Below, piece by piece: positions 1 through 37,730 of a DNA stretch of 37,730 bases (position 1 is the stretch's first letter; every line of letters starts with the position of its first letter). The DNA lies in NCBI GenBank assembly GCA_902781215.1, contig CACZIO010000031.1:1-37730 (forward strand), written 5' to 3'. The stretch is from an uncultured Lachnospiraceae bacterium (GTDB lineage: Bacteria > Bacillota > Clostridia > Lachnospirales > Lachnospiraceae). The notes beneath the pieces are model-generated. The model was not told the DNA's origin. It saw only the letters and a list, made by a program, of their open reading frames with translations, and did no database searches. Position numbers and translations under genes: made by a program.

Positions 1-102
1 CCGGTCAAACGGGACAGCGGGCAAGTGTCTGCCCAGTGTCCGCGTAAGCGGCGCGAAGCCCCCGCCTCTAAGCGTATGCGTAGGCGGTGGGTCATTCACT
101 TT
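1..102. other. Hairpin-rich sequence downstream of azlD
   Basis: There is no gene here. The stretch holds two hairpins: a nested one near 13-45 (GGACA and TGTCC enclosing GGGCA and TGCCC), and CCGCCT paired with AGGCGG at about 64-97. On the minus strand it follows the azlD stop, but no clear T-run is seen, so it is not a confident intrinsic terminator. The loop contains CGTATGCGT, the reverse complement of a motif in the structured element near 9.39 kb. Confidence 0.35.
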
Positions 103-432
103 TCAGAACACACACTGTACAAGCAGCATGTAGATCAGGGTTCCTCCCAGAATACTAATGAGGGAATTGCGTCTCCAGACCTGCAGGCACACGACACAGA
201 CGCCTGCGATCAGCTCGGGAGCCCCGAAGGGCGCCGCCGCAAAGGAAATGTCCTTGAGGCAGTAAATGACCAGCATGCCGATGATGGCAGGCGGCAGGTC
301 CCTGCCCAGGTACAGAATATAGGGCGGGGTCTTTCTTTTTCCCGACCAGATCAGAAAAGGAAGAAAACGGAGCAGGATCGTGACAATGGACATGGCTGCG
401 ACCAGCAGGGCCGCGTGCGTATTTGAGATCAT
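103..432 (-). CDS. azlD: AzlD-family branched-chain amino acid transport protein
   Basis: This 109-residue hydrophobic protein has about four membrane segments, and its size and sequence match the AzlD (PF05437) small subunit of branched-chain amino acid exporters. It starts with an alternating hydrophobic segment (about residues 8-30) followed by a Lys/Arg turn near RKTPPY, which is typical of the family. Its ATG overlaps the azlC stop in an ATGA arrangement, so the two subunits are translationally coupled. Family knowledge says AzlC and AzlD together form an inner-membrane exporter. The substrate here is inferred only from the family. Confidence 0.88.
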   Translation of the reverse strand: MISNTHAALLVAAMSIVTILLRFLPFLIWSGKRKTPPYILYLGRDLPPAIIGMLVIYCLKDISFAAAPFGAPELIAGVCVVCLQVWRRNSLISILGGTLIYMLLVQCVF

Positions 433-1229
433 GCGCCCACCTCCTCTGTCTCCGGAATCCCGGCTGCTGCCTGTTCCGTCAAAACCTGGCTCTCACCTGA
501 AAAACCGCCGTTTTCTGCGCCGGCCGCACCCTTCGTCTCTTCGCCGGCAGGAAGATCCAGCCTGCCGCGAAGCAGGGTCAGGACCGCCGTGATGAGTACC
601 ATTGCGGGAATCAGGAACCTGCCCGGGCCGAACACGACACGGCAGATCAGGGTCGCCAGAAGGCCTGTCAGCGCCGGTATATGGTCGCCGCTCTCCAGCC
701 ACTGGCCGGTGAAGGCCGCGATAAAGAGGGCCGTCATGGAGAATTCGATGCCCTCCGTGCTGAAGGGGAGCACGGTTCCCAGCACACTCCCCAGAACGCT
801 TCCGCTGACCCAGTAGCAATGGCAGAACAAGGTCACCAGAAAGCGGAAAAACTGCGGATCAGAGCCCTCCGGAGCGGTCCCGTCCACCAGCAGGGTGTAG
901 ACCTCGTCCGTCAGGCCGAAGATCATGTAGGGCTTGAAGGGTCCCGCGTCCCGGTAGCGCTCGATCATGGAAATACTGTAAAAAAGATGCCTGGCATTGA
1001 CCATGATACTGGTCAGGATCCCCGTGATCAGGGACGCTCCCGCCGCCAGCATACTGACACCGACAAACTGCAGGGAGCCCGCGTAAATAAAGAGACTCAT
1101 GGCCAGGGCCCAGCCCAGTCCGTACCCGCTCTCCCGCAGGAGGATCCCGAACCCGGTCCCCAGGACGACATAGCCCGCCATGACCGGAATCGATTTAATA
1201 AAAGCCGCTTTCAAAGTTTTTCTATCCAT
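429..1229 (-). CDS. azlC: AzlC-family branched-chain amino acid permease
   Basis: This 266-residue integral membrane protein has the AzlC (PF03591) signature. The conserved N-terminal half includes GYVVLGTGFGILLRESG and IYAGSLQFVGVSML, followed by NARHLFYS, all typical of the large subunit of branched-chain amino acid export systems. The open frame runs further upstream, but those residues merely overlap the end of the glucosidase gene. The ATG at 1229 is preferred because it overlaps the upstream stop by 8 bases and begins exactly at the conserved domain. A Glu/Ala/Gly-rich C-terminal tail follows the last membrane segment. It is coupled to azlD by an ATGA overlap. Confidence 0.87.
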   Translation of the reverse strand: MDRKTLKAAFIKSIPVMAGYVVLGTGFGILLRESGYGLGWALAMSLFIYAGSLQFVGVSMLAAGASLITGILTSIMVNARHLFYSISMIERYRDAGPFKPYMIFGLTDEVYTLLVDGTAPEGSDPQFFRFLVTLFCHCYWVSGSVLGSVLGTVLPFSTEGIEFSMTALFIAAFTGQWLESGDHIPALTGLLATLICRVVFGPGRFLIPAMVLITAVLTLLRGRLDLPAGEETKGAAGAENGGFSGESQVLTEQAAAGIPETEEVGA

Positions 1230-2973
1230 CTTTTCTGTCCCGCAAAACAAGTGCTTCATAAGGCCGCAGCTGCCCCTCCGGAAGACCGGGATAATTGCCG
1301 ATGAGCCGTGATGCCCCCGCTTCAAGCGCCTCAGATACTTCTGCCGGGAGCGGAGCCGTCTCCCGGGTGAAATTGCAGAAGACGAGAAGCCGGTCCTCCG
1401 GTCTGCAGTTTCCTTCTTTTCCGCACTCCTGTTTATCTCTCGCTTTTTCACCCGATCCGGTGCGCATATAGGCGAAAACCTGTTTGTCGTCCGGCTGCAG
1501 GAGTTCGAAGCGGCCCTCCACCATGACCGGCAAAGTGTGGCGCAGGCGGATCAGTTCCCGGTAGTAGGCAAAGACAGAGTTCTCATCGTCCATCTGTGCA
1601 GCTGCATTGATCTCTGTGTAGTTGGGATTGACGCCGATCCAGGGTGTGCCGTCTGAGAATCCGGCATTGGGGCTGCTGTCCCACTGCATGGGTGTACGGG
1701 CATTGTCGCGGCTGACTGCCTGCAGGTATCCCATGACCGTTTCCTCCGGCAGCCCCTCCTGCCGCGTCAGAAAATCATAGGTCTGCAGACTCTCAATGTC
1801 CCGGTACTGGCCGATTTCCGACATGCGGGCATTGGTCATGCCCAGCTCTTCCCCCTGGTAGATATAGGGTGTTCCCTTCATGAAATGCAGGCAGGTAGCC
1901 AGCATCTTGGCCGAAAGGACCCTGTAGCGGGGCGAGTCATTTCCGAATCTGGAGACACACCGGGGCTGATCGTGGTTATCCAGATAAAGACTGTTCCATC
2001 CTCTTCCCTCAAGACCATACTGCCATTTGGAAAGGATTTGCCGCAGCTCCGGCATGGACAGGGCAGGCCGGTCCCATTTATCATATTTTGTGCTGCCCTG
2101 CGTGCTGCCGCTGACATGCTCGAACTGGAAAACCATGTTGAGCTCCCGGCGTGAGGGATCCGTGAACAGGACCGCCTCTTCTACACCTGCGCCGGGGCAT
2201 TCTCCTACTGTTACCAGGGGATAGCGGGACAGAACGCGCTCGTTCATCTGACGAAGATAGGAATGCAGGCGGGGTCCGTTGCAGCAGGTGGAGGCGGTGA
2301 AACCGCCCGGCATCTCCGGCCCGTCCGGCAGTCCATCCGGCTTGGAGATCATGCTGATCACATCCATGCGGAAGCCATCGATCCCTTTTTCACACCACCA
2401 GTTCATCATGTCAAAAACATCATCGCGCACTGAAGGATTGTCCCAGTTCAGATCGGGCTGCTTGCGGGAAAATAGATGCAGGTAATACTGCCCGCTTGTT
2501 TCGTCCCATTCCCAAGCCGGACCGCCGAAGGCGGAAGCCCACCGGTTCGGAGGATTCCCGTTGCTGTCTGCATCCCGCCAGATATAGTAATCCCGTCTGG
2601 GATTATCCCTGCTGCTCCGGCTCTCCCGGAACCAGGCGTGCTCATCCGAGGTGTGATTCACGACCAGGTCCATCACGATCCTGATCCCGCGGGCATGGGC
2701 CTCTGACAGCATCCGGTCAAAATCCTCCATGGTGCCGAACTCCGGGTTGATCGCCCGGTAATCACTGATATCATAGCCGTTGTCATCTCCGGGGGACTGA
2801 TAGACGGGCGAAAGCCACAGTATATCGACACCGAGTTTTTTCAGATAGTCCAGCCTGGAAGTAATACCGTTCAGATCCCCGATCCCGTCTCCGTTGGAAT
2901 CGCAAAAACTGCGGGGATAGATCTGGTATACAACTGCGTTCTTCCACCAGAGGGTTTCGTTATTTGTTTTCAT
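1222..2973 (-). CDS. GH13 alpha-glucosidase (oligo-1,6-glucosidase-like)
   Basis: This 583-residue cytoplasmic glycoside hydrolase is of the oligo-1,6-glucosidase / alpha-glucosidase type. It would release glucose from isomaltose- or maltose-type oligosaccharides. The (beta/alpha)8 barrel begins at WWKNAVVYQIYPRSF, with the calcium-site-like DSNGDGIGD at about 25-33. Catalytic residues are visible: nucleophile D204 in GFRMDV, acid/base E258 in TVGE, and transition-state stabiliser D335 in LDNHDQ. The first conserved His is in VVNHTSD. The start at 2973 is chosen because AAAAGGAGAT lies just upstream; the longer frame to 3024 has no such site. It overlaps azlC by 8 bases and so heads a three-gene operon. 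Confidence 0.93.
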   Translation of the reverse strand: MKTNNETLWWKNAVVYQIYPRSFCDSNGDGIGDLNGITSRLDYLKKLGVDILWLSPVYQSPGDDNGYDISDYRAINPEFGTMEDFDRMLSEAHARGIRIVMDLVVNHTSDEHAWFRESRSSRDNPRRDYYIWRDADSNGNPPNRWASAFGGPAWEWDETSGQYYLHLFSRKQPDLNWDNPSVRDDVFDMMNWWCEKGIDGFRMDVISMISKPDGLPDGPEMPGGFTASTCCNGPRLHSYLRQMNERVLSRYPLVTVGECPGAGVEEAVLFTDPSRRELNMVFQFEHVSGSTQGSTKYDKWDRPALSMPELRQILSKWQYGLEGRGWNSLYLDNHDQPRCVSRFGNDSPRYRVLSAKMLATCLHFMKGTPYIYQGEELGMTNARMSEIGQYRDIESLQTYDFLTRQEGLPEETVMGYLQAVSRDNARTPMQWDSSPNAGFSDGTPWIGVNPNYTEINAAAQMDDENSVFAYYRELIRLRHTLPVMVEGRFELLQPDDKQVFAYMRTGSGEKARDKQECGKEGNCRPEDRLLVFCNFTRETAPLPAEVSEALEAGASRLIGNYPGLPEGQLRPYEALVLRDRKDG

Positions 2974-3146
2974 CAAATCTCCTTTTACCTGCAGGTTTTT
3001 CGACCTGTACGATTGAAAAAACACCGGCGCATTCTCGTGACTTTAGAGTCGTGTGAGTCTTCACGTGTGCCCCCTGTCAGGAATAAGCTTGCGTTTTTTG
3101 GGTGCCGGATGATGCCTTGAATCAAGGCATAAAAAAGCATAAGATA

Positions 3147-3183
3147 AATAGACCTGCGTCTCTTAAGAGAGTGCAGGTCTATT
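3147..3183 (-). terminator. Probable intrinsic terminator after the LUD gene
   Basis: There is an 11-bp stem, AATAGACCTGC paired with GCAGGTCTATT, whose loop contains a TCTCTTAAGAGA palindrome. On the minus strand it is followed by a T-rich tract (TTTATCTTATGCTTTTTT). It lies between the LUD-protein stop and the glucosidase operon, which are co-oriented. A second small palindrome (GCCTTGA/TCAAGGC) sits at 3113-3130. Confidence 0.6.
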
Positions 3184-3310
3184 CTTCAGTCACAGGTTCC
3201 GCCCCGCCGGGACAGCCCTGCCCCGCTGCAGATCACTATGCTTTTTCCACGAAATGCTTTTTTCATAAAACTTTTCACAAAATCGCTTTCACGAGAGGGG
3301 GCAAGAGGGC

Positions 3311-3940
3311 TCAGAAGCCAAGACAATCATTGACCAGAATGACATGGATCCTGCCGGGGTGTTTGGAGAAGCGGGTGATCAGGAACTGGCAGCAGATGGT
3401 GTCGGGGGACTTGCAGTTCATGCAGGAGCCGGTCTTCGCGCAGGGGGTGTCGAGCCCGAAGCGCTGGGCGTTGATCGGGGCGGCGACGTTGCGGGCGCGC
3501 TTCATGGCGCCGTCGACGTCATCGCAGATCTTGTTCATGCCGACGATGAAGAGGACATGTTTGGGTCCCTGGGCAATGGCGGAGACGCGGTTGGCGTTGC
3601 CGTCGATGTTGACGATGATGCCGTCCTCGGTCATGGCGTTGGCGCTGACAAGGAACCAGTCCGCATCATAAGCCGCCAGCATGGCCGCGCGCTTGTCCTC
3701 CATCTTGTCGCGGTCAATAAAGGTATAGTTTCCGTCCGCGAGGGCCTGGGGCAGGCCGATCTCATGGGCGCTCATAGCGCCGCCCATGGTCGCTGTGCTC
3801 CCCTCCGGGATCAGGGACAGGGCGATCTTCAGCGCCTCCTCCTTGTCCTTCGCGTAATAGGCGGACATGTTGCGGGACTCCAGTCCCTTCATCACCTTCT
3901 TTGCCAGCAGATCGTTGCGCTTGATAATATTCTCGTTCAT
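3311..3940 (-). CDS. LUD-domain (DUF162) protein, lactate-utilisation-like
   Basis: This 209-residue protein matches the LUD domain family (LutC/YkgG-like, PF02589). The N-terminal part pairs lysines and acidic residues (NDLLAKKVMKGLESRNM). A glycine-rich strand, TATMGGAMSAHEIGL, resembles the nucleotide- or substrate-binding region of the family. FLVSANAMTEDGIIVNIDG and KHVLFIVGMNKI are typical core strands. The C-terminus carries a Cys cluster (CAKTGSCMNCKSPDTICC) that is common in the small clostridial members. The ATG at 3940 has GAGGAGG upstream and starts at the domain. It appears to be a single-gene unit. The actual substrate in this subfamily is not known. Confidence 0.8.
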   Translation of the reverse strand: MNENIIKRNDLLAKKVMKGLESRNMSAYYAKDKEEALKIALSLIPEGSTATMGGAMSAHEIGLPQALADGNYTFIDRDKMEDKRAAMLAAYDADWFLVSANAMTEDGIIVNIDGNANRVSAIAQGPKHVLFIVGMNKICDDVDGAMKRARNVAAPINAQRFGLDTPCAKTGSCMNCKSPDTICCQFLITRFSKHPGRIHVILVNDCLGF

Positions 3941-4415
3941 GTTTTCCTCCTCATTTGTTTTTCTATTGAGAATGATGTTTGAAAACAGGGTCTGTTTTTC
4001 TGTCTGAATTACACCGCCTAAACGCCTGTATGCGTAACAGTATGCCGGCGCCGGAATATACGGAATATAATGTCCGGATCCGGCGTCCGGAAACCGCTGC
4101 CTGCTTTCGGCGCCTGTTTCTGTCTCCTGCATCCGGCGTTCGAAATGCGGTGTCTGAAATCTTTTATCAGAATACAAGTTTTTGCTTTTGTGGTAAAGTA
4201 GAAACGGAAAAAAAGATGCGGCTGTCACTTGCAGGGGTTTGTGCCGCGGGACTCCCTAACCTTCTGTCATCCCTGGAAGAATTCACCTTTATTGCAGGGG
4301 GTTGTGCCGCGGATGCGTCCCGAACCTCCTGCCATCCCTGGAAGATTTCACCTCTACAAACTTTTCCCAAAGGAGCCGCAGACATCATCTATGCAAAAAA
4401 CAGGATGGAGATCAT
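3941..4415. other. Divergent intergenic region between LUD gene and GH3 gene
   Basis: This is a 475-bp region between divergent genes with no convincing coding sequence. Its right part (4231-4359) holds a two-copy tandem repeat described separately. An extended -10-like TGGTAAAGT lies near 4190-4200 on the plus strand, but no good -35 box is seen, so no promoter is called. Confidence 0.5.
4231..4359 (+). repeat. Two imperfect tandem repeats of about 63-66 bp upstream of the GH3 gene
   Basis: Copy one (4231-4293) and copy two (4294-4359) both begin GCAGGGG, share TTGTGCCGCGG, and later CATCCCTGGAAGA followed by TTCACCT. They differ by a few substitutions and small insertions. They end about 56 bases before the start codon of the beta-glucosidase gene, a place where duplicated regulator sites could lie. 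The 13-mer CTGCCATCCCTGG of copy two also occurs at 23453-23465. Confidence 0.75.
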
Positions 4416-6998
4416 ATGAGTAAAACGATTACAAGACAGATCAAAGCCGCCATGCTCCCCGGGACCGCCTCCGACGCGCTGCAGGATTACGAGATCCGGC
4501 ACATGGCGCTCGCCCGCCGCGCGGCGGCAGAGGGCTTTGTGCTCCTGGAGAACAAAAACAGCCTCCTCCCCCTGCAGAGGGGCTGCCGTCTTGCCCTCTA
4601 CGGGGCGGGCGCCTCGCAGACCATCAAGGGCGGGACCGGCTCCGGCGACGTCAATGAGCGGCACAGCGTGACCATTTACGAGGGCCTGCGGGAAGCCGGA
4701 TTTGAGATCACCACCGAGGACTGGATCCGGGAATACGACCGGATCTATGATAAGGCCCGCCTGGCCTGGCGGGACGTGATCCTGGCGAAAGCCAATTCGG
4801 GCGATCCCAATATGTATTTTTTCAATGCCTATTCGACGACCCCCTTCTATCTGCCCGCGGGTCCGGAAGTCACCCCGACCGACGCGGACACGGCCGTCTA
4901 TGTCCTCAGCAGGATCGCGGGGGAAAACGCGGACCGCACAGTCAGCGGCGGCGACTACCTGCTCAGTGACGAAGAGGAGAGCATCCTGGCGGACATCTGC
5001 CGCCTGTACAGGCATGTCATCCTCCTGATCAACACCGGGGGCGTCGTGGACCTAGGCTTTCTGGACAAATATGACAAGATCGAGGCGGTCCTCTACATCT
5101 CCCAGCCCGGCATGGAGGGCGGCAATGCGGTAGCGGATGTCCTGACGGGCGCCGTCACGCCCTGCGGAAAGCTGACCGACACCTGGGCCCGGCACTACGA
5201 CGACTACCCGACCGCGCCCTCTTTCCGGGAAATGGCCTCCGTCAGGGACAAGGCATATTACCGGGAGGGCATCTACGTCGGCTACCGCTATTTTGACAGC
5301 TTCGGTGTTCCGGCCAGGTACCTCTTTGGCGACGGCCTCTCCTACACCACCTTTTCCATCGAGATGACCGGCCTTCAGACGGAATCCTGTGGAAATAAGG
5401 ACCTGCAGACGGAGTCCGACGGACAGGTCACTGTCAGGGCCCGCGTCACCAACACCGGCACCGAATACAGCGGCCGGGAGGTCGTCCAGCTCTACGTCTC
5501 CCTCCCCGACGGCGCCCTTGAAAAAGAAAAGCGCCGCCTGGCCGCCTTTGCCAAAACCAGGGTCCTGGCCCCCGGCGAAAGCCAGGAACTGCCCCTCACC
5601 TTCACTGCGGAAGACCTGGCCTCCTACGCGGAGGACCGCAGCGCCTGGATCCTGGAGCCCGGCCTCTACGGCCTCTGGATCGGCGGATCCCTGCGGACCA
5701 GTTCTCTCTGCGCGGCCCTCTCCCTTGCAGAAGAAAAAGTGCTCGCCCTGACCGCACCGGTGTGCCCGCTCCGGGAAGAGCTGGAGGAGCTGCACCGGAC
5801 AACCTTCATGCCCGGAGAACCCGGAACGCCCGCCCTTCCCGAAGGCCTGCCCCTGCAGGCCTGGGACCTGTCCCGAGTGGAGACGGTGAAAATAGAAAAT
5901 ACAGAAAGACCTGCGGCAGCAGGTGAATCCGGAACAGGAACAGCCGGATCGGATCAGGCCCGCGTGACATTGCAGGCAGAGGCGGACAAGCTCGTCCGGT
6001 CGCTCAGCACAGACCAGCTCATCCATCTTGCCGTAGGCAGGCCCATGGAGGACATAGACAGCGCCCTGGGGGCAGCCGGCGTCTCTGTACCCGGCTCCGC
6101 GGGCGAAACCAGCGGATGCGCGCTGGACCAGGGGGTCGCGCAGATCGCCCTGGCGGACGGGCCTGCGGGCCTGCGCCTCTGCCGCGAGTACTATGTCCGG
6201 GACGGACACGCCATTGCCATGCCTCCGGAAACCAGCCTGGAGCACGGTCTCTTTGCGGACGGTATGGAGTTCGAGGGCGAAAAAAGGTACCAGTTCTGCA
6301 CGGCGGTCCCGGTGGGGACCCTTCTGGCCCAGACCTGGGATCCGGCGCTCATCGAAGAGATCGGCGACCTGATCGGCGATGAAATGCAGCGCTTCGGCGT
6401 CACCCTCTGGCTGGCGCCCGGCATGAACATCCACCGCGACCCCCTCTGCGGACGAAATTTTGAATATTACTCGGAGGATCCCCTGATCAGCGGCATCGCG
6501 GCCGCAGCAGTCACCAGGGGTGTCCAGCGCCATCCCGGCTGCGGCACCACCATCAAGCACTTCTGCTGCAACAACCAGGAGGACAACCGCATGTTCCGCG
6601 ACAGCGTCGTTTCCGAGCGGGCGCTGCGCGAGATCTACCTGCGCGGATTCGGGATCGCGATCCGCAGGTCCCACCCCCTCTCCATGATGACCAGCTACAA
6701 TCTGGTCAACGGAATCCACGCGGCCAACAGCTATGACCTCTGCACCCGCATCGCGCGGGAGGAATTCGGCTTTGACGGCTTCATCATGACCGACTGGACC
6801 ACGACCGAGCAGGGCCCCGACTGCACGGCGGCCGGCTGCATCCGCGCCGGAAACGACATGATCATGCCCGGACGCTATTCCGACCACGACAGCATCCGCG
6901 ACGCCCTCGCCGACGGCTCCCTCTCCCTCGACCAGCTGCGGGCCTGCGTCACCCGGATCGTCCGCGTCATCTTGCAGTCGGACCGCTATGTCCACTGA
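4416..6998 (+). CDS. GH3 beta-glucosidase with swapped domain order
   Basis: This 860-residue family 3 glycoside hydrolase has no signal peptide, so it is probably cytoplasmic. The usual GH3 order is reversed. The C-terminal alpha/beta sandwich comes first (about residues 40-330, with ALYGAGASQTIKGGTGSGDV), then a fibronectin-III-like domain (about 355-450, with GREVVQLYVS). The catalytic TIM barrel comes last (from about 560), carrying KHFCCNNQEDNR and the nucleophile motif MTDW with Asp near 793. This order is known from Ruminococcus albus and Butyrivibrio beta-glucosidases. A low-conservation linker (about 455-560) joins the halves. The ATG at 4416 is chosen for GGAG five bases upstream; the longer frame runs into the tandem repeat. 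Confidence 0.92.
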   Translation: MSKTITRQIKAAMLPGTASDALQDYEIRHMALARRAAAEGFVLLENKNSLLPLQRGCRLALYGAGASQTIKGGTGSGDVNERHSVTIYEGLREAGFEITTEDWIREYDRIYDKARLAWRDVILAKANSGDPNMYFFNAYSTTPFYLPAGPEVTPTDADTAVYVLSRIAGENADRTVSGGDYLLSDEEESILADICRLYRHVILLINTGGVVDLGFLDKYDKIEAVLYISQPGMEGGNAVADVLTGAVTPCGKLTDTWARHYDDYPTAPSFREMASVRDKAYYREGIYVGYRYFDSFGVPARYLFGDGLSYTTFSIEMTGLQTESCGNKDLQTESDGQVTVRARVTNTGTEYSGREVVQLYVSLPDGALEKEKRRLAAFAKTRVLAPGESQELPLTFTAEDLASYAEDRSAWILEPGLYGLWIGGSLRTSSLCAALSLAEEKVLALTAPVCPLREELEELHRTTFMPGEPGTPALPEGLPLQAWDLSRVETVKIENTERPAAAGESGTGTAGSDQARVTLQAEADKLVRSLSTDQLIHLAVGRPMEDIDSALGAAGVSVPGSAGETSGCALDQGVAQIALADGPAGLRLCREYYVRDGHAIAMPPETSLEHGLFADGMEFEGEKRYQFCTAVPVGTLLAQTWDPALIEEIGDLIGDEMQRFGVTLWLAPGMNIHRDPLCGRNFEYYSEDPLISGIAAAAVTRGVQRHPGCGTTIKHFCCNNQEDNRMFRDSVVSERALREIYLRGFGIAIRRSHPLSMMTSYNLVNGIHAANSYDLCTRIAREEFGFDGFIMTDWTTTEQGPDCTAAGCIRAGNDMIMPGRYSDHDSIRDALADGSLSLDQLRACVTRIVRVILQSDRYVH

Positions 6999-7108
6999 CA
7001 CAGAAGAATAAACATACAACCTGTAAAACAGGTAAAAAAACAGACAAAGCGATGAATCGAATATCTCCATCGCATCACTGACCCGAAAATCGGAATTCAC
7101 CCACAATC

Positions 7109-8653
7109 ATGAAGAATAAACCCATATACAGACGTAAAACAGACACCCGCACCGACAATGTGCCTGCTGCGAATAGAAACCGCCGCAGACACTGTACAGG
7201 CAGGGCGCTGTCCCTGCCTTTTCCCGCCGCAGCCCGGCTGATCCCGGTGCTTTTGCTGGTCCCGATGCTTCTTCTGACCACCGGCTGCACGGGAATATCT
7301 TCCGGGCAGCCCGGGGCAGACACAGTGACCACTGACAGCTCCCTGACAGAATCCATACAGACACCGACCGCCCCTGGCACAGCCGCAGCCGCGCAGGAAA
7401 CCGCAGATACCGGTTCTTCCGCCGCAGAATCCGCACAGTCATCGCAATCTGCACAATCTGCTGTAGAAGCCCCCACGGAAACCGCTCCTGACAAGTCAGG
7501 AACATCAGCAGGATCAGAGACTTCCACAGAATCAGAGACTTCCGCAGAATCGGCAGCGGCAGAGGCAGCAACAGAGATCACCTTCACAGCTGTCGGCGAC
7601 AACCTGATCAATGAAGTCCTCTACGGCCAGGCCGCGGAATATGCCGCCAAAAGCAACACCGGTGAAGCCTGGGATTTTGCGCCCTGCTACGCATCCGTCG
7701 CCCCCTTTATCAGGGAGCACGACGTCAACTGGATCGATATCGAGACGCTGATGACCGATACCCTGGAGCCCTCCGGCTACCCCGCCTTCTCCACGCCGGG
7801 CGCAAGCGGCCGGGCCCTGTACGACGCCGGATGGCGCGTCTTCAGCATCTGCAGCAACCACACCTACGATCTGGGGACAGACGGGATCACTGAGACACTC
7901 GCCTTCTGGGACGAGATGGCGGTGCAGGCCCATGGACAGAGCCCGGGAGATATCTGCTGGACAGGGCTGTGGCGGAACGGCACCGAAGACCAGATCCCCG
8001 TCCTGGAGTGCAAGGGCAAAAAGCTTGCTTTTCTCACTTACACCTACGGCACCAACGACATCGAGCTCCCTGAGGACGCCCCCGCACACGTGATATACCT
8101 CTCTGAAGAAGACAAGATCGCCCGCCAGATCCGGCTGGCCCATGAACAGGCGGATGCAGTCATCGTGAGCCTTCACTGGGGCGAGGAATACAGCCATATT
8201 CCCACACAGGATCAGCGGGATCTGGCGCAGCGTGTGGCCGACATGGGCGCTGATCTGATCATCGGCGGCCACCCGCATGTCGTCCAGCCCGCCGAGATGC
8301 TGACAGCCGCCGACGGCCGAAAGGTATTCTGCGCCTATTCGCTGGGAAATTTCATCTGCGCGCAGAATGCGATGCCGGATCCGGATGCCATGATCGGTCT
8401 CCTGCTCTCCTGCACCTTCCGCTTTGACCCGGAGGGACAGGTCACGGTCGCTGACCCGCAGCTGATCCCCATCCTTTCCGACTACAAGGAGGATTACGCG
8501 GATGACCATGTCGTCCTGTACAGGGATTATTCGGAGGAGGAAGCCCTGGCCCACGGCATGCGGTCCATGTTTGACTTCACACAGTTTGATTACGACTATG
8601 TGCGCAGCATGCTCACCAGGGTCGTAGGCAAAAAATACCTGCAGCTGCCCTGA
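7109..8653 (+). CDS. CapA-like (PGA_cap) metallophosphatase-fold lipoprotein
   Basis: This 514-residue protein has the CapA / poly-gamma-glutamate synthesis fold (PF09587). An Arg-rich N-region and hydrophobic segment end in the lipobox LTTGC (Cys60), predicting an exported lipoprotein. A Ser/Thr/Glu/Ala-rich spacer follows (about 65-152). The domain from about 153 shows the metal-site motifs AVGDNL, CSNHTYDLGTDG, SLHWGEEY and GGHPHVVQP, then YSLGNF. The signal region is unusually long (59 residues) and no Shine-Dalgarno is obvious, so the start is uncertain. It lies 110 bp after the GH3 gene, and a terminator follows 40 bp after the stop. Family members act on cell-surface polymers; the substrate here is unknown. 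Confidence 0.85.
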   Translation: MKNKPIYRRKTDTRTDNVPAANRNRRRHCTGRALSLPFPAAARLIPVLLLVPMLLLTTGCTGISSGQPGADTVTTDSSLTESIQTPTAPGTAAAAQETADTGSSAAESAQSSQSAQSAVEAPTETAPDKSGTSAGSETSTESETSAESAAAEAATEITFTAVGDNLINEVLYGQAAEYAAKSNTGEAWDFAPCYASVAPFIREHDVNWIDIETLMTDTLEPSGYPAFSTPGASGRALYDAGWRVFSICSNHTYDLGTDGITETLAFWDEMAVQAHGQSPGDICWTGLWRNGTEDQIPVLECKGKKLAFLTYTYGTNDIELPEDAPAHVIYLSEEDKIARQIRLAHEQADAVIVSLHWGEEYSHIPTQDQRDLAQRVADMGADLIIGGHPHVVQPAEMLTAADGRKVFCAYSLGNFICAQNAMPDPDAMIGLLLSCTFRFDPEGQVTVADPQLIPILSDYKEDYADDHVVLYRDYSEEEALAHGMRSMFDFTQFDYDYVRSMLTRVVGKKYLQLP

Positions 8654-8692
8654 GGACGACAGCATCGGTACTGACTGAATGTTATTATATCT

Positions 8693-8722
8693 GCCTGCGT
8701 CGGATAGACTGCAGGCTTTTTT
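8693..8722 (+). terminator. Intrinsic terminator after the CapA-like gene
   Basis: The stem GCCTGC/GCAGGC with a 12-base loop is directly followed by six T residues. It lies 40 bp downstream of the CapA-like stop codon. Confidence 0.75.
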
Positions 8723-8897
8723 GATTACATGGGCATGGGACGGACAGCAGGCTTTTGGGGCCGCCTGCGCCTGCCGAACTGTATAGTTTCATGCGTCAGA
8801 CTGTGCTTCTCCACATGTCATTTTTATACATACACGCCGCTCTGTCCATGCAGCGCATTGCCGCTTTAAATTGTTAAAGAAAAATTACAAAATCGTA

Positions 8898-8927
8898 TTG
8901 ACAACTTCGGTTTTACGGTGCTACCAT
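8898..8927 (+). promoter_or_regulatory. SigmaA-type promoter of the Phe-leader / paaK operon
   Basis: A consensus -35 box TTGACA at 8898-8903 is separated by 18 bases from an extended -10 box, TGCTACCAT (hexamer TACCAT at 8922-8927). Transcription would start near 8934, giving about 190 untranslated bases before the leader peptide at 9126. The region from 8723 to 8897 holds nothing else that I can identify. Confidence 0.6.
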
Positions 8928-8954
8928 TCTCGATAAGTTGCAGCAGCTTGAAAC

Positions 8955-8993
8955 TATTCACTGGATTCACAGTTACATATTCACTGGATTCAC
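8955..8993 (+). repeat. 16-bp direct repeat just downstream of the paaK-operon promoter
   Basis: TATTCACTGGATTCAC occurs perfectly at 8955-8970 and 8978-8993, a 23-bp period or about two helical turns. It covers roughly +21 to +60 of the predicted transcript. Both a DNA operator and an RNA role are possible. Confidence 0.8.
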
Positions 8994-9125
8994 GATTGTA
9001 TTCAATCACCATTTAACTGTTTCACAGAACACACACCGGACGAATCCTTTTGCGTACAAAGAGCGTTTAAACAGGTACCAGATTTAGATAAGACAGAACG
9101 TCCGGATCTTTGACAGGAGTTTACG

Positions 9126-9224
9126 ATGAACCGCAGCCTCAACAGCACCCCCATCTTCGGGTTTAACTTTAGCTTTAGCTTTTACTTTACTGGCGATGAC
9201 AGTAAGGTTAGTTTGCTATGCTGA
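9126..9224 (+). CDS. Phe-rich leader peptide (attenuator ORF)
   Basis: A 32-codon ORF starts at an ATG preceded by AGGAG with seven bases spacing. It encodes a peptide whose centre is FGFNFSFSFYF: residues 11, 13, 15, 17, 19 and 21 are all Phe, and five of these six codons are TTT. Its stop lies 39 bases before a perfect 14-bp terminator hairpin (9264-9299), upstream of the phenylacetate-CoA ligase gene. This is the classic layout of an amino-acid-sensing attenuator such as pheA or pheST leaders. The inference is that ribosome stalling at Phe codons, when charged tRNA-Phe is scarce, would favour read-through. A partial competing pairing (GGTTAG at 9206-9211 with CTAACC at 9279-9284) is visible but was not folded. 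Confidence 0.8.
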   Translation: MNRSLNSTPIFGFNFSFSFYFTGDDSKVSLLC

Positions 9225-9263
9225 AGATGTGAGGGAGATTCCTGGTTCAGAAGAATCGTTCAC

Positions 9264-9303
9264 AAAGGGTGTGGCACTCTAACCGGTGCCACACCCTTTT
9301 TAT
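9264..9303 (+). terminator. Attenuator terminator of the paaK operon
   Basis: A perfect 14-bp stem (AAAGGGTGTGGCAC with its complement) and an 8-base loop end in a short T-run. It stands between the Phe leader peptide and the paaK-like gene, with no other upstream gene to end, which fits a regulatory terminator. Confidence 0.8.
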
Positions 9304-9312
9304 TTGCGCGTA

Positions 9313-9454
9313 GCAATGAGCCATGCGCGGACAAACGAAATGACAGCCGCTGGGAGCTTGCTCACAAGCGGATGGCTTTTCGTTTGGACGCATACGGCGA
9401 ATGCCGCGACAGTGAGCGAACTTCGTTCGCGAACCTGTCGGCATGGCTCATTGC
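9313..9454 (+). other. Multi-branched structured element in the paaK 5' region
   Basis: GCAATGAGCCATGC at 9313-9326 pairs perfectly with 9441-9454, closing a 142-base element. Inside are two further arms. One is CAAACGAAA (9332-9340) with 9378-9386, enclosing CCGCT/AGCGG and GAGC-TT-GCTC. The other is TGCCG...GACAG with CTGTC...GGCA, enclosing GCGAAC-TTC-GTTCGC (9416-9430). It could be an RNA structure in the leader or a small non-autonomous mobile element with terminal inverted repeats. I do not recognise a known riboswitch class. Confidence 0.7.
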
Positions 9455-9518
9455 GAATCCAGGTTACGTAATTTCAGAAACACCATTTATTCACGCCTCA
9501 AAGAAAGGGAGCCGCCTA

Positions 9519-10832
9519 ATGAAAATGAAGAGCTACTACCAGAAGGAAATCGAAACCGCCTCACGGGAGGAGATCCTGGCGATCCAGAACGAGAAGATCG
9601 TCAAGCAGGTCAAATACGTCTATGACAACGTTCCCTACTACCGCAATCTGATGGACCAGAAGGGTGTGAAGCCCGAGGACATCCAGAGTGTCGAGGATAT
9701 CAGAAAGCTCCCCTTCCTGACCAAGGACGACCTGCGCGAGGCCTATCCCTACGGCCTTCTGGGCACAGATCTCAAGAACTGCGTCCGCATCCAGTCCACC
9801 TCCGGCACGACCGGCAAGCGCGTCGTCGCCTTCTACACCCAGAAGGACATCGACATGTGGGAGGAGTGCTGCGCCAGAGCCATCGTCGCGGCGGGCGGCT
9901 CCAATGAAGACGTGGTCCAGGTCTGCTACGGCTATGGTCTCTTCACCGGCGGCCCCGGCCTCAACGGCGGCTCCCACAAGGTCGGCAGCCTGACCCTGCC
10001 CATGTCTTCGGGCAACACCGACCGCCAGATCCAGTTCATGATGGACCTCAACGCGACCATCCTGTGCTGCACCCCCTCCTACGCTGCCTTCATCGGCGAG
10101 TCCCTCGCGGAGCGCGGCTACAGGCCCGAGGACAACAAGCTCAAGGCCGGTATCTTCGGCGCCGAGCCCTGGACCGAGGAGATGCGCCGCAGCATCGAGA
10201 AGAGCCTGGGCATCAAGGCCTATGACATCTACGGCCTGACCGAGACCTCCGGCCCCGGCGTCTCCTTCGAGTGCGAGGAGCAGAAGGGCATGCACATCAA
10301 CGAGGACCATTTCTACGCTGAGATCATCAACCCCGAGACCGGCGAAGTGCTCCCCGAAGGCGAAAAGGGCGAGCTGGTCTTCACCTCCCTCGACAAGGAA
10401 GGCTTCCCGCTCCTGCGCTACAGGACCAAGGACATCTGCATCCTCTCCAGAAGGCCTTGCTCCTGCGGCAGGACCCACGTCAGGATGACCAAGCCCCTGG
10501 GCCGCAGCGACGACATGATGATCATCCGCGGCGTCAACGTCTTCCCCAGCCAGATCGAAGCTGTCCTCCTCAAGGAAGGCTACACGCCCAACTACCAGAT
10601 CGTGGTCGACCGCGAGAACAACACGGATACCTTCGACGTCTACGTCGAGTTCTCTCCCGAGCAGTTCTCCGACAAGATCTCCGATATCCAGGCCCGCGAG
10701 AAGTCTCTCAACGGCGCCATGCGGTCCATGCTGGGCATCGGCCCCAAGATCCACCTCGTGGCCCCCAAGACGATCGCCCGCTCCGAGGGCAAGGCTGTCC
10801 GCGTCATCGACAAGAGAAAGCTGCACGACTGA
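9519..10832 (+). CDS. paaK: Phenylacetate-CoA ligase (PaaK-type adenylate-forming enzyme)
   Basis: This 437-residue enzyme of the PaaK family would activate an arylacetate such as phenylacetate to its CoA thioester using ATP, in the cytoplasm. The AMP-binding P-loop STSGTTGKR is at about 93-101. YGLTETSGPG (238-247) is the adenylate motif. The C-terminal domain contains DDMMIIRGVNVFPSQIE, typical of PaaK. The ATG at 9519 is chosen because AGGGAG lies seven bases upstream and it matches the family start; the frame extends into the structured element. It lies behind a Phe attenuator and is followed, after 242 bp, by an ACT-domain gene. In methanogens and some anaerobes, such ligase/ACT pairs accompany indolepyruvate-type ferredoxin oxidoreductases. 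Confidence 0.9.
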   Translation: MKMKSYYQKEIETASREEILAIQNEKIVKQVKYVYDNVPYYRNLMDQKGVKPEDIQSVEDIRKLPFLTKDDLREAYPYGLLGTDLKNCVRIQSTSGTTGKRVVAFYTQKDIDMWEECCARAIVAAGGSNEDVVQVCYGYGLFTGGPGLNGGSHKVGSLTLPMSSGNTDRQIQFMMDLNATILCCTPSYAAFIGESLAERGYRPEDNKLKAGIFGAEPWTEEMRRSIEKSLGIKAYDIYGLTETSGPGVSFECEEQKGMHINEDHFYAEIINPETGEVLPEGEKGELVFTSLDKEGFPLLRYRTKDICILSRRPCSCGRTHVRMTKPLGRSDDMMIIRGVNVFPSQIEAVLLKEGYTPNYQIVVDRENNTDTFDVYVEFSPEQFSDKISDIQAREKSLNGAMRSMLGIGPKIHLVAPKTIARSEGKAVRVIDKRKLHD

Positions 10833-10851
10833 TACTGCCGGTGGACACAGG

Positions 10852-10928
10852 CCCTTATCCCTGCAGACGCATCGGCATCTCTGCCGCCCTGGGACTCTTT
10901 GTGGTGATAGTTCCCTTATCCCTGCAGA
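10852..10928 (+). repeat. 16-bp direct repeat between paaK and the ACT gene
   Basis: CCCTTATCCCTGCAGA occurs perfectly at 10852-10867 and 10913-10928, 61 bp apart, in the 242-bp gap. Nothing else in that gap is recognised apart from the strong ribosome site of the next gene at 11061-11068. Confidence 0.7.
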
Positions 10929-11074
10929 TACAGCGACACCTGTCCCTTACCGGCAAGGACAATGACACAGACGTTGTCATATACACCTGCCGCCCCACTC
11001 GTCACGTCAGAAAAATGCAGAAAAAGAAAAAAACAGAAATCAGAAAAGATCTGTCAGAAAAAGGAGGTAACCCC

Positions 11075-11509
11075 ATGGCGATCACCCAGTTATCCGCTTT
11101 TCTTGAAAATACACCCGGAACTCTCTATAAGGCCATCACAGCCATCTCCGGCGCCGGCATCAACATCCGCGCCCTCTCCGTCGCCGACACGCGCGACTTC
11201 GGGATCCTGCGCGTCATCGTCTCCGACATCGACAAGACCATCGAGATCCTCAGCGACGACACTGTCGTCACCCGCACCCAGGTCATCGCCGTCCGCATGA
11301 GCGACAAGGCCGGTGCCCTCAGGGAGATCCTCAGCGTCCTCCAGGAGGCCGGCATCAACATCGAGTACGTCTACGCCTTCACGGCCAATGCGGCCAACTC
11401 CGCCTACGTCGTGCTCCGCGTCAACGACATCGAAGAGGCGGAGGCCATCCTGGCAAAGAACGGCCAGCAGACCCTCTCCGACAAGGACCTGAACACCATC
11501 CTGCCCTGA
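11075..11509 (+). CDS. Tandem ACT-domain amino-acid-binding protein
   Basis: This 144-residue protein has two ACT domains (about residues 1-68 and 70-140). Each has the betaalphabetabetaalphabeta pattern, with the ligand-loop motifs NTPGTLYKAITAISGAGINI and DKAGALREILSVLQEAGINI. Such stand-alone ACT proteins bind amino acids and usually act as allosteric sensors. The start at 11075 has an ideal AAGGAGGT seven bases upstream. The gene forms an operon with the phenylacetate-CoA ligase. Combined with the Phe-rich leader, an aromatic amino acid is the natural ligand guess, but this is inference. Confidence 0.9.
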   Translation: MAITQLSAFLENTPGTLYKAITAISGAGINIRALSVADTRDFGILRVIVSDIDKTIEILSDDTVVTRTQVIAVRMSDKAGALREILSVLQEAGINIEYVYAFTANAANSAYVVLRVNDIEEAEAILAKNGQQTLSDKDLNTILP

Positions 11510-11545
11510 GCGCAGGAACAGCTGCAACACATCCAAAAAACAGTG

Positions 11546-11702
11546 AAAGCCCTGTAACCCCCTTTCCGACCATGCCGCTCGCCAGGGCGGCAACCTTCAC
11601 CGTTTTCGCGGAGGCGAAAACGGTGAAGGTTCACAGGTGCTTGGGCCGTCTCGCGGCACAAGCACCGGAGTGAACTGCGGAAATGGAGTTACAGGGCTTT
11701 TT
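11546..11702 (+). terminator. Cloverleaf-like structured element ending in a T-run
   Basis: AAAGCCCTGTAAC (11546-11558) pairs perfectly with 11688-11700. Inside are three hairpins: 11574-11591 (7 bp, one G-T pair), 11592-11631 (a perfect 18-bp stem with a GGAG loop) and 11636-11666 (8 bp with an inner GCCG/CGGC). The element ends in TTTTT, so it can end the ACT operon. Its size and branching are far beyond a normal terminator, and it resembles the 9313-9454 element in style. No coding sequence is seen between 11510 and 11808. Confidence 0.7.
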
Positions 11703-11808
11703 ATGTTATGATATTTGAGAAGCCCCCAGGGCATCAACATGCACAAGGCAGTCATTTTTTCAGTCTTATTTCCGGTCCTTTATTCACAAAAGAGAAAGGC
11801 AGAAACAC

Positions 11809-12441
11809 ATGCTCCTGAATGATCCCGATCAGATCCGGCTCAGACGCAGCCAGGCGATACTCTTCAATATCGGAACAGGCATCGTGATTTTCGGGGTCTG
11901 GACGATCGTAAAGACCCTGCTGACCCTGCTCACGGGAAGGTACCAGATATTCAAAACCGCACAGGAACTGTCTGCCGGGTCTGAATACTTCGTTTCTCCC
12001 CGGATCTTCGCGGTCCTGCTGGTCATTATATTCGCGGCCATGACGTTCATAGATATCTGGCTCCGCTTCTACGTCGGTCTCCACGCCAGGCGGGATGCCC
12101 GTGGGAAAAAGGCCGGCAGGCTCTACATCATCATTACCTGTCTCATGATCCTGGGCAGCATTCTCCTTATCACCGCCAATATTTACACGCTCGCCACGCG
12201 GTTTATGGCAGCTCTTGCGGCAGCCGAAGCAGCCGCGCAGGAAGTCGTGCCTCCTGTCAACTCCGATATCTCCATCACCGGTGTTCTGATCGAGCTGACC
12301 TCGCTGATCATGATGATCGAGCTAGTCGCAAGCGCCGGCCGGGTCCGGAAGCTCGGCGGACACAGCGGATCTGGCGGATCTACGGAACAGGAATCGGCGT
12401 CTGAAACAGAGCACAGTGCACAGACAGGAATCGGCGTCTAA
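11809..12441 (+). CDS. Small membrane protein of unknown function
   Basis: This 210-residue protein has about four membrane segments (near residues 19-42, 62-85, 103-125 and 150-172) and basic loops (YVGLHARRDARGKKAGR). A Ser/Gly/Glu-rich hydrophilic tail completes it. I do not recognise a family. The ATG at 11809 has a weak AAAGG upstream. The stop lies 41 bp before the next gene, so it is probably co-transcribed with it. Confidence 0.65.
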   Translation: MLLNDPDQIRLRRSQAILFNIGTGIVIFGVWTIVKTLLTLLTGRYQIFKTAQELSAGSEYFVSPRIFAVLLVIIFAAMTFIDIWLRFYVGLHARRDARGKKAGRLYIIITCLMILGSILLITANIYTLATRFMAALAAAEAAAQEVVPPVNSDISITGVLIELTSLIMMIELVASAGRVRKLGGHSGSGGSTEQESASETEHSAQTGIGV

Positions 12442-12482
12442 ACAGAACACGGCATGCGGGCACACAGGCTGAAGGAGCGTCC

Positions 12483-13646
12483 ATGAATCAGGACTTTCAT
12501 TATTACGGGACATATTGCGCCGCCATCCTGGCGGGATACACGACTGAGGAGAGTCTCTCCATCGCCTACTGCGCCAATTTTGTGGATTTCTGTACGCGCT
12601 CCCAGCTCGTCAGGATCAAGGGTCCCCTCGCCGCGGCGACCTCCATGCAGCAGCTGGAAATGATGGACAGCGGCGTGGACCTGATCAGTCTCCAGAATAT
12701 CACGCGGATCTGGTCCTCTTTTCATTTTCTGCCGGGAGACCTGCATGCGACCCGCCGCGGATGCGGCAGGCGCTACCTGAACAAGTACAGGCTCATCTGC
12801 AATCCCAACGGCGAACTGGCGGCCGCCACAGTGAAGCTGGCAAAGGACAAAGGCCTGGAGGCGGCAGGCATCGCCATGCATGTCCTGGCGGACACCTGGG
12901 CCCACCGGTATTTTGCCGGAACACCCTCTCTCGTGATCAACAACACCAATGAATACTTCTATGAGCTCCTGCCCGGTGAAAACGGCTTCACGCGGAGGCA
13001 GATCCGATTCATGCACAACCCCGCCGCGGAGGATGATCCGGAGACCGGCCGCTACAACTGCAGTGTCTATCAGCCCAACGAAAATTCCGTCATGAACCTG
13101 GGCCACGCGCGGGCCGGCCACCTGCCGGACTATAGCTGGATCCGCTACATCTACCTCCCCGCCTGGGGTGAATTCAGGGAGCTGCTCAAGGACAACCCGT
13201 CTGAGTACATGCACGCCTTCCGCCAGATGGTCTACGCCCTCCGCTTCCTGCGCGGGGATTACGAGGATTTTCAGACAGCCCGCTACGACACGGAAAAGGT
13301 CGACCCACTCGCAGAGGAGATCACCCGGATCCTCGAGACCCGGCAGCTGAACGCCTCCGCGGACTGGAAGGCCCTGGGTGAAAAGCTCTCCGGCGTCCCG
13401 ATCCCCGATTTTGACATCGAAACCCACCAGGCGGAATATGTACAGGCGGACGCCATCGCCAGGGAGGATACCCTCCTTGGCCGCTTCCTGAAGGCTGCCC
13501 TGGCTCAGAAGAGCATGGTGACCGGCCACATCTTCCAGTCCGGCAACCGCCTGGCAGGCTTTTCCGTAGACTACAGGAAAAAAGGCTTCCGCGGTATTCG
13601 GGACTTCCGCAGGCTGATCGATGAAAAGGCTGTCAAAAGGCAGTGA
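12483..13646 (+). CDS. DUF6765-type protein, possible zinc-dependent hydrolase fold
   Basis: This 387-residue cytoplasmic protein starts with MNQDFHYYGTYCAAILAG, the hallmark start of the DUF6765 family as I recall it. Conserved His-rich motifs are HVLADTWAHRYFAG (about residues 140-153) and NLGHARAGHLPDYSW (about 205-219). HxxADxxAH resembles the metal ligands of zinc-dependent phospholipase C / S1 nuclease folds, so a metal-dependent hydrolase is plausible but unproven. AAGGAGC lies just upstream of the ATG. It sits between two small membrane protein genes, which may point to a shared membrane-associated role. Confidence 0.7.
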   Translation: MNQDFHYYGTYCAAILAGYTTEESLSIAYCANFVDFCTRSQLVRIKGPLAAATSMQQLEMMDSGVDLISLQNITRIWSSFHFLPGDLHATRRGCGRRYLNKYRLICNPNGELAAATVKLAKDKGLEAAGIAMHVLADTWAHRYFAGTPSLVINNTNEYFYELLPGENGFTRRQIRFMHNPAAEDDPETGRYNCSVYQPNENSVMNLGHARAGHLPDYSWIRYIYLPAWGEFRELLKDNPSEYMHAFRQMVYALRFLRGDYEDFQTARYDTEKVDPLAEEITRILETRQLNASADWKALGEKLSGVPIPDFDIETHQAEYVQADAIAREDTLLGRFLKAALAQKSMVTGHIFQSGNRLAGFSVDYRKKGFRGIRDFRRLIDEKAVKRQ

Positions 13647-13828
13647 TGAAGGCCGGCATAGAGACGCTTCCGGCCAAATCCGAAAACATGACGAAAACCG
13701 ACACACATATACTTCCGGTCAAACCCGTTCAAGGAGCAGAAAAAACATCTATAAATCCAGCAAACAGCCCCGGTATTCTCCAGCCGGATGGCCTGGCGTA
13801 CCGAGCAGAGGAGGCAATCAGCACTGAA

Positions 13829-14371
13829 ATGACAAAAATTCATCGAATCTGGAACATTTCCAGCGGACTGCTGATCCTTCTGGCAGCCCTGCTCTTCTTT
13901 CTGGATCCCGACGGCGGACTCAGGGTCGCGACGTCCTTTCTGAGTCTCACCTTCATGTGCCGGGGGGTCGGGAGCCTCTTCTATTATCTGACCATGACCA
14001 GGCACATGGTGGGCGGCAGGACCGTGCTCTACCGGGGCATGATCTACCTGGACCTTTGGCTCTTCACGTCCTCGCTGATCGACCACTATGACCTCTACCT
14101 GATGATTTACCTGGCCGGCATCAACGCCTTTACCGGTCTCGTCGAAGTCCTCCGCAGCAGGGAGGAAAAATCGGTCGGAAGCCCCGGCTGGAAATACCGG
14201 GCCGCGTACGGCGGCGCCAGCCTCCTGATCGCTGTCGCGGTCATTGTGGGCTGCACCCGCCTGCACTCCATCCGCCTGGTCGTCTACGTCTACGCAGCGG
14301 GCCTGGTCTACAAGAGCTTTGTGCGCATTGCTTCGGCCTTCCGCAGGACGGCCATCGTCTTTGTACAGTAA
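13829..14371 (+). CDS. DUF308/HdeD-like small membrane protein
   Basis: The core is 180 residues with about six hydrophobic segments, resembling the DUF308 (HdeD-like) group: IWNISSGLLILLAALLFFLDPD, and later LVVYVYAAGLVYKSFVRIASAFRR. An in-frame extension begins at ATG 13646, which overlaps the upstream stop as TGATG. The extension has many ATA, CGA and AAT codons unlike the neighbours and no membrane character, so the start at 13829, with GAGGAGG somewhat upstream, is preferred. If 13646 is right, the protein gains 61 residues. The function is unknown. Confidence 0.6.
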   Translation: MTKIHRIWNISSGLLILLAALLFFLDPDGGLRVATSFLSLTFMCRGVGSLFYYLTMTRHMVGGRTVLYRGMIYLDLWLFTSSLIDHYDLYLMIYLAGINAFTGLVEVLRSREEKSVGSPGWKYRAAYGGASLLIAVAVIVGCTRLHSIRLVVYVYAAGLVYKSFVRIASAFRRTAIVFVQ

Positions 14372-14449
14372 AAGAAGCTTCCCGCTTAGCGCAGTGTTCA
14401 TAAAACAGTAATAATTAAAAATGAGCACTACCGTTAACGGGTTGACTAA

Positions 14450-14497
14450 AAATAGCTGCTCTGTTGTGACTGATGGTTCACAACAGAGCAGCTATTT
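14450..14497. terminator. Perfect 20-bp bidirectional terminator
   Basis: AAATAGCTGCTCTGTTGTGA (14450-14469) and its complement (14478-14497) enclose an 8-base loop. On the minus strand the stem overlaps the stop of the nitrilase gene and runs into TTTTT. On the plus strand ATTTATTTATA follows. It separates the convergent plus-strand cluster from the AT-richer minus-strand operon. Confidence 0.85.
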
Positions 14498-15293
14498 ATT
14501 TATACAGTTCTACTCTTCTGAGGCCGGTATAATTTTTGCTCTCACGACATGGACGAACGTGGGACAAATCTACATCGACAAATAGTAGTTCTTCGCTAGC
14601 ACCGGCTTTGTAAAGCACGCTTCCGTTCGGGTCAACGACCAGCGATTCGCCTGAGAATTGCATTTTGTCTTCCACTCCGACTCTATTACACATAGCGACA
14701 GCCACACTGTTCTGAAACGCCTGAACTCGTAATTCCCATTCAAACATCTCTGATGGCTCTTCTGCAGTGTTTGCAGTCGGGATTAAGATCAGATCCGCTC
14801 CCATCAACGCTTCCGTTCGGATGCTTTCCGGATAGTGACGATCAAAGCATACTACCACTCCAATATTTCCTAAGCTTGTCTCAAATACACGGAAACCTTC
14901 TTCGGAAGGTGTGTAGTAATCCTGTTCATAGAAGCCTGCAGCCTGAGCAATGTGAACCATTTTCTGAATGCCCTGTATCGTACCGTCGTGATTAATCAAA
15001 ACAGTTGCATCATAAGTTCTTCCATTTTCTAAAAGGAGGAGGTTAGGGGCAGCCATGATCTGATATTTATTGCATGCCGCCTGAATTTGCTGTATGTAGG
15101 AATGGTCAATGGACATGGTATATTTCGAGACATTCAGTTTCTCGTATTGCGGAAAGAACGGACAAAATTGTATTTCCGGAAACAAAATCAGGTCCGCACC
15201 TTTTGCTGCGGCTTCTTTGATTGCAGCCAAACTTTTACGTAAGTTATTCCGCATATCTTGAGATATTTTCATTTGATTGAGCGCAATTTTCAT
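14496..15293 (-). CDS. Carbon-nitrogen hydrolase (nitrilase superfamily amidase)
   Basis: This 265-residue enzyme has the complete nitrilase-superfamily triad: Glu40 in LFPEIQF, Lys111 in QKMVHI and Cys149 in VVCFDRHYPES. It would hydrolyse a non-peptide C-N bond such as an amide or carbamoyl group. The length and CFDRHYPE resemble N-carbamoyl amidase or omega-amidase types, but the substrate cannot be read off. AGGAAA lies upstream of the ATG at 15293. The ATG overlaps the stop of the small upstream ORF (ATGA), making it the last gene of the long minus-strand operon; the terminator overlaps its stop. Confidence 0.88.
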   Translation of the reverse strand: MKIALNQMKISQDMRNNLRKSLAAIKEAAAKGADLILFPEIQFCPFFPQYEKLNVSKYTMSIDHSYIQQIQAACNKYQIMAAPNLLLLENGRTYDATVLINHDGTIQGIQKMVHIAQAAGFYEQDYYTPSEEGFRVFETSLGNIGVVVCFDRHYPESIRTEALMGADLILIPTANTAEEPSEMFEWELRVQAFQNSVAVAMCNRVGVEDKMQFSGESLVVDPNGSVLYKAGASEELLFVDVDLSHVRPCRESKNYTGLRRVELYK

Positions 15294-15418
15294 ACTTTTC
15301 CTGCGACTGTATCAACACAGATCGCATCTCCACTTTTGATTGTTCCTTCTTTCTCACTAATACAGACTGCTATAACAGAAGCCACATTAATTTCTCCTGG
15401 TATTATACTTTTTTTCAT
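15290..15418 (-). CDS. 42-residue MOSC-like small protein
   Basis: A 43-codon frame (MKKSIIPGEINVASVIAVCI...) is locked between larE and the nitrilase gene. Its ATG overlaps the larE stop and its TGA overlaps the nitrilase ATG, both as ATGA. Such double coupling argues strongly that it is translated. VIAVCISEKEGTIK resembles the first strand of clostridial MOSC domains (V-x-A-V-x-I-S-x-K-K-G-T-x-K), the molybdenum-cofactor sulfurase C-terminal fold. It then stops after about a quarter of a MOSC domain. It may be a shortened MOSC remnant kept as a coupling peptide or an independent small protein. Confidence 0.6.
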   Translation of the reverse strand: MKKSIIPGEINVASVIAVCISEKEGTIKSGDAICVDTVAGKV

Positions 15419-16251
15419 TTATCGATTACCTCATTCATGCTTCCGGTTCTGTATCCGATCAAATCCATAGTAACATAGGTGAATCCATACAGCCTGAACG
15501 CGGAAGTTACATGATTTCGAATATCTTCCTGAAGGAGCTTTGGAAACTCTACCGGCAGAATCTCAATTCTTGCAATGGTTCCATGGATACGTACTCGTAC
15601 TTGATGAAATCCAAGATCCAATAGCAGCTGCTCTGCCTTATCAACCATTCCAAGCTTTTCTCTGGAAATAGTTTCACCGTATACGAATCTGGAGGAAAGA
15701 CAGGCGAAAGACTGTTTGTCCCAGGTTGGGAGACCAAGATATTTGGATAATGTCCTGATATCATCTTTCGTAAAGCCGATGCTGCGCAGAGGGCTTTGAA
15801 TACCAAGCTCTGCTACAGCCTGCAGCCCGGGACGATAGTCTCCGTTATCATCCAGTTTCGAGCCCTCGGCAATCTCTGCTATATTTTCACGTTCTGCAAT
15901 GGACCTGATTTTCTCAAACAGTTCGTGCTTACAGAGATAACAGCGATTCTTAGGATTATGAGAGAAACCCTCTATATCTAATTCTTCTGATTCGCAGATA
16001 AAATGCCGAATGTTCTGCTGTTCACAAAAGGCTTTAGCTTCATTCAATTCCCGTTTTGGAAAAGAACAGGACTGGGCAGTTACTGCAATCACCCGGTCAG
16101 CTAAAGCTTCTTTTGCTGCATATAGCAAAAAAGTTGAATCGACTCCACTGGAAAATGCTACAGCAACACTGCCGAACCTTCTCAACATGCTTAGTAAATC
16201 ATCGTACTTTTCCAACTGCGTTTTAGTAGGATCAATGGTTAAATTGTTCAT
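15415..16251 (-). CDS. larE: LarE-like ATP-dependent PP-loop sulfurtransferase
   Basis: This 278-residue protein of the LarE family adenylates a carboxylate and donates sulfur. In the nickel-pincer cofactor pathway, LarE sacrifices a Cys sulfur. The PP-loop SSGVDST is at 34-40, the family motif NRCYLCKHELF at about 102-112 (C104, C107), GSKLDDNGDYRPG at 130-142, and WDKQSFACLSSR at 177-188 with C184 in the position of the sacrificial Cys. The three Cys could instead hold an iron-sulfur cluster, as reported for some LarE homologs (inference). No larB or larC is present, so the sulfur acceptor may differ. The ATG at 16251 is used; a TTG at 16260 is closer to AGGAT. Confidence 0.85.
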   Translation of the reverse strand: MNNLTIDPTKTQLEKYDDLLSMLRRFGSVAVAFSSGVDSTFLLYAAKEALADRVIAVTAQSCSFPKRELNEAKAFCEQQNIRHFICESEELDIEGFSHNPKNRCYLCKHELFEKIRSIAERENIAEIAEGSKLDDNGDYRPGLQAVAELGIQSPLRSIGFTKDDIRTLSKYLGLPTWDKQSFACLSSRFVYGETISREKLGMVDKAEQLLLDLGFHQVRVRIHGTIARIEILPVEFPKLLQEDIRNHVTSAFRLYGFTYVTMDLIGYRTGSMNEVIDK

Positions 16252-16324
16252 AAAAATCAATTATCCTTTGTGTTTTTAATTTCAAAGATATAATCTCATT
16301 GGCAGCTATCCGGAAAATGATGCT

Positions 16325-17083
16325 TTAAGCCCTCTTACATAAAGCTTTTATAACTTCGCCGGCAATAATCAGACCTACAACCGAAGGCACAAAAGCCGTA
16401 CTTCCGGGGATATCTCTGCGGTCTGTGCAGTGTCGTTTCGTTCCGGGCGGGCAGATGCAATGGGCTCGGCAGGAAATAGCCATATCCTCAATGGGTCGAA
16501 TAGGCTGTTCCTCCGAATAGACGACCTTCAGTTTTTTCACACCGCGTTTCTTCAGTTCCCGGCGCATGACTCTTGCAAGAGGATCCACACGGGTTTTATA
16601 AATGTCCGCCACTCGAAATGCAGAGGCATCCAGTTTATTTCCTGCCCCCATAGAACTGATAATGGGGACGCCCATTTTCTGGCATTGCATTACAAGCTCA
16701 ATTTTTGCTGTTACCGTATCAATGGCATCAACCACATAATCATATTTTTCAAATGGGAAATCCGATGCATTTTCCGGGAGAAAAAAACTCATATAAGTAT
16801 TCACTTTGGCCTGCGGATTGATATCCAGAATTCGTTCTTTCATAACATCGGCCTTATATTGACCGACAGTCTTTCTGGTTGCAATAATTTGCCGATTGAT
16901 ATTCGTTAGACAGACTTTGTCATCATCAATCAGATCAAAGGCTCCAACACCGCTGCGGGCCAAGGCCTCACAGACATAACCTCCAACACCACCAATGCCG
17001 AATACCGCTATGCGGCATTCGGCAAGATATTCCATTGCAGATTTTCCTAATAATAATTCGGTTCTTGAAAATTGATTCAGCAT
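16325..17083 (-). CDS. tcdA: TcdA-like ThiF/E1-family enzyme
   Basis: This 252-residue E1-like ATP-dependent enzyme is of the TcdA (tRNA threonylcarbamoyladenosine dehydratase) type. The Rossmann loop GIGGVGG is at 29-35, and YDYVVDAIDTVTAKIEL follows. The family-specific end CRAHCICPPGTKRHCT...DIPGSTAFVPSVVGLIIAGEVIKAL is present. The ATG at 17083 begins at the conserved MLNQFSRTELLLG and lies 5 bases after the HD-gene stop. TcdA is normally a housekeeping tRNA modifier. Its place next to a LarE-like enzyme leaves open a role in activating a carboxylate or sulfur carrier. Confidence 0.85.
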   Translation of the reverse strand: MLNQFSRTELLLGKSAMEYLAECRIAVFGIGGVGGYVCEALARSGVGAFDLIDDDKVCLTNINRQIIATRKTVGQYKADVMKERILDINPQAKVNTYMSFFLPENASDFPFEKYDYVVDAIDTVTAKIELVMQCQKMGVPIISSMGAGNKLDASAFRVADIYKTRVDPLARVMRRELKKRGVKKLKVVYSEEQPIRPIEDMAISCRAHCICPPGTKRHCTDRRDIPGSTAFVPSVVGLIIAGEVIKALCKRA

Positions 17084-17088
17084 CCTTT

Positions 17089-17694
17089 TTATCCCTGATG
17101 AGCGGCTGTCTGTGCTGCAATCTCGTCTTCGCAATCAGCCATTGCCTGTAATGTCAGTGTCAGCAATTTTTCAAAATCCCAGCCCAACTGAGCTGCGCCT
17201 CTTTCAATCACTTCTCTGGAACAGCCCGCTGCAAAGCCTTTACTCTTATATTTTTTCTTCAATGATTTCAGTTCCATGTCTTTTGTACTTTTGCTGGGTC
17301 TCATCAGAGCAGCTGCCCATATGAGTCCGGTAAGTTCATCTACTGCAAACAGCACTTTTTCCATTTCTCGTTCCGGTGCTACTTCCAATGTCACACCACA
17401 TTCAATCGTGATGCCATATCCATGGGATACTACAGCGTGAATAATATCTTCAGGAACCCCGCCGTCTCTCAACAGTTCGGGAGCCTTAAGGCAGTGCTCT
17501 GATGGAAAGAGTTCAAAGTCTATATCATGCAGTAATCCAACAATTCCCCAATATTCAGCCCCATCATCGTATCCCAGCTCATATGCAAACCATTTCATAA
17601 CAGCCTCTATTGTAAATGCATGCTGAATATGAAAAGGATCCTTGTTATAGTTTTTCAACAAATCAATTGCCTTATCTCTTGTTATTGTGCTCAT
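17089..17694 (-). CDS. HD-domain hydrolase
   Basis: This 201-residue HD-superfamily protein has the likely metal ligands His25 (FHIQHAFTIEAVMKW), the His56-Asp57 pair in LLHDIDFE, His67 and His91 (VVSHGYG). This arrangement fits the small bacterial HD hydrolases that act on nucleotides or phosphate esters; the substrate is unknown. The ATG at 17694 (MSTITRDKAIDLL) has GGAGGA ten bases upstream. A TTG six codons earlier is a possible alternative. It is followed after 5 bases by tcdA. Confidence 0.78.
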   Translation of the reverse strand: MSTITRDKAIDLLKNYNKDPFHIQHAFTIEAVMKWFAYELGYDDGAEYWGIVGLLHDIDFELFPSEHCLKAPELLRDGGVPEDIIHAVVSHGYGITIECGVTLEVAPEREMEKVLFAVDELTGLIWAAALMRPSKSTKDMELKSLKKKYKSKGFAAGCSREVIERGAAQLGWDFEKLLTLTLQAMADCEDEIAAQTAAHQG

Positions 17695-17726
17695 TCCCGG
17701 CTTATCCTCCAACTCTTCCTTTTGTT

Positions 17727-18467
17727 TTAGTATTCAAAAGATTTCAAAAACTGTCTTGCACGTTCTGTCTCCGGCATTTCAAAAAAAGCCTTTGGATCCC
17801 GGCTTTCTTCCACAATTTCACCATGTTCCAGAAATAAGACCCGATCAGCGATCGCTTTTGCGAAAGTCATTTCATGTGTAACGATCAGCATGGTGCTTCC
17901 GTTTTTGGCAAGATCAAGCACGACCTGCAGCACTTCATGAACCATCTCAGGATCAAGCGCTGCTGTGATTTCGTCCAGAAGCAGCACCACCGGATGCATG
18001 ATAAGCGCCCGTACAATGGCAATCCGCTGTTTCTGTCCGCCGGATAGCTGCCTTGGATAATCATCCTTTCGATCGGCCAGACCGACCTTTTCCAGAAACT
18101 TCAATGCCTCTGCTTCGGCTTCTGCGCGGGTCCTTTTCTGAACCTTTATCGGTGCCAGAAGAATATTTTCCAGAATCGTTTTGTGCGGAAACAGATCATA
18201 ACTCTGGAATACCATGCCGATCTTTTGCCGCATGGATGAAATATCCTTTGCATTCTTCTGAAGCCGTTTCCCATCCAGGCATATTTCTCCGCCCTGAATT
18301 TCCTCTAATCCATTCAGGCATCGCAGGAGCGTGCTCTTGCCGCAGCCGGATGGGCCAATGATAACAATTACCTCACCTTTATTTACATCAAGGTCAATAC
18401 TTTTCAGAATCGTATTCCGATCAAATTCCTTATGGAGATTTCTGACTGACAGAAGCGCTTTCTCCAT
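17727..18467 (-). CDS. Polar amino acid ABC transporter ATPase
   Basis: This 246-residue ATPase of the GlnQ/HisP type has Walker A GPSGCGKST (about residues 37-45), the Q-loop in GMVFQSYDLFPH, the signature LSGGQKQRIAI and Walker B VVLLLDEITAALDPE, with the switch His in IVTHEM. The ATG overlaps the upstream permease stop as TAATG. Together with the two co-transcribed permeases it forms a complete polar-amino-acid-type importer, fed by the family-3 half of the fused binding protein. Confidence 0.92.
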   Translation of the reverse strand: MEKALLSVRNLHKEFDRNTILKSIDLDVNKGEVIVIIGPSGCGKSTLLRCLNGLEEIQGGEICLDGKRLQKNAKDISSMRQKIGMVFQSYDLFPHKTILENILLAPIKVQKRTRAEAEAEALKFLEKVGLADRKDDYPRQLSGGQKQRIAIVRALIMHPVVLLLDEITAALDPEMVHEVLQVVLDLAKNGSTMLIVTHEMTFAKAIADRVLFLEHGEIVEESRDPKAFFEMPETERARQFLKSFEY

Positions 18468-19141
18468 TATGACCACCTCTTTTCCAGATAAACAGACAGC
18501 TTGCTGATAGGCCAGCAAATCAAAAAGTACAGCAGAAAGACAACAGCAAAGACACCAAATGCGGCATTCGGCGAGCTTCTTCGATTCGCCTCAATGATCT
18601 GTTGGGCAGCCTTGAGAACTTCTACAATACCGATCATCATAACGAGGCTGGTTGTCTTGATCATTCTCGTGATCAGATTGATCGACAGGGGAATCAGCCT
18701 GCGGATCGTCTGGGGAAGAATTACATGGTAATAAACCTGTTTCCCATTCATTCCGAGCGCCATAGCACTTTCGTATTGGATCTTAGGAATGCTGATCAGA
18801 GCCCCTCGTACCAGATCTCCCATTTCGGCAATTCCCCAGAAACTGAATACAAAAATTGCAGCAAGCTCTGCATCCAGATTCCAGCCAAATACTCTTGTCG
18901 TTCCAAAGTAGACTATAAACAAAAGTACCATCTGCGGCATGATTCGTACGATTTCCAGATAAATACGGAAGATGACTTTCAGAATTTGATTTTTGGATGT
19001 CATAAGAACTCCGACAATCAAACCAAGAAGGATACTGATCATGACGGAAATCAAACTGATTCGAACAGCCACCCACAAACCGGAGAGCAAACGCAAAGAA
19101 TTAGTTCCTTTGAACAGAACATCAATCCCCAAATTCTGCAT
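18467..19141 (-). CDS. Polar amino acid ABC transporter permease (second)
   Basis: This 224-residue permease of the HisMQ type has about five membrane segments. The EAA loop, GDLVRGALISIPKIQYESAMALGM, contacts the ATPase. It overlaps the preceding permease by 20 bases and the following ATPase by one base. The two permeases are distinct in sequence, which suggests a heterodimer. Confidence 0.9.
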   Translation of the reverse strand: MQNLGIDVLFKGTNSLRLLSGLWVAVRISLISVMISILLGLIVGVLMTSKNQILKVIFRIYLEIVRIMPQMVLLFIVYFGTTRVFGWNLDAELAAIFVFSFWGIAEMGDLVRGALISIPKIQYESAMALGMNGKQVYYHVILPQTIRRLIPLSINLITRMIKTTSLVMMIGIVEVLKAAQQIIEANRRSSPNAAFGVFAVVFLLYFLICWPISKLSVYLEKRWS

Positions 19142-19781
19142 ATCGAAGCCTCCTTTCCACTATGTTTCCGAGAATCGATACCGGTAAAAGCATGATCAGA
19201 TAGAAGACTACAAGCAGTGTAAGACACTCAATCGTCTTTGCGTACATTCCAATCAGATCCTTAGCAGTAAACATCAGATCCATAAGGCTGATCGTAGAAA
19301 ACACACTCGTCTCTTTTAATAGAAAGATAACGTTTGCCATTAGTCCGGGAATACTTGATGAAATAGCCTGCGGGAGAATCACGTAACGAAACACCTGACC
19401 GCGGCTCATACCAAGGCTTTCTGCACTTTCAAACTGGATCTTCGGGATATTTTCCAGTCCGCTTCGAAACGTCTCTGTCATATATGCTCCACCTAATAAA
19501 CCCAACCCCCATGTACCACACGCCTCCGGAGATATGCGAACTCCGATTTTGGGCAGGGCAAAATAGATAAAAAACAATTGAACCAGAAGAGGAGTATTAC
19601 GAAACAGCTGTATATAGGCAGATACAACGGTTTTTGCGATCGGGATTTCAAAATGAAGGATTGCCGAACCAATCAAACCAATCAAAACAGCAATTACAAC
19701 ACCTTTCCATCCCACCCGCATGGTTAAAAACAGAGCATCTTTATATAAGGGAAGATAAGAAATCATCACATCCGGATTCAC
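19122..19781 (-). CDS. Polar amino acid ABC transporter permease (first)
   Basis: This 219-residue HisMQ-type permease has the EAA loop AYMTETFRSGLENIPKIQFESAESLGM. Two starts compete. An ATG at 19802 overlaps the metI stop as ATGA, but the ribosome site GGAGGTG lies inside that extension and points to GTG at 19781, which is chosen here. The motif NTPLLVQLFFIYFALP is typical of amino acid importers. It precedes the second permease in a tight overlap. Confidence 0.88.
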   Translation of the reverse strand: MNPDVMISYLPLYKDALFLTMRVGWKGVVIAVLIGLIGSAILHFEIPIAKTVVSAYIQLFRNTPLLVQLFFIYFALPKIGVRISPEACGTWGLGLLGGAYMTETFRSGLENIPKIQFESAESLGMSRGQVFRYVILPQAISSSIPGLMANVIFLLKETSVFSTISLMDLMFTAKDLIGMYAKTIECLTLLVVFYLIMLLPVSILGNIVERRLRYAEFGD

Positions 19782-19798
19782 GATTTCACACCTCCATA

Positions 19799-20464
19799 TC
19801 ATTCATTATTTCTGTGATCCAGTCTTTTTGCCAGAAGAGTTCCGACAAACTGCATGAGCTGAACAATGGCAACGATAAACACCAATGTTACAAGCATAAC
19901 CGATGTGTCATATCGATAATAGCCATACCGAATTGCAATATCACCAAGGCCGCCGCCACCAACCACACCTGCCATGGCAGAGTATCCGAGCACTGTTCCC
20001 AGAACAATCGTTACTCCGACAAGCAGTGACGTACGAGCCTCACCCATCAGAACCTTTAAAACGATCGTTCCTGTTTTAGCTCCCATGCTGACAGCTGCTT
20101 CAATAACCCCCTTATTAACCTCTTTCAAGGATGACTCTACCATGCGTCCGATAAGAGGCGCAGCAGCCAAAGTAAGAGGAACGATGGTCGCTGTCGAGCC
20201 GTAGCTTTTTCCTGCGAGGAGCTTGGTCAAAGGCATTACTACGATGAGCAGGATCAAAAATGGGACGCTCCTTGTAATGTTAATGATCACATCAAGGAGC
20301 CGGTATACTGCCTGATTTTGTCTTAGTCCATTTTTATCCGTAAGTGTAAGAGCAATTCCAAGGGGAATACCAATCAAATATCCGAAGAAGGTAGAAACCA
20401 CAGTCATATATATGGTATCTCGTATACCTTCCAGCATCATGACCGTCATACTGTTATCCCACAT
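19799..20464 (-). CDS. metI: MetI-like ABC transporter permease
   Basis: This 221-residue methionine-type permease has about five membrane segments. SVPFLILLIVVMPLTKL and GRMVESSLKEVNKGVIEAAVSMGA (the coupling loop) match MetI, as does the C-terminal GVVGGGGLGDIAIRYGYYRYD. The ATG at 20464, with AAGGAGG upstream, overlaps the metN-like stop by 11 bases. It would pair with the MetN-like ATPase and take substrate from the NlpA half of the fused binding protein. Confidence 0.92.
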   Translation of the reverse strand: MWDNSMTVMMLEGIRDTIYMTVVSTFFGYLIGIPLGIALTLTDKNGLRQNQAVYRLLDVIINITRSVPFLILLIVVMPLTKLLAGKSYGSTATIVPLTLAAAPLIGRMVESSLKEVNKGVIEAAVSMGAKTGTIVLKVLMGEARTSLLVGVTIVLGTVLGYSAMAGVVGGGGLGDIAIRYGYYRYDTSVMLVTLVFIVAIVQLMQFVGTLLAKRLDHRNNE

Positions 20465-21227
20465 ACGCTGCGTCCTCCTTCTCTTCCAACAGCAGCAGCC
20501 GTCTTGCCGCTCTGGACTTTGGATTGGTGAATAATTCAGAAACTGTCCCGACTTCCTGCACCTCACCGTTTTCCAGTACTGCAACACTGGAGCATATTTC
20601 CTGAATCACCTTCATCTCATGGGTTATGACGATTACCGTTATACCCATCGTGTCGTGGATTTCTTTCAATAGCTCCAGTATCATCTTCGTAGTTTCCGGA
20701 TCCAGAGCGCTTGTTGCCTCGTCGCAAAGCAAAATATCGGGGTCATTGGCCAAAACTCTTGCAATCGCAACGCGCTGCTTCTGTCCTCCTGAAAGCTGAG
20801 AGGGATAGCATTGCGCCTTTTCTGCAAGACCAACTTTTTCCAATAATTCAAGTGCTTTCTCCTGGCGCTCCCTTCTCGGAATTCCTCGAATCTCTAAGGG
20901 AAAACACACGTTGCTTAAGACGGTCTGCTGCTCCAGCAAATTGAAATGCTGAAAAATCATGCCGATCTTCTGCCGTCTGAGACGCAGTTCCTCTTTACTC
21001 AGCTGCAGAAGCTTCTCGCCATCGATAATAATTTCCCCGGCATCCGGGCGTTCCAGCAGGTTGATACATCGTACCAGAGTGCTCTTTCCGGCTCCGGATA
21101 ACCCGATTACACCAAAAATCTCATTTTTCGGAATGGAAAGAGATATGTTTTTCAATGCTTCGACAGTTCCATTTTTTGCTATGTATCTTTTGCATATTGC
21201 GTTCAATGTAATATAAGTATCATTCAT
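20454..21227 (-). CDS. metN: MetN-like ABC transporter ATPase without NIL domain
   Basis: This 257-residue ATPase closely resembles MetN in its first 240 residues: Walker A GLSGAGKST (42-50), FQHFNLLEQQTV, LSGGQKQRVAIARVL, and DILLCDEATSALDPETT. Normal MetN is about 340 residues and ends in an ACT-like NIL domain that binds methionine and inhibits transport. This one ends right after the ATPase core, so that feedback domain is missing. The start MNDTYITL at 21227 has AGGA eight bases upstream. It lies 71 bp after the fused binding protein gene. Confidence 0.9.
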   Translation of the reverse strand: MNDTYITLNAICKRYIAKNGTVEALKNISLSIPKNEIFGVIGLSGAGKSTLVRCINLLERPDAGEIIIDGEKLLQLSKEELRLRRQKIGMIFQHFNLLEQQTVLSNVCFPLEIRGIPRRERQEKALELLEKVGLAEKAQCYPSQLSGGQKQRVAIARVLANDPDILLCDEATSALDPETTKMILELLKEIHDTMGITVIVITHEMKVIQEICSSVAVLENGEVQEVGTVSELFTNPKSRAARRLLLLEEKEDAAYVG

Positions 21228-21297
21228 ACACTGTTTCCTGTCTTTCTGTATGCGTAAAAGCGGGCAGTGATCATACATACACCGCCCGCCTGATTAC

Positions 21298-22932
21298 TTA
21301 ATCCTCAAATGGAACAACCGCACCATCATAAGTATCAATAATGTACTGTTTGATTTCCTGTGATTTCAGTACTTCAGCAAGTGCCAGGATTCCTTCCTTA
21401 TTTTCATTTCCTTCTTTTACTACAAGAACATTTACGTATGTCTGTGCAGCGATGGAATCGCTGCTTTCATATGCGACTGCGTCATGTGCTACGGAAAACC
21501 CTGCTTCAAGAGCATAGTTACCATTTAACACAACAAATGCAACTTCATCTTTTACACGGGATACCTGAGCTGCCTCAAGCTCCTGAATATTGATATTGTA
21601 AGGATTCTCTTCAATGTCCTTTACGGTTGCTTTCAGGTCAGCACCTTGCTTCAAAGTGATAATGCCGTTATCCTGGAGGAGCAGCAGTGCTCTGGCCTCG
21701 TTCGTGGTGTCGTTCGGCACTGCGATCACATCGCCGTCAGTAAGTTCTGCCAGATCTGCCTTTGTACCGGGATAGATTCCGAATGGCTCATAGTGGATGC
21801 CTGCGACAGAAACAAGGGCCGTACCATTTTCCGCATTAAAATCGTCAAGATAAGGAACATGCTGGAAGTAATTTGCATCAATATCACCGCTGTCAACCAC
21901 GAGATTCGGCTGAACATAATCTTCAAATTCAGTAACTTCCAATGTCCATCCCTGATCTGCAAGAAGCTTTGCTGCCTGAGCAAGGATCTCTGCGTGAGGA
22001 GTAGGAGAGGCCGCTACCGTAATGGTGCCTTTGCTTTCGGTTGTTTCGGAAGCAGCTGCTACACCGCCTTCAACTACAAGAGTATCTTCATAATCTTTTC
22101 CATAAGTATCAAGCAGGGTTTCTTCATAATCTGCATGGAAGAAATTCTCATTGCCAAGGGCGGCAATCTCGTCGTTCAGCCAGTTAAGAAGGCTTTCATT
22201 TCCCTTTGTTACGGCCGGTGCGATCGTATCTGCGCTGCCAAGAGAAGGGATACCAACGGTGTATCCGGGATTTTCAATTGTGAATGCAATGACCTCTGTA
22301 TTGTCATTGGCCCATGCAACACCATTGCCATTTTCAAATGCAGTTTTTGCTTCTGCATATGCATCGTACTTCTGAAGTTTAATATTCGGATAATTCTTCT
22401 CCAAATACGTTTCAGCCGTTGTACCGGAAATAACAATGACTTCGTCATCGGCACCGAGCTCATCAAGGCTTGTTATGACGTTGTCTTCAGGTGAAACAAC
22501 ACCCAAGGCCACATTCATATATGGAAGTGCAAAATCTACTTCCTGTGCGCGTTCTTCTGTAACCGTGAAGTTTGCAAGAATGATATCAACCTTACCGGTC
22601 TGAAGATACTCAATACGGTTTGCCGCCTCTGTTGAAACATAGTTTATTTCAACACCAAGATCTTCCCCGATGCGATTTCCGAAGTAAACATCGTACCCCT
22701 GATATTCACCATTCTCATCTACATAGCCAAAAGGACTCTTATCAGAAAATACACCAATGTTGATGGTTCCGCTTTCTTTGATTTCGTCAACCGTTCTGTA
22801 CACAACCTTTTCTGCGGATGTGTTATTTTGTGTCTCAGTGGCAGTCTGTTTTGCTCCGCATCCGGTAAGGGAACCTATGGCAAGTGTTAATCCAAGTAGT
22901 GCAGCTCCTGCACGTTTCAAATTCTTTTTCAT
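21298..22932 (-). CDS. Fused dual substrate-binding lipoprotein (SBP_bac_3 + NlpA/MetQ)
   Basis: This 544-residue lipoprotein has signal and lipobox LTGC (Cys25). Residues about 50-290 form a family-3 (polar amino acid/cystine type) binding domain: GTINIGVFSDKSPFGYVDENG, GYDVYFGNRIGEDLGV, DIILANFTVTEERAQEVDF. Residues about 300-544 form a complete MetQ/NlpA domain: GTITVAASPTPHAEIL, DANYFQHVPYLDDFN, HYEPFGIYPGT, and VFVV-type strands to the end. The two halves match the two transporters encoded downstream (MetNI-type and HisMQ/GlnQ-type). One anchored receptor could thus serve both. AGAGGAAAAT precedes the ATG. The expected two separate genes are not present. Confidence 0.93.
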   Translation of the reverse strand: MKKNLKRAGAALLGLTLAIGSLTGCGAKQTATETQNNTSAEKVVYRTVDEIKESGTINIGVFSDKSPFGYVDENGEYQGYDVYFGNRIGEDLGVEINYVSTEAANRIEYLQTGKVDIILANFTVTEERAQEVDFALPYMNVALGVVSPEDNVITSLDELGADDEVIVISGTTAETYLEKNYPNIKLQKYDAYAEAKTAFENGNGVAWANDNTEVIAFTIENPGYTVGIPSLGSADTIAPAVTKGNESLLNWLNDEIAALGNENFFHADYEETLLDTYGKDYEDTLVVEGGVAAASETTESKGTITVAASPTPHAEILAQAAKLLADQGWTLEVTEFEDYVQPNLVVDSGDIDANYFQHVPYLDDFNAENGTALVSVAGIHYEPFGIYPGTKADLAELTDGDVIAVPNDTTNEARALLLLQDNGIITLKQGADLKATVKDIEENPYNINIQELEAAQVSRVKDEVAFVVLNGNYALEAGFSVAHDAVAYESSDSIAAQTYVNVLVVKEGNENKEGILALAEVLKSQEIKQYIIDTYDGAVVPFED

Positions 22933-22996
22933 AATTATTTTCCTCTTTTCGAATTATTAAGTGATCGGTTGACACCGGTATGAGGAATCTGAGCGC

Positions 22997-23028
22997 AAAA
23001 AAAAACGGGGCTTCTGATAAGCTCCCGG
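22997..23028 (-). terminator. Attenuator terminator in front of the dual-transporter operon
   Basis: On the minus strand CGGG-A-GCTT, loop ATCAG, and AAGCCCCG form an 8-bp stem with one bulge, followed by nine T residues (22997-23005). It lies between the Cys-rich leader ORF and the fused binding protein gene. The sequence TGCCCGGGAG that includes its 5' arm is perfectly complementary over 10 bases to CTCCCGGGCA inside the leader ORF, a candidate antiterminator. Confidence 0.78.
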
Positions 23029-23054
23029 GCAAATGGCATTATCGCATTTTGCTT

Positions 23055-23189
23055 TCAAAGCAAAATGTTATACATCGGTGCAACACAAAGCAGACGAATG
23101 CACCTGGCCATATTGGTATGCCCGGGAGAACAACATTCGACTACAACACATGATGGATTCATAAGAAGTATTTGTTCTATACATTGCAT
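23055..23189 (-). CDS. Cys-rich leader peptide (attenuator ORF)
   Basis: A 44-codon ORF begins MQCIEQILLMNPSCVVVECC and contains six Cys, including an adjacent pair at 19-20 and RCIRLLC at 28-35. It lies about 35 bases after the predicted transcription start, behind AGGAAAGGTGAGGA, and 27 bases before the terminator stem. Its TGA stop sits in the loop of a perfect 10-bp hairpin. A second ATG five bases on (23184) opens another frame of 38 codons, which has two Cys-Cys pairs. Either frame reads many Cys codons. This strongly suggests a cysteine-sensing attenuator, comparable in principle to Cys-rich leader peptides of actinobacterial sulfur genes. Confidence 0.65.
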   Translation of the reverse strand: MQCIEQILLMNPSCVVVECCSPGHTNMARCIRLLCVAPMYNILL

Positions 23190-23230
23190 TCCTCACCTTT
23201 CCTGCTTGGCTGCTCAAATTCGATGGTGCT

Positions 23231-23259
23231 ACTATACTCCTACTTTCCTACTTAGTCAA
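23231..23259 (-). promoter_or_regulatory. Strong sigmaA promoter of the dual-transporter operon
   Basis: On the minus strand TTGACT (23254-23259) and TATAGT (23231-23236) are separated by exactly 17 bases. The predicted start is near 23224, giving a leader of about 290 bases before the binding-protein gene. Confidence 0.8.
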
Positions 23260-23575
23260 TAGGTAATTGGGGATTTTTTTATTTACAAATACAGAGGAGG
23301 ATGCCAATGACACAGACGAATAATTTTGTTACAATCCCATCTTTGACAGTGATTTTGATGCAAAAGAGCCGCCAGCCCTTTGTTTATAAGGGTTTGCGGC
23401 TCTTGTTGATTTTTACGTGAAATTCGTAACGCCTCCTGAAAATAAGGAAGCCCTGCCATCCCTGGGGCTTCCGTGAAAGACATGATCCATCGCCCCGCAT
23501 AAAAACGCCGTCGAAAACATCATCAAACATGCCGCCCGGGGGCTTCCGTGAAAGAACATATCAACATCATAAAAA
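23260..23575. other. Intergenic region with hairpins and 17-bp direct repeats
   Basis: I see no convincing gene. A terminator-like hairpin (AAGAGCCGC 23364-23372 with 23396-23404, inner CCCTT/AAGGG) is present. GGAAGCCC (23446-23453) pairs with 23465-23472. GGGGCTTCCGTGAAAGA occurs twice, at 23464-23480 and 23539-23555. A 37-codon frame at 23307-23420 has a good ribosome site but runs through the hairpin and is not called. Confidence 0.6.
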
Positions 23576-23610
23576 GGCCATGTACAGCTGAAACTCCGCT
23601 GTACATGGCC
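23576..23610 (-). terminator. Intrinsic terminator of fhs
   Basis: A perfect 13-bp stem (GGCCATGTACAGC and its complement) with a 9-base loop is followed on the minus strand by TTTTT. It lies about 47 bp after the fhs stop. Confidence 0.85.
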
Positions 23611-23657
23611 CTTTTGTTATATGATTGATTGATCGCGCCGATCAGAAAATCCGATCA

Positions 23658-25334
23658 TCAGAACAGGCCGCTGATGACGCCGTTCTCGTCCACGTCGATC
23701 CTCTCCGCTGCGGGGACCTTGGGAAGTCCGGGCATGGTCATGATGTCGCCGGTCAGGGCTACGATGAAGCCTGCGCCCGCGCTGACCTTGAGGTTGCGGA
23801 CGGAGACGGTAAAGCCCTTGGGCGCGCCGAGCTTGGCGGCATCGTCGGAGAAGGAGTACTGGGTCTTGGCCATGCAGATGGGAAGGCCCGCGAAGCCGAG
23901 GTCAGTCAGCTGTTTGACCTGCTTGACGGCATTGCCGACCAGCTGTACGCCGTCCGCGTGGTAGATCTTTTTGCAGATCGCGTCCAGCTTGTCCTCGATA
24001 GACATATCCAGTTCGTAGGACTGTCTGAAATCGTTGGGAAGCTCGCAGAGGCGGACAACCTCTTCCGCCAGAGCCTTGCCGCCCTCGCCGCCCTTTGCCC
24101 ATACCTGGGACAGAGCGACATTGACGCCCAGCTCTTTGCACTTGGCCTCGACCAGGTCGAGCTCCGCCTTGGTGTCGGCCGGGAACTCGTTGATGGCGAC
24201 GACGCAGGGAAGGCCGAAGACATCCTTGATGTTGCTGACGTGCTGGAGCAGGTTGGGAAGGCCCTTCTCGAGCGCCTCCAGGTTCTCGTTGTTGAGGTCA
24301 GCCTTGGGCACGCCGCCGTGATATTTGAGGGCGCGGACCGTCGCGACGACGACAACTGCGCTGGGGTGAAGGTCTGCCAGACGGCACTTGATGTCGAGGA
24401 ACTTCTCGGCGCCGAGGTCAGCGGCAAAGCCTGCCTCTGTGACGATGTAGTCGCCGAGCTTGAGGGCCATCCTGGTCGCTGTCACGGAGTTGCAGCCGTG
24501 GGCGATGTTGGCGAAGGGGCCGCCGTGGATAAAGGCGGGTGTGTGCTCCAGGGTCTGAACGAGGTTGGGCTTGAGGGCATCCTTGAGGAGGGCTGCCATA
24601 GCGCCTTCCGCCTTCAGATCGTGGGCTGTGACGGGCTTGCCGTCAAATGTATAGGCGACGATGATCCTGCCCAGGCGGGCCTTGAGGTCGCTGATGTCGC
24701 TGGCCAGACAGAGGACTGCCATGACCTCGGAGGCGACGGTGATATCAAATCCGTCCTCGCGCGGAACACCCTGCATCCTGCCGCCGAGGCCGTCCACGAT
24801 GTTGCGGAGCTGGCGGTCGTTCATGTCCACGGCGCGCTTCCAGGTGATCTGCTTGACATCGATGCCGAGGGCATTGCCCTGCTGGACATGGTTGTCGAGC
24901 ATGGCTGCGAGCAGGTTGTTGGCCGCGCCGATGGCATGAAAGTCACCGGTGAAGTGCAGGTTGATGTCCTCCATGGGGATGACCTGGGCATAGCCGCCGC
25001 CGGCTGCGCCGCCCTTGATGCCGAAGACCGGTCCCAGAGAGGGCTCGCGGAGAGCGACAACACTCTTTTTGCCGATCTTGCGGAGGCCGTCCGCCAGACC
25101 TACGCTGGTCGTGGTCTTGCCTTCGCCCGCGGGTGTAGGTGTGATCGCGGTCACCAGGATCAGCTTGCCGTCCTTCTTGTCCGCGTTGTCCTTGAGGAAG
25201 TTGTAATCGATCTTGGCCTTGTAGTTGCCGTACTGCTCGATGTACTTCTCGTCGATGCCCAGAGAAGCGGCGATCTCTGTGATCTTCTTAGGTGTGGCTT
25301 CCTGCGCGATCTCAATGTCCGATTTGAATCCCAT
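23658..25334 (-). CDS. fhs: Formate-tetrahydrofolate ligase
   Basis: This 558-residue enzyme (the usual family length is about 556) forms 10-formyl-THF from formate, THF and ATP in one-carbon and Wood-Ljungdahl metabolism. The start [13 protein letters not shown] is canonical. The nucleotide loop [14 protein letters not shown] is at about 67-80, and [23 protein letters not shown] is the conserved substrate-site segment, followed by [20 protein letters not shown] lies seven bases upstream of the ATG. The large opposite-strand frame over this gene is an artefact of its GC-rich codon use. The gene looks monocistronic with its own terminator. Confidence 0.97.
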
Positions 25335-25640
25335 CTTTTTTCCCTCCGGTTAATTCTGTTGGTCGTCTGCTGCCATATCAACTGTTCTACTCGCAGACGG
25401 CTCATCAATGGTACCGGATGCCGCTGCGGGACGGAGCTGCTGCTCCCCTTCCTGAAAATGCAGTTTTACTCTAACATATCACCGGCTTTTTTTGAATTGT
25501 TAAATTGGTATTAATTTTCATGCTCTGTTCCCGTGTCTTTGTGCTGTTTTACGAGAACATATGGAAGATGGTGAAGGAATGACCCGCTGGAGCAGGCTGC
25601 GCCTATCCTCCAGTGATACAATATCTCCGAAGATAATTTT
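25335..25640 (-). other. 5' region of fhs
   Basis: No gene is visible. Two hairpins lie in the probable fhs leader: GGAGC/GCTCC (25433-25446) and CGCAG...CTGCG (25392-25428). A weak promoter candidate on the minus strand is TTCAAA, 17 bases, TAGAGT, near 25465-25495. I do not recognise a THF riboswitch here, though a covariance search would decide. Confidence 0.35.
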
Positions 25641-26132
25641 TCATTCCTGCCCGATTCCGGTGATCCGCCAGTTCTCATCGCACTCGGGCCCGATCACACC
25701 GTCCTTCTCCGTGACGATGTAGTCCCGAATCATTTCGCGCACACCGCCTTTCTCTCCGTGTACGTCCATCTCGACCAGCTCCGGAAGCTCATCCTCTTCA
25801 TAAATCGTCCCGGGCTCCAGGAGCTGCGTCGTGGCGCGGTAGTTGTTCACGGCGATCTCGAATTCATCCTCGTCTTTCACCGGCTCGCCGTCGGGCCAGG
25901 TCAGGTTTTCGATGCGGCTTCCGGCCGGGTTGGCGATGTTCACCTCGTACCGGACGCCCGCAAACATATCGTAATTGTAGATGGGTATATCCTGATCAAC
26001 GTATCTCCGGCATCCACCAGGATCGTATTGTCTGTCCGCTTTCTGTCCTGAATCCGCCGGTCCGCAGGACAGAAGCACTGTGGCCAGCATAAGGGCTGCG
26101 AGAATTGCTGCAACCTGTTTTTTCATCGTCAT
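25641..26132 (-). pseudogene. Remnant of a CpdB-type nucleotidase: signal peptide joined to the C-terminal domain
   Basis: The 163-residue frame starts with a lipoprotein signal ending LLSC, then about 25 nondescript residues. It then has the C-terminal 5'-nucleotidase (5_nucleotid_C) segment YNYDMFAGVRYEVNIANPAG, EFEIAVNNYRAT and a NWRITGIG end, as in 2',3'-cyclic-nucleotide phosphodiesterases. Those enzymes have 550-700 or more residues. The whole metallophosphatase domain and much of the C-domain are missing, so it looks like an in-frame internal deletion. A short functional secreted protein cannot be excluded, since the frame and ribosome site (AGAGGTG) remain intact. Confidence 0.65.
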
Positions 26133-26483
26133 GGTCACCTCTCTGTTTGAAACCTGGTTTATAATGCAACGGAACACAGGAGGATCCAGGAGAAGCCTGT
26201 TTTGTGACGGAACGCAGGATGGCCGCGGAACATAGAGAAATCCGGAACACTCTGCATCTCATTGACAGACTGGACGTCCTCCCGACGCCCCTTAAAAAAA
26301 TTATAAATCCGGTGAAAGACAGGAACAAGCGTTTTGGCGGAAATCCAAAGCAAGGGCCCAACTCCTGTGCTAAACCACAAGGTAAACCACAAGGGACGTA
26401 TCTCCCGGCTCAAAAAGGACCGGGGAGATACGTCCCTGATGGCTTACAAGATTGTTTTATCATATACACAAGTTAATGCCGGT
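26133..26483. other. Intergenic region with tandem repeat and long hairpin
   Basis: No gene is called. TAAACCACAAGG is repeated perfectly in tandem at 26371-26394. It runs into a long hairpin at 26393-26436 (GGGACGTATCTCC with its complement, one bulged G). No T-run follows on either strand, so it may be a cruciform or repeat element rather than an intrinsic terminator of the minus-strand operon ending at 26484. Confidence 0.6.
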
Positions 26484-26963
26484 TCACTTCACCTCTATCG
26501 TTTTCAGATAGCGGACAGCCCTCTTGCTGTTGGGGTCTCCGAATACGATCAGCTGGCCTCCCTGGCCGCCTTCGATCCCCTCGATCTGCTCTCCGTTGTC
26601 TGTCAGGGCCACGTAGACCTTTCCGGCTTCCAGGATCTCCGCTCCGCTGAGGTCAGCGGCGTAGTTGTCCTCGGATGCGGCAGTGATCTCAGCATCTGCA
26701 GTCAGCTCCACGCCGTTCTGCGCCAGAATGCTGCCAAGCTCCTGGCCGGTAAAGGCGTGTTGGGAGACCTCTCCCTTGCCGTTGACCAGTTCACCGGAAA
26801 ACTCCGCGGCTTCCACGTCCTCCCATGCGACGAGGGTCTCCTTCCCTCCGGCTGTGATGACCAGGCCCGGCCTGTCCTCGGACCCGCTCCTGTTCACAAA
26901 TGTCAGGATCCCGGCCGCGATCAGCAGAACCACTATGATAGCTGTGATAACTCTCTTTTGCAT
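26484..26963 (-). CDS. Membrane-anchored small protein with SUOX-like fold
   Basis: This 159-residue protein has an N-terminal membrane anchor or signal (about residues 5-23) and an extracytoplasmic domain. The pattern FTGQELGSILAQNGV, ITAASEDNYAADL, then LTDNGEQIEG...GGQLIVFGDPNSKRAVRYLKTIEV follows the end of sulfite-oxidase-like molybdopterin domains (SUOX fold), but without the molybdenum Cys region, so it probably binds no molybdenum. AGGAGGAGG precedes the ATG. It overlaps the membrane gene upstream by 31 bases. Its role is unknown. Confidence 0.65.
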   Translation of the reverse strand: MQKRVITAIIVVLLIAAGILTFVNRSGSEDRPGLVITAGGKETLVAWEDVEAAEFSGELVNGKGEVSQHAFTGQELGSILAQNGVELTADAEITAASEDNYAADLSGAEILEAGKVYVALTDNGEQIEGIEGGQGGQLIVFGDPNSKRAVRYLKTIEVK

Positions 26964-27496
26964 TTTTCCTCCTCCTTTGCCAGAACCGGCCTGAGCCGGA
27001 TGTACAGGCTGTAAGACAATGTGCCGCTGACCGACCCGCTCGCCAGGGCGACCAGCACATAAAGGGCGAGCGGCACGCCGCTCAGATTGAACACGATCAT
27101 GTTCGCCGTCAGTCCCGCCGCCGCTGCCGCCAGCATATTGGCAATGACCATGGCGGGCTGTCTGGGCAGGGATATCTTTTCAAAAAGCCAGAGCACGAGA
27201 TCTATGACGATCCCCGGGACAATATATCCGATCGGCGACAGAGCCCCCATGCTGCCGACCATCCCGAGCGAGAGCGCGATCATGCTCTGAATGAACCCCA
27301 TCAGCGCCGCGCAGCCCCTGACCGGGACGATGGCGGCAGCCACGACCAGGAACATCAGGGAGAAGCTGGTCCCGATCCCTCCCGGGATCCGCATGAAATC
27401 CGTCAGGATATTGGCGGCCGGCGCGATCAGCCTCTTGGAAAAAAGGCCCAGATCACAACACAGCGTGATGAAAATCAGTTCCCTGAGCTTATATTT
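26933..27496 (-). CDS. ECF-transporter S-component-like membrane protein
   Basis: This 187-residue protein has about six membrane segments and the general look of ECF substrate-binding (S) components: FMRIPGGIGTSFSLMFLVVAAAIV and GMVGSMGALSPIGYIVPGIVIDLVLWLF. The GTG at 27496 is preferred because AGGAGG lies five bases upstream and it overlaps the NTPase stop by 8 bases. No energising ATPases or EcfT are in the window. The substrate is unknown; a vitamin or metal-cofactor precursor is typical for the class. Confidence 0.7.
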   Translation of the reverse strand, partial: KYKLRELIFITLCCDLGLFSKRLIAPAANILTDFMRIPGGIGTSFSLMFLVVAAAIVPVRGCAALMGFIQSMIALSLGMVGSMGALSPIGYIVPGIVIDLVLWLFEKISLPRQPAMVIANMLAAAAAGLTANMIVFNLSGVPLALYVLVALASGSVSGTLSYSLYIRLRPVLAKEEEKCKRELSQLS

Positions 27497-28223
27497 CACG
27501 GGCTCCTCCTCTCCGGGCGCGGTTCCGGTCACTGTTCCGGTCACAGCTTCGATCGCAGTTCCGCTCCCATTCTTTTACGATTTCACTCACCTTCGCATAG
27601 ACTTCTTCTCTGTTGGACTCCGTGAGCATGAACACATTTGCCCTCGGGTGATGCAGGATCGTATCGATATGCCGGCTCGCATGTTCCGTCCGTTTGATCG
27701 AGGCCAGGACCGGTATATCCCCGTCGAAGGCCTCTCTCACCGCTGCGCAGAAATCCTCAGCCTCATCCTCCATATATCCGATCTCGTCCATGACGATCAT
27801 CCCGTCCCCGTCTTTACCAACTCCTTTTACGAGCGCGCATCCGATGCTGTTAAAGACATCCGGATTGACGCGGATGACCCGCCCGCCGGCTATGCCGACC
27901 TCGTTTTCGCCTGTCCAACCGGTTATGTTGACAATGCTGGTTCTGCTGTCTCTGATGTTTATGCTGTCTTTGACGGTGCTGCTGATTCTGTCGGTACTGC
28001 TGACTCTGCCGGTTTTACTGCTTCTGCCGGTTTCGCTGACGAGGCCTCCGCCGGCAGGAACAATAAATACATGGCCGTATTCATCACCGGCATCGCGCAC
28101 CATCTGTGTTTTGTAACCATAGACCGGGAGACTGGTCTCTCCAATGATCCGGTCGATCAGGGTCGTTTTGCCCGCCCGCTTCCTTCCGCAGATCAGGATG
28201 TGGGGTCTGCACATTTCCATCAT
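27489..28223 (-). CDS. THEP1-like nucleoside triphosphatase (NTPase_1) with low-complexity insertion
   Basis: This 244-residue P-loop NTPase has Walker A GRKRAGKTT (13-21), Walker B MIVMDEIGYME (about 142-152), and SIKRTEHASRHIDTI further on, all typical of the THEP1/NTPase_1 family. Between them, residues about 62-100 are a Ser/Thr/Arg/Asp-rich insertion made of degenerate short repeats. The tail carries CDR/NSDR-type repeats encoded by a 12-bp DNA repeat (27522-27545). The ATG at 28223 is chosen; a GTG ten codons upstream is less likely. It heads a three-gene operon with the S-component-like and SUOX-like proteins. Confidence 0.78.
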   Translation of the reverse strand: MMEMCRPHILICGRKRAGKTTLIDRIIGETSLPVYGYKTQMVRDAGDEYGHVFIVPAGGGLVSETGRSSKTGRVSSTDRISSTVKDSINIRDSRTSIVNITGWTGENEVGIAGGRVIRVNPDVFNSIGCALVKGVGKDGDGMIVMDEIGYMEDEAEDFCAAVREAFDGDIPVLASIKRTEHASRHIDTILHHPRANVFMLTESNREEVYAKVSEIVKEWERNCDRSCDRNSDRNRARRGGAREI

Positions 28224-28534
28224 CTTTTCCCGTTTTTTGCACACAAAAAACACCGCATGAATCAGTGATTATGCCGTGTCATTGTTCATGCTCTTTTTTA
28301 CAAATACTGGTAGGTTGACCGGTTTCCCTGTCAGCCCCGGAGGCTCTGAGGCCTCGGCGCAGTCCCATGCAGCTTCACGAATATGTCCCCTGCGAATCCT
28401 GTTCTCACGGATCACGTTCTTCACGAAGCTGTTTAGGGGCTTTTGCTCAAAGAATCGAATATTCAATTTCAAATATCATACCATACTATCCTCAGTATTT
28501 CACTTACATAGATCAAATTCCATCAAAAATCCAT
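28224..28534. other. Intergenic region upstream of the NTPase operon
   Basis: I see no supported gene. A 67-codon minus-strand frame at 28269-28472 lacks a ribosome site and a recognisable domain. Any promoter of the NTPase operon should lie here, but no clear boxes stand out. Confidence 0.4.
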
Positions 28535-28578
28535 CAAAAAAATCCCTGCGCTGCGGCAGCCGCCACAGCACAGGGATT
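28535..28578 (-). terminator. Intrinsic terminator after the PepSY gene
   Basis: AATCCCTG pairs with CAGGGATT around an inner GC-rich hairpin, followed on the minus strand by seven T residues. It lies about 150 bp after the PepSY-protein stop. The sequence between (28579-28730) shows nothing else. Confidence 0.75.
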
Positions 28579-28730
28579 CATGATATTCTTATTTTTTGTT
28601 TGAATGGTTTGGTCTGACTGTCTGAGCGTCTGTCAGCAACTGTATGTTTCCAACAGATTTCTACAGAAATCGTCTTTTCAGGAAACTCAGTATCTCAAAA
28701 GACTCTGTGCGAAAAGATAATGTTGGCAGG

Positions 28731-29627
28731 TCAGTCATCGAGTTCGACGTCCTTGTCCAGGATCTTGCCGGTCGCGGCATCGATCTCATATTCATACTCG
28801 TAGCCTTCCGCATTGCGGAACTCCACATCGTACATTTTGACGCCGTCGTCGAAGTCGAGCTTGCACTTTTTGATCGTCACATCCTGCTCAGCCAGGCCCG
28901 CATCCTCGAGGGCGATTCTCTTCGCGTCTGCCTTTGTGATCCCGCCGGCGTTCTCGCCGGATTTCTCCTCCTGGGCAGTCTCGGGATGGAGCAGGCCCTG
29001 GTACTCATAGTCGTCCTCTTTTTCCCACATCTCCTGCTCATGGAATACGATGCTGCCGTCATCTGCGGCGATCTCGTACTCATACTTGGTCTTTCCTTCC
29101 TGCAGGAACTCGACGACATAGACTTCCCTGCCGTTTTCAAAATCGGCGCCCTGCTTGTAGATGGTCACGTCATCCTTTGTCAGGCCGGCATCCTTGAAGG
29201 CCGCCTCCGCGGCATCCGCCAGCGCCTTGGTCTCCTTCTCGGAATCTACAGCCTTTCCTGCGGTCAGCCCCTTGTATTCCGTGTCATCGTCGGCGTCCCA
29301 GTTTTCCTTGTCATGCTCCAGGATCTCACCGGTCGCGACCGCAATTTCATATTCATATTTGGTCTGGCCGGGGATCAGGAAATCGATCTCATAGATCTCC
29401 GCGCTGTCGCTGTAGGCCCAGATTCTCTTGTAGACGGCCGCATCGCCTTCCGCGACCTTGGCATCCTCGAGCGCAGTCTTCACGGCATCCTCGATCGTGA
29501 CCGTCTGCTTTCCCTGCTCTGCTGCGCCTGCAGCTGCACTGCCGCTCTCAGCGGCAAAAGCGGCTGTCCCACCGATCATGGTAAGCATAAGTGTTCCAAC
29601 GATAAGTCCTGTCAGATTTTTTCTCAT
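28731..29627 (-). CDS. Secreted protein with three PepSY domains
   Basis: This 298-residue protein has a clear signal peptide (MRKNLTGLIVGTLMLTMIGG, cleavage near AFA-AE) and three PepSY domains at about 43-105, 133-197 and 230-294. Each has the pattern DAxxxALxDAG, then Y-x-V-x-F, then KYEYEI-type strand and TGEIL. PepSY domains are thought to inhibit or modulate secreted proteases or to act in envelope regulation. The protein is very acidic. GGAGG lies nine bases before the ATG at 29627. The upstream region carries five 13-bp repeats, pointing to specific regulation. Confidence 0.88.
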   Translation of the reverse strand: MRKNLTGLIVGTLMLTMIGGTAAFAAESGSAAAGAAEQGKQTVTIEDAVKTALEDAKVAEGDAAVYKRIWAYSDSAEIYEIDFLIPGQTKYEYEIAVATGEILEHDKENWDADDDTEYKGLTAGKAVDSEKETKALADAAEAAFKDAGLTKDDVTIYKQGADFENGREVYVVEFLQEGKTKYEYEIAADDGSIVFHEQEMWEKEDDYEYQGLLHPETAQEEKSGENAGGITKADAKRIALEDAGLAEQDVTIKKCKLDFDDGVKMYDVEFRNAEGYEYEYEIDAATGKILDKDVELDD

Positions 29628-29709
29628 AGGTTGTGTCCTCCTTCTCATATGATCAATTCGTATTTGTTTCCTTGGTTTTTTCTTTTGGTTTTCCTTTGTT
29701 GTATGAAGA

Positions 29710-29723
29710 ATACCAGAGAAAAA
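29710..29723 (-). promoter_or_regulatory. Probable extended -10 element, shared with the surface-protein gene
   Basis: The minus-strand 14-mer TTTTTCTCTGGTAT is followed by TCT, giving the extended -10 TGGTATTCT, 83 bases before the PepSY start. The identical 14-mer stands upstream of the giant surface protein (37139-37152). No good -35 box is seen, as often at activator-dependent promoters. Confidence 0.5.
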
Positions 29724-29758
29724 TTAAGAAAATGTTAGAGGACAAATTTTCTTTTCCG

Positions 29759-29816
29759 TACAAAAATGCAGTGCAAATGCTCAATACAAATAGAAAATAC
29801 AAATAAGCAGTACAAA
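29759..29816 (-). repeat. Five 13-bp repeats upstream of the PepSY promoter
   Basis: On the minus strand TTTGTA (once TTTGCA) recurs at exact 13-base steps: plus-strand positions 29811-29816, 29798-29803, 29785-29790, 29772-29777 and 29759-29764. They lie 36-106 bases upstream of the probable extended -10, where an activator could bind. Confidence 0.85.
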
Positions 29817-29839
29817 TATGCCGATACGTGACGTTAACG

Positions 29840-29863
29840 GCCACGCCCTCGACAGGGCGTGGC
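29840..29863. terminator. Perfect 10-bp hairpin after the hip module
   Basis: GCCACGCCCT, loop CGAC, and AGGGCGTGGC form a perfect stem between the surface-gene remnant and the PepSY regulatory repeats. No T-run follows, so termination is possible but not certain. Confidence 0.5.
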
Positions 29864-29870
29864 ACTTAAT

Positions 29871-29957
29871 TCAGACCGGGCTGCTATTCCGGAACATCCA
29901 CAGCAGGAGACCTGCTCCCGCAATCAGGGCTGTGCCGAGGATCTTAAATAAGGCACC
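29871..29957 (-). pseudogene. Remnant of an LPxTG surface-protein 3' end
   Basis: A minus-strand frame ending at 29871 encodes GALFKILGTALIAGAG followed by LLLWM and a short Arg-containing tail. This closely parallels the membrane anchor of the intact surface protein (FTLLGSVLIAGAGFRLWM plus basic tail). The DNA at 29895-29928 matches 31621-31654 in 32 of 34 positions. The LPxTG motif and everything upstream are gone; the fragment overlaps the last 14 bases of the hipT-like gene in another frame. Confidence 0.75.
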
Positions 29958-30894
29958 CGCTTCTTTCTTCTACGAGCTGTTGGAAATCCGCTTTCATATT
30001 TTCCGGCAGATAGGAATTGCGGATTTCTGAGAGAAATGTTTCTTTGCAGCGAAGGATCTGTGTGACCAGTCCCGATGCAGCTTTTTCCGGTATGCCCAGC
30101 GAATCTGCCAGAGCCTTGAAGTCCTTCTTTCGTATGTTTCTTTTTTTCCCGTTCACTGTCAAGGCCATCTGTTCCTTGTCGCTCGGCATGATGATATTCA
30201 CAGGAAGAAGATCATAGGCCGGGGAAAGAAAGAAGGTGCGGCTGGCCGGCTTATCTTCAATCAGTGAGAAATTTTTCAGATGCATGTCAGAGTTTCCCGT
30301 GACAAAGCAGAACAGCAGCCTGTAAAACAATTCTGTATTATCCAATCCTACATTTCTGGAATACTTCCTGATAATCCTTCCACAGTTTTCGTAGGAACCT
30401 TTATATTTATCCGCTGTGACCCGGTTCGATAGCTGACAGAAATCCTCCATGGCATACTGCCTGTCATGATCCCGGTCAATCCTTTTTGTAATATAAGCAT
30501 ATTTTCCCTGCATGGATATCAATGCATGCGGAACCGTTTTGATCTTTGCTTTCTCCGCCATCTTCATGACGAGATATTCCGCTTCCGGCAGGCAGGGAAA
30601 CTCTTTTGACTGCGGTTTCAGGATGTAGCCGGTCGGATAATCAACAATTGTCAGCCTCGCTGTCTGATCAACGGTCTCCAGATGAAGAGACAGCTTTTTC
30701 TGAACCCCGGGAACAGTGAGTCCCTTGCTGACAGTTGTATTCGCAAGTTTTTCCAGGTCACTCTCCGAGCAGTCCAGCTCAGGAATCTGCGCCGTCCCGA
30801 AAAAGCGGCGGATACATTTTGTATGCCACCTTGTTTTCAGCTCATATGCACTTGCCCCGGCCAACTCCTTGTTGCAACATAAACATCTGCTCAT
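29944..30894 (-). CDS. hipT: HipA/HipT-like serine kinase toxin
   Basis: This 316-residue kinase is of the HipA C-terminal (HipT-type) fold. A short N-terminal Cys cluster (C4, C7, H24, C27) looks like a zinc ribbon. The Gly-rich loop is GVQKKLSLH (63-71), the ATP lysine is K93 in GYILKPQ, the catalytic loop is TGNSDMHLKNFS (199-210) and the metal Asp is 227 in SPAYDLLP. HipT of E. coli phosphorylates tryptophanyl-tRNA synthetase; the target here is unknown. It follows the hipS-like gene after 3 bases. Its last residues (RSGCLI) are encoded by sequence shared with the surface-gene remnant, suggesting a recombination junction. Confidence 0.87.
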   Translation of the reverse strand: MSRCLCCNKELAGASAYELKTRWHTKCIRRFFGTAQIPELDCSESDLEKLANTTVSKGLTVPGVQKKLSLHLETVDQTARLTIVDYPTGYILKPQSKEFPCLPEAEYLVMKMAEKAKIKTVPHALISMQGKYAYITKRIDRDHDRQYAMEDFCQLSNRVTADKYKGSYENCGRIIRKYSRNVGLDNTELFYRLLFCFVTGNSDMHLKNFSLIEDKPASRTFFLSPAYDLLPVNIIMPSDKEQMALTVNGKKRNIRKKDFKALADSLGIPEKAASGLVTQILRCKETFLSEIRNSYLPENMKADFQQLVEERSGCLI

Positions 30895-30897
30895 GGA

Positions 30898-31212
30898 TCA
30901 TGCCTCGATATGAACGTCGCCGATACAGTCTCTGCAGGATGCCAGCATCAGACCGAATCTGTCCTTCCCGTCAATCTTCCAATTCCGCTCGACCACCGCG
31001 AGAAGCCATCCTTCCGGGATCAGACCATCAAAAAAAGGAAATAAGGTATTCGCCCTGTAAGGTTCTTCCCTGACTGGCATTGTAAGGCTGACAGGAAGCG
31101 CTTTTTCTTTGGCCAGATATACAGGATCATAGGCAAACTCGTAGCCCTCATCCGTTTCCTTCACAAGTCCGGCATATTCTCCCTGCACAAAGACCTTACC
31201 CTCTCTGCCCAT
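30898..31212 (-). CDS. hipS: HipS-like protein (separate HipA N-terminal domain)
   Basis: This 104-residue protein corresponds to the N-terminal subdomain of HipA (Couple_hipA type): GKVFVQGEYAGLVKETDEGYEFAYD, LPVSLTMPVREEPYRANTLFPFFDGLIPEGWLL and FGLMLASCRDCIGDV. In HipBST modules this domain is a stand-alone protein, HipS, that acts as the antitoxin. It starts immediately after the hipB-like stop (TAA then ATG) and ends 3 bases before the kinase gene, so the three are translationally coupled. Confidence 0.85.
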   Translation of the reverse strand: MGREGKVFVQGEYAGLVKETDEGYEFAYDPVYLAKEKALPVSLTMPVREEPYRANTLFPFFDGLIPEGWLLAVVERNWKIDGKDRFGLMLASCRDCIGDVHIEA

Positions 31213-31422
31213 TTACAAATCCTCTCTGTCAATTTCGCCCGGAACTGTCTCCATTCCGAACATGCCAAGTGCCTGGTTGACCTTATCAAGGCGAACTGTC
31301 TCCTTTCCCTGTTCGAGTTCCCGGACAAATCTGAGCCCAAGGCCGGCTCTGAGAGCAAACTCTTCCTGTGTAAGACCGGCTTTCTTTCGTTCATTTTTTA
31401 TAAATTCAGCAATTTTATTCAT
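31213..31422 (-). CDS. hipB: HipB-like helix-turn-helix repressor
   Basis: This 69-residue Xre-type HTH protein has the pattern AEFIKNERKKAGLTQEEFAL, AGLGLRFVRELEQGKETVRL, with the turn between helices two and three. It is the probable autorepressor of the module. The ATG lies only six bases after the predicted -10 box and has no Shine-Dalgarno, so the mRNA is probably leaderless. Three matching palindromes occupy the promoter and upstream DNA. Confidence 0.88.
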   Translation of the reverse strand: MNKIAEFIKNERKKAGLTQEEFALRAGLGLRFVRELEQGKETVRLDKVNQALGMFGMETVPGEIDREDL

Positions 31423-31428
31423 GTGATT

Positions 31429-31457
31429 ATTATAATCCCGAACGGGTGTAATTACAA
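31429..31457 (-). promoter_or_regulatory. Promoter of the hip module
   Basis: On the minus strand TTGTAA (31452-31457), 17 bases and a perfect TATAAT (31429-31434) lie just before the hipB ATG at 31422. The spacer contains operator 1, so a bound repressor would block polymerase. The start of transcription falls at or within a base or two of the ATG. Confidence 0.8.
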
Positions 31458-31531
31458 CGAAATATCACAATAATATACCCGAAAGGGTGCAGCTCCATAT
31501 TTCAGGCGAAAATTGCACCCGTTCGGGTATA
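31437..31531. promoter_or_regulatory. Three HipB-type operators
   Basis: Near-palindromes CCCGAACGGG (31437-31446), CCCGAAAGGG (31478-31487) and CCCGTTCGGG (31518-31527) share flanks. Sites 2 and 3 read TATACCCGAA(A/C)GGGTGCA, with site 3 on the opposite strand. Centres are about 41 and 40 bp apart, close to four helical turns, which would suit cooperative binding or looping. Confidence 0.85.
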
Positions 31532-31590
31532 TTCTAAAATTCATATCAGACGTTAAAGCAGGATGACAATGGATGCCCGGAGGATACCGT

Positions 31591-34500
31591 TCACTTTGCA
31601 AGGTCAGTTCTTTTCCGAGTCATCCACAGCCGGAAACCTGCTCCCGCAATCAGGACCGACCCAAGAAGTGTGAAGAGCCGTGTGCCGGGTCCGCCGGTGG
31701 AAGGTAATTCGCAACCGGCGTTGTTAGCAATCTCATAGTATACTGTTTCATTTTGAGAATCTGCACTCATTCCGGTATTCGTCAGGTCTGTATCACCCGT
31801 AGAATCGGTTCGCTTCACCCAGCTTGATGGCCCCAAACTAAGTGTTGCCTTCTGCACCCAGTCGTAGAGTCCGGATTCCGGTTTTGTTTCCGTTGCAGTG
31901 CCTGTTGGCTTAGGCGTGTAACTGTTCGTCAGGGACAGTATTACAGGGATCGGTTCGGCGAGCATAATATAGCCTGCCGGGGCCTTCGTTTCAACCAGAT
32001 AATATGTTTCCCCTTCTTTAAGTGCTTCAATCTTATCAATTACCGCAACACTATTGGATGTCATATCCAATGTAGCGACCGGATAGAATTGTTTCCCGTC
32101 AATCGTTATGAGACCCGTCGTTTCTCCGGCTCTGGCAGTACGATAGAGTTTGAATTCCGCACCAGTCAGGGGGTTCGTAAAGGACTGATCCTTCTTGGTA
32201 ATTTGGAGACCTTTTGCAAAAACGTTGATCACATGATGATTGCTGCTGGTCATGTTGTTGCCAGTCTCAGGAACCGGATCTCCGGGCGAACCGCCTGGCG
32301 TAGTATGATAATCTGATGTCCCTATTCCTAATTCAGTTTCACGAACGCTGTTCGTTTTCGGCTGATACGCTACCTTAAGGGTAAACTCAGCATCTTTTCC
32401 TACCTCTTCTGTCGCATGATTGCCCTTGCTATAACAGCCTGAGGTCTGCTCCAACGATATCACAATATCTCCGACATACCCATGCCCGTATGCTGAGTCA
32501 AAATTACTGTTATACTTGTAAGTCTTTGACCCGTTTGAAAGCAACTCACCGATAAGAGAGGTGACCTTTTCGTCAGTATCTATTCCAAGATACTCCATCA
32601 AATTCATCGTCTTGGATGAGTCATTTGTTCCACCCAGCATCTGATCTTTGGATGTGATCATCTCATCTTTGTCACCGGATACCACCTTGCGGATATCGAT
32701 TTCCTGCAGAAGCTTTTCCAACTGACCTTTCGGATCTACTTCTGTACCAAGATAGACCGTCCATTGTGTGCTGTTGGATGTGAGAGCCAGCTCATCGACA
32801 TTAACATAAGGGGTAGAAAGATCCTTTCTGTGTTCACCTGTTAAATCAATTTTGCTTCCGGTTTTGCTGATATATTTTTCCGCTTTTATTTCCGAACCTG
32901 CAACGTTTGTACTGATGGCATTTCCACCCAGGAAATTCTCTTTTGCTTTGACATAAAGAACCCCTTTCCATCCAGATCCCGTAATATTTCCTGCCGAATC
33001 TTTCTGGGGCCAGTCAAATTCCTGATCTTTCCACTCTACAGTCCATGTATCACTATCGCTGTTATATTTCACCTGTCCAGCCGCATTTATGTTTCCAGCT
33101 GCGACTTTCTCACCGTTTAAGGCAATCCAGTCTCCGTCTGCAAGCGGCGTCCCGTCACTGGTTACAGGATAGAAAGCTGAATCAATCACATCTGTTACCT
33201 GCCCGACAAGATTCGCCTGCAGGACTACATTTTTTACGATTTGTGTAATGCAGTCAACGATTGCCGCCGCATCCTCCGCATTATAGTTGTAACCCGTTCC
33301 AGAAGACACCCCAAATAAGCTGCTCTTGTTTGTACCCACATTCTCAAGGCTCAATCCAAGACAGTATAGTTCCGCTGTTCCGTCGCCATCCGTCAGCGCC
33401 TTCAATGCCGTTGCTTTTTGGCCTATTTCAGTCCATGCCGTACTGTTGGCAACCTGTTTGCCGTTTTCTCTCCAGTTCGGTGCCCCGTCAGTAATCAATA
33501 ATGCGATCAGCTGATGCTCATTCTTTCGGGTATCTGCATTAAATTTGTCAATTGCCTTTTGCAGACCATCCCTTTGATTTGTACCTCCAGCCAGGCTGAT
33601 ATTCTCCAGAGCCTGATAGAATTGCTCTGCCTGTTCTTTCGTAAATGTTCCCTTATCATATGTATTCGAATTGAACGTAACCAGTCCCAGCTGCGCATTT
33701 GCATCCACAGCATAAATGACCTGAGCCGCCGCCTTTACAGCCTGCTTCAAATATTCAATTCGGCTGACCCATTTATACCGGTTACCATAGGAAGTAGACG
33801 AATAACCTGTAATATCCGTCGTATAGATATTTCCATTCAGATTGCTCACACTCCATCCGCTGACCAGACTTCCTTCATAAACCTCACCATCCGGAGGATT
33901 GTAGTTCGATGCATCCACATAGTACCAGGCATTGTTCCTGTTGAATACTGTATAAACCGTGGCGGCGCCATTTGGATCCGAAATGACAAAATAGGTTTGA
34001 TTTGTCTTTCCGTTTTTCTTCAGCCATGTCTCAAGATTGCTCCTGCTGTTTCCACTCAGAGTGCCTTCCAGATCCAGACTAGTGGGAAAAAACATAGATC
34101 TGGAAGCATCCACCACAAATTCAAGATGGATGCTCGGGGAAATCTCATAGTGACCCGAAGACGCTTCGATTTCTATTCTGTAAATACGATTACTGTAGTC
34201 CTGTACTTTCGCCGTTTTATCAGAAATCAATTCCTGTGTCATCTGTCGCTGAAATTTCGTAACGAGGGATTCTACGTCAATCTGAGTAAATTTGTTCGAT
34301 TCACTGCTGTTCGCAATAAATCCATCGACCTGTGCAAAAAGGATCGGCGATGCCTTTGGATCTGATATTGTTACTCGCGACAAGACTCCATTCGTTACAG
34401 AAAACGTATATTGATTATTATAGTAACTGCTGTAAATCATATTGCTGGCAGTATTGAAGAAAAGCTGTCTGGCACTGTTACTAAATCCGCTATCACTAAT

Positions 34501-37047
34501 CAGATCAATATACGTTCCTCCTTGTACGGAAGATCCGCTCCCTGAGTAGTATTCCGTAGACAAGTATGCCCTTTTTCTGCCGTCTGCACCGCTTCCCATG
34601 AGGAACCATGCGTAATCATCAAGATAGGACACATCCGTTGTCCCTTCGCCCAGAAAAACAATGGTTTCTCCTGCCACTTTGACTTCTCTCAGCGTGCCGT
34701 CTTTTCCCAGAGCATAATACTTGTTATTGGCAGTATCTTGAAATACCAGTACATACTGGCCGTTAATGACAGGCCACCCAGAGGAGTTCGTGACTGATAT
34801 TTCCCCGATTACTGAGAAGCCATCCTGCATATAAGTGATCTCCGTTGCCATTTCATTGACACTCAGGTCATTGATCACTTCTATTCCTTCTGACGCGAAA
34901 TGGACGATGCAAAGGTTCCCTTCTTCAGAAATCTCAACCGGATCATCCTGTTTAATTTTCACTTCAACTGCCGTCTTCGGCTCTATCTTATGAGTATCCG
35001 ATATAATGGAAATATCAAAGAAGCGAGCCCGGCTAATTCCGGCTGCATCATTTTCATTTCGAAGATGCTCCTCCGCTGCATCCCAGTAAGCCTGGTATAT
35101 ATCCTCATCCTCATCCGGGGTAATCTCACGTACATCAAGTTCGGAACCGTCGGGAATTCCAGCCGCTTCATCATAGGTTATGGTAATGGAATAGCCGACC
35201 CCGTCAGACGTCAGCACATGCGTTTTGAGCTGCGCATCCGTCACCTTCACCGTGAAGGCTTCACCACCTTTCATAGAAACCGTCAACGTTTCTTCCGTAT
35301 CAAATGCATGCATGGAAATCAGAACCCAGTCTCCGGCTTCTACCGTCTGCGCATTAATCTCCGCGATCTGTTCTTCTGTCAGTTCCGCGCTGTACTCAAC
35401 TTCCAGTCCACGGCTTTTCCTGATCTGACCAACCGTGGTACTTTCGGTAACCTTGCTGACATCCACAAGGCTCGGGCTGCTGAATTCCACAGAAGCAACA
35501 TCCGCCATAAATCTCCTCGTCGCCTCGCTGACTTCCACATCGCCCGGCAAAAGCGATGTATTCGTATCGGAATTTACACCATTCTCTTCTTCCCTTTCGT
35601 CAGCGGTGTCATCCTCAGCATTTTCTGGAATTACAAACCCAATTTCGTCCTGATTTTCCTCATAGTTCGTATCGTCAATTATACCCAGCACTTCAACGAG
35701 GTCTGCAAGTGACACAAACCCGCCCCCGGGAATGCTGAAATCATAGGTGTTTCCATCCACTTCCCAGTGGAAGTCCACCGTATACACGATGGCATAGACA
35801 GAGAATGCGCCGGCTTCGAAGGTTAGGGTATCGAGAGCCTGCTCGACATCTGCAGCTGTATCCTGTCTGCCGGTGGCGGCTGCTTCGGTGGTCTCCGCCG
35901 CCTCGACGACGGTTGAATTCATCACAACATCCGTCGCTGCGGCTGCGTTCTCATCCGATGCATTTTCTGCAGACGGATCGCCGGAAGCCTCGTTGGAAGC
36001 TGCTGCCTGTGCGGTTTCATTCTCCACATGCACGACAACAGGGACAGTGGTCTCGTCCTGGACCGCTGTCCTGATGGCATCCGAGGTGATGCTGACTCTG
36101 ACGGGTCTGAGGGGCTCGATCTTGTTTCCCTCCAGATCGTAGAAGGAGATGTCGAGGGCGTGGAAGCCGCGGGTCCGGGTCAATTTCTGCATCTGAAGTG
36201 AACTCTGTTCGCCCTGTGCATTCTGCCCGGCATTGAGTGCTGCATCCTGGGTGCTGAGGGCACCCTCAACGGCGGCCGCGACGGAGTCAATGCTATCGTC
36301 AGTCACTTCGGAGAGCACCATGGTCGTGCCCTCGGGGAAGGTCTCCTCATCCGCTTCGACGTGCACAAAGAGGCTGGTGGTCTCCTCCGGAAGGGTCTGC
36401 AGGCCGTCTGCTGCCCCCACCTCTGTATCTGTGGTCAGGGCTGCCCCGCGCACATCGATGGTACCGTCGAAGACAGCGGCAGGATAGGCAGCAGCTGCGG
36501 GATCCGTCGCCATTGCAGCCGGGTCCTCCGTGAGGAGGCCGTCGGTGAGCTGGCCGGACCCGTCAGACGAATCAGTGCTCACTGTTCCGTCAGAGAAATC
36601 GGAGACGGGAACTTCGATCTGCCCGCCTTCTGCGCTGTCCACGGTGACGTCCACGCCATCACCGGCTGTGCCCTCTGTCACGGTACCCCGGGAATCTGTA
36701 GATCCAGTGCTTTCTTCGGCGCCTGTATCCGCAGGGTAGCAGGCCGCGCTGTGGGTATGGGCTTCCTTGCCACAGACAAGGACTCTTTCATAGCAGTCTG
36801 CCGTATGCTGGTGTTCTTCCGTTTCCTCCAGACCGCAGATCAGCTGGTCCTCGTAGCAGGAATCATCGTGCTGATGTTCTTCGATCCCGCACCCGGCGGT
36901 CTTTTCCATCGTGATCGCCGGTAATACAAGGGCATATGTTGTGAAGAATACCACGATCGCCGCGAACATGCTGATAGTCCGCTGCAGCATTCTTCTGGTC
37001 CTGCGGTTCCGGAGGATTCTTTCAATATTTCTGAGAAGTCCGTTCAT
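31591..37047 (-). CDS. Giant LPxTG-anchored surface protein with VWA and SpaA-like domains
   Basis: This is an 1818-residue exported protein. The N-terminus has a basic region, a membrane segment and ALVLPAITME (39-48). Three His/Cys repeats follow (C53, C64, C71, C85, C92, C103; EHQH and AHTH). An Ala/Glu/Ser-rich region extends to about 430. A von Willebrand A domain spans about 965-1285, with the MIDAS-type VVDASRS and LLITDGAPNW. A SpaA/Cna-B-like domain (about 1612-1710) shows GLQITKKDQ and YYLVETKAPAGY, typical of isopeptide-forming pilin folds. LPSTGG near 1780, a hydrophobic anchor and a basic tail complete the sortase signal. It is likely an adhesin or pilin tip. The 5' end is GC-richer than the middle. 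Confidence 0.93.
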   Translation of the reverse strand: MNGLLRNIERILRNRRTRRMLQRTISMFAAIVVFFTTYALVLPAITMEKTAGCGIEEHQHDDSCYEDQLICGLEETEEHQHTADCYERVLVCGKEAHTHSAACYPADTGAEESTGSTDSRGTVTEGTAGDGVDVTVDSAEGGQIEVPVSDFSDGTVSTDSSDGSGQLTDGLLTEDPAAMATDPAAAAYPAAVFDGTIDVRGAALTTDTEVGAADGLQTLPEETTSLFVHVEADEETFPEGTTMVLSEVTDDSIDSVAAAVEGALSTQDAALNAGQNAQGEQSSLQMQKLTRTRGFHALDISFYDLEGNKIEPLRPVRVSITSDAIRTAVQDETTVPVVVHVENETAQAAASNEASGDPSAENASDENAAAATDVVMNSTVVEAAETTEAAATGRQDTAADVEQALDTLTFEAGAFSVYAIVYTVDFHWEVDGNTYDFSIPGGGFVSLADLVEVLGIIDDTNYEENQDEIGFVIPENAEDDTADEREEENGVNSDTNTSLLPGDVEVSEATRRFMADVASVEFSSPSLVDVSKVTESTTVGQIRKSRGLEVEYSAELTEEQIAEINAQTVEAGDWVLISMHAFDTEETLTVSMKGGEAFTVKVTDAQLKTHVLTSDGVGYSITITYDEAAGIPDGSELDVREITPDEDEDIYQAYWDAAEEHLRNENDAAGISRARFFDISIISDTHKIEPKTAVEVKIKQDDPVEISEEGNLCIVHFASEGIEVINDLSVNEMATEITYMQDGFSVIGEISVTNSSGWPVINGQYVLVFQDTANNKYYALGKDGTLREVKVAGETIVFLGEGTTDVSYLDDYAWFLMGSGADGRKRAYLSTEYYSGSGSSVQGGTYIDLISDSGFSNSARQLFFNTASNMIYSSYYNNQYTFSVTNGVLSRVTISDPKASPILFAQVDGFIANSSESNKFTQIDVESLVTKFQRQMTQELISDKTAKVQDYSNRIYRIEIEASSGHYEISPSIHLEFVVDASRSMFFPTSLDLEGTLSGNSRSNLETWLKKNGKTNQTYFVISDPNGAATVYTVFNRNNAWYYVDASNYNPPDGEVYEGSLVSGWSVSNLNGNIYTTDITGYSSTSYGNRYKWVSRIEYLKQAVKAAAQVIYAVDANAQLGLVTFNSNTYDKGTFTKEQAEQFYQALENISLAGGTNQRDGLQKAIDKFNADTRKNEHQLIALLITDGAPNWRENGKQVANSTAWTEIGQKATALKALTDGDGTAELYCLGLSLENVGTNKSSLFGVSSGTGYNYNAEDAAAIVDCITQIVKNVVLQANLVGQVTDVIDSAFYPVTSDGTPLADGDWIALNGEKVAAGNINAAGQVKYNSDSDTWTVEWKDQEFDWPQKDSAGNITGSGWKGVLYVKAKENFLGGNAISTNVAGSEIKAEKYISKTGSKIDLTGEHRKDLSTPYVNVDELALTSNSTQWTVYLGTEVDPKGQLEKLLQEIDIRKVVSGDKDEMITSKDQMLGGTNDSSKTMNLMEYLGIDTDEKVTSLIGELLSNGSKTYKYNSNFDSAYGHGYVGDIVISLEQTSGCYSKGNHATEEVGKDAEFTLKVAYQPKTNSVRETELGIGTSDYHTTPGGSPGDPVPETGNNMTSSNHHVINVFAKGLQITKKDQSFTNPLTGAEFKLYRTARAGETTGLITIDGKQFYPVATLDMTSNSVAVIDKIEALKEGETYYLVETKAPAGYIMLAEPIPVILSLTNSYTPKPTGTATETKPESGLYDWVQKATLSLGPSSWVKRTDSTGDTDLTNTGMSADSQNETVYYEIANNAGCELPSTGGPGTRLFTLLGSVLIAGAGFRLWMTRKRTDLAK
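31621..31654. repeat. Direct repeat flanking the hip module (copy in the intact surface gene)
   Basis: This 34-bp stretch within the anchor-coding end of the surface gene matches 29895-29928 in 32 of 34 positions and in the same orientation. The hip module lies between the two copies. Confidence 0.8.
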
Positions 37048-37396
37048 TTAGTCATTCCAGTCTTTCTATTTAAGCAAGTATGTATTGCCGTACATATTGT
37101 TGAAGTTTTTTTCATATATTTTTATAGCAAGGTGTATCATACCAGAGAAAAAGTCAAAACACACGTCAAAGAACCCGAAAAAGCCCGTAGGTCACCAACA
37201 TTTAACATTTCTTTCACAAACTTTCGTAATGTAGTGAAAAATCGGTCGTAATAACATATATGCGACCGGAATACAGATCGGTCTGACCGGGAGATTGCTG
37301 AGGCTGACGGAGAGATTTTCGAGATTGGCCGGGGTATCGTTGAGAAGATCGGGCTGTGATTGTTCCGGGCCCGGATGCAGATGAAATAGATATAGA
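37048..37396. other. 5' region of the surface-protein gene
   Basis: No supported gene. On the minus strand the 14-mer TTTTTCTCTGGTAT at 37139-37152 continues to TGGTATGAT, an extended -10 box 92 bases before the surface-protein start. A 101-codon frame over 37137-37442 has no ribosome site or family features and crosses the terminator. Confidence 0.5.
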
Positions 37397-37435
37397 AAAG
37401 CCCCATGCCGCGGGTGTGCCGCAGCATGGGGCTTT
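37397..37435 (-). terminator. Intrinsic terminator of the phosphofructokinase gene
   Basis: AAAGCCCCATGC and its complement form a 12-bp stem with an inner CGCGG/CCGC-type hairpin, followed by TTTTC on the minus strand. It lies about 70 bp after the right-edge gene. Confidence 0.8.
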
Positions 37436-37440
37436 GGATC

Positions 37441-37491
37441 ATTTGTAGAAATCTCTTATTTGTAGAAATTTCTTATTTGTAGAAATCTCTA
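37441..37491. repeat. Three 17-bp tandem repeats
   Basis: ATTTGTAGAAATCTCTT occurs at 37441-37457, 37458-37474 (one change) and 37475-37491 (last base changed). They lie between the phosphofructokinase stop and its terminator. Confidence 0.9.
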
Positions 37492-37504
37492 TTCACAGAA
37501 AAGA

Positions 37505-37730
37505 TTACTTCTGCTGCTCGAGCGCCAGGGTCTTGGTGGTCGCGTCGCAGACCTCGGTGGGGCCGTAGTACTGGATAGCGCCGGGATAGAGGAAGGAAGT
37601 CTCCACTGCCCATTTGGCCCTGTTGGCCTCGAAGAACTTGAAGGGAGCGCCGTCGAGCTCGACGAGAGCCTTTCTGATGACGGGCTTGTCCTCGCCGTTT
37701 CTGCGCTCGATGTTCATCATCTTGGTGATG
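37505..37730 (-). CDS. pfp: C-terminus of diphosphate-fructose-6-phosphate 1-phosphotransferase (partial)
   Basis: The frame is open to the window edge, so only the last 75 residues are visible. [37 protein letters not shown] and [24 protein letters not shown] match the C-terminal region of long-form PPi-dependent phosphofructokinases as I recall them. The enzyme reversibly phosphorylates fructose 6-phosphate with pyrophosphate. Codon use is strongly biased, as in a highly expressed glycolytic gene. A terminator follows. Confidence 0.72.

Follow-up and report, generated by a model that had tools for sequence, protein, structure and literature searches.

The DNA stretch analyzed here (referred to as the window) comprises 37,730 nucleotides of an uncultured Lachnospiraceae bacterium (assembly GCA_902781215.1, contig CACZIO010000031.1, positions 1 to 37,730). 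It contains an operon with a paaK-like gene, predicted to encode a phenylacetate-CoA ligase, and a gene encoding a protein with a pair of ACT domains (together referred to as paaK-ACT), preceded by a short Phe-rich ORF and a terminator (Table 1). An earlier, sequence-only reading had described this ORF as one of 32 codons with an AGGAG site and Phe at residues 11, 13, 15, 17, 19, and 21, followed behind its stop codon by a perfect 14-bp terminator ahead of the paaK-like gene, and both features were confirmed (at 9126-9224 and 9264-9299, respectively). The two terminator arms (9264-9277 and 9286-9299) are 14 nt each and 100% complementary, with TTATTT next, and paaK starts 219 bases past the hairpin. 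As in an attenuator, an intrinsic terminator lies between the leader ORF and the first structural gene, and the predicted ORF combines a ribosome-binding site with a cluster of putative regulatory codons. The promoter-like sequence further upstream has its TG before the second hexamer, and a ttgac together with a TGnTAnnAT-like hexamer recurs, judged by eye, across 12 aligned upstream regions.

Table 1. Features of the paaK-ACT leader region and operon (window coordinates).
Feature	Position	Strand	Basis or remark
Promoter-like TTGACA-18-TACCAT, TG preceding the second hexamer	8898..8927	+	Upstream of leader
AGGAG Shine-Dalgarno of leader ORF, six bases 5' of ATG	9115..9119	+	Read directly
Leader peptide ORF, Phe-rich, 32 aa, MNRSLNSTPIFGFNFSFSFYFTGDDSKVSLLC	9126..9224	+	Predicted ORF; conservation in relatives
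Region 1, six Phe codons F11-F21, partly the 5' strand of the protector stem	9156..9188	+	
Inner 1:2 protector hairpin CTTTACTG/CAGTAAGG, sequestering the start of region 2	9185..9207	+	
Region 2, antiterminator 5' strand GGTTAGTTTGCTATGC, immediately 5' of the stop codon	9206..9221	+	
Intrinsic terminator (3:4) with T-rich tail	9264..9303	+	
Region 3, antiterminator 3' strand GTGTGGCACTCTAACC, within terminator 5' arm and loop	9269..9284	+	
paaK-like phenylacetate-CoA ligase	9519..10832	+	Domain, equivalog and solved-structure matches
ACT domain pair protein	11075..11509	+	PF19571, 3.4e-22

Two other elements of the window are recorded in passing. Between the terminator and paaK lies a fold-back element of 142 nt (9313-9454) whose ends are perfect inverted repeats of 14 nt (GCAATGAGCCATGC), which is a REP-like or mobile repeat; the segment spanning it (9300-9480) folds at z -6.8. 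Its end sequence was seen again behind the attenuator in several relatives, as well as elsewhere (L131, L199, and L181), whereas 234 of 255 loci lack an exact match to it. A molybdenum/tungsten cofactor riboswitch is present at 28287-28454 on the minus strand (43 bits vs. a gathering score of 36).

We compared this region among 62 genomes of the source's genus. PaaK searches found full-length orthologues at 89-100% identity in 20 of them, the next matches being at most 76% identical, contig-end pieces aside. The leader element is present upstream of all 20, with its Phe codons, terminator, and overlapping hairpins kept, while the upstream spacer and the N-terminal start of the peptide vary, the comparison being one that the sequence-only reading had asked for. 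In 19 of the 20 genomes paaK is directly next to the leader, and in the remaining one (G032) the order is leader, a trpB-like gene, paaK, and ACT. A DNA pattern made from the leader (GTAAGGTTNRTTTG) matched 23 times in 22 of the 62 genomes, namely 20 paaK-type leaders, one Tyr leader (L133), and two chance-like matches (L111 and L118); the reversed pattern, used as a control, matched once. We further built a covariance model (referred to as R1) that covers the terminator and the 3' half of the leader, using the 20 paaK-type elements and the Tyr element. R1 matched 24 of the 62 genomes at E of 0.1 or lower, 23 of them strongly (E of 4.4e-9 or better), most of these matches not being independent as they had helped build the model; G032, G065, and G011 are outside it, and G013 is identical to one of its members over the aligned stretch. 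The match in G085 is a plain terminator only, and among six weak matches within the genus (E 0.01-0.08) no aromatic leader was seen in the five inspected (G010:C4 was left out). Behind the 23 strong matches is paaK in 20, trpB-like-paaK-ACT in G032, and a contig end in G083 and G011, where a C-terminal paaK piece is located elsewhere. In G013, paaK is split over two contigs and the leader accompanies the N-terminal half. An in-frame TGA flagged in three relatives is an ordinary stop codon in the two that were located.

The Phe codons of these 23 leaders are strongly conserved. There are six or seven Phe per leader in 22 of them, and four Phe plus one Trp in G032; when the leaders are aligned on their last Phe, this residue occupies positions 0, -2, -4, -6, and -8 in 23, 23, 21, 22, and 20 leaders respectively, which answers the question, raised from the sequence alone, of whether the Phe codons would persist in related genomes. 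Counted from codon 2 through the last Phe, 143 of 427 residues are Phe (TTT 104 times, TTC 39 times), and these codons remain Phe across T/C changes, whereas the other codons, including the in-between positions and the N-terminus, vary. Pairing could account for part of the TTT conservation.

The leader is uncommon among named records. Among 80 of them containing a paaK relative, four of which had less than 900 bases upstream, it is present in four (L031-L034, 89-92% identity) and absent from 76. All four are MAGs; two carry the title Lachnospiraceae, and the others Ruminococcus sp. and Eubacteriales. By name, two of them come from reindeer and red deer, and RUG14002 comes from a rumen set. 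In the 76 leaderless records, we found a short ORF with at least four Phe per 12 residues in eight and a terminator-like hairpin in two, with both, overlapping, in L074. An order-wide search with R1 (392 genomes, nine candidates scored in each) returned three weak matches besides the source genome, none with an aromatic leader. As far as these searches go, of which the order-wide one was too shallow to speak against occurrences elsewhere, the predicted paaK leader is confined to one genus-level group. Among paaK paralogues (67-74% identity), none of the 10 upstream regions scanned had the leader-terminator arrangement. In two of the paralogue upstreams (L018 and L029), an AT-rich terminator-like hairpin is overlapped by an ORF with four to five aromatic residues. 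Seven contain an ORF MFIYRD.., resembling the end of a DnaB helicase.

The leader RNA is predicted to form overlapping protector, antiterminator, and terminator hairpins; folding for mutually exclusive hairpins was a check that the sequence-only reading had asked for. In the 1:2 protector, the Phe-codon strand pairs with GTAAGGTT and beyond, and region 2 is in turn nearly complementary to the 5' arm and loop of the terminator (9269-9284). In these modelled structures the antiterminator excludes the terminator and the protector excludes the antiterminator, as in a ribosome-mediated attenuator. Across 21 sequences (20 distinct), 87.2% of antiterminator cells are paired vs. 22-45% in slid versions, and for the terminator 91% vs. 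33-59%, the observed structures outscoring the slid versions partly because they were taken from the same sequences. Two of the 16 antiterminator pairs changed on both sides, including a G-C to A-U change in nine of 20 rows; 30 of 500 shuffles matched this count of two compensated pairs and none of 500 matched the covariation score. In the terminator, eight pairs changed on both sides. Covariation is thus moderate for the antiterminator and strong for the terminator. With region 2 shuffled, the observed pairing was reached in eight of 1050 trials.

We then folded transcripts of the 21 sequences truncated 5' of the terminator 3' arm. With the Phe codons blocked, as by a stalled ribosome, 13-15 antiterminator pairs formed in 21 of 21; without a ribosome, the protector won in 17 and the antiterminator was the minimum in four. 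With a ribosome at the stop codon, which blocks region 2 by construction, all 21 full-length folds kept the terminator. When the stalled state was folded at full length, the terminator beat the antiterminator for 20 of the 21 sequences, and the predicted switch must therefore be kinetic and set by the order of transcription, as in classical attenuators.

Based on these results, we propose the following mechanism. When Phe is plentiful, the ribosome would pass the Phe codons to the stop codon and cover region 2, and the terminator would then form ahead of paaK. When Phe is scarce, the ribosome would stall on the alternate Phe codons and break the protector hairpin, and the freed region 2 would pair with the terminator 5' arm and loop, allowing transcription to read through. 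Since stalling at Phe codons would give read-through, the operon would be made when Phe is short. It is very probable, in our view, that a ribosome-mediated transcription attenuator responding to charged tRNA-Phe governs paaK-ACT in this way, likely for the synthesis of Phe from phenylacetate. The attenuation mechanism itself is well supported by comparison of leaders, codons, structures, and gene pairing; we infer the response to Phe charging, the direction of the enzymes, and the role of the ACT protein. The sequence-only reading had proposed translational attenuation by Phe, of which the control by Phe stands, the mechanism being instead transcription attenuation coupled to translation.

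Aromatic leaders were also sought at chosen genes, and their codons were found to be exchanged between targets. In G018, another element, built in the same way but with Tyr codons (leader MRQQFTIADLYYYYLYFTP), is located before a DAHP synthase gene (aroF) and a prephenate dehydrogenase gene (tyrA), with its stop codon 5' of region 2. This type of aroF is present in seven of the 62 genomes, and leaders were found at four: besides G018, a Tyr leader (YYYYF) precedes the DAHP synthase gene of G002, where a long-loop terminator-like hairpin is visible by eye and was missed by the scan, and in G062 and G032 an aroF adjoined by prephenate dehydratase (PDT) is preceded by a Phe leader and a terminator. 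At the other three (G064, G017, and G073) no leader was found. The pheA of the source genome (L177:1016-1120, contig G000:C118) has a Tyr/Phe-rich leader (MTEPRMLDKTYRFYFYFFTGGVKECFVMHTNREQ) with a predicted antiterminator and a terminator, and Tyr/Phe leaders are present at nine of 18 pheA loci in 17 genomes, the source genome included. The strict scan found a perfect terminator at four of these nine, that of the source genome being imperfect, read by eye and folded; the other nine loci were without a leader by the scan, one having only 288 bases upstream. G014 has a mixed leader of the same family (YSFWFNFTFYF; L158, contig G014:C55) before a sodium:solute symporter gene, for which none of the other 61 genomes has a match at E 1e-100. 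The stalled fold of the source-genome pheA leader has 13 antiterminator pairs, nine of which are still there with the ribosome at the stop by a loose count, and by the same count 8-12 pairs are left at the stop position in the pheA, G018, G014, and G032 trpB-like leaders.

The leaders therefore sort by target: Phe before paaK-ACT and aroF-PDT, Phe plus Trp before trpB-like-paaK-ACT, Tyr before aroF-tyrA, and mixed aromatic before pheA and the symporter. At pheA, aroF-PDT, aroF-tyrA, and the trpB-like gene, the regulatory codons fit the downstream gene. As the other aromatic leaders precede aromatic synthesis genes and one transporter, we argue that paaK-ACT is likewise part of Phe supply, in which case its codons would match the product of the operon. 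A broader picture, to which we give about even chances, is that this genus (uncultured, probably gut-dwelling, and Lachnospiraceae-like) runs much of its aromatic amino acid supply via leader attenuators with exchanged codons, with paaK-ACT as the dedicated entry of phenylacetate into Phe synthesis, and that the G014 symporter may import aryl acids or aromatic amino acids.

Phe synthesis from phenylacetate by rumen bacteria was reportedly described by Allison in 1965. In the route considered here, PaaK would activate scavenged phenylacetate to phenylacetyl-CoA, an indolepyruvate-type ferredoxin oxidoreductase (IOR) encoded elsewhere in the genome would carboxylate it to phenylpyruvate, and transamination would yield Phe, which the ACT pair may sense. 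The paaK product contains AMP-binding and AMP-binding_C_2 domains, and the solved chains closest to it belong to PaaK (2y27, 8.3e-124; 4r1l, 4.8e-119). The IOR alpha subunit of the source genome scores over its cut-off, with the beta subunit adjoining. Prephenate dehydratase matches are present in 19 of the 23 leader genomes, so phenylacetate would not be the sole route to Phe. In addition to pheA, the source genome encodes a protein with a lipoprotein-like start (LASC, by eye) and a prephenate dehydratase domain (L176:572-1720, minus strand, contig G000:C17), possibly an exported second prephenate dehydratase.

The attenuator may be real and Phe-responsive with paaK-ACT doing something other than making Phe, e.g., disposing of aryl acids, acting on another substrate, or being expressed in starvation for another reason. 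We consider this unlikely, though it is the strongest of the alternatives. The paaK product scores 515.3 bits against the NCBIfam equivalog TIGR02155, below the cut-off of 646.3, and the same genome contains a second paaK-ACT pair (L179:6187-8106, contig G000:C63; paaK 71% identical) with no attenuator, which may serve the other direction or another substrate. Against such a role, the predicted induction by Phe starvation fits PaaK working toward Phe synthesis, aromatic-codon leaders precede pheA and aroF-PDT, and the TrpB-like gene of G032 (a TIGR01415 match over the cut-off) shares its operon with paaK-ACT. IOR also co-occurs with the leader: IOR alpha (over the cut-off, or a fragment of at least 270 bits, a threshold chosen after the list had been seen) is present in 21 of 23 leader genomes vs. 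15 of 39 others (Fisher p 4e-5, kinship ignored), and by the curated cut-off alone in 17 of 23 vs. 14 of 39. The two leader genomes in which IOR alpha was not found (G032 and G009) are both less than 80% complete. In eight relatives (G013, G024, G033, G063, G065, G077, G079, and G081), iorA is located 6 to 7 kb from the second paaK. Among the 35 genomes with an iorA match, 24 upstream regions (two shorter than 200 bases) were scanned and had no leader with a terminator; L217 has a W/Y/I-rich ORF, and L215 and L216 have a hairpin.

Ligand-dependent stalling by the nascent peptide, as in TnaC, offers another way to halt a ribosome on the leader, here by the leader peptide together with phenylacetate or Phe as a tunnel ligand rather than by uncharged tRNA. 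The C-terminus SKV(S/N/D)LLC, kept in most leaders, is what such an arrest peptide might retain. In G067, however, the same bases are kept and read in another frame (AVRLICHAEEL), from which we infer that this end is kept as RNA rather than peptide, and the G029 leader reads past the region. The S/N/D codon moreover covaries with the terminator loop, and the regulatory codons become Tyr or Trp according to the downstream gene. Peptide arrest is accordingly given very little weight against stalling at Phe codons.

A chance Phe-rich ORF ahead of an unrelated terminator is most improbable: although three short ATG ORFs within the window have at least six Phe per 11 residues, so that the Phe run alone is not decisive, the weight lies on the conservation of the element, compensatory changes included, ahead of each of the 20 full-length orthologues. 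A Phe run of this density occurred at all in two of 200 dinucleotide shuffles of the window, which were up to 26 bases shorter than the window. The other two ORFs (22877-22960 and 30092-30217, both on the plus strand) show no terminator within the next 60 bases and are probably due to chance. Equally negligible is a T-box or other known riboswitch at the leader, for while Phe T-boxes are the usual control in Firmicutes, no Rfam family reached its gathering score there. Matches to Rfam at E up to 10 were three at chance level, none a T-box or leader. At the gathering score, a scan of 12 among the 76 named paaK records without the leader gave only an FMN and a ZMP-ZTP riboswitch, and a scan of 12 further loci gave only one tRNA, in two overlapping G032 loci.

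The predicted paaK-ACT attenuator joins the ribosome-mediated attenuators of the classical type, though its target is unusual. The pheA and pheST leaders of Proteobacteria are ribosome-mediated attenuators; the leader described here resembles them in its Phe-rich peptide, in its alternative protector, antiterminator, and terminator, and in its predicted induction by Phe starvation, and differs in its paaK-ACT target, its alternate Phe codons, its lineage, and the lack of an Rfam match at threshold. In Acholeplasma, the uORFC-13-1 motif upstream of aroF is likewise a candidate uORF with a terminator behind it before an aromatic pathway gene, but belongs to another lineage and gene and has at least one Phe codon, compared to mostly six or seven in paaK leaders (PMC8632094). 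Leader-peptide transcription attenuators are also described for histidine operons of other Firmicutes, where His-leaders were found by comparison in lineages without HisR and T-box control (PMC9413887). Comparison similarly revealed classical attenuators in Actinobacteria, with leader peptides and terminators before amino acid genes such as trp; these belong to another phylum and serve other amino acids, the sections seen naming no Phe leader (PMC1262725). Attenuation of paaK itself was not found in the literature searched, most subscription journals lying outside it. Rumen cultures can make Phe from phenylacetate, the same conversion as proposed for this operon, which the excerpt consulted presents as a biochemical observation with no gene or regulator named (PMC7356843, citing Allison 1965).

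The predicted Phe-starvation switch on paaK-ACT thus points to a candidate gene for the first step of Phe synthesis from phenylacetate in the rumen, and would provide regulatory evidence on the direction of an otherwise ambiguous PaaK. It also suggests that classical ribosome-mediated attenuation apparently controls aromatic genes in a group of Firmicutes, in which T-boxes are the expected control of such genes.
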